From: Liquorilactobacillus hordei DSM 19519
GTDB lineage: Bacteria > Bacillota > Bacilli > Lactobacillales > Lactobacillaceae
DNA length: 64,000 nt
Direction of reading: 5' to 3'
NCBI RefSeq assembly: GCF_019443985.1
Contig: NZ_CP049303.1
Location: 744,001-808,000, forward strand
Shown here: one piece after another, positions 1-64,000 of the stretch
Layout: every line of letters begins with the position of its first letter
Numbering within the stretch: position 1 is the stretch's first letter
The notes under the pieces: model-generated
What the model saw: the letters and a program-made list of their open reading frames with translations, nothing else
Told to the model about the DNA's origin: nothing
Database searches by the model: none
Made by a program: the position numbers and the translations under genes

Positions 1-2
1 AG

Positions 3-404
3 GTTAGAGAAATTGCTAAACGTATTCTTGGAAACACTGCAAGAATACATTTAATTGAACCATTGAATGTCGTGGATTTTCATAATCTTTGTGCAAAAAG
101 CTATTATATAATGACTGATTCAGGTGGTGTTCAAGAAGAGGCTCCAGCACTGCAAAAACCGGTACTAGTTTTGCGAGATACAACTGAAAGACCAGAGGGT
201 GTTGAAGCTGGGACATTAAGGTTAGTTGGAACAAGTCAAGCTGAAGTTGAAAAAAATATGGATTTATTGTTGAATAACGAGAAAATTTATCAAGAAATGG
301 CAAAGGCGAAAAATCCTTATGGTGATGGTCATGCAAGTGAACGAATTTTGAAGGCAATTAGCTATTACTTTGGGGAAGAGATTACACGACCAGCTGACTT
401 TTAA
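3..404 (+). CDS. wecB: UDP-N-acetylglucosamine 2-epimerase, C-terminal part
   Basis: The reading frame is open from the window edge, so the gene is cut at its 5' end; about 133 residues remain. The motifs DSGGVQEEAP and TERPEGVEAG are characteristic of non-hydrolysing UDP-GlcNAc 2-epimerases, where they lie in the C-terminal half around the UDP-binding cleft. The enzyme interconverts UDP-GlcNAc and UDP-ManNAc in the cytoplasm and supplies ManNAc for wall teichoic acid or polysaccharide linkage units. The C-terminus is intact. The next gene starts 30 bp downstream on the same strand and may be co-transcribed. Confidence 0.9.
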   Translation, partial: VREIAKRILGNTARIHLIEPLNVVDFHNLCAKSYYIMTDSGGVQEEAPALQKPVLVLRDTTERPEGVEAGTLRLVGTSQAEVEKNMDLLLNNEKIYQEMAKAKNPYGDGHASERILKAISYYFGEEITRPADF

Positions 405-434
405 GCAACAGTTGGATCTGTAGGGGGAGATATT

Positions 435-830
435 ATGGTAGAAAAGGTTGATCGCTTCGGATTTAAGAATGAAGAACAAGTATTTCATCGTTATTTTCCG
501 GTGTACACAGTGGCTTTGCGTTATTATCCAGAGATATATTCTCTTCTTGAAAAAAGTCCAGATTTAGAGAATCCAAGAACCATTTCTTCGAATTTTAATA
601 TTATTTTTGCCATCATTAGATATCAATCAATGGTAAAAAATCTTGTTAACCTACAGGCCGTTAGTGAGATTGAGGAAGATGTTTCGCAAGAAGTTAATGA
701 ATTGCGTAAAGTAATTGATACACTTGATAAGCTTAAATATCAGATTGCGCATAATCCAGCTTCAGTGAAAAAAGCAATTTTAGTTAAAGACAAAATTTTA
801 GATTTTAAGAATTTCAGTAAAAAAGAATAA
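435..830 (+). CDS. Unknown 131-aa protein, paralogue of the gene at 61761
   Basis: I do not recognise the family. The ATG lies behind AGGGGGAGA at good spacing, 30 bp after wecB. The product is soluble-looking and charged, with no signal peptide or membrane segment, and is probably largely helical. Residues 12-66 (NEExxFxRYxxxYTxxLxxYxE, LLE, D-EN--T-SS--NI-FA--RYQ) align clearly with the 131-aa product encoded at 61761. The C-terminal half is more divergent and lysine-rich. The ends of this window thus carry two copies of one uncharacterised family. A strong hairpin terminator follows directly. Confidence 0.75.
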   Translation: MVEKVDRFGFKNEEQVFHRYFPVYTVALRYYPEIYSLLEKSPDLENPRTISSNFNIIFAIIRYQSMVKNLVNLQAVSEIEEDVSQEVNELRKVIDTLDKLKYQIAHNPASVKKAILVKDKILDFKNFSKKE

Positions 831-831
831 A

Positions 832-878
832 AATTAGTGCTGCTTTTCTATTGGAAAAGTGCGCACTAATTTTTTTAT
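832..878 (+). terminator. Intrinsic terminator after the 131-aa gene
   Basis: AAATTAGTGC pairs with GCACTAATTT, with an inner GCTTTTC/GAAAAGTGC extension, and is followed by a T run. Confidence 0.85.
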
Positions 879-898
879 ACAAACTGAGGAGAATGGAT

Positions 899-2035
899 AT
901 GAATAAAGACGAAAAAATTAAAATATTGCGTGATCTGATAAAAATCAAGTCAGTGAACGGTAATGAGGCAAAAATAACAGATTATTTGGTAAAAATATTT
1001 GAAAACCAAAATATCAAAGTGCAGCCAGACTATTTTGATGAAAATAGTGCAAATTTTGTTGCGGAGATTGGTGAAGGAAAGGGGCCAGTACTCTGTTTTG
1101 AAGGTCATCAAGATACAGTAGCAATTGGCGATGAAAAACAATGGGAACATAATCCTTTTGAAGCTGAAGTAGTTGGTGATAATATTTATGGGCGAGGTGC
1201 GGCTGATATGAAGAGCGGCTTAGCTGCAGCGGTAATCGCACTGATTGAATTAAATGAAAAGGAAAGAATTCCTGGCAAAATAAAACTAATAGCAACCGCG
1301 GGTGAAGAGTTTGGTGCAAAGGGAGCATATCGGCTAGTTGAAAGCAATGTGTTGGATGAGGTCTCAGCAATGGTTGTTGGAGAACCTACTGCCGGACGGG
1401 TTGTTCATGCACACTCAGGATCATTAAATTACCGAATTAAAAGCTTTGGCAAAGCCGTTCATAGTTCAATTCCCGAAAGAGGGATCAATGCAATTACTGG
1501 ATTAAATTATTTTATTAATGCTGAACAAAGAATTTTTGCAAATACCCCGCTTGATCCTGTTTTGGGAGAGTTTAAGCATAGCATTACTACAATTAAAGGG
1601 GGAAGCCAGGTCAATATAGTTCCCGATTATGCGGAATTATATGGTAATATTCGGCCAACCATGGTACTGGGTAACCAAAAGGTTAAAGAAATACTTACTA
1701 AAGTGATTAAAGAATTAAATGAAGAACATAAATTAAGGTTGGAACTTGAAATAGTTCATGATTTCTTCCCTATGAGTACACCAGCGGAGAGTATTTTTGT
1801 GAAGCAAGTGGTTAAAGCTGCAAGCGAAAATTTTGGCTCCAAAGCATCACTAGGAATTATTAATGGTGCGACAGATGCAAGTGTTTATGTAAAGAAATAT
1901 TCAAAACTTCCGGTTGTTGTGCTAGGACCTGATACTTGGAAAATAGCACATCAGACAGATGAAATGACTAGTATTACAAGTTATATGAATACAATTGAAA
2001 CATACAAAAAAATAGCCAGACTCTTTTTTGAATAA
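899..2035 (+). CDS. M20-family ArgE/DapE deacylase
   Basis: The 378-residue product is a zinc-dependent M20 amidohydrolase. Visible metal-site residues are His70 and Asp72 (GHQDTV), Asp103 (GRGAADMKSG), Glu136/Glu137 (GEEFG) and Glu162 (GEPTAG), with a C-terminal His in IAHQTDE. The family removes acyl groups from succinyl-diaminopimelate, acetylornithine or peptides. DapE function (lysine/mDAP synthesis) is the usual lactobacillus annotation but is not proven by sequence alone. I chose ATG 899 because GAGGAG (886-891) sits 7 nt upstream; an in-frame ATG at 893 is too close to it. The gene is monocistronic, flanked by a terminator upstream and a 70-bp gap downstream. Confidence 0.85.
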   Translation: MNKDEKIKILRDLIKIKSVNGNEAKITDYLVKIFENQNIKVQPDYFDENSANFVAEIGEGKGPVLCFEGHQDTVAIGDEKQWEHNPFEAEVVGDNIYGRGAADMKSGLAAAVIALIELNEKERIPGKIKLIATAGEEFGAKGAYRLVESNVLDEVSAMVVGEPTAGRVVHAHSGSLNYRIKSFGKAVHSSIPERGINAITGLNYFINAEQRIFANTPLDPVLGEFKHSITTIKGGSQVNIVPDYAELYGNIRPTMVLGNQKVKEILTKVIKELNEEHKLRLELEIVHDFFPMSTPAESIFVKQVVKAASENFGSKASLGIINGATDASVYVKKYSKLPVVVLGPDTWKIAHQTDEMTSITSYMNTIETYKKIARLFFE

Positions 2036-2122
2036 ATATAATCTTTATTCAAGTATCAATCGTCAAAAATTATAATTCTAGTTATGATCAGTATCTAATT
2101 CGCAAAAGTGGGGTATGTTAGT

Positions 2123-2770
2123 ATGAAATATAAATATGAGATAATATATCCTAAAGCCGAAGTAACTAAAGTAACACCAGTTGTTATGACACTGCATGGG
2201 ATGGGAGCATCTTATCTTGATTTAAGACCATTGGTTTCGGTTTTTGGAAAAAATGTGATTGAGTTGCATTTACAAGGTGATCTGAATTATAGGGGTGGAT
2301 ATGCATACTTTACTCCTGAATTTGGGAAAAAAGCGGAGATAGACGTCATTGGCAATGTTGTAAAAAACATTCATGATCAGGTTCAGGAAATTTTGAAACA
2401 AAAAAAATTACAAAATAATCCGTTATTCAGCCTAGGCTTTAGCCAAGGGGCAATAATTAATACGGGATTAAGTATTTTTTATCCAAATTGGTTAGATGTA
2501 GTGGTGATACTTAGTGCAAGATTACCTGCATTCTATATTGAAGAGGCTGATAAAAACCTTGTAGGAAGAAAGATAAGTACGAAAATATTTATTTCTCAGG
2601 GACAAAAGGATACATTGTTTAAACCAAAAATTGGACGTGAAATTGCGACTTTCTTTAGACAATACGCAAGTAGTGTTGAATATCATGAATACCCTAGTGG
2701 ACATACCGTAAACTGTAATACTCCACAGGATATAAATGATTGGGTTAATGAAGTTTACTTTGCAAAATAG
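2123..2770 (+). CDS. Alpha/beta hydrolase (esterase-like)
   Basis: About 215 residues with an alpha/beta-hydrolase plan: the oxyanion segment TLHGMGAS near residue 20, nucleophile elbow GFSQGA near residue 110, the acidic residue after FISQGQKD, and a catalytic His in PSGHTVN near the C-terminus. This resembles the phospholipase/carboxylesterase group of serine hydrolases. No signal peptide is seen, so it is cytoplasmic; the substrate is unknown. An in-frame GTG at 2108 could add five residues, but the GTGGGG element 9 nt before ATG 2123 favours the later start. Confidence 0.75.
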   Translation: MKYKYEIIYPKAEVTKVTPVVMTLHGMGASYLDLRPLVSVFGKNVIELHLQGDLNYRGGYAYFTPEFGKKAEIDVIGNVVKNIHDQVQEILKQKKLQNNPLFSLGFSQGAIINTGLSIFYPNWLDVVVILSARLPAFYIEEADKNLVGRKISTKIFISQGQKDTLFKPKIGREIATFFRQYASSVEYHEYPSGHTVNCNTPQDINDWVNEVYFAK

Positions 2771-2777
2771 AACTAGA

Positions 2778-2842
2778 ACACGTTTATATGAAATAATTAG
2801 CACGGCGGGGTCAAAATTAACTTTTGGCACGGCCTTTTTATT
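2778..2842 (+). repeat. Dispersed terminator-like repeat, copy 1
   Basis: The module ACACGTTTATATGAAATAA is followed by a hairpin around GGTCAAAATTAACTTTTGGC and a T-rich tail. It matches copies near 8420, 11931, 42725, 49361, 61684 and 62471. It probably terminates the hydrolase transcript. Confidence 0.65.
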
Positions 2843-2937
2843 TTGTAATTACTAGATATTAAATTTTAGGAAACTTTTTTATTAAGCTATTCTCATGGTA
2901 TCATTAGGGTGAGTAGAATTTGATAGGGGTGTAATAT

Positions 2938-3990
2938 ATGAAAAAAGGTAAAATTATTGCAATTGTTGTTGCAGTTGCTCTTCTAGTAATAATTATTGTT
3001 AGTGGGGTATTTTTAACGATTAAAAGTCAAATACATAATACTGTTAAAGGTACGCAGACTACAGAATACATAACGCAAAAGGCACAGCAGGTGACAGCGT
3101 TGACATTGAGCGGACATATCAGTCCAAAGCAGGAACGTGATTTCACGGTTACTAGCAAAGAACTGTCTGAAATGAAAGTAAATGACGGACAACAAGTTAC
3201 ACAAGGGCAAGTGTTATACACTACCTATAATGAAGCGAACGCAACTGAATTAACTGAACTTAAAACAACGTTAGCTAAAGATCAACGTGATAAGAATCAA
3301 GCAACTCAGAAACTTCAGACGGCAAAAATAACTTTGAGTAAAATACAAAAAGATGATGATGGGTATAGCGATGCACAGGATGCAGTCACAAGTGCAACCA
3401 ATGACTTGGATGATCTTAATGATAGTATTTCTAGTACACAAACAAAAATTAATCAACTCAGTGGCAAAGTTTCTCCTAGTATAACGGCGCCCTTTGCGGG
3501 TAATGTAACTGTAAACTATGATAATAATGGAAGTGCAAAAGTAACTGTCTCATCAACTGTGATGCAGGCAACGGCACAGGTTTCCGAATATGATTATAGT
3601 AAAGTAAAAGTGGGAGATAGTATTACAGTTAAGGCAGTTGCAACAAACAACAGTCAAAAGGCTGTAATTTCACTTGTATCACTTCACCCAGTAAGTACTA
3701 ATAGTTCTGCCGGTTCAAAATATGATGTTTACGCAACAATTGAGGGATCAAATTTTATTGATGGTCAAACAATTAAAATAAGTATCCCACAGAATGGAAT
3801 TGTTATTCCAAAATCAAGTCTGTTTAATGGCAAAGTCTTCGTAATTAAGAATAAAAAAGTTAGTGTTAAGAAAGTCGTTGGAACTACCAAAGATGGTAGT
3901 TTTGTAGTGACTTCTGGTTTAGACGCGGGTGAAAAAGTTGTGACTAATCCTGATAGTAAGCTCAAAGAGGGGGAGAAGTGGCCACAATGA
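2938..3990 (+). CDS. Efflux periplasmic-adaptor-type (MacA/YknX-like) subunit
   Basis: The 350-residue protein has an N-terminal membrane anchor (about residues 5-28), a biotinyl-lipoyl-like segment around residues 55-85, a coiled-coil hairpin (about 95-165, rich in K/Q/D/T), and a beta-barrel/membrane-proximal C-terminal part. This is the HlyD/MacA adaptor architecture, used in Gram-positive MacAB/YknXYZ exporters to couple the permease to an extracellular substrate. Its TGA overlaps the ATG of the ATPase gene (ATGA), and the permease follows, so the three form one operon. The substrate is unknown; peptide or antimicrobial export is typical for the class. Confidence 0.85.
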   Translation: MKKGKIIAIVVAVALLVIIIVSGVFLTIKSQIHNTVKGTQTTEYITQKAQQVTALTLSGHISPKQERDFTVTSKELSEMKVNDGQQVTQGQVLYTTYNEANATELTELKTTLAKDQRDKNQATQKLQTAKITLSKIQKDDDGYSDAQDAVTSATNDLDDLNDSISSTQTKINQLSGKVSPSITAPFAGNVTVNYDNNGSAKVTVSSTVMQATAQVSEYDYSKVKVGDSITVKAVATNNSQKAVISLVSLHPVSTNSSAGSKYDVYATIEGSNFIDGQTIKISIPQNGIVIPKSSLFNGKVFVIKNKKVSVKKVVGTTKDGSFVVTSGLDAGEKVVTNPDSKLKEGEKWPQ

Positions 3991-4679
3991 TATCGCTGAA
4001 TAATATTAATAAATACTATAAACAAGGTAGTCAGCAAGTTCATATTCTCCATGATATCTCACTTGATATTGAACAGGGAGAGTTTGTTGGTATCATGGGG
4101 CAGTCAGGTTCTGGTAAATCGACTTTAATTAATATTATCGGCTTCTTAGATCGTGAATATCAAGGCAATTATATTTTTAAGGGAGAGAAGGTTAGTAATT
4201 ATAGTAATAAAAAACTGACTGGCTTACGTAATAAAAATGTTGGTTTTGTTTTTCAAAATTTTAAGTTAATCAAAAATCTAACCGTTGCTGAAAATGTTGC
4301 ACTGCCATTAATATATGCAGGGGTCAAGAAAAAAGAAATAACACGCAAGATTACTGAGGTACTTGAAAAGGTCGGACTTGCTGGCTATGAAAAAAGTATA
4401 CCAGCACAGCTTTCTGGTGGGCAGCAGCAACGTGTTTCGATTGCACGCGCAATTATTGGTAATCCAACATTCCTGATAGCTGATGAACCAACAGGTGCAC
4501 TAGATAGCAAAACATCCGAAGAAATAATGAATTTGTTCAAGGAACTGAATGTGGTTAATAACACAACCATTATTATTGTGACTCATGATCCAACTGTTGG
4601 TCAGCAGATGGATCGGTTATTGACCATTCTTGATGGACGTTTGACTTCTGATACGGGGGCAGATAATAATGAAGTATAG
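3987..4679 (+). CDS. ABC transporter ATPase (MacB/LolD type)
   Basis: About 230 residues with Walker A GQSGSGKST (38-46), signature LSGGQQQR, Walker B FLIADEPTGALD and H-loop VTHD. The Q-rich signature and the context place it in the LolD/MacB/YknY group that works mechanotransmissively with FtsX-like permeases. An upstream in-frame GTG at 3978 is only 2 nt from the AGGGGGAG ribosome site, so ATG 3987, overlapping the previous stop, is preferred. It overlaps the permease gene by 11 bp, implying translational coupling. Confidence 0.93.
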   Translation: MISLNNINKYYKQGSQQVHILHDISLDIEQGEFVGIMGQSGSGKSTLINIIGFLDREYQGNYIFKGEKVSNYSNKKLTGLRNKNVGFVFQNFKLIKNLTVAENVALPLIYAGVKKKEITRKITEVLEKVGLAGYEKSIPAQLSGGQQQRVSIARAIIGNPTFLIADEPTGALDSKTSEEIMNLFKELNVVNNTTIIIVTHDPTVGQQMDRLLTILDGRLTSDTGADNNEV

Positions 4680-5856
4680 TGATTTACTCAAAGTAGCTTT
4701 TAAATCCTTGCTGGCTAATAAGAGACGCAGTTTTTTGACAATGATTGGAATTGTTATTGGAATTGCCTCTGTGATAACTATTATTGCATTGGGAAATGGA
4801 GTTAAACAAAAAATGATTTCGGAGTTTAAGACTAGTAGTTCAGGTGAACAAACTACCGAAATTACCTTTAATGGGAAAGAAAATTCTGATACAGGTTTTA
4901 CGACGGCAGATATTAAACAAATTAAGCAGCACTTTCCCCGTCAATTGGCACAAGCAGATTTCAAAAAAGATACCAGTAATATTTCTGTAAGTGATGCTAA
5001 CGTCGGTAATGCTAGCATGGCTGGAAGTTTAACACTCCTGAAAAAACCTATGCCAGCAGATAAGTTAAGATATGGTAAAAATCTTTCGCAAGCAGATCTT
5101 GACCTTAATCAGCATGTTATCTTGCTGAGCCAACAGTACGCAAAGAAGGTCTACAAGTATGCCGGTAATGCGATTGGAACAGCTGTTAATATCAACGGTG
5201 TGTCTTATCGGGTTAAAGGAGTGTTTAAATCATCAAGCTATAATAAGTATAGCGCAGATTTTCTTCTCTCAAATAAGACCTATTACGCGGGTGTAAAGTT
5301 GAGTGGAGCCAATACATTAAAATTAACAGTTTCAAAAGGCTATGGTGCATCCAGTGTTACTAAGAAAGTTGTTAAATATCTTAAGAAACATGGTGAAAAT
5401 CGTCATGTGGGCAGCTATTCTTATTTTGATGAAGGAGCAATATTAAAATCAATCTCGACTGTAATGGATGTTTTAACTTACTTTATTAGTGCTATTGCAG
5501 GAATTTCATTATTCATTGCTGGGATTGGGGTTATGAATATGATGTATATCTCTGTTTCAGAAAGAACACAAGAAATTGGAATCAGATTAGCCGTTGGGGC
5601 AACACAGAAGAATATTTTATGGCAATTTTTGCTTGAATCCATAATGTTGACTGTCGGTGGAGGAATTACAGGCTTTATGATTGGTTGGATGTTATCATCG
5701 CTCATTTCTTTGTTGATTCCGTATCATATCCATGCGATTGTCACCTTTGGGAATTTTTTGCTGGCTTTTGGAGTGTCAACAGCAGTAGGAATAATTTTTG
5801 GAATGTTACCTGCAACACAAGCAGCTAAGAGAAACTTAATTGATATTTTGCGTTAG
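4669..5856 (+). CDS. ABC transporter permease (MacB/YknZ type)
   Basis: 395 residues. One transmembrane helix lies near residues 20-42, followed by a large extracellular MacB-type core (about 45-265), then three C-terminal helices (about 270-390) with the family motif ERTQEIGIRLAVGATQ linking them. This is the single-FtsX-domain topology of MacB/YknZ. With the adaptor and ATPase just upstream it forms a complete tripartite exporter of MacAB/YknXYZ type. A hairpin terminator at 5912-5952 closes the operon, separating it from the divergent-function hrtRBA operon that follows on the same strand. Confidence 0.93.
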   Translation: MKYSDLLKVAFKSLLANKRRSFLTMIGIVIGIASVITIIALGNGVKQKMISEFKTSSSGEQTTEITFNGKENSDTGFTTADIKQIKQHFPRQLAQADFKKDTSNISVSDANVGNASMAGSLTLLKKPMPADKLRYGKNLSQADLDLNQHVILLSQQYAKKVYKYAGNAIGTAVNINGVSYRVKGVFKSSSYNKYSADFLLSNKTYYAGVKLSGANTLKLTVSKGYGASSVTKKVVKYLKKHGENRHVGSYSYFDEGAILKSISTVMDVLTYFISAIAGISLFIAGIGVMNMMYISVSERTQEIGIRLAVGATQKNILWQFLLESIMLTVGGGITGFMIGWMLSSLISLLIPYHIHAIVTFGNFLLAFGVSTAVGIIFGMLPATQAAKRNLIDILR

Positions 5857-5911
5857 GGCCTGGAAATAATAGTTCACAAATTAATTACTTTAATGAGTAT
5901 TCTATCAAAAA

Positions 5912-5952
5912 TAAAGGAGCAGATTAAAATTCTAATCTAGCTTCTTTTTTTT
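5912..5952 (+). terminator. Terminator of the MacAB-like operon
   Basis: GGAGC-AGATTA and TAATCT-AGCTTC form the stem, followed by eight T. Confidence 0.8.
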
Positions 5953-6038
5953 GGGGATAGATTATGTTTTGTATGGCATCATATCCACGTTAGTTAGTAG
6001 TTTTTTACAATAATAAAAATGTGATGGTACCCATTAAC

Positions 6039-6092
6039 TTGACAATCGATATGAATTTGAATTATTATTCCCATATAGTGACACGGTGTCAC
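6039..6092 (+). promoter_or_regulatory. hrtRBA promoter with HrtR-type operator
   Basis: TTGACA (6039-6044) and TATTAT (6063-6068) are 18 bp apart. The near-perfect palindrome GTGACACGGTGTCAC (6078-6092) covers the expected transcription start. From memory, Lactococcus HrtR binds a 15-bp palindrome with the same GACAC-N-GTGTC core. Binding here would block initiation until heme is sensed. Confidence 0.8.
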
Positions 6093-6110
6093 CGAAAAGG
6101 AGGATGTTAA

Positions 6111-6629
6111 GTGGTTTTAGATACGTTTGAGAATTTGAACATTGAAAAGAAAAAAAGAATATTTCAGGCAATGCTAAATGAATTTGAAAATTATCCGTTA
6201 CATCAGGCACAAGTAGCAAGAATCATTGATGAGGTTAAAATTTCAAGAGGAAGTTTTTACAAATACTTTAATGATATTAAGGATGCGTATTGGTACGTAT
6301 ATCAGGTTGCAATGAAAGAAATTCATGAGCAAAGTGAGTCTGAAAGGCAACATAAGGTTTCGTATCAAGAAATTGTACGTAATTTTGTAGAGCAAACGAC
6401 AAACAGTCAGTATTTTAAATTTATCAAAATGCATCTTTGCATGAATGAAACATTACTTAAAAATGAAGCTCAGCAAACTTTTGAAAAACAACCAGTAAAT
6501 TTTAAAGAATGGTCTGTAATGGTTTTATCTCACGAAGTTATCAGGCAAGTAATGCTTAATCCAGTTAATAAAGAGAAACTGCTAGATTATTTTAATGAGG
6601 CTGTAAAAAAAATAGAGAAGGAGGACTAG
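6111..6629 (+). CDS. hrtR: Heme-sensing TetR-family repressor HrtR-like
   Basis: 172 residues. The N-terminal TetR helix-turn-helix is visible (VARIIDEVKISRGSFYKYF, about 35-53). The ligand domain has His72 (KEIHEQ), the same number as one heme ligand of Lactococcus HrtR, and His141 (VLSHEV) as a candidate for the second; the known protein uses His72 and His149 (from memory). GTG 6111 is chosen because AAGGAGG ends 7 nt upstream. It is followed after 3 bp by hrtB and then hrtA, the same order as the lactococcal hrtRBA operon, and preceded by a matching palindromic operator. Autorepression relieved by heme is inferred. The heme assignment rests on context, operator and His72; TetR homology alone would not give it. 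Confidence 0.8.
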   Translation: MVLDTFENLNIEKKKRIFQAMLNEFENYPLHQAQVARIIDEVKISRGSFYKYFNDIKDAYWYVYQVAMKEIHEQSESERQHKVSYQEIVRNFVEQTTNSQYFKFIKMHLCMNETLLKNEAQQTFEKQPVNFKEWSVMVLSHEVIRQVMLNPVNKEKLLDYFNEAVKKIEKED

Positions 6630-6632
6630 AAT

Positions 6633-7697
6633 ATGTTTCTCGCATGGAAAGAAATGCGTTACGAGAAGTTGAGATATACGCTGATTATTGCAATGATTGT
6701 TTTAATAAGTTATTTAATATTCATTTTAACTAGTTTGGCGCAGGGATTGGCAAGGCAAAATACCGATGCTATTAAATCATGGGACATTCAAAGCGTTGTC
6801 TTAAATGACAATGCAAATACAAGTATGACGCAATCAATAATTACAAAGTCACAATTAGCCAGCATTAAAAATAATAAAAAAATGGCAATTGTAACTCAAG
6901 TTCCAGTTGTAGTTCGTGATGATGGGAATAGAAAGATTAGCGCACAATTTGTGGGTATAAATAATAAACAATTTATCATGAAAAATTTGAAAATTACAGA
7001 TGGAAAAAAGCCAATAAAAGCTAACGAAATCGTGGTAGATAGCGCTTTGAAACAATCAGGCTATCAAATAGGTGACAAAATTAAGTTAAATTCAGGGAAA
7101 ACTGACTATGTAATAAGTGGTTTTGTAAACAATGCAAAGCTTAATATTTCTCCGGTTATCTATGGGAGTAACAAGGTGGCTAAATTACTAAAAAATGCAG
7201 GAGTAACTTTTGCAGCAAGTGCTGTTGTTTCGCAAGATGGTAAGGTGAAATTCAGTAATAATAGTGGTTTAAAAAATTATACAGTGGAACAATTTATAAA
7301 AAAACTCCCAGGATATTCTGCACAGACAACTACTTTTGTTTTTATGATAGGTTTCTTAATGATAATTTCACTAGTAGTCGTAGCTGTCTTTCTTTACATT
7401 TTGACAATGCAAAAATTGGAAAACTATGCCGTGTTGCGGGCTCAAGGTGTTCCAGTAGGTATACTTGTACGTGCTACAATTTCACAATCATTATTGATTG
7501 TCATCAGCGGACTGATAATTGGAACAATCTTTACAGGAGTAACTGCCAGTTTTATACCTGCGGCAGTCCCAATGTATTTTAGTGTTCCACTATTGAGTAC
7601 CGTTGCCGCTGGTTTGGTTGTGGTTGCATTGCTAGGCGTGATAATTCCGATAAGAATTGTAACACGAGTTGATCCAGTGACTGTGATTGGAGGGTAG
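6633..7697 (+). CDS. hrtB: Heme efflux ABC permease HrtB-like
   Basis: 354 residues with an FtsX/MacB fold: one N-terminal helix (about 15-36), an extracytoplasmic domain (about 40-230) and three C-terminal helices (about 233-345). ATG 6633 has AGGAGG upstream. The gene lies between the HrtR-like regulator and the ATPase, with the ATPase start immediately after its stop. HrtAB pumps heme from the membrane outward to relieve heme toxicity; lactic acid bacteria cannot make heme but take it up. The permease is shorter than the MacB-like one upstream and only distantly similar, so the two ABC systems are distinct. Confidence 0.82.
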   Translation: MFLAWKEMRYEKLRYTLIIAMIVLISYLIFILTSLAQGLARQNTDAIKSWDIQSVVLNDNANTSMTQSIITKSQLASIKNNKKMAIVTQVPVVVRDDGNRKISAQFVGINNKQFIMKNLKITDGKKPIKANEIVVDSALKQSGYQIGDKIKLNSGKTDYVISGFVNNAKLNISPVIYGSNKVAKLLKNAGVTFAASAVVSQDGKVKFSNNSGLKNYTVEQFIKKLPGYSAQTTTFVFMIGFLMIISLVVVAVFLYILTMQKLENYAVLRAQGVPVGILVRATISQSLLIVISGLIIGTIFTGVTASFIPAAVPMYFSVPLLSTVAAGLVVVALLGVIIPIRIVTRVDPVTVIGG

Positions 7698-7700
7698 ATG

Positions 7701-8372
7701 ATGGAAAGCATTATTCTAAAAGGTATTAATAAATATTTTGGTGAGAAGAAAAATAAGATTCAAGTTTTAAATAATATTAATTTTGCGGCACAAAAAGGTG
7801 AGCTATGTTTAGTGTTGGGACCTTCTGGATCTGGTAAAAGCACGTTTTTAACAATTGCAGGTGGAATACAGACGCCATCATCTGGAAATGTGAGTATTGA
7901 TAATGTGAGTCTAGTTGGATTGAAAGAAAAACAAAAAGAAAAACTAAGGTTAGAAAAGATTGGATTCGTGTTACAAAATTATAGCTTGGTTCCGTATCTT
8001 AAGGTTGAAGAACAATTTGAGTTGGCAAAGCGTGTCAAAAAAACAGGTAACTTAAATGAATCAGACTTCGATGAGGTGATTAAGCAATTAGGAATTGGCG
8101 ACTTGTTAAGTCAGTATCCACGTGAATTATCAGGTGGTCAAAGACAACGGGTCGCAATTGCACGTGCGCTCTATACAAATCCTGCAATAATTTTTGCGGA
8201 TGAACCAACTGCAGCTCTGGATTCGCAAAGAGTTGTTGAAGTGGGAAGATTGTTCAGAGATTTAGCACACAAAAAGGATAAATCGATTATTATTGTGACA
8301 CATGATTTGCGCCTAAAAGAATTTGCTGATCAAATTTATGAGATTATGGATGGAAATTTAAAACAAGTTTAG
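7701..8372 (+). CDS. hrtA: Heme efflux ABC ATPase HrtA-like
   Basis: About 223 residues, with Walker A GPSGSGKST, signature LSGGQRQR, Walker B IIFADEPTAALD and H-loop VTHD. It is a MacB/LolD-group ATPase that pairs with an FtsX-like permease, here HrtB. ATG codons occur at 7698 and 7701; the GGAGGG site (7689-7694) is 6 nt from 7701 and only 3 nt from 7698, so the second is slightly preferred. It is the last gene of hrtRBA and is followed by a bidirectional terminator-like repeat shared with the convergent wall-protein gene. Confidence 0.85.
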   Translation: MESIILKGINKYFGEKKNKIQVLNNINFAAQKGELCLVLGPSGSGKSTFLTIAGGIQTPSSGNVSIDNVSLVGLKEKQKEKLRLEKIGFVLQNYSLVPYLKVEEQFELAKRVKKTGNLNESDFDEVIKQLGIGDLLSQYPRELSGGQRQRVAIARALYTNPAIIFADEPTAALDSQRVVEVGRLFRDLAHKKDKSIIIVTHDLRLKEFADQIYEIMDGNLKQV

Positions 8373-8419
8373 CTAAGATGAAAGTAACAAGATACCAATG
8401 AAGAATTTTGACTTGCGGT

Positions 8420-8485
8420 ACATGTTTATACGAAATAAAAAAGAGAGACTAAACCAAAATTTGACTTAGCCTCTCTTTTTTATCT
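8420..8485. repeat. Dispersed terminator-like repeat, copy 2
   Basis: The flank ACATGTTTATACGAAATAAA precedes a hairpin, AAGAGAGACTAA...TTAGCCTCTCTT, with T/A runs on both sides. It can terminate both hrtA and the convergent Apf-like gene. Confidence 0.75.
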
Positions 8486-8514
8486 TACATTAATTTTTTA
8501 TTTAATGACTGATC

Positions 8515-9144
8515 TTAATACCAGCCATTAGTTTGCCAATGTTTAACAGCATTTTGCCATGAACCATAACGGCTGATGACATAATTATTAGCAACTAGTT
8601 CTTGGTTAGCAGCAGAGTAATCACCGTTTAAATAAGAAATTGAAAGTTGGTATTTACCGTAATACTGACCATTTTGAGCTGTATAAGAGCCACCTGACTC
8701 ACGAGCAGCAATCCAAGCACGTGCAGCATCTTCAGCAGATGATGAAGAACTTGTAGTAGTTGTAGCTGTTGTAGTAGTGCTTGAGCTAGCAACCGTTGTA
8801 GTGTTTGAAGAACTTACAGCAGGTGTACTTGTAGTGGTGTTACTACTTGCAGCAGGTGTACTTGAAGAAGTATTTGTGCTTGTAGTAGTAGCTGTTGCTG
8901 TGTTAGCTGTGCTACCTGTACTTGTTCCGCCAATGTTTAGGGTTTGACCGACAACAATTACGTTAGCATCTTGTAAACTGTTTTGTTGTTTAATAGCATC
9001 AATTGTAGTGTTGTATTCACTGGCTAATTCAGAAACAGTATCCCCAGCCTTAACTGTAACAGTATCAGCATTTGCTGCCACTGTACCAGCTGTCAACATA
9101 CCTGTAACTGTTGCAGCTGACAATAAAATTTTCTTAATATCCAT
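8515..9144 (-). CDS. apf: LysM-containing aggregation-promoting-factor-like wall protein
   Basis: 209 residues: a signal peptide (about 1-25, ending AANA), one LysM domain (about 27-70, VKAGDTVSELA...GQTLNI), a Ser/Thr/Ala-rich low-complexity linker (about 72-140), and a C-terminal domain of about 65 residues (ARAWIAARESGGSYTA...YGKYQLS...HWQTNGWY). That last domain is the lysozyme-like end typical of lactobacillus aggregation-promoting factors and related surface hydrolases. The start at 9144 is set by AGGAGTG 11 nt upstream; the frame extends further upstream without support. The protein is exported and non-covalently bound to peptidoglycan through LysM. Role in cell shape or aggregation is from the family. 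Confidence 0.82.
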   Translation of the reverse strand: MDIKKILLSAATVTGMLTAGTVAANADTVTVKAGDTVSELASEYNTTIDAIKQQNSLQDANVIVVGQTLNIGGTSTGSTANTATATTTSTNTSSSTPAASSNTTTSTPAVSSSNTTTVASSSTTTTATTTTSSSSSAEDAARAWIAARESGGSYTAQNGQYYGKYQLSISYLNGDYSAANQELVANNYVISRYGSWQNAVKHWQTNGWY

Positions 9145-9542
9145 AGTTGTATATTCACTCCTGTTTTTTGTCTCGTAGCATTTGCTACACTTCTCGCGAT
9201 TGATATTATCAAATCGCATCAACAGTGATTAGTATATATACTGAACATGACAGAGAAATAGCAGATCTGTTACTATAAGGATGCTTTTTGTAATATTTTA
9301 TCATTATTGTAATATATCGTAATATAAAAAAAGCTTTTTTTGAATAAAAAACAATAACTAACACTAAAGCACTGGCATTTATGAGACATTTGAGTAAATG
9401 TGACAAAAACAGAGGAAAAAACTTCCAAAAAAAAGAATATTCTTGTAAAAAAAATAAAAAAAAGTTTTTTTTTTCTCAATATCTGCTTTTTTTCTGTTTT
9501 TGAGTGATTAAATTACAAATATTGCAGCTCTTTGAAACATTT
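9145..9542. other. 398-bp AT-rich intergenic region between corA and apf
   Basis: The minus-strand leader of the LysM gene holds two inverted repeats: GTAGCATTTGCTAC (9175-9188) and GATTGATATTATCAAATC (9198-9215). Structured leaders of this kind can stabilise mRNA of abundant wall proteins. TGTAAT occurs twice and CGTAAT once between about 9288 and 9324, which could be WalR-like half-sites. The rest is poly-A/poly-T with no gene. Confidence 0.45.
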
Positions 9543-10448
9543 TTAGAAAAGTTTGCGGATTTTGAAAAAAATAACTAGAATTATTATCATAATTATCGTA
9601 GCAATCGTAATGTTAACCCATGCAATTGAACCTTTAGCAAATGGTAGAGCAACATTCATACCATAAAAGCCTGTAATAATAGTCGGAATTGTTAGAACAA
9701 GTGACCAAACAGTTAGGAACCGCATAACGTCATTTAAATTATTGTTGAGCAAATTATTCGAGGTTGTAGATATGCGTTCGGTAACTTCTAATGCAATTTC
9801 AACTGTTTGTTCTGCTTGATGGACCTCAATGACAATATTATGCAATAGCTTTTTTTCTGTCTGCGATAATTTCCGTGAATTCTGGTTCTCGGTTATCTTT
9901 TCAAGAACCAAGAGATTTGTTTTAATACCACTGGCAAGATAAACAAGGCTACGTTCAACATTGGATAATTGAATTAGGTTCTGATTGCTTATTTTATGGA
10001 GATTACTTAAATAATAGTCACGTGTTTGGTTTAAAACGTCAATGGCATTTTGATAGTAAATAGAGATTTGGTAGAGAATCGTAAAAATCAAAGTTCTGAT
10101 TGACGCGTCATAACATGTTGCTTTTGTAATAATTTTTTGAGCATCTATTTCTAAAGCTTTAGAGCGAAATGTAAAAACAGTATTTTTTTTTATTAAAAAC
10201 GTAATTGGTTCCAAAACAAAGCTATTAACTGTGTCCTCTTTTTTTACTGGCAAATTATAAATTAGGATATTGATGTTTCCTTGTTGATCATAGCGAGCTC
10301 TTTCATGTTGGTCTGTTGCATATGCAATGTGTCGTGGATTGAGTTCATGATTTTCAATGAGAACATTTTTATCCGACTCATTAATGTCACAAACATCGAA
10401 CCAGGTGAATGAATTTCTTTTTCCTTCTATTATATGTTTTATAATCAT
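9543..10448 (-). CDS. CorA-family divalent cation transporter
   Basis: 301 residues with the CorA layout: a soluble N-terminal funnel domain, a long helix, then two C-terminal membrane helices (about 235-262 and 277-297) separated by the pore signature YGMN (GMN at 263-265) followed by VALP. The family forms pentameric Mg2+ (or Co2+/Ni2+) channels in the cytoplasmic membrane. ATG 10448 is supported by AAGAGGT upstream. It diverges from ackA, with a 144-bp shared promoter region. Ion specificity cannot be told from sequence; it belongs to the short CorA group common in lactobacilli. Confidence 0.9.
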   Translation of the reverse strand: MIIKHIIEGKRNSFTWFDVCDINESDKNVLIENHELNPRHIAYATDQHERARYDQQGNINILIYNLPVKKEDTVNSFVLEPITFLIKKNTVFTFRSKALEIDAQKIITKATCYDASIRTLIFTILYQISIYYQNAIDVLNQTRDYYLSNLHKISNQNLIQLSNVERSLVYLASGIKTNLLVLEKITENQNSRKLSQTEKKLLHNIVIEVHQAEQTVEIALEVTERISTTSNNLLNNNLNDVMRFLTVWSLVLTIPTIITGFYGMNVALPFAKGSIAWVNITIATIIMIIILVIFFKIRKLF

Positions 10449-10592
10449 GGCAGTTACCTCTTAACTAGTTATTATGAAAAATCTTAGCATACTTTTTTTA
10501 ATATGTACTTGATTTGGGCAAATTTTAAAGGAACGCTGAAAGAAAACGAGAAGTACGATATAATTAAAATAATAATGATGGAGGTGCTTTGA

Positions 10593-11774
10593 TTGGGAAA
10601 GGTATTCTTGGTAAATGCAGGAAGTTCTTCAGTTAAGTGGAAATTATTTGAAGCAAGTGATGAGAGTGTTATTGCAAAGGGCCTTGTAGAACGAATAAAT
10701 ATGCCAGGCTCAGTGTTTGAAGTTAAATACGGTAGCGATAAATATGAGATTAAGATTAATAATTTATCTTACGAAAAAACTGCTGAGTTAATTTTTGAAA
10801 AGTTACAAGAACTTAAGATTATCAGTGATTTAGCTGAAATAGAGGCTGTTGGTCATCGGATTGTTGCTGGTGGTGAACAATTCAAGTCCGCAGTTGAGTT
10901 GACAGAGGATAATTTAAATAAGTTATCTAAAATGAAGGATTTTGCACCTTTACATAATCCGATGGAAATTAAATATGTGAAAATTATGCAGCACACACTA
11001 CCAGAGATTCCACAATATGCGGTGTTTGATAGTCAATTTTTCACGGATTTACCTGAAAAAAATGCTATTTTTAGTATTCCATATAAATACACGAAAGAAT
11101 TTGGAATTAGAAGATATGGTGAACACGGAATTAGCCATGAATATATTTCACATCGTGCAGCAGATTTACTGGATAAACCGCTTGAGTCGTTGAAAATGAT
11201 AACACTTCATTTAGGCAGTGGGGCGTCTGTAGCAGCAGAAAAAGATGGAAAAGCGTTTGACACTTCAATGGGATTCACACCTTTGACAGGTCTGACCATG
11301 GGAACTCGTGCAGGAGATGTTGATCCTTCAATTATTCCATACTTAATGAAAAAGCTATCGTTAGATTTAGATGATATCTTGTTGATGCTGAACAAAGAAT
11401 CTGGATTGTTAGGTGTCTCTGGATTATCTTCAGACATGCGGGATTTGTTGGCAAATTCTGAGCAAGAGCAGATAAAACTTGCTATTGATATTTTTATTAA
11501 TCGAATAGTTAAGTATGTAGGAAGCTATTATGCTGAGTTAGGTGGCTTGGATGTACTAGTATTTGCTGGTGGAATTGGGGAAAACAATCGAGAATTACGG
11601 AAGATTATTGTTAAGAAACTCCAAGTGTTGGGATTGAAAATTAATCAAGAAGCTAATGAAGCCAATGCGGAAGGTGTAATATCAGCAAAAGATTCTGCTG
11701 CTAAAATAATGGTAGTTCCAACAAATGAAGAATTATCAATGGTTAGACAAATAACAGCCTTGCGAGATAAATAG
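10593..11774 (+). CDS. ackA: Acetate kinase
   Basis: 393 residues, full family length. It has the N-terminal phosphate-binding NAGSSSVKWKLF, the central HLGSGASVAA and GFTPLTGLTMGTRAGDVDP segments, and the FAGGIGENN motif of the ASKHA kinase fold. It converts acetyl-phosphate and ADP to acetate and ATP, the last step of acetate fermentation and of the phosphoketolase pathway. The start is TTG 10593, with GGAGGTG (10580-10586) upstream. A TATAAT at 10559-10564 is the likely -10 box. The gene is monocistronic and ends before a terminator-like repeat. Confidence 0.96.
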   Translation: MGKVFLVNAGSSSVKWKLFEASDESVIAKGLVERINMPGSVFEVKYGSDKYEIKINNLSYEKTAELIFEKLQELKIISDLAEIEAVGHRIVAGGEQFKSAVELTEDNLNKLSKMKDFAPLHNPMEIKYVKIMQHTLPEIPQYAVFDSQFFTDLPEKNAIFSIPYKYTKEFGIRRYGEHGISHEYISHRAADLLDKPLESLKMITLHLGSGASVAAEKDGKAFDTSMGFTPLTGLTMGTRAGDVDPSIIPYLMKKLSLDLDDILLMLNKESGLLGVSGLSSDMRDLLANSEQEQIKLAIDIFINRIVKYVGSYYAELGGLDVLVFAGGIGENNRELRKIIVKKLQVLGLKINQEANEANAEGVISAKDSAAKIMVVPTNEELSMVRQITALRDK

Positions 11775-11930
11775 AATTATATTTTAATCCTACTAAATAG
11801 ATTTTAGAGAAGTATAGTTAGACAGAATCTAAGAATAAGCATTAAATTATAAATTGTTGGGAATAACGTGAACTTAGTTTTAAGTTAAAATTCATAATTA
11901 TTTTTATGTGTTGCTATGGTATTGAAGAGA

Positions 11931-11996
11931 TTGGGGAGCTGGGTCAAAAGTAAAATTTTGATTCAGTTCCTCTATTTATTCCGTATAAACGTGTTT
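11931..11996. repeat. Dispersed terminator-like repeat, copy 3 (inverted)
   Basis: Read on the minus strand it shows ACACGTTTATACGGAATAAA, then AGAGGAACTGAATCAAAA and the complementary arm TTTTGACCCAGCTCC. This is the same module order as copies 1 and 2 but in opposite orientation. Confidence 0.7.
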
Positions 11997-12080
11997 TATA
12001 AGTCAAAATTGAGGATATATTCGTACCCGAAAATCTTGCCAGTTTTAATCCATAGAAACAAGCAATGAATTGAAGTATGT

Positions 12081-12111
12081 TATACTTTCAGATAGAGTGA
12101 ACAAGCGTTCG
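12081..12111 (+). promoter_or_regulatory. sbcDC promoter with SOS-box-like site
   Basis: TATACT (12081-12086) is a likely -10 box. TGAACAAGCGTTCG (12098-12111) matches the Gram-positive LexA/DinR consensus CGAAC-N4-GTTCG except for the first base. It lies about 20 bp before the sbcD start, where bound LexA would block transcription. Confidence 0.6.
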
Positions 12112-12129
12112 TAAATGAGGTGAGCAAAA

Positions 12130-13251
12130 ATGCGGTTCTTACATACAGCAGACTGGCATATTGGAAGAAAATTATACGGGTATAATTTAATAGAGGAACA
12201 AGAACACGATTTTAAGCAACTTACGAAAATTGCATTGGAGAAGAATGTTGATGCAATTGTAATTGCAGGTGATTTATATGATCGGGCTTTACCTAGTGAG
12301 GATTCAGTAAATCGTTTGAATAGAATGATTATGAAATTAAATTTAAGATTACAAAAACCAGTTTTGGCAATTAGTGGCAACCATGATTCAGCAGTTAGAT
12401 TGAATACAGGTCGAGAATGGTTCAAAGCAACAAAATATTTTTTGAATACGAATCTCAAAGAAGCAATGATACCAATTGAATTTTCAGATACACAGTTTTT
12501 TTTATTACCATATTTCCAATTGTTTCAAGCTAGAAATTTTTTTGCAGATGAAACATTAACAGATTTAACTATTGCCATGCAAAAGATAATTAAAGGAATG
12601 AAAGAAAATTTTGTTTCAGGGAAAAAGCATGTACTAGTTGCACATTTCTTCGCAGCTGGTAGTATCAAAACCGACTCTGAAACGAAGATTGAAGTAGGAG
12701 GACTGAATGCTGTCCCGCTTGACTTGTTCAATGATTTTGATTATGTGGCTCTGGGCCATCTTCATGATGTTAATGCATTACATGCCGAAAGAATTCACTA
12801 CAGCGGTTCTTTAGCAAAGCTTTCGGTATCAGAGGCAAAAACCAATAAGGGAGTATGGATTGTTGACACGGAACCTTTTCATACTGAATTTGTTACTATA
12901 AAACCGCTTAATGAAATTGTTTTGTTACAGGATACTTATGAGAACTTGACTTCACCCAAAGTATATACCAGGGTAGCTAATGAGGATTTTGTGGCGATTA
13001 CTTTGCTAGATAAGGCAGTTATTCCTAATGTGATAAATAATTTACGGGAATTCTATCCTAAAATAATAAGTTTGAGTCGGAAAGATCAAATAGCGGAACT
13101 TCCAACGGATGAAGAAGCAGTACTTGAATTAGATCCAATGACATTGCTAGAAAATTTTTTCGAGGATATGACAGGAGAAAAAATGACAAAACAACAAAAA
13201 GAATGGGCAAATAATAGTCTTGAACGTGTGATTGATGGTGATGAAAAATGA
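12130..13251 (+). CDS. sbcD: Exonuclease subunit SbcD (Mre11-type nuclease)
   Basis: 373 residues with the Mre11/SbcD phosphoesterase motifs: TADWHIGR near residue 6, AGDLYDR near 47, SGNHDS near 85, HFFAAG near 175 and ALGHLHD near 208, which together bind two Mn2+ ions. With SbcC it forms an ATP-dependent nuclease that opens hairpins and trims double-strand breaks. ATG 12130 follows GAGGTGAG. Its stop overlaps the sbcC start by 4 bp (ATGA), so the two are translationally coupled. An SOS-box-like site precedes it. Confidence 0.96.
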   Translation: MRFLHTADWHIGRKLYGYNLIEEQEHDFKQLTKIALEKNVDAIVIAGDLYDRALPSEDSVNRLNRMIMKLNLRLQKPVLAISGNHDSAVRLNTGREWFKATKYFLNTNLKEAMIPIEFSDTQFFLLPYFQLFQARNFFADETLTDLTIAMQKIIKGMKENFVSGKKHVLVAHFFAAGSIKTDSETKIEVGGLNAVPLDLFNDFDYVALGHLHDVNALHAERIHYSGSLAKLSVSEAKTNKGVWIVDTEPFHTEFVTIKPLNEIVLLQDTYENLTSPKVYTRVANEDFVAITLLDKAVIPNVINNLREFYPKIISLSRKDQIAELPTDEEAVLELDPMTLLENFFEDMTGEKMTKQQKEWANNSLERVIDGDEK

Positions 13252-16200
13252 AACCGATGCAAATAAAAATGACTAATTTTGGCCCTTATGCAAAACAAGA
13301 AATTGATTTTGTACGTTTTACCGAACAGCCTCTCTTTTTAATCAGTGGTAAGACTGGGAGTGGGAAAACAACAATTTTTGATGCGATGTGTTTTGCACTT
13401 TTTGGAAGTACTTCTGGTGATGATCGTGAGGCAGAGACAATGCGATCAGGTTTTGCAAAGGAATCTGAGTTGACCGAAGTTGAATTTGTTTTTGAACACC
13501 AAAATAAGATTTATCGTATTAAAAGACAACCTAAGCAAGTCATCGTCAAAAAAAGGGGAACAGGGACAAAAATTCAAAATATGACTGTATTGTTAAGCTA
13601 TCAAAGCGATGATGGGGAGAATATCGAATTAAGTAAGGTAGGAGTTGTTAACAAGTTTATTCAAGAATTAATTCATCTTACTGCTGAGCAATTTACGCAG
13701 ATAATTATGCTACCTCAAGGAAAATTTAGAAACTTTTTAGACTCAGATAGTAATGAAAAGGAAAAGCTGTTACGTGAATTATTTGCTACCAATTTATTTA
13801 AGGATTGGACAGATGAGATTCAAAAACAAGCAAAAAATACACATAGCCAGATTCAAGAAAAACAACAAGAAATTGATGCGTTAAAAAATCAAATTATGGA
13901 AATTGATACAGAGATTGATGTATCTAGCTGGTTAAAGGCTGCAAATGAAATAAATGGGATAAATAAGCGGGCTAGAAATACAGCTAAGTTAAAATTAACC
14001 GAAATTGAAGAGAAAATTATCGGAGAACAAAATAATTTATTGAAAAGTAAAATTTTATTGCGAGACTTTGAGACATTGGCTGATACTAAGAAAAAAATGA
14101 TTGAATTTGAAAATGATAATTGGCTTGAAGAAAAAGAGAAATATTTGGCTGAGTTAAAGTGGTATCGCTCAAATGAACAATTAGTTGTGAAACTTGAAGA
14201 ACAAGAATTAGCTTATACAGAAATACAAGCTAAAATTCAAAAAAATTTAACTGAGAAAAAAGAGGTAGAGGAAAAATTACAGAATAACGAAGAAAAAAAT
14301 CAAATTTTAGGAATAAGGGAAAAAGAGAATGATCTGTTAATTGAAGAGGTAAGAAGATTAAATGATAAGAAAAATTATGTTAAGCAAGCAGAACAATTAG
14401 AAATCGAATTAACAGTTACTGAAAATCAAGAAGAAACATTTAAAAATCAAATAACTGAATTAGAGAAGATATTAATAGTAGGAAGAGAGGAAATTGAGAA
14501 ACAACAAGAAATCATTAAATCTAATGAAGGAATATCTGAAAAAGAACTAAAATTCCACGAAATAAGAACTAACCTGACTAAGGCTGACGAAGTAATAGAA
14601 CAAATAAAAAGAAGCACAGCTAGAATTAATAAATTAGAAGAGACTTTAGTAGAGCAAAGAAATAGTTTAGCTGAAAAAAATAGTCAAATCAAAATTGCAA
14701 AAAAAAAGCATGAAGATTTGGATAATGCACTAGCAAAAAAACAAATAATTATACTAAGCAGAAAGTTAAAAAAAGGAGAACCTTGTCCATTATGTGGTTC
14801 ATTAGAACATCCACAAATAATGACATTAGATAAGAATCAAGTTGAGGTAACAGAAGATGATGTCAAAAAGGCAGCTAAAAAACAACAAGACTTGTCGCAA
14901 AGTAGTGGTGAGTTAGCAGGGAAAATTGATAGCAATGCAGAAAGAATTACTGAATTAAAGAAAAATGTTGATCAAGAACTAGAAAAATTGAGAAGTCTTT
15001 TGGATTTGCGAGAAGATAGTTTTGCAGAGATTCAGAAACTGGTTACTGAATTGAAGTTGAATTTAGATAAGGAGTTTCAAAACTTAGAAAACAGAAAACA
15101 GATTATTAAGGACACTCGAGCAGAAGTTGAACGATTAATGCATGAAAAACTAGAAGCCGAAGAAAAAATGGAATTACTGAGAAAAAAAGAACAAATGTTT
15201 AAACTTAATATTACGAAGACTGAAACAAAGTTGGCTACTATTCACGCTGAAATACCAGACAATATTTCTTCTATGAAACAGTTGGAGAAAATTATAGTAG
15301 ATAAGCAGCAAAAAATTACAGCTTTTGAAACCGAAAAGCAAAAAATCTTTAGTGAAATGACTGAACTTAGTAATAACTTAACGATTCTTACTGAGCGACT
15401 TAAAGGCCTCAAGAATACGAGTGACTCCTTAGAAATCAAGTTACGGCAAGATACTGAAAAACTTACTAAAGTTATGCACAATCACGATAAAAACTTGACT
15501 TTCACTATGATGAAGACGGGAATTAAGGAAATAAAGAAGATTGAAATGGTTGAATCCAAAATTAAAGATTACCGAAATAAAATGTTTGAATTAAAAACGC
15601 AAATTACTGATTTAAAAATAAGAACAGAGGGAAAAGTTATTCCAGATATTGCAAAGTTAGATGCCTCTCTTTTACAATTAAAGAAAAATAAGGAAGAAGT
15701 TTTTGCAGAATACGAAAAAATTTCACAGAAGCATTCTGAACTATTAAAAGTGAGTCAGGCAGTTAATAAAAGATGGGACGAATATCAAGCAAAACTTAAA
15801 TTAGATGCTCAGTGGAATGAACTGCTAGAAGTAATTGGTGGAAAGGGCAAGGTAAAATTAGGATTAGAACGATATGTATTACGTAGGTACTTGGAGCGGG
15901 TATTGCAAGTGGCTAACATTAAATTACTGAACTTGACAAACGAGAGATACCACTTTGAAATTGATAGAAATAATGGAACGTATGCTACAAATACTGGACT
16001 TGAGTTGAATATTTTTGATGCTGATTTAGGTAAATTTAGGAGTGTTAAAACACTTTCTGGTGGTGAAAGTTTCATTGCGGCTTTGTGTTTAGCACTCGCG
16101 ATGGCAGAAGTTATTCAGAGTATTAACGGAGGAACACAGATTGATGCTTTATTTATTGATGAAGGTTTTGGAGCATTAGATGATGATTCTTTGCAAGTAG

Positions 16201-16370
16201 CTTTAGAAGCGCTTCAAACTTTAGAAGGAAAAAATCGTTTAATTGGGATAATTAGTCACGTAAGTGCTCTACGTGAACAATTACCAGCTCAGATTAGAAT
16301 AGAATCTAAAAATGGTCGCAGTGTGGCACATTATATTTTTGATTTTGAAGAGATACCAGCTCATAGATAG
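13248..16370 (+). CDS. sbcC: Exonuclease subunit SbcC (Rad50-type ATPase)
   Basis: 1040 residues. Walker A GKTGSGKT is at residues 34-41; long heptad-rich coiled coils run from about 180 to 850, broken by the zinc-hook CPLC (Cys513, Cys516); the C-terminal ABC half carries the signature TLSGGESF, Walker B ALFIDEGFGALD and the D/H-loop ISHV. This is the Rad50/SbcC arrangement, in which two monomers join by the hook and embrace DNA with SbcD at the head. The length is typical for the family. The coding sequence is very A-rich, as expected for Lys/Glu coiled coils, and not a sign of transfer. Confidence 0.96.
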   Translation: MKPMQIKMTNFGPYAKQEIDFVRFTEQPLFLISGKTGSGKTTIFDAMCFALFGSTSGDDREAETMRSGFAKESELTEVEFVFEHQNKIYRIKRQPKQVIVKKRGTGTKIQNMTVLLSYQSDDGENIELSKVGVVNKFIQELIHLTAEQFTQIIMLPQGKFRNFLDSDSNEKEKLLRELFATNLFKDWTDEIQKQAKNTHSQIQEKQQEIDALKNQIMEIDTEIDVSSWLKAANEINGINKRARNTAKLKLTEIEEKIIGEQNNLLKSKILLRDFETLADTKKKMIEFENDNWLEEKEKYLAELKWYRSNEQLVVKLEEQELAYTEIQAKIQKNLTEKKEVEEKLQNNEEKNQILGIREKENDLLIEEVRRLNDKKNYVKQAEQLEIELTVTENQEETFKNQITELEKILIVGREEIEKQQEIIKSNEGISEKELKFHEIRTNLTKADEVIEQIKRSTARINKLEETLVEQRNSLAEKNSQIKIAKKKHEDLDNALAKKQIIILSRKLKKGEPCPLCGSLEHPQIMTLDKNQVEVTEDDVKKAAKKQQDLSQSSGELAGKIDSNAERITELKKNVDQELEKLRSLLDLREDSFAEIQKLVTELKLNLDKEFQNLENRKQIIKDTRAEVERLMHEKLEAEEKMELLRKKEQMFKLNITKTETKLATIHAEIPDNISSMKQLEKIIVDKQQKITAFETEKQKIFSEMTELSNNLTILTERLKGLKNTSDSLEIKLRQDTEKLTKVMHNHDKNLTFTMMKTGIKEIKKIEMVESKIKDYRNKMFELKTQITDLKIRTEGKVIPDIAKLDASLLQLKKNKEEVFAEYEKISQKHSELLKVSQAVNKRWDEYQAKLKLDAQWNELLEVIGGKGKVKLGLERYVLRRYLERVLQVANIKLLNLTNERYHFEIDRNNGTYATNTGLELNIFDADLGKFRSVKTLSGGESFIAALCLALAMAEVIQSINGGTQIDALFIDEGFGALDDDSLQVALEALQTLEGKNRLIGIISHVSALREQLPAQIRIESKNGRSVAHYIFDFEEIPAHR

Positions 16371-16402
16371 ACATTTTTTTATTGAAGGTATAATATTATT
16401 GT

Positions 16403-16417
16403 TGAGAATTATTATCA
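16403..16417 (+). promoter_or_regulatory. Fur/PerR-like operator before the Fur-family gene
   Basis: TGAGAATTATTATCA differs from the 7-1-7 Fur box TGATAAT-N-ATTATCA at one base. It lies just upstream of the ribosome site, so autoregulation is likely. PerR boxes have the related form TTATAAT-N-ATTATAA. Confidence 0.6.
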
Positions 16418-16443
16418 TTTATAATTATTGAGGAGTGAACGTG

Positions 16444-16908
16444 ATGGCAACGCAGGGACAAAATACTTTGCTAGTAGCTGCGAACAAGCTAAAAAACAAC
16501 AAAATAAAAAATACGCCACAAAGACAGGTAATCCTGTCGTATTTAATGACATCACACGACCACCCATCGATTGAGATGATTTTCAAATATGTTAGAAAAA
16601 ATGGTTTTAGTGTCAGTTTGGCAACAGTATATAATACTTTACAATTATTTGTGGATCATAATTTAATTATTGAGATTGCTGCGGATAGCGGGGGACATAT
16701 GAGGTATGATTATTTCGAAATACCGCATTACCATGTTATTTGTGTCAATTGTAATAAGATTGTTGATGTTTTTGATGATTCGTATAAAAAGAACGAGAAA
16801 ATTGCTACAGTTGAGACTGGCTATCAAGTTTTGAACAGTCAGTATGAGGTTTATGGAATTTGTCCAGAGTGTCAAAGGAAAATTAAAGAAAAAGAAGATA
16901 AAATATAA
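16444..16908 (+). CDS. Fur-family regulator, PerR-like
   Basis: About 154 residues. The winged helix (about 25-85) contains LATVYNTLQLF. The metal-site pattern fits PerR: a His in SHDHPS, Asp in MRYD, HYH, then Asp in KIVD. Two structural zinc pairs are present (CVNC and CPEC). From the family, PerR senses peroxide by metal-catalysed His oxidation and represses oxidative-stress genes; Fur or Zur function cannot be excluded. ATG 16444 is preferred since GAGGAG is 8 nt upstream; GTG codons at 16435 and 16441 are too near the ribosome site. A Fur/PerR-like box overlaps its promoter. Confidence 0.85.
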   Translation: MATQGQNTLLVAANKLKNNKIKNTPQRQVILSYLMTSHDHPSIEMIFKYVRKNGFSVSLATVYNTLQLFVDHNLIIEIAADSGGHMRYDYFEIPHYHVICVNCNKIVDVFDDSYKKNEKIATVETGYQVLNSQYEVYGICPECQRKIKEKEDKI

Positions 16909-16937
16909 TTGACACATTGATATGTCTAAGTTATACT
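16909..16937 (+). promoter_or_regulatory. tyrS promoter
   Basis: TTGACA (16909-16914) and TATACT (16932-16937) are separated by 17 bp; transcription should begin near 16944. Confidence 0.85.
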
Positions 16938-16943
16938 TTGTCT

Positions 16944-17165
16944 ATTAAAAAGCGATGAGATAGATAGTAGGAAGATAATCACTGTTTAAGAGACTTGATG
17001 GTATTGTGAATCAAGACAAATTATTCTTCCGAATTACACTATTGAGCTTAGCATAGACTCACCTCTTTAGCGGTGTAAGAGCTGGTCACATGTGTGACAA
17101 CTTGGGTGGTAACGCGGAATTTATTTTCGTCCCTAATACTATTAATAGTATTGGGGACTTTTTTA
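16944..17165 (+). promoter_or_regulatory. T-box riboswitch leader, Tyr specifier
   Basis: The leader has a stem I in which GGAAGATAAT pairs with ATTATTCTTCC, closed below by ATAGT/ACTAT. The specifier loop GAATTAC between them ends in TAC (17035-17037), a Tyr codon. The T-box GGGTGGTAACGCGG (17104-17117) is followed by a terminator hairpin CCCTAATACT...AGTATTGGGG plus T run. Uncharged tRNA-Tyr would bind both and prevent termination ahead of tyrS. Confidence 0.93.
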
Positions 17166-17182
17166 TTTTAGGAGGAAGAATA

Positions 17183-18433
17183 ATGAACATTATTGATGAG
17201 TTAACATGGCGCGGAGCAATTAACCAAATGTCGGATGAAGAAGGATTAAGAAAAAAAGTAGAAGAAAAATCAATAGGTGTATATTGTGGTGTTGATCCAA
17301 CTGGGGATAGTTTGCACATTGGACATCTTATACCTTTTATGATGCTTAAACGGTTTCAGACGGCTGGGCATCGAGCACATATCATAATTGGAGGTGGAAC
17401 AGGATCAATAGGTGATCCTTCAGGAAGAAATTCTGAAAGAGTTCTGCAAACAATGGAGCAAGTTCATCATAATGAAGAAGCATTGACTGCTCAAATGAAG
17501 CACCTTTTTGGTAAAGATAATATAACTGTTGTGAACAACTATGACTGGTTATCAAAAATAGATTTACTGAGTTTCTTGCGGGATTATGGGAAATTATTTA
17601 GTATAAATACAATGTTGAATAAAGAAGTAGTTTCAAGTCGCCTAGAGAGTGGAATTTCTTTTACAGAATTTACATACCAGATCCTGCAATCAATTGATTT
17701 TCATCATTTATTAAAAGAAAATGACGTTGAACTTCAAATTGGCGGTGCGGATCAATGGGGAAATATTACTTCAGGAATTGACATGATTCATAAAATTGAG
17801 GGTTCTGAAACAGAAGCATTTGCATTAACAATTCCGCTGATGTTAAAAGCAGATGGAACTAAATTTGGTAAAACAGCAGGTGGTGCCGTTTGGCTTGATC
17901 CGGAGAAAACAACACCATACGAATTTTATCAATTTTGGTTGAACCAAGATGATCGGGATGTAATAAAATATCTGAAATACTTTACTTTTTTAGGAGAAGA
18001 AGAGATAAATGAATTGGCACAAAAAGTTGCCAACGAACCTGAAAAACGTGAGGCTCAAAGAAAATTGGCTGAAGAAGTGACAGCTTTTGTACATGGAGAT
18101 GAAGCGGTAGTTCAGGCAGAACATATTTCTAGAGCATTATTTTCTGGCGATGTTAAGCTGTTAACGGCAGCTGAAATAAAACAAGGTTTTAAAAAAATGC
18201 CAACAGTTGAGATTAAAAGCGAAGTAATAAATATTATTGATTTGCTTGTTTCGACACAAATTGAAAAATCGAAACGACAGGCGCGCGAAGATGTTGCAAA
18301 TGGAGCTATCTATATAAATGGTGAGAGAATTCAGGAACTTGATTATCAAATTAATCCTGCTGATTCATTTGAAGGAAAATTTGTAATTGTTCGTCGTGGG
18401 AAAAAGAAATATTTTCTTGCTGAAGTAAAATAA
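17183..18433 (+). CDS. tyrS: Tyrosyl-tRNA synthetase
   Basis: 416 residues. The class I signature HIGHLIPF is near residue 46 and the KMSKS-equivalent KFGKT near 230; an S4-type RNA-binding domain ends the protein (about 350-416, with IYINGERIQ). This is the bacterial TyrRS type that charges tRNA-Tyr. ATG 17183 follows AGGAGGAAG; the frame extends upstream into the T-box region but has no other ribosome site. Expression is controlled by the Tyr T-box upstream, and a strong terminator follows. Confidence 0.97.
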   Translation: MNIIDELTWRGAINQMSDEEGLRKKVEEKSIGVYCGVDPTGDSLHIGHLIPFMMLKRFQTAGHRAHIIIGGGTGSIGDPSGRNSERVLQTMEQVHHNEEALTAQMKHLFGKDNITVVNNYDWLSKIDLLSFLRDYGKLFSINTMLNKEVVSSRLESGISFTEFTYQILQSIDFHHLLKENDVELQIGGADQWGNITSGIDMIHKIEGSETEAFALTIPLMLKADGTKFGKTAGGAVWLDPEKTTPYEFYQFWLNQDDRDVIKYLKYFTFLGEEEINELAQKVANEPEKREAQRKLAEEVTAFVHGDEAVVQAEHISRALFSGDVKLLTAAEIKQGFKKMPTVEIKSEVINIIDLLVSTQIEKSKRQAREDVANGAIYINGERIQELDYQINPADSFEGKFVIVRRGKKKYFLAEVK

Positions 18434-18488
18434 AAAAAGCTTTATTCTGAAAAAAATGTTAAATTCAGAATAAAGCTTTCTTTTTTTG
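18432..18488. terminator. tyrS terminator
   Basis: AAAGCTTTATTCTGAA pairs perfectly with TTCAGAATAAAGCTTT, followed by a T run. Confidence 0.93.
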
Positions 18489-18601
18489 TTGTATTTATTG
18501 AAAATTACGAATTATTTTTATTTATACATTGAAATAGTTAAGATATTCAAAAGAGAGTTTTTGAATTATTCTTTATCACTTTATTTTTTGTGAATTTTTT
18601 C

Positions 18602-18716
18602 TTGACGATTTGATTAGGTGAGCGTATAGTAATCAATGTTGTTGCAACAGATTCCTTTTTACTAAAAAAGAAAAAACGAATTAATTGTTGACAGCAATTG
18701 AAATGTCGTCTATAAT
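18602..18716 (+). promoter_or_regulatory. Tandem rrn promoters P1 and P2
   Basis: P1: TTGACG (18602-18607) and TATAGT (18625-18630), 17 bp apart. P2: TTGACA (18688-18693) and TATAAT (18711-18716), 17 bp apart. The leader from P2 to 16S is about 180 nt and contains TTTGAAAACTGAAC (18787-18800), which also recurs in similar form in the 16S-23S spacer (TTTGAAAACTAGA), as expected for antitermination/processing signals. Confidence 0.85.
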
Positions 18717-18904
18717 GATATAGACAAACAAATAAATTATAATAATTAGTTTTATGAATTATTATGCATTTTGTTTGTAAGTAGACCTTTGAAAACTGAA
18801 CAAAGTTTCGACAAATCAAATGTGTAGGGTCTCTTGTTTAGTACAAGAGCAAACATTTGCGAAGTCAATTCGCTAGTAAATAAGTAATTAAAGAGTCACA
18901 AACT

Positions 18905-23583
<4,679 letters not shown>

Positions 23584-23668
23584 AAAGAAAGAAATGCGGA
23601 CGGTAGTTGATTAAGGAAGAGAAATATTAGCTAGTTTTGAGAGAACAAAGTTTTCTCAAGCAAAAGAG

Positions 23669-23785
23669 TGCGGTGATGATGGCAAGAAGGATACACCTGT
23701 TCCCATGTCGAACACAGAAGTTAAGCTTCTTAGCGCCGATAGTAGTTGGGGGATCGCCCCCTGCGAGGATAGGTCGTTGCCGTGC
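23669..23785 (+). rRNA. rrf: 5S ribosomal RNA
   Basis: About 117 nt. Typical segments are GGATACACCTGTTCCCATG, CGAACACAGAAGTTAAG and AGTAGTTGGGGG. It lies about 85 bp after 23S. Confidence 0.96.
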
Positions 23786-23786
23786 A

Positions 23787-23842
23787 AAGTAAAAAGAACT
23801 AGGTTGAAAGAATAATTTCAATCTAGTTCTTTTTACTTTGTG
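23787..23842 (+). terminator. rrn operon terminator
   Basis: AAGTAAAAAGAACTAG...TTGAAA pairs with TTTCAATCTAGTTCTTTTTACTT; this very long stem ends the operon, with no tRNA genes after 5S. Confidence 0.92.
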
Positions 23843-23868
23843 TAATTCAGAAATTAATGTGATCAAAA

Positions 23869-24459
23869 TTACAAAAGTTCTTCGGTTAATTTATTTTTGC
23901 AACGGTTAACTGCACGATTAACCTTACTTTGAGATTCGTTAAGTAAAATTGCAATTATTTCGGGAGATTGATGTTTAAAATAGAGTAGTGAAAAAACATG
24001 GTATTCAAAGTCTGAAAGTAAGTATGGTAGCTGATTAATAGCTTCATTAATGATAATCGTATTTTCAGGTGAAATATGAGAAATTGCAGAGTTTGAATAA
24101 TATTCACCTTGGGTTTCCAAAATATTTTCAAAGGATTCAGCAAAGCGATCTGCTTTACGTTTTGTAGCGCTTTCTTTACGCAAAATACTGCAAAAGCAAT
24201 TTAGCAAACTTTGTTGATAAAATTTGCCGAATGTAATTTTTCCTTCGATATTGTAAGCTAAAACTGCTTGATAACAAACAATTCGTGCTTCCTGAAGTAA
24301 ATCATCTATTTCATAAAACCTAAAATGATAACGGTTAATTGAGCTTAAAACAAGTGGACGATATTGGAAAAATAATTCTTGAAAATCTGCGTCACTATTA
24401 GCATTTCTAATATTTAGAATTTGTTGAATTATTTTGTCATTGCTTAAAGAATTTATCAT
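23869..24459 (-). CDS. Sigma-70 family alternative sigma factor (SigH/ComX-like)
   Basis: 196 residues. Region 2 is recognisable (about 25-100: ELFFQYRPLVLSSINRY, EIDDLLQEARIVCYQA) and region 4 at about 135-190 (SDFEYHVFSLLYFKHQSPEIIAILLNES). Size and pattern match the SigH/ComX group, which in lactobacilli is associated with late competence genes. No anti-sigma gene is adjacent. The ATG has only a moderate GGCGG ribosome site, which would fit low basal expression. It converges on the rrn operon, with its stop only 27 bp from the rrn terminator. The competence role is from the family and is not shown here. Confidence 0.75.
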   Translation of the reverse strand: MINSLSNDKIIQQILNIRNANSDADFQELFFQYRPLVLSSINRYHFRFYEIDDLLQEARIVCYQAVLAYNIEGKITFGKFYQQSLLNCFCSILRKESATKRKADRFAESFENILETQGEYYSNSAISHISPENTIIINEAINQLPYLLSDFEYHVFSLLYFKHQSPEIIAILLNESQSKVNRAVNRCKNKLTEELL

Positions 24460-24587
24460 TTATTAACGCCGCCATTCTTTTGATATATTTATTATTTAAT
24501 AATATCAGGGTAAGCGTTAACAAAATGAGAAGTCCTTCTCAAAACAGAAAATAAATTTTCTAAAAAGTTAGCTATACAAATTTATGC

Positions 24588-24624
24588 AAAAAAAACTACA
24601 TCTGATAATTAAACCAGTGTAGTC
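24588..24624 (-). terminator. tRNA-Thr terminator
   Basis: On the minus strand ACTACA...TGTAGT is followed by eight T, just downstream of the tRNA. Confidence 0.7.
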
Positions 24625-24646
24625 TTCTACGAATCTATAATATATA

Positions 24647-24719
24647 AGCCACTTACCGGATTTGAACCGGTGACCCCCACCTTACCATGGTGGTGCTCTA
24701 CCTGCTGAGCTAAAGTGGC
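24647..24719 (-). tRNA. tRNA-Thr (GGT anticodon)
   Basis: The minus strand folds into a cloverleaf: acceptor GCCACTT/AAGTGGC, D arm GCTC/GAGC, anticodon stem CCACC/GGTGG with loop ATGGTAA (anticodon GGT, reading ACC/ACT), and T arm ACCGG-TTCAAAT-CCGGT. CCA is not encoded. It stands alone, with a terminator after it. Confidence 0.93.
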
Positions 24720-24838
24720 AACAAATACCAACTCAAATAGTATATTATATTGGGTTGATAAATGCAATACTCAAGTATATAAACGAGTAGGGAAATACAA
24801 TATTAGGATGTTTATTAAAGTTACAACAGTATCAATAA

Positions 24839-27112
24839 TCATTTTTGTTTAAATTTAATATTTTGTTCAATAGTAAAAAGTTCACTGGGAATAGCAGTTA
24901 TTAAATTTGAAACATCTCCCGTACTAACCAAAACTAAATCATGCATTGCTCGTGAGCAAATTGTGTAAAGAATACCTCGAGTATCCTCAGAAAAACTATT
25001 TTGTGAAACCTCAAAAGCAATTACTGCATCAAATTCAAGCCCTTTTGCTAGGTAGATGGGTAAAAGGACTAATCCTGTTGGTAGGGAACGGTCACTATTG
25101 GTGATGAGCGTAGGAGCATCTTTAGATTTAAATGACCTTAACAATTTTTGACAAGTTTTAAAGTCTTTTGTAATGATAGCGACTGTCTCATTTTTATTTA
25201 GAAGTGCTTGTGTTTCTAATAAGAGTTTTGAGATAATGTCCGTTTCGTTATCATTGGTCAATACAAGTTTTGGCAGTGGACCTGAGCGTGTAAATGCTTG
25301 TATTTTTTCACCATCAGGCAGTAGAGCCTTCATGAATGAAGTGATTTCAAAAGTTGAACGATAGCTTTTATTTAGTTCAATCATTCTAGTTTTTTTAGGA
25401 TTGATTGTTTGCTTAAGTGCTGTCATCAGGAATTGTGGTTCCTGAATTTCATGGAATAAGGCTTGTTCACTATCTCCCAGGAGAGTAAGGTGTGCAGTTG
25501 GAAAAGCTGTGTGTAAATAATATATCTGAGCAAGTGAATAATCTTGCATCTCATCTATAAAAAGATGTTGAATTGAATGATTCTGCCCCTCACCTGTTAG
25601 CTGGTCACGTAAGTATAAAGCAGGTGCACAGTCTTCAAGGCGAATGCGGTGATATTCTAATTCATTATTGAAATTTATGACGTCATCAGGCAATATCTTC
25701 CCCAAAAAATCGCTATATTGCCGATATATGTCTATGAAATAATTATTATAAATTGCTTCGTAGATAGGTTCAAATTTAGTACTGACAATTTTATTGCTAA
25801 TGTAAGAAATCTCAGCTTCGATATCTTCAAAACGCCCACGTTTATAATCACCCAAAAGCGAATGATATTCTTCTTCTGTAAGAGCATCAATTTTTTTGAG
25901 AACCCAAGGAGCAGTCAACTCATCTTTGATTTTCCTCTTTAATTCTTTGATAAGTACATTTTTAAGCTCAAAATGACGTAAATGATGTGGTTGAGCTAAC
26001 GGGAGTTTATCATACAATGATCTGATTTCAGAATTAGAAAAAATAACTTGATCAACGAGAATTAAATCATTAAAGAAGAGTTGAGAATTATCTAAGTTTT
26101 CCACGTATTCTTTGACTTTATGCATAAAAGTAGAATCTTCTTTAATAAGATTAGCACTGTTAATTGCGGAAGAGTCTTTTTGCTCGAATTTATCGAAAAG
26201 TGTTTCAACTGTTAAGCCTTCAAAGCGTTGTGCAAAGAATTCAGTAAGTGTTACTTGCCGCATATTTCGTTCACCCAAACTAGGAAGAACTTCAGAAATA
26301 TAATGACTAAATAATAAGTTGGGTGAAAACAAAACAATTTGTTCTGCGTTTAAATCAGAACGGCTATGATATAAAAGAAATGCAATACGTTGTAAAATTG
26401 CTGAAGTTTTGCCACTGCCAGCAACCCCTTGAACAATTAACAGATCATGTGTTGTATCACGAATTATATCATTTTGTTCCTTTTGAATAGTGGCAACGAT
26501 ATTTTTCATGTACTCATCACTTTGGGCACCTAGCATTTCTTGTAGAAGTTCATCACCAACTGTTTCATTTGTGTCAAACATATTGGTAATTTTTCCATCT
26601 TTAATTCTAAATTGTCTCTTTTTTAAGAGTTGAGCCTCTTGTTTTCCCATTGGTGTTGTATAGCTAACAGTTCCGAGTGTACCGTTATAATAAATACTAG
26701 AAATGGGAGCTCGCCAATCATAGATTAAGAAGTTCCCTTGTTCGTCATTGAATGAAGAAGTTCCAATATAGAGAACCTCAGGAGAAGTTTCACCATTTTC
26801 ATGGATATCTATCCGTCCAAAATATGGAGAATTTTTCAAGTTAGACAAAAGCTGAATTTGTCTCTTTAAAATTTTCTCGGTTTCCACATTTTTTGCGACC
26901 AATTGTTTTTGTTGTTGAACTTCAGCATTGGTTTCCATTTGATCATCAACTTCAAAAGTATTAATCTTAGCGTTTTGGACATAGTTTTTTTCGACTGATG
27001 ATCGTTCAGTTCGTGCTTTGTAATATTCATGTTGAGCCTTTTGAAATGCATTTTTAATTTTATCAACGATTGTATTAACTCTTTCTTGTTCGGAATTTCT
27101 TTCTTTATCCAA
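24839..27112 (-). CDS. helD: UvrD-like helicase HelD (RNA polymerase recycling ATPase)
   Basis: 757 residues. An N-terminal coiled-coil arm (about 1-95) precedes a superfamily 1 helicase core with Walker A GVAGSGKT at 229-236 and the segments LFIDEMQDYS and LTLLGDSEQALF; C-terminal motifs GLEFDAVIAFEVS and LYTICSRAMHDLVLV follow. This is the HelD type that binds RNA polymerase with its long N-terminal arm and clears stalled complexes, rather than a DNA-repair UvrD. The start is TTG 27112, set by AAGGAGA about 6 nt upstream. It is single and faces away from trpS. Confidence 0.88.
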   Translation of the reverse strand: MDKERNSEQERVNTIVDKIKNAFQKAQHEYYKARTERSSVEKNYVQNAKINTFEVDDQMETNAEVQQQKQLVAKNVETEKILKRQIQLLSNLKNSPYFGRIDIHENGETSPEVLYIGTSSFNDEQGNFLIYDWRAPISSIYYNGTLGTVSYTTPMGKQEAQLLKKRQFRIKDGKITNMFDTNETVGDELLQEMLGAQSDEYMKNIVATIQKEQNDIIRDTTHDLLIVQGVAGSGKTSAILQRIAFLLYHSRSDLNAEQIVLFSPNLLFSHYISEVLPSLGERNMRQVTLTEFFAQRFEGLTVETLFDKFEQKDSSAINSANLIKEDSTFMHKVKEYVENLDNSQLFFNDLILVDQVIFSNSEIRSLYDKLPLAQPHHLRHFELKNVLIKELKRKIKDELTAPWVLKKIDALTEEEYHSLLGDYKRGRFEDIEAEISYISNKIVSTKFEPIYEAIYNNYFIDIYRQYSDFLGKILPDDVINFNNELEYHRIRLEDCAPALYLRDQLTGEGQNHSIQHLFIDEMQDYSLAQIYYLHTAFPTAHLTLLGDSEQALFHEIQEPQFLMTALKQTINPKKTRMIELNKSYRSTFEITSFMKALLPDGEKIQAFTRSGPLPKLVLTNDNETDIISKLLLETQALLNKNETVAIITKDFKTCQKLLRSFKSKDAPTLITNSDRSLPTGLVLLPIYLAKGLEFDAVIAFEVSQNSFSEDTRGILYTICSRAMHDLVLVSTGDVSNLITAIPSELFTIEQNIKFKQK

Positions 27113-27186
27113 TAGAATCTCCTTTGTTGTTCTTTAGTAAGAAATAATGTTATCACAAAGTAGACAAGACAACAACGTAAGAAGCT

Positions 27187-27216
27187 TTGACTTTAGTAAA
27201 GACTTTGCGGTAAAAT
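27187..27216 (+). promoter_or_regulatory. trpS promoter
   Basis: TTGACT (27187-27192) and TAAAAT (27211-27216) are 18 bp apart, upstream of the T-box leader. Confidence 0.7.
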
Positions 27217-27221
27217 GAAAT

Positions 27222-27418
27222 TGTTCGATGATCAGGTTAGTAGTTTGAAATTAACAGAGATGCATTGTAAGGCTGAAAAGTGCAAAATCAAACGAATTGG
27301 ACTGAGAGAATATAAATTAATATTTTTTATTTAATGAGAGGCAGTCAATACTGCAAGATAGGTGGCACCGCGCTTAATTACGTCCTATTGCTATTTTTTT
27401 AGCAATGGGATTTTTTTA
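27222..27418 (+). promoter_or_regulatory. T-box riboswitch leader, Trp specifier
   Basis: Stem I pairs GTTTGA with TCAAAC and TTAGT with ACTGA. The specifier loop GAATTGG between them ends in TGG (27298-27300), the Trp codon, in exactly the place that TAC takes in the tyrS leader. The T-box AGGTGGCACCGCG (27359-27371) precedes the terminator CCTATTGCT...AGCAATGGG plus T7. Confidence 0.93.
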
Positions 27419-27440
27419 TTTTGAAAGGGGTAAATTAACA

Positions 27441-28454
27441 ATGAAAAAGACAATTTTAACTGGAGATCGACCAACAGGTAAACTGCATATTGGACACTAC
27501 ATTGGATCATTGAAGAATCGTGTTAAACTACAAAATACAGGAGACTATCAGACATTTATTATGATTGCGGATCAGCAGGCACTTACAGACAATGCTCGCG
27601 ATCCGGAAAAAATACGCAAGTCATTAATTGAAGTAGCGCTTGATTACTTAGCTGTTGGCATTGATCCAGAAAAATCAACTATTTTTATTCAATCACAAAT
27701 TCCTGCTTTAGCTGAACTAACAACCTACTACCTTAACTTAGTAACGGTTTCTCGTTTGGAACGTAACCCTACTGTAAAAGCAGAAATTCAACAGAAAAAT
27801 TTTGAACGGTCTATTCCAGCTGGCTTCTTTGTTTATCCTGTAAGTCAAGCAGCTGATATTACCGCTTTTAAAGCTGATCTGGTACCAGTAGGCGATGATC
27901 AAGAACCGATGATTGAACAGGCACGTGAGATTGTTAGAAGCTTTAATACAATTTATGGCCAAGAGATCCTAGTTGAACCAGAAGGTGTTTTCCCTGAAAA
28001 AGGTGCAGGTAGATTACCTGGATTAGATGGTAATGCAAAGATGAGTAAGTCATTGAATAATTGTATCTATCTTTCAGATGATGCAGATACTCTAAAGAAG
28101 AAAGTTATGTCAATGTATACTGATCCTAATCATATTCATGTGGAGGATCCGGGTAAGATTGAAGGAAACATGGTATTCACATATTTAGATGTCTTTGATG
28201 AAGATAAGGAAAAGGTTGCACAATTGAAGCAGGAGTATCAAGCTGGCGGATTGGGAGATGTCAAGATAAAGCGTTACTTGAATGAAGTTCTTGAAGCAAA
28301 GTTAAAACCGATAAGAGAAAGACGTGCGGAATTTGCCAAAGATATCCCTGCTGTGTATGATATCTTAAAAGAAGGCAGTGCCCGTGCCAATGCGGTTGCA
28401 GAACAAACATTAAGTGAAGTTAGGGCAGCAATTGGTGTTAACTATTTCAAGTGA
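27441..28454 (+). CDS. trpS: Tryptophanyl-tRNA synthetase
   Basis: 337 residues, normal length. The class I signatures are HIGHYIGS near residue 17 and KMSKS near residue 198 ([11 protein letters not shown]). It charges tRNA-Trp. ATG 27441 follows GAAAGGGG at correct spacing; the frame reads back into the leader terminator but without a ribosome site. It is controlled by the Trp T-box. ppx follows 37 bp downstream and may be co-transcribed. Confidence 0.97.
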
Positions 28455-28491
28455 TGCTGATGAATGAGAAATAAAGCTGGAGGGGATTTGA

Positions 28492-29430
28492 TTGAAGAAT
28501 TTAGTTGTTCTTGATTTTGGTTCTAATTCAGTTCGGTTATCAATTAATAAAATAAAAAATGATAGCGATCATAGATTTACTGAGGTGAAGAGGTTAAAGG
28601 AAACGACAAGGCTTGCTGAGGGAATGGGAAACATAGGTCAGAAGAAATTATCCGCGGGGGCTATTAAGAGAACCATTCAGGCAATTAAGTATTTTAAACG
28701 AATCTATCAAACCTATCCCGATTATCAGGTCCTATCAATTGCAACTGCAGCAGTTCGTGAAGCAAGCAATAGTCAAGAATTTATTGATGAAGTTTTAGCA
28801 TTGACTGGTTCACGTATTCGTGTCCTGTCGGGAAGTGATGAGGCTTATTATGACTATTTAGGTGTTGTTTCAACCTTGCCGATTAGAGATTTCTTGCTTG
28901 TAGATATGGGCGGGGGTAGTGTGGAAATTGCTATTGTAAGTGAACGAGAGTTAGTGCAATCTGTTAGTCTGCCTTATGGTGCAGTGAGCTTAAGTGAGCA
29001 ATTCTGTCAAAATGGTTCATTAACTGAAGAAAACCTGGAATCATTTAAGCAATTCAGCAGTAAACTATTTGATGGTTTAAGATGGTTAAATGAGGCAAAG
29101 GGTTTACCTGTTGTTTTATTAGGGGGATGTAATAGAACCGTCGCTCGAATTAAAAGAGCCCAGGAAGGATTTTTTAACTTAGATGCTATTCATGGTTATG
29201 AGTTGAAAATTGCTGATTTTAAGAAAATTTATTATGATTTGTTAGAATTCTCTACTAAGGAACGTCTGAACATCAAAGGAATGGAAGGATCACGTGCAGA
29301 TATAATACTCGGTGGAATGACTCCCTTAGATGTATTGATTGAACGTTTGAATAGTAAAAAAATAATTTTTTCTGAGAGCGGGGTACGTGAAGGCCTGCTG
29401 TACGAGATGGTCAGTAAGAATAAAATATAA
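28492..29430 (+). CDS. ppx: Ppx/GppA-type exopolyphosphatase
   Basis: 312 residues, the short Ppx/GppA form without the C-terminal HD domain. ASKHA-fold motifs are visible: VLDFGSNSVRL at the N-terminus, ATAAVREASN near 85, the phosphate loop VDMGGGSVEIAI near 140, and LLGGCNRTVARI near 205. It removes terminal phosphates from polyphosphate or pppGpp. The start is TTG 28492 behind GGAGGGG. No ppk neighbour is present; it follows trpS closely. Confidence 0.88.
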   Translation: MKNLVVLDFGSNSVRLSINKIKNDSDHRFTEVKRLKETTRLAEGMGNIGQKKLSAGAIKRTIQAIKYFKRIYQTYPDYQVLSIATAAVREASNSQEFIDEVLALTGSRIRVLSGSDEAYYDYLGVVSTLPIRDFLLVDMGGGSVEIAIVSERELVQSVSLPYGAVSLSEQFCQNGSLTEENLESFKQFSSKLFDGLRWLNEAKGLPVVLLGGCNRTVARIKRAQEGFFNLDAIHGYELKIADFKKIYYDLLEFSTKERLNIKGMEGSRADIILGGMTPLDVLIERLNSKKIIFSESGVREGLLYEMVSKNKI

Positions 29431-29452
29431 TTCAATTTCACGTACATGCATT

Positions 29453-29496
29453 TTAGTTACTTCAGCTAAAGATAAGCTAGTGACTTATTTTGGACT
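29453..29496 (+). terminator. Weak hairpin after ppx
   Basis: AGTTACTTCAGCT can pair with AGCTAGTGACT; a short T run follows. The stem is imperfect. Confidence 0.4.
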
Positions 29497-29643
29497 AACT
29501 GATGAAAAGCATAAGATAGATGAGTAAGTAAAATAGGAGCTATTTCTAAGACTTAAATTAACTTCTTTATTGAATTTGTATAAAGGGGCTGTGCCATAAG
29601 TCCCTAAGTGAAAGAGCTTCACCAGAGAAAGTAATGATTTTTC

Positions 29644-31081
29644 GGCTCTTTGTCAACCGCTGTTGATGGGAAATTTTTAAAAGAAAATCAATTCATTTTC
29701 GAATTGGTTTTCTTTTTTTTATTCGAATCGTAAATTCAATTCTAATCCGGGTGTAAAAATGTGACCAGTTTCTATAGCCGTATGCCGTGCGTTTAATTTG
29801 TTTGATTTTGCGATTAACACCTTCTAGTGGGCCATTTGAATAGTTGCTTGCCATCATGTTTTTAATTAATGGTAGATATTTGCGATAGGTCTTTATTGTA
29901 GTTTCAAGCTGTGGGCTGACTTTGTCAGCTCGATTTAGTGTTTTAATGAACTTTAAATAATCACGCTTTCTTAAGGCATCAACTAGGGAATGCGCAACGA
30001 AGTAAGTGTGTTGGTAGGTTGAATCTAACTCAAGACCTTGCCAGACTAATTGTTCTTGGGTGAACCAGTTCTTTAAATGCGCAAACCATTGTGGTTTACG
30101 TTGATTTAAGCCAGAATAAGTTTTTAAAAATAAACGCCAGTGATGTTTGAGAACTCGATATTCTCGTGAATTTTGAGTGAATCGATGCATTAACTGTACG
30201 CGTGTCTGGTTCAGTGCTTGGAGTCCCATTTGAACTAGATGAAAGTTATCGGCGATAACTTTTGCTTCTGGAAAAATTATGTGAATTACGGATTGATACT
30301 GTGCATTGAAATCAATAACTACTTGTTTAACTTTCCTACGTTCAGCTAAGGAATAGTTACTTTCAAAGTGATTTTGGATACTTCGATTAAGGCGATTAGG
30401 TAAAACAGAAACTAGCCGATGTGTATCACCATCAATGGCAATAAAACTCATCTGATGACCAGTGGAGCGAAATTCATCAAAACACAACGTAGTTGGTAAG
30501 GTAAGCAAGGCGGTCTTAGTCTGAATCGCTAATGAATCAAGTACTCGATTAACTGCCACTGGTGAAACATTTAATTCCTCTGCAATATCAGTAATACTAC
30601 GATCTTTAGTAAGCTGTAGAATAATCATCTGTTTGGTATCTTCTGAGATTTGACAGTGTGGTTTAACTAGCGACGTTTCAGCACTAAAAGTATGTTGCCC
30701 TCTTTTGCACAGATAACGTTGTTTAAGCAGTTTTAAGATAACTGGTCGTTCTTTGATAGGTGGCATCCTGACGTTGATCAAATTAGTTCCAAAACGGACT
30801 ACTTGGGATTGGCCACAAAGTGGACAGCGCTTTATCGAATAAGTTAATTTGGCATGAATGACTTGTTTCTTGGGATCAGAATTGTCAATACTGATACATT
30901 TAATATTTGGGTCTTGGATTTGAAGTATATTTTCGATAGAATAGTCTTGGGACATGTTTTCTCACTTGCCTTTACTTTTACTTTGGTTGGTATGTGGTGG
31001 TGCATTTGGGAACTTGTCCTTTTATTGTACATGAAAATTGGGTGTTGATGGAAGTTCATCAACACCCAATATTTTAGAGCC
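29644..31081 (-). mobile_element. ISL3-family element nested in the IS1182 element
   Basis: 1438 bp. Its ends begin GGCTCTTTGTCAACCGCTGT on the left and GGCTCTAAAATATTGGGTGT on the right, both followed by a TTGATG-like block, so the repeats are imperfect. An exact 8-bp target duplication, GATTTTTC, flanks it (29636-29643 and 31082-31089), as expected for ISL3. The insertion point is in the loop of the IS1182 leader hairpin. The element looks recent because both flanks are identical. Confidence 0.93.
29693..30955 (-). CDS. ISL3-family transposase
   Basis: 420 residues, full length and uninterrupted. The N-terminal zinc-finger-like segment (RCPLCGQSQ near 38, and CKRGQHTF near 78) and helix-turn-helix (SITDIAEELNVSPVAVNRVL near 115) precede the DDE transposase core (FRSTGHQMSFIAIDGDTHR, VVIDFNAQYQS, KVIADNFHLV, and SNYSNGPLEGVNRKIK near the end). 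It is transcribed against the surrounding IS1182 gene. The ribosome site before ATG 30955 is weak, which is common in transposases. Confidence 0.95.
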   Translation of the reverse strand: MSQDYSIENILQIQDPNIKCISIDNSDPKKQVIHAKLTYSIKRCPLCGQSQVVRFGTNLINVRMPPIKERPVILKLLKQRYLCKRGQHTFSAETSLVKPHCQISEDTKQMIILQLTKDRSITDIAEELNVSPVAVNRVLDSLAIQTKTALLTLPTTLCFDEFRSTGHQMSFIAIDGDTHRLVSVLPNRLNRSIQNHFESNYSLAERRKVKQVVIDFNAQYQSVIHIIFPEAKVIADNFHLVQMGLQALNQTRVQLMHRFTQNSREYRVLKHHWRLFLKTYSGLNQRKPQWFAHLKNWFTQEQLVWQGLELDSTYQHTYFVAHSLVDALRKRDYLKFIKTLNRADKVSPQLETTIKTYRKYLPLIKNMMASNYSNGPLEGVNRKIKQIKRTAYGYRNWSHFYTRIRIEFTIRIKKRKPIRK

Positions 31082-31182
31082 GATTTTTCTGGTGAAGCTC
31101 TTTTGGTATAATTAAAAATAAAAAAGCACTGGTTGGAGCCAGTACTTTCAAAAACAATACCCCTATAGAAAGGATAATCAAA

Positions 31183-32841
31183 ATGTACAATAATTATAAC
31201 ATAAATCAGACTGTACTTAGTATTAAAACTGACTGGGAGCCAAAAGAAAATCATCCTGCACGGATGATTAATCAAATAGTTGAAGACCTTAAAATTAATG
31301 ATCCTTACATCTTTGGACGACCGCGTAAGTATGATCTGCGTGTACTTTTAAAATTAATTTTGTTTGCGTACACAAAAGGTATCTTTAGTAGTCGCCGTAT
31401 TAATACCTTGGCAGAGGAGAATTTGGCAGCCCGTTGGCTGACACAAGAACAGGTTCCAGCCTACCGAACAATTTGTCGTTTTAGAATTTCAGATGAAGTT
31501 GAGAGCTTGATTAATCAATGTATTCTAAAACTAACCAAATATCTGAAACAAAACAATTTTATTGATGAAGTTACTTTTATTGACGGGACTAAAATTTTAG
31601 CTGATGCCAATAAATATAGTTTTGTTTGGCGTAAGAATACGATTCGTTTTGACAAGCTTAATCGCTCTGCGATTATAACCCTTCTGGAAGAATTAAATGA
31701 CGCTAAGTTTAAGTGTCAGCTCCCAGCAGAGACAGATCTTACTTTAGAAATGCTTGATGAAATTACCTTGCGGTTAGAAAATGACTTGAAAGATTTGAAT
31801 AAAAAGATTGAAAAAGAACATATCTCTCCAAACCCAGACAAGTCAAGGCGTCGAAAACTAAAATCTTTAAAACGAAAACTTAAGTTACGGCAAACTAAAT
31901 TATTAGCTCATAAAATACAAACCAGAATTTATGGTAAAAGAAATAGTTATTCAAAAACAGATCATGATGCAACTTTCATGCGTGTTAAGGAAGATCCAAT
32001 GCTCAACGGACAGCTAAAACCGGCTTATAATCTACAAATCGCCACAAGTAAACAATTTGTAACTGCCTTCGGCATTTTTCAAAATCCAGGAGATACCAAA
32101 ACATTAATTCCTTTTTTACAGCAACAAAAAGCAGCTGGAACTTTAGGTAAGTATATTGTGGCTGATGCAGGATACGGTTCAGAATCAAATTATCGATATC
32201 TCGAAGATGAATTACCTGAACATACAGCGTTAATTCCATATGGGACAATGTTAAAAGAAAATAGTCGCAAATGGAAAAGTGATGACCGTAAGGTCATGAA
32301 TTGGGCGTATCATCCTAAAGACGATTATTTTATTGATCTGCAGGGAGTTAGATTTAGTTTTTATGCTTACCGTAAGCGCAAAGATAAGTACGGATTTGTA
32401 CGTGAATTTAAAGAGTATCAGGCAAACAAATACGATAACGATTTTAAAATTGATCACCGAGCATTCACTAAAAACGGAAATCCTCGTAAAATAAGTATTA
32501 ATAGCGCATGGGAGTATTTCAAAGCTAAGGAACGCAAGTTGCTTTCAAATCACCAAACTGGTTCAATTTACGGACAACGTAAAATAGATGTTGAATCAGT
32601 TTTTGGTGGATTGAAGGCTTGTTTGGGTTTTAAAAAATTTTCGGTTAGAGGTCTTGAGAAGGTAAAAAGGGAAGCTGGAATTGCCTTGATGGCAATGAAT
32701 ATTAGAAAATTGGTGGCGAAAGGCACCAATTATAACTGTTTTATAAACCAAAAGAAGAGATTAGTGAAAATCAAAGAACGATTTTCACTAATCTCTTCTA
32801 TTTTGAAGGACTTATGGCACAGCCCCTTTATATTAAAGTAG
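31183..32841 (+). CDS. IS1182-family transposase
   Basis: 552 residues. It has the IS1182 plan: N-terminal DUF772-like domain (about 20-110, RPRKYDLRVLLKLILFAYTKG), the first catalytic Asp in FIDGTKILADANKYS, a central basic coiled region (about 190-265), VADAGYGSESNYRYLE, and the C-terminal KIDVESVFGGLKACLGF. ATG 31183 follows GAAAGGA; an extended -10 (TGGTATAAT, 31105-31112) lies upstream. Reading passes through the right terminal repeat, and the stop codon TAG (32839-32841) lies in flanking chromosomal DNA, so the last residues come from outside the element. Confidence 0.93.
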   Translation: MYNNYNINQTVLSIKTDWEPKENHPARMINQIVEDLKINDPYIFGRPRKYDLRVLLKLILFAYTKGIFSSRRINTLAEENLAARWLTQEQVPAYRTICRFRISDEVESLINQCILKLTKYLKQNNFIDEVTFIDGTKILADANKYSFVWRKNTIRFDKLNRSAIITLLEELNDAKFKCQLPAETDLTLEMLDEITLRLENDLKDLNKKIEKEHISPNPDKSRRRKLKSLKRKLKLRQTKLLAHKIQTRIYGKRNSYSKTDHDATFMRVKEDPMLNGQLKPAYNLQIATSKQFVTAFGIFQNPGDTKTLIPFLQQQKAAGTLGKYIVADAGYGSESNYRYLEDELPEHTALIPYGTMLKENSRKWKSDDRKVMNWAYHPKDDYFIDLQGVRFSFYAYRKRKDKYGFVREFKEYQANKYDNDFKIDHRAFTKNGNPRKISINSAWEYFKAKERKLLSNHQTGSIYGQRKIDVESVFGGLKACLGFKKFSVRGLEKVKREAGIALMAMNIRKLVAKGTNYNCFINQKKRLVKIKERFSLISSILKDLWHSPFILK

Positions 32842-32944
32842 CTCTCGCTGAATAGAGGCTGTACCACAAGTTAACCTTTGTTTTTCTTATTTCAGATAAA
32901 AATATTCTGTAAACTAAAATTCTGTGCTAAACACCTTGTCTTCG

Positions 32945-33700
32945 TTATTGTTTTGTATAATCTTGTCCTAGAATGTTAAAGGATAGCTTTGCAAGAATTT
33001 GTGAGTTCTGGAGTGAAATCAAAGTTTTTTTAATGTTTGTATTTTTATTAAAATAGATGTAATAAGACTGAGCTGAAATGGGTGGATTAGTTTGATTTGT
33101 TTTTAGGTTTTCTAAGTAATCAATATTTTGGGATGCCAAATTGCTATAATCTAGTGTGCTTATAACTGCAGCCCTGGTCTTCTTAGATATAACAGAAGCA
33201 ACTGCATTAGCAGCTGAGGGCTCATGTACGAGGCGAAGTTTAATATCAGAAAGAGTCAGACTTTCAGGATAATCAAGATTGCTAACAATCGCTATCTTTG
33301 CTGTTGTTACCGAAAGATTTGATAGCCCTTTATCTTTAAGCGATACCAGTTCATTAGGAATATAAAGGTATGCAAGTGAGTTCTTGAGTTCTTGATTATT
33401 CAACATTTTTTTATGTAGGCCAATAATTATAGAATATTTTTGCATGTCTTGTACTGTTGTTGTGGTAGATATTGTGTGAAATGTCACTCTTTTATTAAGC
33501 TTTTTTCCAATTGCAGTCCCCATTTTTTTGTTAAAGATTGATATTTTTTTGTTTTCACCAGAATTGGTAACAAGGGCAATCTTTAATTTTTCTTGAGTGT
33601 TAGGTTGGGTGATATGGAAATGAAATCCCCAAAAAAGTAAGAAGAGTAGACAGATAAAAAAGCTAATTATAATTGCAGAAATAGACATTTTTTTGTGCAT
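32945..33700 (-). CDS. Unknown membrane-anchored extracytoplasmic protein
   Basis: 251 residues; I do not recognise it with certainty. An N-terminal membrane segment (about 8-30, IIISFFICLLFLLFWGF) is followed by a soluble outside domain. The alternating KIALVTNSG, YSIIIGL, YIPNELVSL, TTAKIAIVSN and AAVISTLDYSNLA segments resemble a periplasmic-binding-protein alpha/beta fold, so a transporter substrate-binding role is possible. No Cys lipobox is seen; the anchor is probably an uncleaved signal. There is no permease gene nearby. It diverges from mvaA. Confidence 0.6.
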   Translation of the reverse strand: MHKKMSISAIIISFFICLLFLLFWGFHFHITQPNTQEKLKIALVTNSGENKKISIFNKKMGTAIGKKLNKRVTFHTISTTTTVQDMQKYSIIIGLHKKMLNNQELKNSLAYLYIPNELVSLKDKGLSNLSVTTAKIAIVSNLDYPESLTLSDIKLRLVHEPSAANAVASVISKKTRAAVISTLDYSNLASQNIDYLENLKTNQTNPPISAQSYYIYFNKNTNIKKTLISLQNSQILAKLSFNILGQDYTKQ

Positions 33701-33795
33701 AATAAAAAAGTTACTCCTTTGTGGTGTTGATAGATATTATTATATAATGAAAGAGTAGTTTTTGTGCAAAATATTAGGATAAAGGGAGATTGGGA

Positions 33796-35073
33796 ATGCA
33801 AAATTATGGAAAATTTTATCAAAAGCCGTGGGAAGAACGAATAAATCTTATCAAGAAAAATGAAAAACTAACAGAAAAACAGATACAGATCTTGGAAACT
33901 GCTGCTCAAAATAAGACTCTAGGCAATACAATGATAGAAAATTACATAACGGATTATAGTTATCCTGAGGGAATTGCATTTCATTATTTAATAAACAACA
34001 AGGACTACATAGTGCCAATGGTCACAGAAGAACCCTCGGTGGTAGCAGCGAGTAGTCATGGAGCATCAATTATTGCAAAAGCAGGTGGCTTTTTTGCAAG
34101 TACCAGTGAGCGATTAATGATTGGACAAATTATTGTAGAAAATGTTGAAGATACAGAAAACTTAACTAAGAAAATCCAGAAGATAGGTAAGGAACTCTTG
34201 TTAGTAGCCGACCAAGCACATCCATCTCTTAAGCGGCGAGGTGGTGGGACACGATGGTTGAAAACACGAATACTTGCAGCAGATTTAGTGACAATTGATA
34301 TTGCAATTGATGTCCAAGAGGCAATGGGAGCTAACATGATTAACACAATGTTAGAAGCCGTTGCGAAGAAATTAGAGGAGCTGTTAAATCAGCAAGTGCT
34401 AATGTCAATCTTATCGAATTATGCAACTGAGTGTGTCGCACGGGCAACTTGTGAGATCCCGGTTGAACTATTAGCTAAAAAGGGAATTTCAGGAGAAAAT
34501 ATTGCTAAAAAAATTTCTCAAGCCAGTCGCGTAGCACAATTAGATCCTTATAGGGCGGTAACTCACAATAAAGGGATCATGAATGGAGTAGATGCGGTTG
34601 TAATGGCAAGTGGAAATGATTGGCGAGCAATTGAGAGTGGAGCACATGCATACGCGGCTAGAAATGGGCAATACAGAGGATTAAGTACTTGGAAATTGAA
34701 TAACAATTGTTTGATTGGGGAATTAGAATTACCCTTGCCTGTGGGCTTTGTAGGCGGTTCAATTGGTATTATACCCTTGGTTAAGGTAAATCAAGACTTA
34801 TTGAAGATTACAAGTGCTCAAGAACTTGAATGCGTTATTGTTTCAGTAGGATTAGCACAGAACTTAGCCGCTTTATTAGCTTTAGTTTCAGAAGGAATTC
34901 AAAAAGGACATATGAGATTACAGCTCAAATCACTTGTGATTGCAGCCGGAGCTGATGCAATAGAAGAACAGACAGTAGTTGACAAAATGTTGCAGGCGGG
35001 TAAACGCGATCTTGAAAGTGCGAAAAAAATATTAAAAGAAATTCGAAAGAGGGATAAAAATGCAGGAAGTTAA
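33796..35073 (+). CDS. mvaA: Hydroxymethylglutaryl-CoA reductase, class II
   Basis: 425 residues, bacterial class II length. Family segments visible are ENYITDYSYPEGIAFHYLIN, the catalytic Glu in EEPSVVAASS, the nucleotide-binding EAMGANMINTMLE, the Lys in THNKGIMNG, and ASGNDWRA. It makes mevalonate from HMG-CoA using NAD(P)H for isoprenoid synthesis. TTG 33790 is in frame, but GGGAG lies only 1 nt before it and 7 nt before ATG 33796, so the ATG is chosen. It overlaps the next gene by 14 bp. Confidence 0.95.
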   Translation: MQNYGKFYQKPWEERINLIKKNEKLTEKQIQILETAAQNKTLGNTMIENYITDYSYPEGIAFHYLINNKDYIVPMVTEEPSVVAASSHGASIIAKAGGFFASTSERLMIGQIIVENVEDTENLTKKIQKIGKELLLVADQAHPSLKRRGGGTRWLKTRILAADLVTIDIAIDVQEAMGANMINTMLEAVAKKLEELLNQQVLMSILSNYATECVARATCEIPVELLAKKGISGENIAKKISQASRVAQLDPYRAVTHNKGIMNGVDAVVMASGNDWRAIESGAHAYAARNGQYRGLSTWKLNNNCLIGELELPLPVGFVGGSIGIIPLVKVNQDLLKITSAQELECVIVSVGLAQNLAALLALVSEGIQKGHMRLQLKSLVIAAGADAIEEQTVVDKMLQAGKRDLESAKKILKEIRKRDKNAGS

Positions 35074-36013
35074 TTTGAATGAGCAGACAAAAGAATTGTT
35101 AAAAAAGGCGAGAATTGGATTTCCAAATGAAATCAAGATTATCTATAAGGATGAAAAAGCTGGCTTTATCAGACATGATCAAGCACAACAATATTTGAGT
35201 GGCGGAAAATTAATAATAGAAGTAGATGATGTCACTTGTCCAGATTACACGCTTACACACGAATTGTTGCATCTACTTGTTAGAATTAACAATATACCAG
35301 AGATTATTTTTAATTTGACTACTAAAAATCAGAACTTGGATAACAATTTTCTAGCAACAGGATTTGAATTGTACAATTCAATTTTACATTTTGACATATA
35401 TAATATGCAGCAAGAGATGGGACTTTTCTCTGAAAAAATTCAGGAATTGTATTTAAAGGGGATTAGGGAGACACTGAAACCTGAATCAACGACTGGAATA
35501 GATGATGTGATGGTTTTAAGAATAGTACAGTTATTTGATGCACTCGTCTTTTTTGGAAAGGATAATCAAAAGATTGTGACTATCTTTGAGCAAGATTATC
35601 CACGTGCATATCATGCTGCAAAGAAATTATTTGAAGCAGCAACTAAAAAAGATTTAGTAGGAGTGCAGGGCATTCATCGTGCAGTAGTGCGGGTATTTAC
35701 GCAATTTGATGAATGTCTAGATGAACTTGGGTTGATGGGGATGAATTTACGTGAATTTGTTACTTTGACACCCGTAATCAGCGAACGACAGTTAAAATTA
35801 GAAGTCCGTCAAGTTTTCAATCTTAAGAATTCGCAGATGTATGATGTTTACCAAGATAAGGCTGCATATATTGGCTTAGGAATATATAATGGGCAAAATT
35901 CGTTTGTAATTACTCCTCCAGCAACAAATTCAGATGAGTTTTTTAAAGATTTATATGGAATGAGAGTAGCAAACTTCTTTGATAAATTTGAAATTCCATA
36001 TCTCAAACGTTAA
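35060..36013 (+). CDS. Zincin-like protein (annotated IpaB/EvcA family in lactobacilli)
   Basis: 317 residues. From memory, lactobacillus relatives are called IpaB/EvcA family proteins, a name with no proven function. The segment TLTHELLHLLVRI gives HExxH at His67-Glu68-His71, and Glu103 in GFELYNSILH is a possible third zinc ligand, so a metallopeptidase-like fold is plausible. No signal peptide or membrane segment is visible, so it should be cytoplasmic. The start ATG lies 14 bp inside mvaA with GAAAGAGGG upstream, so the two are coupled. The peptidase reading is an inference from the motif. Confidence 0.72.
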   Translation: MQEVNLNEQTKELLKKARIGFPNEIKIIYKDEKAGFIRHDQAQQYLSGGKLIIEVDDVTCPDYTLTHELLHLLVRINNIPEIIFNLTTKNQNLDNNFLATGFELYNSILHFDIYNMQQEMGLFSEKIQELYLKGIRETLKPESTTGIDDVMVLRIVQLFDALVFFGKDNQKIVTIFEQDYPRAYHAAKKLFEAATKKDLVGVQGIHRAVVRVFTQFDECLDELGLMGMNLREFVTLTPVISERQLKLEVRQVFNLKNSQMYDVYQDKAAYIGLGIYNGQNSFVITPPATNSDEFFKDLYGMRVANFFDKFEIPYLKR

Positions 36014-36108
36014 TTTTTAATTTTTTCAAATCGATATCATAAAATATGATATACTTGCAATAATTAACAATTAATTTAAATTGGAAAAATGAGGCATAAA
36101 TACCGTAG

Positions 36109-38172
<2,064 letters not shown>

Positions 38173-38182
38173 AAATGACAGT

Positions 38183-38217
38183 GAAGTCTTTTTCGCAATT
38201 TTTGTGAGAATGACTTC
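38183..38217 (+). terminator. Hairpin between metG and tatD
   Basis: GAAGTC...TCGCAA pairs with TTGTGA...GACTTC, followed by T5. It may be a partial terminator, since the next operon starts at once. Confidence 0.6.
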
Positions 38218-38240
38218 TTTTTGTTGATAAAGGAGAAAAT

Positions 38241-39008
38241 ATGGAGATCTTTGATTCACATACACATATAAATTCCCCACAGTTTGATAATGATATTCCA
38301 GATGTTATTGAAAGAGCTGCGGCGTTAGATGTTACTGCAATGGTAGTTGTAGGTTATGATAAAAACAGTACAGAAAAACTAAAAAAATTAGTTAGCACTT
38401 TCTCGCAAATTTATGGGGCTGTTGGATGCCATCCGGAAGACGCAGAAAAATTCGATAAGATGTATATTGAGCAAATTAAAGAAAGCCTAAGTATGGATAA
38501 AATTAACTTACTAGGTGAGATTGGACTTGATTATCATTGCACTGTTGATCATAAGTTGCAGCAAGACGTTTTTCGTGCACAGATACGCTTAGCTCATGAG
38601 TTAAGTGTTCCAGTTACGATCCATAATCGGGATGCCTTTGATGATGTTTACCACATTTTAAAGGAGGAAGATGTCACCTCAATTGGGGGGATTATGCACA
38701 GCTTTAATGGTGATGCAACTTGGGCTGAGAGATTTTTAGGACTAGGAATGAACCTCTCCTATAGTGGCGTTAGCACATTTAAAAATGCTACAGATGTTCG
38801 TGAGGCTTTTATGGTTACACCAATGGATCGAATTTTGGTGGAAACGGATGCTCCGTACTTAGCACCGGTTCCTTTTAGAGGAATGCAAAATGAACCGGGA
38901 TATACAAGATATACTGTCGAATATTTGGCTCAACTAAGAGGAATTGAGCCAAGTTTGTTAGCAGAGCAAACTTATCAAAATACAATGGAGATTTTGGGTA
39001 TAAAATGA
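38241..39008 (+). CDS. TatD-family metal-dependent DNase/hydrolase
   Basis: 255 residues with the TatD TIM-barrel metal motifs: DSHTHINS at the N-terminus, GEIGLDYH near 95, HNRDAFDD near 130, MHSFNGD near 153 and LVETDAPYL near 204. Relatives are divalent-metal nucleases acting on DNA or RNA 3' ends. The gene is part of the conserved Firmicutes order metG-tatD-rnmV-rsmA. It overlaps rnmV by 4 bp (ATGA). Confidence 0.93.
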   Translation: MEIFDSHTHINSPQFDNDIPDVIERAAALDVTAMVVVGYDKNSTEKLKKLVSTFSQIYGAVGCHPEDAEKFDKMYIEQIKESLSMDKINLLGEIGLDYHCTVDHKLQQDVFRAQIRLAHELSVPVTIHNRDAFDDVYHILKEEDVTSIGGIMHSFNGDATWAERFLGLGMNLSYSGVSTFKNATDVREAFMVTPMDRILVETDAPYLAPVPFRGMQNEPGYTRYTVEYLAQLRGIEPSLLAEQTYQNTMEILGIK

Positions 39009-39556
39009 AGAAAATACAAGAAGTTATAGTTGTCGAAGGTAAGGATGATACAAAACGAATTAAGTTGGCTGTCAACGCAGATACACTTGAAACACGGGGA
39101 TCTGCAATTAGTGATGAAACAATTGAACAGATTGCAAAACTGCAAGAAACAAGAGGTGTAATTGTTTTTACTGATCCGGATTTTTCGGGTGAGAAGATTA
39201 GAAATATTATTACACGTGAAGTTCCAGGTGTTAAACATGCTTTTCTAAACAAAAAAGATGCAGTGCCTAGTGCCAAGGGAAGCTTGGGAGTTGAGCATGC
39301 ATCTATTGAAGTGATTAAAGAAGCCTTAACTAATTTGTATACAGAAGTTCCTGATTCTGAACCATTAATCACAAGAGAGGATTTGTGGGACCTTGGATTA
39401 ATGGCTGGACCAACTGCCAAAAAGAAAAGGGCTTTATTGGGAGAGACTTTAAAAATTGGATATACAAATGGCAAGCAGCTATATAATCGGCTTAATTTGT
39501 TTCAAATTACACCAGAACAGCTTAAGCATGCTCTGGACAAGATAAAGGAGGACTAA
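39005..39556 (+). CDS. rnmV: Ribonuclease M5
   Basis: 183 residues. The N-terminal Toprim domain is clear: the conserved Glu in VVEGKDD, then [12 protein letters not shown] with the paired acidic residues. The C-terminal part (about 95-183) is the DUF4093-type region that binds 5S precursor complexes. RNase M5 makes the final cuts in 5S rRNA maturation together with ribosomal protein L18. It is coupled to tatD upstream and separated from rsmA by one base. Confidence 0.95.
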
Positions 39557-39557
39557 A

Positions 39558-40454
39558 ATGAAGAATGAAAATCCTGAGATTGCCTCACCAGTCCGCACGC
39601 GTGCAATTATGGAAACCTATGGGCTTAACTTTAAGAAAAGTCTAGGTCAAAATTTCCTGACAGATATTAATATCTTGCATAAAATTGTTACTGCAGGGAA
39701 TGTCTCAGAAAATGATGATGTGATTGAAGTCGGCCCTGGAATAGGAGCATTAACAGAACAACTAGCTAAGTCAGCACATAGAGTCTTAGCACTTGAAGTT
39801 GATGAACGATTGATACCAGTGCTAGCTGAGACACTAAATCCATATGATAATGTAACAGTCATTTTACAAGATATTTTAAAAGCAGATTTAAAGGAATTAA
39901 TTAAGGATAACTTTGATGGAAAACATCCAATTAAAGTTGTTGCTAATTTGCCATATTATATTACCAGTCCGATTATTCTACATTTATTAGATACAAAAAT
40001 TGATTTCTCAGCTATTGTAGTAATGATGCAAAAAGAAGTAGCAGATCGTTTAAGCGCACAACCTGGAACTAAAGACTATGGAGCACTAACAACAAGAATT
40101 CAGTATCAAATGGAATGCAAGACTGCTTTTATAGTTCCAAGGACGGTTTTTGTACCACAACCTAATGTTGATTCGGCAATTATTGTTTTAACCCCCCTAA
40201 AAGAGCGGCACCTAAAACCTTACTCCGAAGAACAGCTGTTTGATCTTGTTAAGGGATGCTTTGCACATCGACGTAAAAGTCTTTGGAATAACCTTCAAGG
40301 AATTTATGGGAAAGAGCCTGAGATAAAGGATAAAATGCAGCAAGTTTTAGCTGCTTTGCAAATTTCACCACAAATTAGAGCGGAGCGGCTCAGTATAGAT
40401 GAATTTATTTTGCTTGCGAACAAATTATCTGAAGCTAAAATCATTGAAAAATAA
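39558..40454 (+). CDS. rsmA: 16S rRNA (adenine1518-N6/adenine1519-N6)-dimethyltransferase
   Basis: 298 residues. It has [10 protein letters not shown] at the N-terminus, the SAM-binding [16 protein letters not shown], the acidic ALEVDERLI, and the adenine-binding [10 protein letters not shown] motif; a small C-terminal helical domain completes the family length. It dimethylates two adjacent adenines near the 3' end of 16S rRNA during 30S assembly; loss gives kasugamycin resistance. ATG 39558 follows AAGGAGG located inside the end of rnmV. Confidence 0.96.
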
Positions 40455-40548
40455 TGATTTTTTAATTGAAATCATTATATGTGTTGTGGTATAATTGCTT
40501 TTTTTGTGAAACTATGATATAATTTATTTCACAGGAGAGGTGAAGACA

Positions 40549-40791
40549 ATGCCATTGACGCTAGCTACAATCAAAAGTAAGCTTGATAGTTGTATCGGAG
40601 AGAATTTAACTGTTGTTGCACAAACTGGTAGGAAAAAAACGGTAAGGCGACATGGAATATTACGTGAGACTTATCCAGCAGTCTTCGTAGTTGATCTAAA
40701 TCAAGAAGAAAATGCTTTTGAAAGAGTTTCTTACAGTTATACGGACGTCCTCACAAAAAATATTGAACTTGATTTTAGTGAAGGAGTTTAA
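40549..40791 (+). CDS. veg: Veg family protein
   Basis: 80 residues from ATG 40549, which lies 8 nt after GGAGAGG; GTG at 40540 overlaps that site. The sequence (LATIKSKLDSCIGENLTVVAQTGRKK...RHGILRETYPAVFVVDL) is the Veg protein, a small SH3-like barrel found between rsmA and ispE in many Firmicutes. In Bacillus it affects biofilm genes. Two TATAAT-like boxes lie upstream and a terminator follows. Confidence 0.92.
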   Translation: MPLTLATIKSKLDSCIGENLTVVAQTGRKKTVRRHGILRETYPAVFVVDLNQEENAFERVSYSYTDVLTKNIELDFSEGV

Positions 40792-40821
40792 TATATAACT
40801 TAAGTTTGGATTTAAGAATCA

Positions 40822-40856
40822 AGCCTGTGGATTATTTGCAAGGCTTTTTTTTATAC
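40822..40856 (+). terminator. veg terminator
   Basis: AAGCCT...AGGCTT followed by T8. Confidence 0.75.
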
Positions 40857-40923
40857 AAAAAGTCTTTTCAAGATGTAATATTTTTAAGTATAATGGAATT
40901 AAAACATTTGGGTAGGTGACAAG

Positions 40924-41790
40924 ATGGAGATAATTGAAAAGGCACCAGCCAAAATTAACTTATCTTTAGATACTCCATTTCGTAATCTTGATGGGAGTCC
41001 AGAATGGCGGATGGTTATGACTGCAGTGGATTTAGCAGATTATGTCAAGATTGAATCCGCTAATGATATAACAGGCATACAGGTAGAGACTGATGCAGGT
41101 TTCTTACCACAAGATCAACGAAACTTAGCATATCAAGCTGCTAAGAAGATGCAGCAATTGTTTGCGGGACATCAGGGCGTACGAATTAAGATAAAGAAAA
41201 ATATCCCAGTTGCGGCTGGGATGGGTGGAGGTTCTGCAGATGCTGCAGCCGTTTTACGAGGCTTAAATAAGCTGTGGAAACTAAATTTAACAAGAACAAA
41301 GATGGCAAAGATAGGTTTAACAATTGACTCAGATGTTCCTTTCTGTGTATTCAGTGAAACGTCATTAGTAACCGGAAAAGGAGAGATAATAACGCCACTT
41401 GGAGAGTTGATGCCAATGTGGATTGTTATTGCTAAACCGCGTGCAAGTGTTTCAACGCCCACAATTTTGAAAAAAATATCATATTCAGAACTTTCTCATC
41501 AAAATGTTGATGAAGTTGTTGAGGCAATTAGAAAAAAAGATTCCCCAAGGCTATTTAAAGCCATGGGGAATACCTTAGAAGATCTAACTATGGCAGAACT
41601 CCCTGAAGTTGCAAAAATAAAGGCCAAGATGCTTGCTTTTGGCGCAGAAGCAGCGCAGATGACGGGAAGTGGGCCAACTGTTTTTGGTTTATGCTCAAAA
41701 AAATCAAGAGCACAACATGTTTATAATAGTCTCAGAGGATTCTGCGATGAAGTTTATTTAGTTCGTCCTTGTAATTGTAACTTAGCTTAG
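40924..41790 (+). CDS. ispE: 4-(cytidine 5'-diphospho)-2-C-methyl-D-erythritol kinase homologue
   Basis: 288 residues of the GHMP kinase family. Visible are APAKINLSLD at the N-terminus, the ATP loop PVAAGMGGGSADAAAVLRGL near 95-115, and QMTGSGPTVFGL near 250. The canonical reaction phosphorylates CDP-methylerythritol in the MEP pathway. This bacterium has mevalonate-pathway mvaA at 33.8 kb, and lactobacilli generally lack the rest of the MEP pathway, so the true substrate is uncertain. The position after veg is the ancestral one. It converges with the deacetylase gene, overlapping by 4 bp. Confidence 0.9.
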   Translation: MEIIEKAPAKINLSLDTPFRNLDGSPEWRMVMTAVDLADYVKIESANDITGIQVETDAGFLPQDQRNLAYQAAKKMQQLFAGHQGVRIKIKKNIPVAAGMGGGSADAAAVLRGLNKLWKLNLTRTKMAKIGLTIDSDVPFCVFSETSLVTGKGEIITPLGELMPMWIVIAKPRASVSTPTILKKISYSELSHQNVDEVVEAIRKKDSPRLFKAMGNTLEDLTMAELPEVAKIKAKMLAFGAEAAQMTGSGPTVFGLCSKKSRAQHVYNSLRGFCDEVYLVRPCNCNLA

Positions 41791-42650
41791 TAAGTAGTTT
41801 TTATTAGCTGTGAGAAGGTATAATCTGACATATTAGGCGTGATACGTAGCCTGTGAAGAGCGTAGAAGCCTTGGGAAGCAGAGGCCAAACCTGGAGTTGT
41901 AGTTAAGCCAAGTTTATAACCCGCCTGGGAAGCTAGTGAGGCCGTAGCATTGTTATAACGTCCAACAGGATAGCAAATCATATTTGTATTTTGCTTAAGA
42001 TTGCTATCAAGCCAAGTTTTTGAATCAACTAGTTCTTGTTTTTGTTGCTCATCATTTAGGGTATTTAATTCTACGTGATGAACGGTATGACTTGCAATAG
42101 AGACAAGGCCGCTTTTTTTCATTGTTTCAAGATCGTGCAATGTGAGCATACCTTGATTTTGAGTGAAACTGGTGATCATATTGATTGTAATTTTTGTATG
42201 TAATTGTTTAATTACTGGATAAGCTGCAGTGTAATTATCGATGTAACCATCGTCTAAAGTCACCCACACAATTTTTTTTGATGGAACTTTGTTTGTTTTG
42301 AGGACAAGATAAGCTTCAGTTGGTGTGAGTGTGTAATAGTGATTTTGTTTTAACCACTTCATTTGATTCTCAAATTGTTCTGGTGGGACACAGAGTGAAT
42401 TTCCTAGTTTATTTGAGATACTGTGATACATTAAAATAGGAATTTCCACTGGATTGGAAAGTGTTGTCCAATGTGCAGTGGGATTTGAATGTTTTACTTT
42501 CGTGTGCTTTACTTTCTTTTTTGTCGTAACCAAATGATTAGCGGTTACGGTTCTGCGACTTGAATCTCTTTTTTGAATCACGGATGCTGTGAGTACAGCA
42601 ATTAACAAAATAGCAAGTGGTAATAATATAAAGTAAATCTTTTTTTTCAT
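41787..42650 (-). CDS. Polysaccharide deacetylase (NodB-type), membrane anchored
   Basis: 287 residues. An N-terminal membrane helix (about 5-25) and a basic linker lead into a NodB homology domain: ILMYHSIS near 75, VTLDDGYIDNY (the usual FDDG with Leu for Phe) near 130, SIASHTVHHVEL giving His-x3-His near 190, and CYPVGRYNN near 220. The domain deacetylates GlcNAc or MurNAc in peptidoglycan or other polysaccharides at the cell surface, which alters lysozyme sensitivity. It stands alone in reverse to ispE and interrupts the usual ispE-purR order. Confidence 0.88.
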   Translation of the reverse strand: MKKKIYFILLPLAILLIAVLTASVIQKRDSSRRTVTANHLVTTKKKVKHTKVKHSNPTAHWTTLSNPVEIPILMYHSISNKLGNSLCVPPEQFENQMKWLKQNHYYTLTPTEAYLVLKTNKVPSKKIVWVTLDDGYIDNYTAAYPVIKQLHTKITINMITSFTQNQGMLTLHDLETMKKSGLVSIASHTVHHVELNTLNDEQQKQELVDSKTWLDSNLKQNTNMICYPVGRYNNATASLASQAGYKLGLTTTPGLASASQGFYALHRLRITPNMSDYTFSQLIKTTY

Positions 42651-42724
42651 TTTAAATATTCCCCCAATTAATACTTCTTAATTATACATAGTTGTTTAAC
42701 AAATTAAAATATTTAATAAGGACA

Positions 42725-42805
42725 TAAAAAAAGAGGAGCTGAATCAAAAGTTAATTTTTGATTCAGCTTCTCTTTTTGTCACGAATGAATGTGTTCCGTA
42801 TGTCA
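42725..42805. repeat. Dispersed terminator-like repeat, copy 4 (inverted)
   Basis: AAGAGGAGCTGAATCAAAAG pairs with TTTTGATTCAGCTTCTCTTT. The flank reads CATTCATTCGTGACAAAAAG on the minus strand, shared with copy 6. It lies in the argH-deacetylase gap and may terminate argH transcription on the minus strand. Confidence 0.8.
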
Positions 42806-42864
42806 AAGTTCTTTAGCTAACTTCGAATTCTACTGACGTTGTACGGTTTCTTTATTGATGCGAT

Positions 42865-44253
42865 TTATAAGGTGAGATTGAGTTTCTCTGCAGCAAGAGT
42901 AACCTGTTTTTTTACTTGTTCAAATCCAGTTCCTCCAAAGGAATTTCTGCGAGCAACAGCTTGTTTTGAGGTTAACTTGTCATAGATGTCTCGCTCAATT
43001 AATGGAGAAATTTGTTTGAGCTTTTCAAATGGAATTTCTTGCAAGGTTTTGTTAGTTTCAATTCCTTCTAAGACTAATTCACCAACAATTCCGTGTGCTT
43101 GTCGGAAGGGCATCCCTTTACTTGCTAGATAGTCTGCAAATTCTGTTGCATTTGAAAAGTCTCTTTCGGTTGCATGCAACATTTTATCTTGCCTAATCTT
43201 AAGTGTCTCAATCATTCCAGTGAAGATTTTAATGCTAGGAATAAGTGTCTTGACGGTATCAAAAACTCCTTCTTTATCCTCTTGCATATCCTTATTGTAA
43301 GCAAGAGGAAGACCTTTCATTGTTGTTAAAAGAGATTGAAGATGACCAAAAACACGTCCACTTTTTCCACGAATTAGTTCAGCCATATCAGGATTTTTTT
43401 TCTGGGGCATGATTGAACTTCCAGTGGAGTAACTGTCATCTAATTCTAAGTATCCAAACTCATAGCTGCACCAAAGAATAATTTCCTCACAAAATCTTGA
43501 CAGGTGAACCATAAGAATTGAAGCATTACTTAAGAATTCTAAGACAAAGTCTCTATCAGAAACGGCATCTAATGAATTTGAGTAAAGTGTATCAAAATTC
43601 AAAAGATCAGTAGTATACGTACGATCAATTGGGAAAGTCGTTCCTGCCAGTGCAGCAGCTCCAAGTGGATTAATATCAGTATGCTTAATATTGAAATTAA
43701 AACGTTCAATATCACGCTGTAGCATCTCATAATAGGCCAATAAATAATGTGCATAAGAAATGGGCTGAGCATGTTGCAAATGTGTGTATCCTGGCATAAT
43801 TGTTTCAATATTGGCAGATGCTTTTTTTACCAAGGCTACTTGTAGGTCATGGATAACAGCAATAACCTCAGGTAATCGATTTTTCAGATAAAGGTGTAAA
43901 TCAGTAGCAACTTGATCGTTACGACTTCTTGCAGTGTGTAATTTACCAGCAACTGGGCCAATTTTTTTTGTTAAAATTGTTTCAATATTCATATGGATAT
44001 CTTCTAGGGATGCCTTGAATTCAATTTTATTTTCATGTAAATCTGTTTGAATATCATGGAGACCAGCTATTATTTTAGCAGCATCTTCCACCGGAATAAT
44101 ACCAGTTTTTTGAAGCATTTGAGCATGTGCAATGGATCCTTCAAGATCCTCATGTGCCATTTCTTGGTCAAAGGTGATTGAAGCGCCAAATTCGTCTATC
44201 CAAGCAGCACTTTGATTTGAAAATCGTCCACCCCAAAGTTTACCGTTTGCCAT
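42865..44253 (-). CDS. argH: Argininosuccinate lyase
   Basis: 462 residues, full length. The superfamily signature [12 protein letters not shown] near 280 is intact, and [12 protein letters not shown] near 110 and [12 protein letters not shown] near 155 carry the substrate-binding and catalytic residues. It splits argininosuccinate into arginine and fumarate, the last step of arginine synthesis. It follows argG with a 2-bp gap and lies in one minus-strand operon; no other arg genes are in the window. Confidence 0.97.
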
Positions 44254-44255
44254 AA

Positions 44256-45491
44256 TTACTTAACCTCACTAGGAATTGATGGTGACTTAGTTTCTTCATT
44301 TTTTTGTTGAACTTGTGCGAACACTTGAGATGGTAGTCCCCATAATTTAATAAAACCAGCTGCAGCCTCTTGATCAAATTCATCAGCAGAAGTGTAAGTT
44401 GCAAGATTTTTATCGTAAAGAGAGTTTGGCGATTTACGTCCCATACAGATGACATTTCCTTTGAATAATTTAACCCGAACTGTTCCCGAAACATTTTTTT
44501 GTGATTCTTTCAAGAAAGAAGTTAGCGCAGGCATAATTGGTGAGAACCATAATCCATTATAGATAATTTCACTTAACTTTTGTTCAATAACTGGTTTGAA
44601 ATGTGCAAGATCACGTTCTGAAGTCAAATCTTCTAAATCTTTGTGAGCTTTTAATAAAACCGTCGCAGCTGGGCATTCATAAACTTCACGAGATTTAATC
44701 CCCACAAGACGATTTTCTATATGGTCAATTCTTCCAATCCCATGTGCTCCAGCAAGCTTATCAAGATGCATGATTAATTCTGAGAGTGAATAGAATTTAC
44801 CATCTAATTCAGTAGGAACACCATTTTCAAATGTAATCTCAATTGTGGTTGCAGCGTCTGGAGCATCTTCTATGGCAACAGTCCGATCGTAAGCATCTTC
44901 TGGTGCACTAGCCCAAGAATCTTCTAAAATCCCACATTCATTTGCTCTTCCCCATAAGTTTTCATCAATGGAGTAGGGACTTTTTTTATTAATTGGGACA
45001 GGAATATTATTTTCCTCAGCATACTGAATTTCTTCTTCACGAGACCAATGCCAATCTCTAATTGGATCTTCGATTTTCATTTCTGGTGCAAGCGCGTGAA
45101 TTCCGACTTCAAAACGTACTTGATCATTGCCTTTTCCTGTACAACCATGAGCAATTGCAGTAGCGCCATATTCCTTAGCGACAGATACTAATTTTTTGAC
45201 AATCAATGGACGAGAAAGAGCAGAAATTAATGGATACTTATTCTCATAATAAGTGTGACCCTGGAGGGCAATTAATGCATATTCTTGGGCAAATTCTTCT
45301 TTTGCATCAATTGTAATCGATTCAATTGCACCAACTTCAAATCCCTTTTGCTTAATTTTAACCAAATCTTTTCCTTCGCCAACATCAATACAGCAAGCGA
45401 TGACATCATAACCTTTGTTTTTTAACCATGCAATTGCAACGGAAGTATCAAGACCACCTGAGTATGCTAAAACAACTTTTTCTTTATCCAT
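44256..45491 (-). CDS. argG: Argininosuccinate synthase
   Basis: 411 residues from ATG 45491, set by AGGAGG about 8 nt upstream; the frame extends further without support. The N-terminal PP-loop [15 protein letters not shown] binds ATP, and [14 protein letters not shown] near 115 and [12 protein letters not shown] near 175 are family motifs. It joins citrulline and aspartate. argH follows directly. The promoter region carries two ARG-box-like sites and is shared with the divergent araT leader. Confidence 0.97.
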
Positions 45492-45595
45492 TTTATAAGC
45501 CTCCTGAATGTTGATTATCTTTGATTGATTAAACTTTAGCACCAATATACTTAAAATGCAATAATATTTACTAAAAAACATGAAATAAAGCGTTT

Positions 45596-45636
45596 TATGA
45601 ATATATATGCTTTAAAAACGAATATATTCATAAAAT
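45596..45636 (-). promoter_or_regulatory. Candidate ArgR operator, two ARG-box-like sites
   Basis: ATGAATATATATGC (45597-45610) and CGAATATATTCATAA (45619-45633) are close to the ARG-box core TGAAT-N4-ATTCA. They are about 22 bp apart and about 110 bp before argG, so arginine repression of argGH is plausible. Confidence 0.55.
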
Positions 45637-45713
45637 CAGTTGAGCATATTAATTTGAAAACTAAAATTCGAAAATAAAAATTAAAATAATATTTGAAAAT
45701 AATGTAAAAATGG

Positions 45714-45742
45714 TTGACAGTTATTGATTAGTAAGCTATATT
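45714..45742 (+). promoter_or_regulatory. Promoter of the araT leader
   Basis: TTGACA (45714-45719) and TATATT (45737-45742) with 17-bp spacing; transcription should start near 45749, some 345 nt before araT. Confidence 0.85.
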
Positions 45743-45773
45743 TTACTTATTCAATTTTAAGGAGATTATAATT

Positions 45774-45845
45774 ATGTCGAATTCTAACAAATCCATACAA
45801 TTGAATAGTTACTATTACTTTTATTTTTTTCACGAGTGTTTGTAA
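45774..45845 (+). CDS. Aromatic leader peptide of the araT operon
   Basis: A 23-codon frame with ATG 45774 placed 8 nt after AAGGAGA (45759-45765) and stop TAA at 45843-45845. The peptide ends SYYYFYFFHECL: four Tyr and three Phe codons in seven consecutive positions, against a chance expectation far lower. It is just downstream of a consensus promoter and upstream of competing RNA stems and a terminator, and the next real gene is an aromatic aminotransferase. I read it as an attenuator leader peptide whose translation rate reports charged tRNA-Tyr and tRNA-Phe. Confidence 0.75.
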   Translation: MSNSNKSIQLNSYYYFYFFHECL

Positions 45846-45858
45846 CTGATTGATAAAT

Positions 45859-46042
45859 CAGGTGCAGACACGTAGGTAGAGTGTCATGCACCTGTGAGGA
45901 AGATGAGAGTTATTTTGCTAGTAGTTTTAGCGAAGCCACACAGATGTCAATTAAAGAGTCTGTCTGGCCTGAAGTAAGAAAAAGATAATGCTGATGTATG
46001 AATCAAGCCTGCAGACTTATGAATTTAGGTCTGCAGGCTTTT
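45859..46042 (+). promoter_or_regulatory. Attenuator stems and terminator before araT
   Basis: Segment 1 CAGGTGCAGACAC (45859-45871) pairs with segment 2 GTGTCATGCACCTG (45881-45894). A small stem follows at about 45914-45937. Segment 3 GTCTGTCTGGCCTG (45958-45971) can pair partly with segment 1 or with segment 4 AAGCCTGCAGAC (46005-46016). Segment 4 pairs perfectly with segment 5 GTCTGCAGGCTT (46029-46040), followed by TT: an intrinsic terminator. Segments 1 and 4 share TGCAGAC. This is the layout of a transcription attenuator; which pairing gives readthrough is not settled by sequence. Confidence 0.7.
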
Positions 46043-46092
46043 AACGTTGTTTACAAATATATTGAAGATTGTCAAGGAAGGGATGTTTTAAC

Positions 46093-47271
46093 ATGGTATC
46101 ACTTGTAAAAAATATGAAAAAAGAACTTGCATTATTGCAACCATCAGATATACGTTCATTTGACGAATTTGCCTCGAAAATTCCGGGGATAATCAAATTT
46201 ACAATGGGGGAACCTGATTTTGCTACACCTGAACATATTAAGCAGGCGGCAATTAAAAGTATCGAAGCTAATCAAAGTCACTATGCGCCGTCTAACGGAA
46301 TACCAGAACTATTAGAAGCTACATCAAAATTTCTTTCTTCGAAGTATGATCAACATTATGACCCTACAAGCGAAATTATTGTGACAAATGGCGCGACAGA
46401 AGCAATTTATACTGCACTTACATCTATTCTTAATCCTGGTGATAAGGTGATTATCCCGACACCAATTTTTCCACTATACATTGCAATTACAATCTTGAAT
46501 CAAGCAACGCCAGTTTTTGTAAATACGTCAAAGACCGGTTTCAAATTAACACCCAAAGATTTAGAGGAAACTCTCAAGAAACAGGGAGACAAGGTTAAAG
46601 CTGTTGTATTAAATTATCCATCTAATCCAACTGGTGTTACATATACACAAGAGGAATTAGATGGATTAGCCGAGGTATTAAGAAATAAACCAATTTTTGC
46701 AATTTGTGATGAGATTTATAGTGAAATCAACTATAAAGGAAGTCATGCATCAATGGTGCATAGTTTGCGTGAACAAACGATTCTTTTAAATGGTGTCTCT
46801 AAGTCTCATGCAATGACCGGATGGAGAATAGGTGTTATGTGTGCGCCAAAAGAAATTACTGCTGAACTAGGTAAAGTACATCAGTTTACAATTACTACAA
46901 CATCAACAATGACACAAAAAGCAGCGGCTGAGGCGTTTGCAAATGGTTTTGATGATGGCCCACTAATGAAAAAAGAGTATAAAAAACGTAGAGACTATCT
47001 TTTTGATAAGTTAACAACACTTGGATTTGAGTGTGCGCAACCTGATGGTGCCTTTTACCTCTTTGCTAAAATTCCAGATGGTCTAATTCAGGATGACAAG
47101 AAATTCATTTATGATTTAGCTGAAAAGGGAAAAGTAGCTGTTATCAGCGGGAGCAGCTTTGGACCTGGAGGTGAAGGTTATATTAGAATCAGTTATGCTG
47201 CAAGCATGGAAGACATTATAGAAGCAATGGAACGCTTGGCAGTGTATGTCAAGGAAAATAAGGAGGACTAA
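46093..47271 (+). CDS. araT: Aromatic aminotransferase, AraT-like
   Basis: 392 residues, fold-type I PLP aminotransferase. The Schiff-base Lys237 lies in NGVSKSHAMTGWRIG; NYPSNPTGVTY, the Asp/Tyr pair in CDEIYSEI and the substrate Arg in YIRISYAAS are present. From memory the sequence follows Lactococcus AraT closely, including the segments around GEPDFATPEH and MKKEYKKRRDYLFDKL. AraT converts Phe, Tyr and Trp to 2-keto acids (and also acts on Leu/Met). ATG 46093 follows GGAAGGGA. It lies 50 bp after a terminator whose leader encodes a Tyr/Phe-rich peptide, and the dehydrogenase gene follows at once. Confidence 0.85.
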   Translation: MVSLVKNMKKELALLQPSDIRSFDEFASKIPGIIKFTMGEPDFATPEHIKQAAIKSIEANQSHYAPSNGIPELLEATSKFLSSKYDQHYDPTSEIIVTNGATEAIYTALTSILNPGDKVIIPTPIFPLYIAITILNQATPVFVNTSKTGFKLTPKDLEETLKKQGDKVKAVVLNYPSNPTGVTYTQEELDGLAEVLRNKPIFAICDEIYSEINYKGSHASMVHSLREQTILLNGVSKSHAMTGWRIGVMCAPKEITAELGKVHQFTITTTSTMTQKAAAEAFANGFDDGPLMKKEYKKRRDYLFDKLTTLGFECAQPDGAFYLFAKIPDGLIQDDKKFIYDLAEKGKVAVISGSSFGPGGEGYIRISYAASMEDIIEAMERLAVYVKENKED

Positions 47272-47273
47272 GT

Positions 47274-48260
47274 TTGAAAATTTTGATGATGAGTGTTAGA
47301 GACGATGAAGAAGCCGCTATTAAAAGTTGGTCAGAAAGAAACAATATTAAAGTTGATACCGTTGATTGGGAACTTCATCCAGACCGTGTCTCTGAACTAG
47401 GTGGTTATGATGGAATTGTTATTCAGCAACGAAGTAAAGTCGAGGGTGAAGTTTATCCAGCACTAAAAGCAGCTGGAATAAAACAAATTACGACAAGAAC
47501 GGCTGGCTTTGATGTAATTGATCTTGAAGCCGCTAGGGAAAATGGTCTTACTGTTACCAATGTACCAGCCTATTCTCCACGGTCAGTAGCAGAATTAGCA
47601 CTTGCGCATACGATGAGATTGATTCGTAAATTGGAAATTTTTGATGAAAGAGCCGCAAAACAAGATTTTAGATGGGCAGGATTACAGGCAGCTGAAATTC
47701 ATTCACTTACAGTGGGAATTATAGGAGCAGGTAGAATTGGTGGAACGACAGCCAAAATATTTGATGCTTTGGGAGCAAAAGTAGTTGCGCATGATTTGGT
47801 TGAACGAGAAGAACTTAAGTCTTTCGTTACTTATATGAGTAAAGAAGAAGTTTTGCAAAAAGCAGATGTAATTTGTTTGCACGTTGATTTGAATCCTTCA
47901 ACAATCAATTTAATAGGTAGAGATGAACTGGCGTTAATGAAACCAACAGCATATCTGGTAAATGAATGTCGCGGCCCCGTCGTGGACACAGATGCGTTAA
48001 TAGAAGCACTCGAACAAAAGAAAATAGCTGGAGTGGCACTTGACACATTGACAGGTGAGGAGAAATTCTTTAATTTCAATCTGCAAAATAAGGAGTTGCC
48101 AAGTCAGCAGCTTGTTAGATTACGTGCAATGGAAAATGTAATTTTGACTCCGCATGTCGGCTTCTTTACAAATATTGCAGTCCAAAATATGGTAGATATT
48201 AGTCTAGACGATGTAGTAGCAATTCTTAATGGTGAGAAAAGTGAACACCAAGTATCTTAA
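47274..48260 (+). CDS. D-2-hydroxyacid dehydrogenase
   Basis: 328 residues of the D-LDH/D-HicDH group. The NAD-binding loop GAGRIG is at 151-156, and the catalytic triad is Arg233 (NECRGPV), Glu262 (TGEEKFF) and His294 (TPHVGFF). It should reduce 2-keto acids to D-2-hydroxyacids with NADH. Placed 2 bp after araT with AGGAGG before TTG 47274, its likely substrates are phenylpyruvate and 4-hydroxyphenylpyruvate, giving phenyllactate-type products; a plain D-lactate dehydrogenase is the alternative. The pairing of an aminotransferase with a reductase is what suggests the aromatic substrate. Confidence 0.88.
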   Translation: MKILMMSVRDDEEAAIKSWSERNNIKVDTVDWELHPDRVSELGGYDGIVIQQRSKVEGEVYPALKAAGIKQITTRTAGFDVIDLEAARENGLTVTNVPAYSPRSVAELALAHTMRLIRKLEIFDERAAKQDFRWAGLQAAEIHSLTVGIIGAGRIGGTTAKIFDALGAKVVAHDLVEREELKSFVTYMSKEEVLQKADVICLHVDLNPSTINLIGRDELALMKPTAYLVNECRGPVVDTDALIEALEQKKIAGVALDTLTGEEKFFNFNLQNKELPSQQLVRLRAMENVILTPHVGFFTNIAVQNMVDISLDDVVAILNGEKSEHQVS

Positions 48261-48283
48261 AACAGAAGGTGAGTGAATAGAAA

Positions 48284-49330
48284 ATGGAAGTGAAAATTTC
48301 TGGTAAAGAGTACACAATGAATATCTTAAATGGAATTAGTCTAGGGGTTGTCGTAGCCCTGATTCCATCTGCTTTAGTGGGACAATTAATGGCGGCTATT
48401 AAGGGATTTTTTCCATATGCAACTACCATTATTATGATGACAAGTTTTGCAATGAGTTTACTTCCAATTATTACAGGAGTATGTGTTTCACTGTATTTTA
48501 AACTCAACCCTATTCAGATTTCTGCGGTAGCAATTGCAGCGATGGTAGGTTCTGGCGCAATGCAGCCAGGTAAAGGAACATTCATTTTGGCGGGGACAGG
48601 AGATATTATTAACACGGGACTGACGATTGCACTTGCTGTTTGGATAGCGCTATTGATTGGTGATCGATTGAAAAATTTTACAATGCTATTATTACCATTG
48701 TTAGTGATTGTTATTGCTGGGGGAATTGGAATGTTTATTCTACCTTATGTAAAAATGATTGCAACGACAATTGGCTTAATTATTAGTAATATAACAAGTC
48801 TGCAACCGCTCCTTATGGGAACGTTAATGGGAATCTGTTTTGCAGTCTTAATTGTTTCACCAATTAGTTCTGTAGGAATTGCAACTGCAATCGGATTAGC
48901 AGGAATCGGTTCAGGATCAGCTAATTTAGGAATTACAGCTGGCAGCTTTATGCTGGCTGTTTATGGCAGTTCTGTGAATCCAATTGGTACAAGTTTTGCA
49001 CATTTTATTGGCTCACCCAAAATTCAGATGGGAAATATGTTGAAAAAACCATTACTATTTTTACCGGTCTGTATTAATGCAGGGATTATGGGGCTCATTG
49101 GGGCAATTTTGCACATCGGAGGAAATTCGATGAGTGCAGGATTTGGATTCAGTGGCTTAATTGGACCAATGGCAGCATATGCGGGAATGGATAAAGGTAT
49201 AATGAGTGTGATCATCTTAGTTATAATTTTTGTAATTCTACCAGTTTTACTAGCCTATGTTTCACGTCATATTTTTATTAATAAATTAGGATGGATTAAA
49301 CCGGAAGATGTGTTGTTAGACATTAAGTAA
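48284..49330 (+). CDS. Orphan EIIC-like membrane transporter
   Basis: 348 residues and about ten membrane helices, rich in Gly/Ala/Ile, matching the PTS EIIC type 2 family (PF13303-like) that occurs without EIIA or EIIB partners. The helices carry GAMQPGKGTFILAGTGD near 95 and SSVNPIGTSFAHFIGSPK near 230, typical of this group. No PTS components are nearby and no His/Cys phosphorylation domain is present, so sugar phosphorylation is unlikely. Being third in the araT operon, it may move an aromatic amino acid, keto acid or hydroxy acid. ATG 48284 follows AGAAGGTGAG; a terminator-like repeat follows. Confidence 0.8.
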   Translation: MEVKISGKEYTMNILNGISLGVVVALIPSALVGQLMAAIKGFFPYATTIIMMTSFAMSLLPIITGVCVSLYFKLNPIQISAVAIAAMVGSGAMQPGKGTFILAGTGDIINTGLTIALAVWIALLIGDRLKNFTMLLLPLLVIVIAGGIGMFILPYVKMIATTIGLIISNITSLQPLLMGTLMGICFAVLIVSPISSVGIATAIGLAGIGSGSANLGITAGSFMLAVYGSSVNPIGTSFAHFIGSPKIQMGNMLKKPLLFLPVCINAGIMGLIGAILHIGGNSMSAGFGFSGLIGPMAAYAGMDKGIMSVIILVIIFVILPVLLAYVSRHIFINKLGWIKPEDVLLDIK

Positions 49331-49360
49331 ATATTGAATTAGTAGAAATTATGTTATAAA

Positions 49361-49410
49361 AGAGTGAGGTGAGGTCAAAATTTAGCTTTTGGCCAACCTC
49401 TTTTTTATTT
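49361..49410. repeat. Dispersed terminator-like repeat, copy 5
   Basis: GAGGT..GGTCAAAA pairs with TTTTGGCC.ACCTC, followed by T6. It closes the araT operon. Confidence 0.8.
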
Positions 49411-49694
49411 TTTTAAGCAATATATAATAAGTGGGTACAAATAAAATTTTTTTGTGGAGAATATCTCTCAAAATAGGTAAGAAGAAAAGATGACGAAAAC
49501 CGAATGTTAGAAAATAATAAATAGCAACTAATTATTGTTCATATAATTAGTGAAATCTGATATTAAATGCGAACAATTTGAATAAGAATAATAAAAAAAC
49601 TATTCAAATCACGTAAAATGCTTTATAATGTTGGATAGATTATTTTTAGAGTATTACTCTTTGTAAAGAAATGCAAAATAGGGGGAACCAAAAA
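49411..49694 (+). promoter_or_regulatory. purR upstream region with PurBox-like sites
   Basis: No gene. AAAACCGAATGTT (49496-49508), ATTGTTCAT (49544-49552) and AAATGCGAACAAT (49565-49577) resemble the PurR target AWWWCCGAACWWT in either direction, which would fit autoregulation. The spacings do not match the usual paired box cleanly, so this is tentative. Confidence 0.4.
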
Positions 49695-50528
49695 GTGAAA
49701 ACAAGAAGAAGTGATCGTTTGATTGATATGACTCGTTTTTTACTTGAACGACCACATACATTAATTTCTTTGACATATTTTGCCGAAAGGTACGAATCTG
49801 CAAAATCATCAATAAGTGAAGATTTAGCAATTGTAAAGCGAACATTTAAAAATCGCGGAATAGGTATTTTGGAAACAATTCCTGGTGCTGCTGGCGGTGC
49901 AAGGTTTATTCCATCAATCAGCGAAGAAGAATGCCGAGATTTTATCGAGTCTATGACAACTGAAATGTCAGAACAAGATCGTCTTTTACCTGGGGGTTAT
50001 GTATATCTTTCTGATTTGTTAGGTAGGCCAGATGTTTTACGTCAAGTCGGTCGTGTAATTGCTAGACAATACCTTGACAAGCAAATTGATGCAGTTATGA
50101 CTGTTGCAACCAAAGGTGTGCCAATTGCACAAAGTGTCTCAAGTTATTTGAACGTTCCATTTGTAATTTTAAGACGTGATTCTAAAATAACAGAGGGTTC
50201 AACAGTTTCCGTTAATTATGTGTCAGGATCCAGTGAACGAATTGAGAAAATGGAATTGTCTAAGCGAAGTTTGAAAAGAGGTTCTCATGTTTTAGTGGTT
50301 GATGATTTCATGAAGGGCGGCGGGACCGTCAATGGAATGAAGAGCATGATTGAGGAATTTGAATCTGAATTAGTCGGGATTACAGTATTTGCCGAGGCAA
50401 CCTTTGAGGGGCATAGAATGATTGATGAATATACATCTTTATTGAAAGTTGATAAGGTAAATGCATTGGACAAAACAATTCATGTTAGTGCAGGTAACTA
50501 TCTTGAGAAGGTTTTTGGTAACCAATAA
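49695..50528 (+). CDS. purR: pur operon repressor
   Basis: 277 residues, close to Bacillus PurR along its length. An N-terminal winged helix (about 1-72, KTRRSDRLIDMTRFL...YESAKSSISEDLAIVK) precedes a PRT-type domain with TVATKGVPIAQ and the PRPP-binding VLVVDDFMKGGGTVNG. It represses purine genes and is released by PRPP. GTG 49695 lies 9 nt after AGGGGG; an in-frame ATG at 49671 has no good ribosome site. It is followed by glmU and prs, as in other Firmicutes, but ispE lies 8 kb upstream. Confidence 0.95.
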   Translation: MKTRRSDRLIDMTRFLLERPHTLISLTYFAERYESAKSSISEDLAIVKRTFKNRGIGILETIPGAAGGARFIPSISEEECRDFIESMTTEMSEQDRLLPGGYVYLSDLLGRPDVLRQVGRVIARQYLDKQIDAVMTVATKGVPIAQSVSSYLNVPFVILRRDSKITEGSTVSVNYVSGSSERIEKMELSKRSLKRGSHVLVVDDFMKGGGTVNGMKSMIEEFESELVGITVFAEATFEGHRMIDEYTSLLKVDKVNALDKTIHVSAGNYLEKVFGNQ

Positions 50529-50560
50529 AATAAGTTGTTTGCTATTTAGTAAGTAAGATG

Positions 50561-50612
50561 TAGTTCTGGTAGAAATTAGTGAAAACTTGTTTCTTCTAGA
50601 ACTTTTTTTGTT
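50561..50612 (+). terminator. purR terminator
   Basis: AGTTCTGGTAGAAA pairs, with two weak positions, with TTTCTTCTAGAACT, followed by T7. Confidence 0.75.
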
Positions 50613-50731
50613 ACCAAAAATTTTAAATCGTATAGACATTAGTGATTTAGTGGATAAGAGTAGTTGCACGTATTATGTTATTTAGGTTATGATTATAGAG
50701 AAAATTAGGTTTAATTAGAGGAGATTTTAAG

Positions 50732-52135
50732 ATGACTTCAAAGTTTGCAGTGATTCTTGCTGCGGGGCAAGGAACAAGAATGAAATCCAAGTTGTACAAG
50801 GTCTTACATCCAGTTTGTGGCAAAGCAATGGTTGAACATGTTTTAACGCAGGTTGAAGAAAATAAGATGGATGAGATTGTGACAATTATTGGTCATGGGG
50901 CAAAGGATGTAAAGAAAAAATTAGGCTCACGAACTGAGTATGCACTCCAAGCCGAACAGTTAGGAACGGGACATGCTGTATTACAAGCTGAAGAATTATT
51001 GAAAAACAAAGAAGGCGTTACATTAATTGTATGTGGGGACACTCCACTATTTACAGCACAAACATTTTCTGAATTATTTGAATATCATGAACAAAAAGGG
51101 GCTGTTGCCACTGTTTTGACTGCGGAGGCACCAAATCCATTTGGATATGGAAGAATTGTACGTAACGAGCTAGGAATTGTAGAAAAAATTGTTGAGCAAA
51201 AAGATGCTAATGAAAAAGAAACCGCAATTACAGAGATTAATACAGGAGTTTATTGTTTTGATAATCGACAATTATTTGAAGCATTGCATAAGATAAAGAA
51301 TGATAATGTTCAAGGTGAATATTATTTGACAGATGTTATGGAAATCTTCAAAAATGCTGGTAAGGTTGTTGCAGCTTATAAGATGAAGAACTTTGATGAA
51401 TCAATGGGGGTTAATGATCGTGTAGCTCTCGCTCAGGCAAATAAGGTAATGAGATTGCGTATTAATGAAGCACATATGAAAAATGGTGTGACACTAATTG
51501 ATCCACTAACAACTTATATTGATGTTGATGTCGAGATTGGCAGAGATACTGTAATAGAACCCGGTGTTGTGTTGAAAGGAAAGACAGTAATCGGTGAGGA
51601 TTGCTTTATTGGTGCACATTCTGAAATTCGTGATACAGTAATTGAAGATAATGTAACAGTAACGTCTTCATTATTGGAAGAGGCAGTTATGGCTGAGGGA
51701 AGCAACATTGGACCTTACAGTCACCTGAGGCCTGCCGCTAAAATTGGTAAGAATGTTCATATTGGTAATTTTGTTGAAGTTAAGAAAGCACAAATTGGTG
51801 AAAACACGAAGGTTGGACACCTAACTTATGTGGGCGACGCTACCTTAGGTAAAGATATAAATGTTGGTTGTGGAACAATTTTTGTGAATTATGATGGAGT
51901 TAATAAACATCATACAAATGTGGGCGATTATTCATTCATCGGAAGTGGCTCTAATCTAATTGCACCCCTTGAAATAGCCGATCATGCATATGTTGCTGCT
52001 GGCTCAACAATCACAGGTGATGTTGCGGCGCATGATATGGCAATTGCTCGTGGACGACAAGTCAATAAAAAGGGTTATTTTGATCGTTATCCGGTGGCAA
52101 ATGCTGCAAAAAAAGCTGAGAATGAGAATGTATAA
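50732..52135 (+). CDS. glmU: Bifunctional GlcNAc-1-P uridyltransferase / GlcN-1-P acetyltransferase
   Basis: 467 residues. The N-terminal uridyltransferase domain (about 1-230) starts with [18 protein letters not shown] and includes CGDTPL; the C-terminal left-handed beta-helix (about 250-445) shows hexapeptide repeats such as [14 protein letters not shown] and [13 protein letters not shown]. The enzyme makes UDP-GlcNAc for peptidoglycan and wall teichoic acid. Length and order are standard. It sits between purR and prs. Confidence 0.97.
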
Positions 52136-52227
52136 AATTAATTGATGATAAATCTCTCAATTAATCTTGATTTTAGTGCAAGAAATGAATAGTATTGTTA
52201 TAGAGAAATAGAAAAATGGAGGCTATT

Positions 52228-53202
52228 ATGTCTGAACAATATGCTGATCCAAAGCTTAAAATATTTGCTTTGAATTCTAACAAGCCATTGGCAGAAAAAA
52301 TTGCTGCTGCTGTTGGTGTAACTTTAGGTAAAACATCTGTTGACCGTTTTAGTGACGGTGAGATTCGTATTAATATCGAAGAAAGTATCCGTGGAGATGA
52401 GGTTTTTATAATTCAATCGACTTCAGCTCCAGTCAATGATAACTTGATGGAATTATTAATCATGATTGATGCGCTCAAGCGAGCTAGTGCCTCGATGATT
52501 AATGTTGTAATTCCTTATTACGGTTATGCAAGACAAGATCGAAAAGCAAGACCACGTGAACCAATCACAGCCAAATTGGTTGCTGATATGTTAGTAAAAG
52601 CTGGAGCAACTCGTGTTGTTGCATTGGATTTGCATGCAGCTCAGATTCAAGGATTCTTTGATATTCCTGTAGATCATTTAATGGGAGCTCCATTGTTAGC
52701 TGATTATTTTTTGACCAAGGGTCTTGAAAAAGATGCTGTTGTTGTTTCACCAGATCATGGTGGTGTTTCAAGAGCACGTAAATTGGCAGAATTTTTGAAG
52801 GCACCAATCGCTATCATTGATAAGCGTCGCCCAAGAGCCAATGTTGCTGAAATCATGAACATTATTGGTTCAGTTGATGGTAAACGTTGTATTTTAATTG
52901 ATGATATGATTGATACAGCAGGAACAATTACCTTAGCCGCACAAGCTTTAAAAGATGCTGGAGCAACTGAGGTATATGCATGTGCTACACATCCAGTACT
53001 TTCTGGACCGGCAATTGAACGTATTGAGAATTCACCAATTAAAAGATTAGTTGTTACTGATTCGATTAAATTACCTGAGGAAAAGCATATTGATAAACTA
53101 ATTCAAGTTTCTGTTGGAGCCTTGATTGGGGATGCAATTACTCGCATTCATGAAAATAAATCAGTGAGTCCGTTATTTAAAAATCGATTCCATAATATTT
53201 AA
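52228..53202 (+). CDS. prs: Ribose-phosphate pyrophosphokinase
   Basis: 324 residues from ATG 52228, 5 nt after GGAGG; ATG 52216 overlaps the ribosome site and would add four residues. Family motifs: the ATP-binding [35 protein letters not shown], and the PRPP loop [13 protein letters not shown] near 225. It makes PRPP from ribose 5-phosphate, the same ligand that releases PurR. It follows glmU after 92 bp and ends in a strong terminator. Confidence 0.97.
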
Positions 53203-53238
53203 AATTACTAATAAGAATAAATACTTTCATATATGAAA

Positions 53239-53283
53239 GTACGAAAAAAGCCAAATCAAGATTTCTTTGATTTGGCTTTTTAT
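53239..53283. terminator. prs terminator
   Basis: AAAAAGCCAAATCAA pairs perfectly with TTGATTTGGCTTTTT; it is usable in both directions, also by the convergent aldo/keto reductase gene. Confidence 0.9.
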
Positions 53284-53357
53284 GATAAATGATAGTATCC
53301 AAAAGTTTTCGCGTCATGTTTTATAGAATACTATTTGGTAGCAAAGATATGGAAGAA

Positions 53358-54317
53358 TTAAAATTCCTGATATGTTGCTGGATCTTGATTATTTGTCCGA
53401 CCATCAGATTTATCAAGTGCCAATATTGAAGAAACTTCTTTTTCTGATAGTTCAAAATTAAAGAGGTCTAGATTCTCAAATTGTCGTTTCGAAGAACTGG
53501 ACTTTGGAATGACACCCACACCTAGTTGGAGTTCCCAGCGTAAGATGATTTGTGCAATTGATTTGTTATGAGCTTCAGCAATTTTTTGAATTGTTTTATC
53601 TTGTAAGACAGTATTGGCGCGGCCAAGCGGACTCCAAGCTTGTGTAAAGATACCATGGTCTTTGTCAAATTGTCGTTGTTTAGCCTGAGACCAATAAGGG
53701 TGGAGTTCCACTTGATTAACAACAGGTAATACACCAGTTTCTTTTTCAAGTCTTTCCAAATGTTCAGGAAGAAAATTAGAAACACCGATTGAACGAATAA
53801 GCCCCATTTTTTGTGCTTTAATTAGGGCTTGCCAAGCTTCTACATAATGATCCTCGATTGGATTTGGCCAGTGTATTAGATAAAGATCAAAGTAGTCAAG
53901 ATGCATTCTATATAAAGACTCCTGAATTGTTGCGATTGCTTCGTCAAATCTTTGATGCCGGCCAGGTAATTTAGATGTTATAAATAAATTTTCACGGCTC
54001 AAACTAGTTCTACGGATAACTTCTCCAACAGCACCTTCGTTTTCATAATTAACTGCTGAGTCAAGAGCACGATAACCGGTTGATAATGCCTGCATCATAG
54101 TGTTAACCCCAGCACCTCCAGTAAGCGTGTAGGTACCAAAACCAATTAATGGGATTTCATTCCCATCGTTTAATGTAATCTTTTCAGGTTGATTGGCAGA
54201 TGGTTCAGGACCATTACTATCCTTTTTCTTAAAAAGTTCTGCTGAAAGGTATGCTTTACTAAAGTCATACTTACTTGAAATTATTTGTCCTTGATTGAAT
54301 AAAACATTCTCACTCAT
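53358..54317 (-). CDS. Aldo/keto reductase
   Basis: 319 residues. The NADPH-dependent AKR barrel begins near residue 47 (ITLNDGNEIPLIGFGTYTL) with the catalytic Asp and Tyr in GYRALDSAVNYENE, Lys in ITSKLPG and His in LIHWPNP, and the coenzyme motif IGVSNF / VIPKSSSSKRQFEN. The first 45 residues are an extension rich in polar residues that most family members lack; it has no signal peptide pattern. The ATG at 54317 has GAGGTC upstream. It reduces aldehydes or ketones of unknown identity. Confidence 0.88.
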   Translation of the reverse strand: MSENVLFNQGQIISSKYDFSKAYLSAELFKKKDSNGPEPSANQPEKITLNDGNEIPLIGFGTYTLTGGAGVNTMMQALSTGYRALDSAVNYENEGAVGEVIRRTSLSRENLFITSKLPGRHQRFDEAIATIQESLYRMHLDYFDLYLIHWPNPIEDHYVEAWQALIKAQKMGLIRSIGVSNFLPEHLERLEKETGVLPVVNQVELHPYWSQAKQRQFDKDHGIFTQAWSPLGRANTVLQDKTIQKIAEAHNKSIAQIILRWELQLGVGVIPKSSSSKRQFENLDLFNFELSEKEVSSILALDKSDGRTNNQDPATYQEF

Positions 54318-54386
54318 TGGCTGACCTCCTCAATTTTATCATATTTTTATTGTAGCACTTACAAAGTATTTTGTAATAATTAAGGA

Positions 54387-54980
54387 TTAAGCATAAAATT
54401 CATCTTTGATATCGCAATATGGAATGAAGGGTTTTACTGGTACTGGGTGGAAAGAACAATTTTTTTCCATCCAGATCATATCAAACCAAGTATCAAATTT
54501 GTACCCGACATCGTGGAAATGAGCAACTTTTTTAAATCCTTTTTTTTCGTGAAAGAGGATGCTGGTCAATGGAAGATGAGCATCTGCAGTTTTTGGAAAA
54601 CTAATACATGCATTAATATTTAAAATATTTTGTGCAGCAGCTATTTTCTCAAGTTCTGCGTACAAGAGGGAACCTATTCCACGATGTTGGACATCATGAG
54701 ATAGGTAAATAGAGATTTCTGCAGCCCAGATATATGCGGCTCGAGGATGAAATACGTTTAGATAGGCAAAACCAAGTATTTCCTGATCTGTATAAGCTAC
54801 TAAATAAGGATATTTAAGGGAAATATTATGTATTCTTTTTTCAAACTCCTTAATAGTAGGTGTTGTATACTCAAATGTAATCGCAGTATGTTCAACATAG
54901 TATTGGTAGATATTTAAAAGTGCAGGCGCATCTGCATTTTTTACTAATCTAACTTTAATATCAGGAGTAATTATATTCAT
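54387..54980 (-). CDS. GNAT-family N-acetyltransferase (Pat-like)
   Basis: 197 residues. The core acetyl-CoA site is visible as HRGIGSLLYAELE near 99-112, and the segment FHDVGYKFDTWFDMIWMEK near 158 is typical of phosphinothricin acetyltransferase-like enzymes. The family acetylates amino groups of small molecules such as methionine analogues. The C-terminal tail (about 178-197) is longer than in most. The gene is alone on the minus strand, 69 bp upstream of the aldo/keto reductase. The substrate is unknown. Confidence 0.83.
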   Translation of the reverse strand: MNIITPDIKVRLVKNADAPALLNIYQYYVEHTAITFEYTTPTIKEFEKRIHNISLKYPYLVAYTDQEILGFAYLNVFHPRAAYIWAAEISIYLSHDVQHRGIGSLLYAELEKIAAAQNILNINACISFPKTADAHLPLTSILFHEKKGFKKVAHFHDVGYKFDTWFDMIWMEKNCSFHPVPVKPFIPYCDIKDEFYA

Positions 54981-55145
54981 TTAATCACATTCTTTCTTTT
55001 TTGATTATTTTAAACGGATTGTTTGTAATAAACAAGAACAGTGCTAACTTCTTTGGAAAAGGGATTGAACTATTAGCGAGGATAAAGTAAGATACTCTGT
55101 GAGTGAGAATAAAATATATTTAGTGAGGTAATTACGTAAATAGTC

Positions 55146-55826
55146 ATGGAAAAACAACCAGTTGTAAATGCTCATCAGCAAGAATTACCATTAATGATAG
55201 GGTATTTCATTTTTTCAATTATTTTAAATAGTTTCGGGAATGCACTAACTGTTTCACTGAACCTAGGAAGTGCTTTGTGGACAGCAGCTGCAGTTAACAT
55301 TGCTCATACAACTCTAATTCCTCTGAGTTTCGTTCTTGTATTGGAAGGAATTTTTGCCATTATTATAAACTTAGTTCTAGTTGGAAAAATTTCGTTTAGT
55401 AGAATTATTGGATACTTACTTTTTATGTTCCCATTTGCATATCTTGTAGGAATTTTATCACGGGAGCTTATTTTGTTGGGAATTGGCAATTTACCACTAA
55501 TTGTTAGAGTCGTTTTGGACTGTATTGGAATAATTTGTATTGCGACTGCAATTTCAATTTATCAGCGAGTAAACTTAATTTTGCATCCTTGTGATGATAT
55601 GATGCAGATTGTCCGTTTTAAATTTTTTAGGGGAAATTCGGTTATTGCACAGTTAGCATCCTTCTTTATACCGATTACTGCTATTATTATCACAGTTATG
55701 AGTGAGAGACAGCTTTTTGCTGTTAATATTGGAACAGTATTTTCACTTTTGTTTCAGGGATATTTTGTTGGGTTAGCTGATCGAAAGGTATTGCCAACAT
55801 TGAAACATCGAAAGTTGGATATTTAA
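55146..55826 (+). CDS. YczE/YyaS/YitT-type membrane protein
   Basis: 226 residues with five or six predicted membrane helices. The pattern (NSFGNALTVSLNLGSALWTAAAVNIA near the start, LHPCDDMMQIVRFKFFRGN in a loop) matches the YczE/YyaS group of integral membrane proteins of unknown function in Gram-positives. The likely start ATG 55146 has only a distant AGGTAA (about 18 nt), so expression may be low; no better in-frame start exists upstream because of a stop codon 9 bp before. A long hairpin terminator follows. Confidence 0.8.
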   Translation: MEKQPVVNAHQQELPLMIGYFIFSIILNSFGNALTVSLNLGSALWTAAAVNIAHTTLIPLSFVLVLEGIFAIIINLVLVGKISFSRIIGYLLFMFPFAYLVGILSRELILLGIGNLPLIVRVVLDCIGIICIATAISIYQRVNLILHPCDDMMQIVRFKFFRGNSVIAQLASFFIPITAIIITVMSERQLFAVNIGTVFSLLFQGYFVGLADRKVLPTLKHRKLDI

Positions 55827-55836
55827 TTTGACAAGG

Positions 55837-55910
55837 GACTCTAGTTAAAGGGATTATATCAAAGAGAATATTTTTGATATAATCTTATTGGCGGAGTCTT
55901 TTTTTGTGAT
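55837..55910 (+). terminator. Terminator after the YczE-like gene
   Basis: GGATTATATCAAA pairs with TTTGATATAATC, enclosed by GGACTC/GAGTC and followed by T7. Confidence 0.85.
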
Positions 55911-55982
55911 AACAGTCACGCATTTTTTGATAGAATTCACTTTTTCGTAAGTTATTAAATGCTTAAAATGACTTATAAATGC

Positions 55983-55997
55983 TTTTAAACGTTTACA
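55983..55997 (+). promoter_or_regulatory. cre-like site before nagB
   Basis: TTTTAAACGTTTACA resembles the catabolite-responsive element core, with a second overlapping candidate through 56006. It lies about 120 bp before nagB, near its promoter, which fits CcpA control of amino-sugar use. Confidence 0.5.
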
Positions 55998-56117
55998 AAC
56001 GCTTACAGATATGTTATGATTACGAAGTAAATAAGATAAACTTAATTTTATAGTTGCTTGCATTTTTGGTATAGTCCAATTACAATGAATCTGTACCATA
56101 AAATGGAGGTAATTAAA

Positions 56118-56825
56118 ATGAATATTATCGTTGTTAAAGATAGTTTGGCAGGCGGAAGAAAAGCAAGTGAACTTTTTTATAGTGCATATGCAAGTGGCGC
56201 AAGAGTGTTTGGACTAGCAACTGGCAGTACACCTGTAACAACTTATCAATATTTGGTTAAAAGTAAAATTGATTTTTCAAATTGTATATCCATTAATCTC
56301 GATGAATATGTAGGTTTAAAACCAACAAATGAGCAAAGCTATCGATACTATATGGAGAAGAACCTGTTTGAGTTTAAACCATTTAAGCAATCATATTTAC
56401 CACAAGGAGATGCAGCAGATCCAGCAAAAGAAGTTGAACGATATGATAGGGTAATTGCTGATAATCCGATTGATTTACAATTATTGGGAATTGGTCGCAA
56501 TGGACATATTGGATTCAATGAACCCGGATCAAGTTTTGATTTAACAACTCACAAAGTTGCTTTGACACCTTCAACGATTGAAGCAAATGCGCGCTTCTTT
56601 GAAGATGAAAAAGATGTTCCTAAATATGCATATTCTATGGGAATTGGATCAATAATGAAATCAAAAAGTATCATATTAGAGGCTTTTGGAGAAGATAAAG
56701 CCAATGCAATTTACGATATGGTAGAAGGGGATGTGACAGAGCAATGCCCAGCAAGCATCTTGCAAAAGCATCCAAATGTTACTGTTATTGTTGATGAGGC
56801 AGCCGCAACAAGATTGAAAAAATAA
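56118..56825 (+). CDS. nagB: Glucosamine-6-phosphate deaminase
   Basis: 235 residues, the short Gram-positive form. Motifs are [15 protein letters not shown] near 32-46, the Asp/Glu segment INLDEYVGL, and [17 protein letters not shown] with the catalytic His. It converts glucosamine 6-phosphate to fructose 6-phosphate and ammonia. ATG 56118 follows GGAGGT; the frame upstream is unsupported. Neither nagA nor nagR adjoins it. It is followed by a structured RNA candidate. Confidence 0.96.
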
Positions 56826-56835
56826 GTGATTAATG

Positions 56836-56937
56836 ATATGGGCTATAAGCCAGTAGCTTGTGTTCAAATACTAAAGGGCAACACATTCTCCGACCCTAAA
56901 GTCAAAGAGCATAAGTATACTGCCTTATGGCCCATAT
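56836..56937 (+). ncRNA. Candidate structured RNA with pseudoknot after nagB
   Basis: A 20-bp closing stem joins ATATGGGCTATAAGCCAGTA (56836-56855) to TACTGCCTTATGGCCCATAT (56918-56937), with one wobble and one mismatch. Inside, TGTGTT (56859-56864) pairs with AACACA (56880-56885), and the loop AGGG (56875-56878) can pair with CCCT (56894-56897) beyond the stem, forming a pseudoknot. No T run follows, so it is not a plain terminator. I do not recognise a known family. It could be a small RNA or a 3' processing/regulatory element of nagB. Confidence 0.45.
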
Positions 56938-56964
56938 TTGATTAGGTTACATGAACTTTATGCT

Positions 56965-57047
56965 AAAAAAGAGTATCCCAAAATTTTTTTTCTACAATCA
57001 CTATTATTAGTGTGTGGAATTATAATTTTCGAGATACTTTTTTTTAG
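56965..57047. terminator. birA terminator
   Basis: AAAAAAGAGTATC...AAAATT pairs with AATTTT..GATACTTTTTT over a long loop, with T/A runs at both ends. Confidence 0.65.
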
Positions 57048-58012
57048 GTCAAACGTACTTTTGTAACTTCACCAGAATAAAGAATAGTCCCATCATGCAA
57101 AACAAGACGCCCTTTTTTGTCAATGTCATTAACGTAGCCAGTAATTTCTTTCATTCCTTGGGTAACGGTAACTTTTTTTCCAATGAGGTACGATTTTTCT
57201 TTATATTCAGCTATAAAATCACCAGATTGATAATTAGAGTATAGTTCAAAGAATTCATTCAGCAACTCTGCAATGAAAAAGTTACGAGATAAGTGAGCAT
57301 TATCAACATATTGCTGCAAAGTTCCGATACGTGCTTGGATTTCGGGTGGAAAAATAGATAAATCAGATAGATAATTAATTCCGATACCAATAATTACCTG
57401 GTTGATAGAGCCACTTTCGATATCACTAACTGCTTCGGTTAATATTCCAACGACCTTTTTTTGATTTATTAATACATCATTCACCCATTTTATTTGAGGG
57501 GTAACCTCTAGATTTCTTTCAATTGTACGTGCCACAGCGAGAGCAGTTGCTGTTGTTAGTAAACCAGGATTCAACACTTCGGTTTGTGTTTTTAGCAAAA
57601 TACTCATATAAATTCCAGTTTTACTTGGTGAAACAAAAGACCGTCCATAACGCCCATATCCACCAGTTTGTTGATCACTGATAATTATTAAGGGGTGTGA
57701 GTCAGTTTGGATTGAACTTAGTTCTTTTGCCCTAGTATTAGTGGAATTAATTGAATCATGAAGTTCAAAAGTAACGTTTTTAAGATTATCTACTAAATTC
57801 CTTTTGATAATAAATTCATTGAGTTTATTATCATCTTCATAATAATAACCAGAATGCATCTTACTCTTAATAGGGTATTCCAAATCTTGCAGATTTTTAA
57901 CTATTTTCCAGACTGCTGTTCGTGAGATGCCAACTTCATTTGCAATTTTTTCACCAGATAAGTAGTTGGTTGAATCTGACAGGATCTTCAGAACTTTTTG
58001 TGTATTATTCAT
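57044..58012 (-). CDS. birA: Biotin--[acetyl-CoA carboxylase] ligase / biotin repressor
   Basis: 322 residues. The N-terminal winged helix (about 1-62, LSGEKIANEVGISRTAVWKIVKNL) shows it is the repressor type. The catalytic domain contains NSTNTRAKEL, the nucleotide loop QQTGGYGRYGRSF near 112-125 (a variant of the usual GRGRRGR), IKWVNDVL, and a C-terminal SH3-like domain (about 275-322). It attaches biotin to the acetyl-CoA carboxylase carrier protein and may repress biotin uptake genes. It stands alone. Confidence 0.93.
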   Translation of the reverse strand: MNNTQKVLKILSDSTNYLSGEKIANEVGISRTAVWKIVKNLQDLEYPIKSKMHSGYYYEDDNKLNEFIIKRNLVDNLKNVTFELHDSINSTNTRAKELSSIQTDSHPLIIISDQQTGGYGRYGRSFVSPSKTGIYMSILLKTQTEVLNPGLLTTATALAVARTIERNLEVTPQIKWVNDVLINQKKVVGILTEAVSDIESGSINQVIIGIGINYLSDLSIFPPEIQARIGTLQQYVDNAHLSRNFFIAELLNEFFELYSNYQSGDFIAEYKEKSYLIGKKVTVTQGMKEITGYVNDIDKKGRLVLHDGTILYSGEVTKVRLT

Positions 58013-58170
58013 AAAGTGTACCGTCCTTGTTGTCTATTTAATATAATTATAAAGATTAAAGAGGGGGTTTTCAAATTGTCTTTTTTCTTTTAAGAAAATC
58101 AATTGCATCTTTCAAAAAAAAGATATGAATGGTATCTTTTATCCAAAGTAGTAAGAAAAGAGAGTACAAA

Positions 58171-59265
58171 ATGAAAAAAAAATTTTTTTTTGAGTGCGTT
58201 ATTTTGCTTTTGGGAGCGTTCTTTATTTTTGTAATATCCACACATGATGCGTTTTTGTACAAGCAGTCAATTTTACAAGTTACGCATGTTAAACAAGGAA
58301 AAACATTCAAATCCTCAGATGAATATGGAAATCATGATAAAAAGACTGATCAAACAGTTTATGGGGTACTTCTGAATGGTAAAAAAAAGGGAGCAAAGTT
58401 TAGTTTTCAAAATACATATGCAGCATCTGGGGGACTAAGCCAAAATTATCGTAAGGGGCAGCAGCTCTTTGTTACACTTAATCATGATAACGGAAAGTTT
58501 GAAGTGACTCCGACAAATTATAAACGGGATACCTATTTATTTATGATGTGTTGGATAATGGTTTGTTTGTTATTCATTGTAATGAAGATTGATGGTGTGC
58601 GAACAATCCTAAGTGTTCTAATTAATTTCATCTTGTTTTTGATAATTGTACAACTTGATGTTTCTTGGAATATTACAAACTTTTTTATAATTTTTGCGAT
58701 TAGTGCAATTATTTTTACCGCAATTACACTAGCTATAATAATTGGAATTAATAGGCAATTTACAGTTACGTTTGCTGCAATTATCATTGGAACTGCAATT
58801 GCATTCCTTATTTCTACGGGGGTAATGTGGGTAACCAATGACAGTGGAATGCATTATGAGGCACTAGATTTTGCTACACAGCAACCGAAGCAATTATTTT
58901 TATCTGCAACATTAATTGGTTTATTAGGAACTGTTATGGATGCAGCAACAGATATTGTATCGACGTTATTTGAATTAAAACGTAGCCAGCCAGAAGTCTC
59001 TTTTCAGCAACTTTATCGCTCGGGAAGAGAAGTTGGCAAGGATATTATGGGGCCCTTGATTAATGTTTTGCTATTAATTTTTTTTGCTGAAACATTTACA
59101 ATGGCTGTTCTATATTTTAGAACCAACAATACAATTGGCTATACTTTTTCTTGGACAATGTCGTTAGGATTAGTGCAAGCGGTGATTAGTGGAATAGGGA
59201 TAGCATTGGTGATTCCGGCCGCAAGTTTTTTGGCTGCTTGGTCCTTAGAGAGGAGTAAGTCATGA
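58171..59265 (+). CDS. YibE/F-family membrane protein, first gene
   Basis: 364 residues from ATG 58171, with GAGAG upstream; the frame reads back to 58129 without support. An N-terminal helix (about 7-27), an extracytoplasmic segment (about 30-125), then about seven helices. The C-terminal half (LGTVMDAATDIVSTLFELKRS, GREVGKDIMGPLINVLLL) is the YibE/F domain, annotated as a membrane protein of unknown role, possibly a transporter. It overlaps the next YibE/F gene by 4 bp (ATGA), so the pair probably forms a heteromer. Confidence 0.85.
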   Translation: MKKKFFFECVILLLGAFFIFVISTHDAFLYKQSILQVTHVKQGKTFKSSDEYGNHDKKTDQTVYGVLLNGKKKGAKFSFQNTYAASGGLSQNYRKGQQLFVTLNHDNGKFEVTPTNYKRDTYLFMMCWIMVCLLFIVMKIDGVRTILSVLINFILFLIIVQLDVSWNITNFFIIFAISAIIFTAITLAIIIGINRQFTVTFAAIIIGTAIAFLISTGVMWVTNDSGMHYEALDFATQQPKQLFLSATLIGLLGTVMDAATDIVSTLFELKRSQPEVSFQQLYRSGREVGKDIMGPLINVLLLIFFAETFTMAVLYFRTNNTIGYTFSWTMSLGLVQAVISGIGIALVIPAASFLAAWSLERSKS

Positions 59266-60029
59266 ATACGATAGTAATTTTGATAATTGTTTTGGCCCTT
59301 TTAATGGTTTTAAGTGGTGGAAAAAGAGGAGTCTCAGCTTTTTTTACATTAATTGTGAATTTTGGCTTGCTTTTTTTGACGGTTATTTTGATAGCGGGGG
59401 GATTTCCACCTATTTTTGTGATGATGTTTACGGGGATAACTATCCTTGCAATTATTATTTATGTGGGGAATAACAATGAGACCCAGACCAATACCGCTTT
59501 TATAGCAACGTTACTTGTTTTAGCAGTGATGCTGATTTTGATTGTTCCAATGAACTATTTAATGCAGATATACGGCTTTAGTAATGAACAATCAGAAGAA
59601 ATTGAGGCTTTCAATGTTGCAATTGGTGTTAACTTTGCATCAATTGCAATTGCAACAACAATTTTAAGTACACTTGGAGCGATAGCCGAAGCAGCAATTG
59701 CGGTTGCAAGTGGAATGGAGGAAATAATTGAGCAAGGAGCGGCAAAAACAGTCCAGGAATTAAGAATAAGTGGTAGGAATATTGGATTGCAGATAATGGG
59801 GATGACATTTAATACACTATTCTTTGGTATGTTTGGAGGCAATTTAGCGTTATTTGTGTTAATCTCAAAATTAGATGCAAGTTTTGGCTATTATGCAAAT
59901 TCCAAAATTTTTGCGAGTGAGACAATGTTGGTGATTTATGCTGCAATTTCAGTTGTGCTAGTTATATGGGTAACCATTGAGATAACGGTTTTTAAGACAA
60001 ATAAAATGAATATTGCTAAGAAACCATAA
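59262..60029 (+). CDS. YibE/F-family membrane protein, second gene
   Basis: 255 residues with six or seven helices and the same conserved region as its neighbour: LGAIAEAAIAVASGMEEI, then GRNIGLQIMGMTFNTLFF. It lacks the extracytoplasmic N-terminal region of the first protein. GGAGAGGAG lies upstream of the overlapping start. Two-gene YibE/F pairs are common in lactobacilli and their function is unknown to me. A lipoprotein gene follows after 78 bp. Confidence 0.85.
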   Translation: MNTIVILIIVLALLMVLSGGKRGVSAFFTLIVNFGLLFLTVILIAGGFPPIFVMMFTGITILAIIIYVGNNNETQTNTAFIATLLVLAVMLILIVPMNYLMQIYGFSNEQSEEIEAFNVAIGVNFASIAIATTILSTLGAIAEAAIAVASGMEEIIEQGAAKTVQELRISGRNIGLQIMGMTFNTLFFGMFGGNLALFVLISKLDASFGYYANSKIFASETMLVIYAAISVVLVIWVTIEITVFKTNKMNIAKKP

Positions 60030-60107
60030 ACTAGTTGAGTACTAAATGATACTCGTCATGTTATAATTTCTGTAGGTAAAATAATATCAGTAGGGAGGCA
60101 GCCAATT

Positions 60108-61085
60108 ATGAAAATGCGAATAAAAAAGGCCTTTTTGGGGGGAGCGCTCAGTGTGTTAGCAACTGTAGCGGTTGGATGCTCTACCAATCATAGTAGTAAG
60201 AATAGTAGTAGTAGTTCTTCGATGACAACCGAGCAGGTTAAATCACATTATACAATGGCACTAAAGTATCTTGACAAAGGAGCACCACAACAAGCATATA
60301 CGGAATTAGGAAAGGTAGTTTCTCAGAATACTGGAAACAAAAAAGTTAAATCACTGTATAATAATCTTGGTGATTTATTGTCCGCTAAAAGAGCTGTAAC
60401 TGAAAATAAATTAGCTAAAGCAGCAAAAAAATTGCAGCAGTTAGCTAAAGTTAAAGAACCAGCTAAACTAGTTAAACAGATTGCTGCAGTGCAAAAAGAG
60501 TATCAGGCTGTCAAACTTGCTAAACTTTATTATAACGAAACGGTAGCATACTATAATGCGGGGAAATATTCTGAAGCTGGCGGAAGTTATCAAACACTAA
60601 TGGCATTATCTAGTAAATATCAGGCAGTGGCCTCTTATCAAGAAAAAGTAAAGAGTTACCAGCAGAAGATAGCGACTGCACAAAATCAAAGTGTTGCTTC
60701 ACAAGCTAAAGCAACTAGTAAAACGACGACAATCAGCGGTTACACGAATGCACGAAGCTCAAAGATTGTTAGCTCAACTTATGCTAGCAAGACGGGAAGC
60801 TCAATCAGTAGTGCAACCAATAGTCAAGTTTCATCTGTAGTTGCTGAAGTGTCTGATGCACAAATTTTGACGAAGTTTCGTGAGGTAACAGGAATTCCAC
60901 AAGAAGCAGGGGATCAATACTATGTTACGAAATTAGATGATGACACATATCAGATTGAGATTAGACATACTAGCCCAGATAATGTCAATGTCTCTAACCT
61001 AAAAGGAATGTATAAGTATAATTATACAACCGAAAAAGTACAAAAGGCTGATGAAATTACGGGTGAATACACAAATATTAATTAG
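60108..61085 (+). CDS. Lipoprotein with TPR-like repeats
   Basis: 325 residues. A signal peptide (about 1-23) ends in a lipobox, VAVGC (Cys24), then an Asn/Ser/Lys linker. Residues about 40-190 hold helical repeats (MALKYLDKGAPQQAYTELGKV, YYNETVAYYNAGKYSEAGGSY) like tetratricopeptide repeats. A Ser/Thr/Ala-rich stretch (about 195-245) leads to a C-terminal domain (about 250-325). It should be anchored outside the membrane; the role is unknown, perhaps protein-protein scaffolding. GGAGGC precedes ATG 60108. Confidence 0.8.
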   Translation: MKMRIKKAFLGGALSVLATVAVGCSTNHSSKNSSSSSSMTTEQVKSHYTMALKYLDKGAPQQAYTELGKVVSQNTGNKKVKSLYNNLGDLLSAKRAVTENKLAKAAKKLQQLAKVKEPAKLVKQIAAVQKEYQAVKLAKLYYNETVAYYNAGKYSEAGGSYQTLMALSSKYQAVASYQEKVKSYQQKIATAQNQSVASQAKATSKTTTISGYTNARSSKIVSSTYASKTGSSISSATNSQVSSVVAEVSDAQILTKFREVTGIPQEAGDQYYVTKLDDDTYQIEIRHTSPDNVNVSNLKGMYKYNYTTEKVQKADEITGEYTNIN

Positions 61086-61099
61086 ATGGATGGAAGTAA

Positions 61100-61465
61100 A
61101 TGGAGAGATTCAAAGGAAAATATTATTTTAAGAGCACTTTAGCTATTCAAATTATTGGGCTCTTGTTAGCAATTGTAGTCTTTATCGGCGTAGATAAAAT
61201 ATTAATTTCTAATATTTTGTTTATGGCAGGATTGGCTGCCATTTGTCTGACAATTATAGATGTTTTATTAGGGGCTCATTTATTGGCTGGTTGGTTCAAA
61301 CACAAGAAAAAAGGCGAGACCGACGATGAATATCAGCAGGCTAAAATCAATATACGTGAAGTGGGTAGAGTTAAGAACCAACCAATTCGTGCTAGTAAAT
61401 TTGGTAAAAGCACTCTGATCATAGGAATCACATACATCATATTATCTATTATAATTACCTTCTGA
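61100..61465 (+). CDS. Small membrane protein of unknown function
   Basis: 121 residues with three predicted membrane helices (about 14-34, 37-60, 101-120) and a basic cytoplasmic loop (about 65-98) rich in Lys/Arg/Glu. I do not recognise the family. It lies 14 bp after the lipoprotein stop with GGATGGAAG upstream, so the two probably share a transcript and may act together. A terminator follows. Confidence 0.75.
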   Translation: MERFKGKYYFKSTLAIQIIGLLLAIVVFIGVDKILISNILFMAGLAAICLTIIDVLLGAHLLAGWFKHKKKGETDDEYQQAKINIREVGRVKNQPIRASKFGKSTLIIGITYIILSIIITF

Positions 61466-61468
61466 GTA

Positions 61469-61534
61469 AAAAAGAAACTGCATTGAAATTTGCGAAAAAC
61501 GCATATATTTCATAGCTGGTTTCTTTTTTTTTCT
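61469..61534 (+). terminator. Terminator after the small membrane protein
   Basis: AAGAAAC..GC pairs with GTTTCTT, with an inner GAAAT.TGCG/CGCA.ATTTC stem, followed by a long T run. Confidence 0.85.
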
Positions 61535-61683
61535 TTTGCAAAAAAATAAAAAACTCTTGTTCCATAAGGTAATAGTACACTTTTATATGTGAGCATGGCA
61601 TAAGTTGGGAAATTAACTCGAATTTAAAAAGATTGTGCTATGAATAATTTTAAATTAGACAGAGAATTTTGATCTCTGGAACA

Positions 61684-61745
61684 AAATCATTCGTGATAAA
61701 TAGAGGGACTGAATCAAAACTTAATTCTTGAACCAGCCTTTTAAC
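61684..61745. repeat. Dispersed terminator-like repeat, copy 6
   Basis: CATTCGTGATAAATAGAGG then GACTGAATCAAAACTTAATT and CTTGAACCAGCC. The hairpin lies directly ahead of the paralogue gene, here as a leader rather than a tail. Confidence 0.7.
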
Positions 61746-61760
61746 CTAGGAGAGAGTGTA

Positions 61761-62156
61761 TTGAAGACGAGAAATATAAGAAATGAAGAGCATATTTTTG
61801 AACGATATTATAGTGAGTACACTATAAAGTTATGGCATTATCTTGAATTTTTTGACTTACTTGAAAATTGTCAAGATCCAGAAAATTTTAAAACAGTTTC
61901 TTCTACTTTAAATATTAAATTTGCACTGGTTAGGTATCAAAAAATTTTAAGTGATATTTCTTGCAGCGGATTAGTTACAGATAATCTGAAAAAGAAACAA
62001 AAAATCGAAGAACGAGTATTGTATCTTGAGAAAATAATTTCTGTATTAAAGATTTTTGAGAAAAAGATAAGTAAGAATCCAGATTTATGTAAACAAACAA
62101 AAATAAAAAGAACAAAAATTTTAAACATAGACAAATGTTATCTCTATAAAGTATAG
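61761..62156 (+). CDS. Unknown 131-aa protein, paralogue of the gene at 435
   Basis: 131 residues from TTG 61761, which has AGGAGAG 6 nt upstream; the frame extends 11 codons further into a repeat without a ribosome site. Its length equals that of the protein at 435, and the N-terminal half aligns with it (NEEHIFERYYSEYTIKL, LLENCQDPENFKTVSSTLNIKFALVRYQK). No signal peptide or membrane segment; the C-terminal third is very basic (KKKISKNPD, KIKRTKI). Function unknown. A second small gene follows 20 bp later. Confidence 0.72.
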   Translation: MKTRNIRNEEHIFERYYSEYTIKLWHYLEFFDLLENCQDPENFKTVSSTLNIKFALVRYQKILSDISCSGLVTDNLKKKQKIEERVLYLEKIISVLKIFEKKISKNPDLCKQTKIKRTKILNIDKCYLYKV

Positions 62157-62176
62157 ATAATGGAGGAATAGTATTG

Positions 62177-62467
62177 ATGGATTATGATTTTATTGCGGAC
62201 TTCTTGGCTTTTTTAGCCATTTGTTCTGAAAATAAGCTGGAAGTTCGAGAATATCAAGTGATTGATTTCGCGACTTCAAAAGGAATTAGAATTCAGGAAC
62301 TGGCAACTATAGAGTTATTACTTTTTACAGCAAAAATAACAACAAAGTGTCCTAGAAAAGTTGGCAGTAGTTTTGTAAACTTATGTCCAGGATCGCTAAC
62401 TGAGGCGGGGTTAAAACTAGTAAAGCAACTGAGTGGGCAAGAAAATAAAAAATTTACAATATTATAA
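62177..62467 (+). CDS. Unknown 96-aa protein
   Basis: 96 residues from ATG 62177, 8 nt after GGAGGAA (a TTG at 62174 is possible). It looks like a small soluble protein with a helical N-terminal half (DFIADFLAFLAICSENKLEVREY) and a beta-rich, Gly/Ser-containing end. Not recognised. It probably shares a transcript with the 131-aa gene just upstream. Confidence 0.65.
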   Translation: MDYDFIADFLAFLAICSENKLEVREYQVIDFATSKGIRIQELATIELLLFTAKITTKCPRKVGSSFVNLCPGSLTEAGLKLVKQLSGQENKKFTIL

Positions 62468-62470
62468 TAA

Positions 62471-62513
62471 AAAAGAAGCGTGACCAAAATTTAACTTGGC
62501 CAGCTCCTTTTGT
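62471..62513. repeat. Dispersed terminator-like repeat, copy 7
   Basis: AAGAAGCGTGACCAAAATTT and AACTTGGCCAGCTCCTTTT, short form without the CACGTTTATACG flank. It lies between the convergent 96-aa gene and the HD gene and can serve both. Confidence 0.6.
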
Positions 62514-62553
62514 CGGTTATCAAAAAGTAATCCTCACAAAAAAATTTTTTATT

Positions 62554-63876
62554 TTAATAGTCAGTTTTTTTGTCAATTAACCATCCATTTTTTAAATGTC
62601 TTTGAAATTGTTCATAAATTGGTGCGAACAAATCAATTTCTCTTGAAGAGGTCAGCATTTCTCTAGGAAAGAAAAAACGTTCATCACCGGAGAACTCCCC
62701 AGTGATTGCAGCAACAAGCTTGCTTACTTTTGAAAGCTCAATTAAAGTACCATCATCTTGATATAACTCGATTTGTGTTATTTTCTTGCTTTGACTAGGT
62801 GCATAAACATCGTATGGTAAATCAAAGCTATCATTAGTTGCAGTATAGTAAGCTGCATTGTAACCAGCTGCTGAAACTAACTCGCACAATTTAGGAATTT
62901 GGTTGCTAGTAGTTGCAGAAAAGCGTGCAGACTTCAACGGCTTACGATTCAAGAAACGGCTAGCTAAATCGCTCAGTATTTTATCAGGACTCATAGACCA
63001 TTGAATAAAGTAGGTATTTAAAACACCGTCATCAAGACGAATGTAGTCTTCAACTGAAAAATTATTTTCGAAAAAAGGTAACAACAGGTGAGGAGGGGTT
63101 TCTTCGGTTAATTGATTGTTTTCAAAAAGAAATTTTGCTCTTTGAAGTAACCGATTTAGAATTACTTCCATGGAACGTGATACAGGATGGAAATAAACTT
63201 GTTGATACATTTGAAAACGACTAACAATATAATCTTCAACAGCATGCATACCGCTGATATGGAAAGTAATACCATTTTTATAAGGACGCATGACCCGCAA
63301 GATTCTGCGCAAATCAAAAGTTCCATAATTAGTCCCCGTATAATAAGAATCCCTAAGCAGATAATCCATCCGATCAGCATCAATTTGACTTGAAATCATT
63401 TGAACGACCTGTGGGTTAGGATACGTTTTTTGGATTACACTGGCAACTTTTTCTGGAAAGTCGGGAGCAACTTCACGTAAAACCTTATTAACTTCTGTGG
63501 CAGGCGAGGTTAGGATTTCAACTGTTACATTTTCATGATTAGTTCCGAAAATATGTTCAAAGGTATGTGAGTAGGGACCGTGACCAATATCATGGAGTAA
63601 CGCGGCACACAAAGCAACTAGACGTTCATCATCATTCCAAAGGCCATCGTCAGTACTTTGAGAAGGATAATTACGTTGAAAGTTATCACAGATTTGACGT
63701 GTAATTTCATATACACCAACTGAATGTGTAAACCGTGAATGCTCTGCGCCATGAAAGGTACTGCTGGCAGTTCCAAGCTGACGAATACGGCGTAAGCGCT
63801 GAAACTCACGGGTGTTAATAAGATCCAAAATCACTTGATGTTGAACATAAATATAGCTATGAATTGGGTCTCTCAA
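62554..63876 (-). CDS. HD-domain nucleotidase (YwfO/dNTPase-like)
   Basis: 440 residues from TTG 63876. The HD metal site is clear: HGAEHSRFTHSVGVYE near 42-57, LLHDIGHGPYSHTFEH near 92-107, and the later Asp in SSQIDADRMDYLLRDS near 165. The order matches YwfO and the enterococcal dNTP triphosphohydrolase family. Homologues usually begin some 10 residues earlier with a KLxxEKVxRDP segment; that segment (KLKREKV) is encoded upstream in frame but no ATG, GTG or TTG is available. A strong AGGAG lies at 63929-63933, before an in-frame ATC at 63918, so the true start may be non-canonical. Confidence 0.88.
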   Translation of the reverse strand: MRDPIHSYIYVQHQVILDLINTREFQRLRRIRQLGTASSTFHGAEHSRFTHSVGVYEITRQICDNFQRNYPSQSTDDGLWNDDERLVALCAALLHDIGHGPYSHTFEHIFGTNHENVTVEILTSPATEVNKVLREVAPDFPEKVASVIQKTYPNPQVVQMISSQIDADRMDYLLRDSYYTGTNYGTFDLRRILRVMRPYKNGITFHISGMHAVEDYIVSRFQMYQQVYFHPVSRSMEVILNRLLQRAKFLFENNQLTEETPPHLLLPFFENNFSVEDYIRLDDGVLNTYFIQWSMSPDKILSDLASRFLNRKPLKSARFSATTSNQIPKLCELVSAAGYNAAYYTATNDSFDLPYDVYAPSQSKKITQIELYQDDGTLIELSKVSKLVAAITGEFSGDERFFFPREMLTSSREIDLFAPIYEQFQRHLKNGWLIDKKTDY

Positions 63877-64000
63877 AACTTTTTCTCTTTTTAATTTCTT
63901 ACTTGTATAAACAGTGATATCTAATCAACTCCTATATTGATATGCATAGATAAATCAATTATATTAATTATAACTTAATATAATATTTGTTGCATAGTGT

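Follow-up and report, generated by a model that had tools for sequence, protein, structure and literature searches.

The locus considered here raises the question of how an operon headed by an araT-like aminotransferase gene is controlled when a short open reading frame rich in tyrosine and phenylalanine codons, followed by strong RNA structure, stands between its promoter and its first gene. Ribosome-mediated attenuation is usually seen as an enterobacterial strategy, exemplified by the pheL, pheST and trpL leaders, in which a run of aromatic codons is followed by an attenuator; T-boxes are its counterpart in the Firmicutes and the usual control of genes of this sort. A preliminary description of the window (the whole stretch of 64,000 nucleotides that was analysed) had placed leader-peptide attenuation in front of araT and left the direction of the response undecided. 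Attenuation at this position is now strongly supported, both by the conservation of the frame in relatives and by compensatory changes in the helices, and the sequence of the leader suggests, with a probability of roughly 0.85, a ribosome-mediated transcription attenuator that would sense charged tRNA-Tyr and tRNA-Phe and turn the operon on in starvation.

An aromatic leader frame ahead of an araT-like operon

By its araT relatives, the genome that contains the window belongs to genus g1 (14 genomes), which is Liquorilactobacillus, and to family f1, the Lactobacillaceae; the closest named relatives of araT are those of Lactobacillus sp. UCMA15818 and Liquorilactobacillus mali, followed by those of other Liquorilactobacillus. 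The promoter, the leader frame and the genes behind it are arranged as follows.

45714..45742, + strand: sigma-70-type promoter, TTGACA-17-TATATT, with 11 of 12 consensus matches
45759..45764, + strand: Shine-Dalgarno site AAGGAG of the leader peptide, AAGG.G being invariant in the 14-sequence alignment
45774..45845, + strand: leader peptide MSNSNKSIQLNSYYYFYFFHECL, 23 codons, stop codon TAA at 45843-45845; a leader of the same type is found in 95 of 120 araT upstream regions
45810..45830, + strand: control codons TAC TAT TAC TTT TAT TTT TTT (YYYFYFF), read from the sequence
46093..47271, + strand: araT-like aminotransferase (class I/II; Pfam Aminotran_1_2), the first gene behind the leader
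47274..48260, + strand: D-isomer specific 2-hydroxyacid dehydrogenase, the second gene
48284..49330, + strand: PF13303 (PTS_EIIC_2) membrane protein, the third gene

The consensus promoter and the 23-codon frame with its ribosome site and YYYFYFF run, both claimed in the preliminary description, are present at these positions. The promoter is the best of eight hits within 45000-48000; because this number of hits is not above that in shuffled sequences (mean 10.9), the call is based on the quality of the match and on the -35 box, which is invariant in 14 of 14 genus members. A short frame with a ribosome site between promoter and first gene is characteristic of attenuators, and the 297-nt leader folds at -97.1 kcal/mol (z -7.5), a stability equalled by none of 200 shuffles. 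An Rfam search at the gathering score returned neither a known leader family nor a T-box at 45714-46092. The aromatic aminotransferase said to lie downstream is there as an Aminotran_1_2 gene, its aromatic substrate being assigned by similarity only; its top NCBIfam match is PRK07309, at 551.5 bits (below the cut-off of 576), and the label araT is likewise based on similarity rather than curated.

Conservation of the leader frame

Upstream regions of AraT relatives from the Lactobacillaceae (n = 120; 40 from loci and 80 fetched) were filtered for frames of 10-30 codons, at least 150 nt upstream, with a Shine-Dalgarno-like site and at least four aromatic residues in seven. This filter was passed by 95 of the 120 real regions and by 20 of 600 shuffled ones, so that the small frame is kept in relatives, which the preliminary description had named as a supporting sign; a looser filter accepts 106 of the 120, chance frames included. 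All 95 real frames carry a loose core, Y-F-x-F/Y-F, close to the stop codon, as compared with 3 of the 20 shuffled frames that pass the filter, and examples of core-bearing peptides are MHTQNRPEQQLNTFYYFWFFHKCL, MSLPLNSLKSRTSFYFWYFR, MQLPIITQLNSRYYFWFFQS and MSHLMNKTTANFYFKYFG. The leader is present in 14 of 14 genus members. Outside the Lactobacillaceae, in a sample of 20 araT upstream regions from six families of the same order (f2, f3, f4, f7, f8 and f9), two (L195 and L199) pass the filter, both without the core. Among the 25 leaderless regions are second araT copies (L099, L100 and L115), a region at a contig end (L106), L061-L066, and L078, whose peptide MKLRRASQLNSWNYNFRFY fits the leader type but failed the ribosome-site filter.

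Removal of the near-duplicates L036, L077, L091, L094 and L105 left 90 leaders, to which all counts out of 90 below refer; each holds from three to seven Tyr/Phe codons, the kind of amino acid run that attenuators possess. A pattern scan of 397 genomes gave hits in 69 of them and in 10 of 40 genera; it sees the AGGAG plus TGG form only and includes chance hits inside genes (L206 and L207). The window's genome also carries a second aminotransferase gene (G000:C3:1180303-1181448, L205), 52-53% identical to araT, with no frame passing the leader filter in its upstream region.

Pairing of the control codons with a downstream segment

The central pairing of the leader, which is absent from the preliminary description, joins the control codons to a segment further downstream: ACTTTTATTTTTTTCAC (45817-45833, segment A) and GTGAGGAAGATGAGAGT (45894-45910, segment E) form 17 base pairs in an unbroken row. 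It forms part of a chain of helices that involves the segments below.

45817..45833, + strand: segment A, control codons, pairing with E over 17 bp (folding, covariation)
45836..45844, + strand: segment B, last codons and stop, pairing with C (pairing analysis)
45860..45871, + strand: segment C, pairing with B (45863-45871) or D (45860-45866) (alignment A1)
45887..45899, + strand: segment D, pairing with C (45887-45893) or G (45888-45890, 45892-45896 and 45898-45899) (alignment A1)
45894..45910, + strand: segment E, complement of the control codons, overlapping the 3' part of D (folding, covariation)
45936..45947, + strand: segment G, pairing with D or H (alignment A1)
45957..45968, + strand: segment H, pairing with G (terminator state) or I (antiterminator) (alignment A1, H:I complementarity)
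46005..46017, + strand: segment I, pairing with J as the 5' terminator arm or with H as antiterminator (alignment A1, hairpin scan)
46028..46042, + strand: segment J, 3' terminator arm together with the T tract (alignment A1, hairpin scan)

The middle codon of A:E varies, being TGG, TAT, CGT, CGG, CGC, AAG or TTG (Trp, Tyr, Arg, Lys or Leu). In the covariation test the E partner was picked from eight flanking positions only, and 86 of the 90 leaders reach at least seven flank pairs. All three bases of the middle codon pair in 70 of these 86 leaders, as against 191 of 3630 (5.3%) non-cognate combinations, in which middle codons are joined to the partners of leaders with a different codon and shared ancestry stays in. 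Compensation at the middle codon recurs for several codon types: full pairing is seen in 47 of 60 leaders with TGG, 9 of 9 with TAT, 7 of 7 with CGT, 5 of 5 with AAG, 1 of 3 with CGG and the single leader with TTG, and is missing from the one with CGC. The drifting core residue thus appears to be held through RNA pairing rather than peptide function, and it would be for this reason that it is able to drift. In the manner of an attenuator, the control codons lie in the first helix of a mutually exclusive chain, and this helix covaries. The energy of A:E alone beats 95% of shuffles in just 44 of 90 leaders, and E is ambiguous in leaders that are Lacticaseibacillus-like (a guessed name for genus g38), for which a site 101-103 nt downstream was sometimes picked instead of the one at about 54. 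Tryptophan was rejected as the sensed amino acid, since the Trp codon is missing from 19 of the 90 leaders and is replaced in step with its RNA partner.

Terminator and relay helices

Downstream of the frame, the strong hairpin that had been claimed at 45859-45894 is found at 45860-45893, the third segment claimed at 45958-45971 is found at 45957-45968, and the terminator at 46005-46040 was recovered at -24.5 kcal/mol in a dedicated hairpin scan; a simple terminator scan returned none because the T tract is short (TTTT). An intrinsic terminator ahead of the first gene is a further element that attenuators share. Terminator-like hairpins of at least -8 kcal/mol in strength occur in 90 of 90 leaders, a level that 210 of 360 shuffles also reach; the meaningful comparison is with the hairpin strength of the real leaders, which is matched by 2 of 360 shuffles. 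For L026, L041, L047 and L070 the hairpin chosen by the scan is plainly not the gene-adjacent one. Of 89 leaders, 61 have an upstream segment that is complementary to the 5' arm of the terminator (H:I) at p<=0.05. The word TGCAGAC, which the preliminary description had noted in its first and fourth segments as a basis for alternative pairing, does occur at 45863 and 46010, but only the window and three relatives have it in the first segment, where the remaining 10 of the 14 genus members read TGCAAAC. As a pairing that is not conserved it was rejected, and the shared word is not the switch.

Pairs were counted in two alignments, A1 (the 14 genus members) and A2 (18 of the 90 leaders, from two groups chosen as alignable, with L088 omitted because of a long insertion), each of the structures being read off one sequence and consequently favoured in the slide control. 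In A1 the terminator state (A:E, C:D, G:H, I:J and a 5' helix) has 96.9% of cells paired and 21 double-sided changes, neither of which is reached by any of 500 shuffles; double-sided change occurs in six pairs, which 30 of 500 shuffles reach, and slid versions are 30-53% paired. For this state in A2, 98.3% of cells are paired and 26 are double-sided, neither value being attained by any of 500 shuffles; the double-sided changes fall in five pairs (160 of 500 shuffles), all in G:H and I:J; A:E in these 18 short-class leaders shows no double-sided change and eight one-sided changes. The antiterminator state (B:C, D:G and H:I) is 96.6% paired in A1 (0 of 500 shuffles; slid versions 26-50%, with a maximum of 50.3%) and has three double-sided cells, a number reached by 3 of 500 shuffles. 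In A2 it is 99.3% paired with one double-sided cell, and both values are reached by 95 of 500 shuffles because the columns hardly vary, slid versions being at most 49.0% paired. The helices of the terminator state covary, with compensatory changes in A:E, G:H and I:J that bear out the covarying stems looked for in the preliminary description; those of the antiterminator state are well paired, but too invariant for proof by covariation. The outer pairs of G:H (helix 4 of A1) are poor in the window's genus, with 71% of cells paired.

Pairing of the presumed transcript 5' end with the Gln-Leu-Asn codons was rejected as a feature of the family, since this helix is shuffle-like in the 90 leaders (median z -0.3; p<=0.05 in 4 of 90). 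In the window the two segments (45749-45756 and 45799-45806) are perfectly complementary, and they are invariant in 14 of 14 genus members.

Long and short leaders

The leaders were split by the presence of TGTTTG near the stop codon into 45 long and 45 short ones, a rough division in which L060 and L074 are counted as short but look long. In short leaders it is segment D that shares bases with the stop codon (UGAUCUGUG), and its partner is G (CACAGAUCA); the D/G pair of L141 is UGACCUG with CAGGUCA. In the long class, which includes the window, B (GUGUUUGUA, 45836-45844) serves as the stop-codon segment. Its partner C can pair with D instead, and this class has two more helices than the short one (B:C and C:D). 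A downstream partner of the stop-codon segment was found at p<=0.05 in 47 of 90 leaders (20 of 45 long and 27 of 45 short); the partner is no better than in shuffles in L110, L114, L118, L129, L138 and L126, and, within the window's own genus, in L024, L027 and L029.

Genes behind the leader

A hydroxyacid dehydrogenase gene stands behind araT in 33 of 34 leader-bearing loci with downstream sequence (L019-L048 and L057-L060, the near-duplicates L035 and L036 included; the exception is L033) and in 0 of 6 leaderless Lactobacillaceae loci (L061-L066). Of the 14 genus members, 12 have the PF13303 gene behind araT and the dehydrogenase gene. Three genomes of genus g19 (L201-L203) have a leader of the same type immediately in front of a PF13303 homologue, as in the following case.

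L201, 561..1622: PF13303 homologue behind the leader, 42% identical to the window's protein

The araT leader also occurs in genus g19, in both of the two genomes examined out of the three (G282 and G255; L074 and L083). The position of these leaders immediately in front of its homologues ties the PF13303 membrane protein to aromatic amino acid supply; the shared leader points to an aromatic role, and the protein is perhaps a transporter for aromatic amino acids or for their keto or hydroxy acids. An extra base in L201 (from 324) and L202 shifts the reading frame, giving YFTFGFF in place of YYFWFF; the pairing RNA and the Phe/Tyr codons are kept and Trp is lost.

Prephenate dehydratase (PF00800) was found in 0 of 14 genus genomes and in 14 of 14 control genomes; chorismate synthase and a PDH_C match are both present in the window's own genome. 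This gene content makes phenylalanine auxotrophy of Liquorilactobacillus (genus g1) likely, and because PF00800 is absent from all 14 genomes, araT is unlikely to act in Phe synthesis from prephenate.

Discussion

We propose that the leader acts as a relay that is set by the position of the translating ribosome. When the Tyr/Phe codons are passed, the ribosome at the stop codon would mask B (or, following its release, A would pair with E); with B masked, C:D and G:H would form, followed by the terminator I:J, and the operon would be off. Conversely, a ribosome stalled on the Tyr/Phe codons would cover A and leave B free, allowing B:C to form, D to be released to G and H to be released to I, with the result that the terminator would be blocked and the genes for araT, the hydroxyacid dehydrogenase and the PF13303 protein would be transcribed. 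Of this scheme, the sequences show the conserved leader peptide, the helices that can form, their mutual exclusion through overlap and the covariation of A:E, G:H and I:J; translation of the frame, stalling, its timing, the action of the antiterminator helices as switches, and the polarity are inferred. The argument for polarity uses general values of ribosome footprint length. The prediction is alike for both classes: once a ribosome has read through every codon and masks the stop-codon segment, G:H and then the terminator would form, and with a ribosome halted at the Tyr/Phe codons this segment would stay free, giving H:I. The polarity would be kept between the classes because B:C/C:D adds an even number of switches. 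Based on this anatomy, the direction that the preliminary description left undecided can be argued to be readthrough in Tyr/Phe starvation.

The opposite direction would be expected if the nascent peptide arrested the ribosome when aromatic amino acids are abundant, as in tnaC, so that a catabolic operon would be on in excess. An aminotransferase and a 2-hydroxyacid dehydrogenase make up the route from Phe/Tyr to aryl-lactates, and the resemblance of the present genes to this route favours such an arrest, as does the well conserved end of the peptide (YYFWFF and similar); a catabolic-looking gene pair is also unexpected under a switch that is on in starvation. However, a tnaC-type leader should conserve peptide residues apart from RNA pairing, and here one core residue drifts among W, Y, R, K and L along with its RNA partner, while the surrounding aromatic residues are kept. 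In addition, L201 and L202 keep the RNA and read it in another frame, and the anatomy suggests that a ribosome held near the stop codon should cause termination in both classes. We consider a tnaC-like arrest improbable on these grounds. If the small frame were incidental and the leader a riboswitch or a target of a binding protein, this would account for a strong structure that forms without translation; it is a very unlikely explanation, because the frame, the ribosome site and the Tyr/Phe codons are kept despite very different leader lengths and sequences, and because the leader has no Rfam match at the gathering score. The chance that the leader is a degenerate T-box appears negligible: one T-box at the Rfam cut-off is present elsewhere in the window (16946-17137), and 9 of 95 leaders contain a loose T-box-like word, but the other 86, the window's leader among them, lack it, and 45714-46092 yields no Rfam T-box match. 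The preliminary description mentions two T-boxes in the window, those of tyrS and trpS; a single one, at 16946-17137, reaches the Rfam cut-off.

The charged-tRNA attenuator that we favour resembles, in general outline, the pheL, pheST and trpL leaders in having an aromatic codon run before the attenuator; unlike them, the window's leader belongs to no Rfam leader family at the gathering score. Its topology and logic are the same as those of the Salmonella his attenuator (hisL), which, as outlined in PMC4046918, forms A:B in its untranslated default and, upon stalling, B:C and D:E with readthrough, the terminator being E:F. In both systems the control-codon segment pairs downstream and alternative helices compete with the terminator, segments A, D/E, G, H, I and J of the window corresponding to A, B, C, D, E and F of his in that outline (PMC4046918). 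The present leader differs from the his attenuator so described in its Tyr/Phe rather than His codons, in its phylum and genes, and, in the long class, in an added alternative helix pair (B:C versus C:D in the lettering of the window) (PMC4046918). The published candidate motif uORFC-13-1, summarized in PMC8632094 as a predicted frame that has one or more Phe codons and precedes a terminator upstream of aroF in Acholeplasma, is likewise a Phe-codon frame before an aromatic-pathway gene outside the Proteobacteria; compared by description, our leader precedes an araT-like gene in another taxon and has a Tyr/Phe run instead of at least one Phe codon. Leader-peptide attenuators with different amino acids and genes are also on record for the Firmicutes, namely the His leader peptides proposed for hisS*/hisZ in Bacilli (PMC2965389) and the Leu/Ile attenuator peptide of Staphylococcus aureus ilv-leu, for which mutants are included (PMC5794164). 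The available portion of a T-box survey (PMC2494555) does not contain araT. A literature search of titles, abstracts and part of the texts in open-licence PMC found no araT leader peptide; ribosome-mediated attenuators are a known kind, and the present family, set beside uORFC-13-1 by description only, is apparently undescribed.

Our studies suggest that lactic acid bacteria make wide use of ribosome-mediated attenuation for aromatic amino acids. The araT and hydroxyacid dehydrogenase genes, which are thought to produce phenyllactic acid, gain a concrete and testable candidate regulator. As a conjecture, an operon that is on in starvation may salvage aryl-pyruvates or aryl-lactates; a literature search on such salvage gave nothing usable. 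A wider picture, which we put forward as tentative and rather doubtful as a whole, is that of a Lactobacillaceae attenuator family built in two lengths that are interchangeable, one a short relay like that of his and the other a long relay with two more helices and the same polarity. In starvation it would drive an operon that salvages aryl-pyruvates and aryl-lactates to yield Phe and Tyr, in a genus without prephenate dehydratase, and the PF13303 proteins would act as the importers. The two relay lengths provide a natural experiment on the number of switches that one attenuator can hold.
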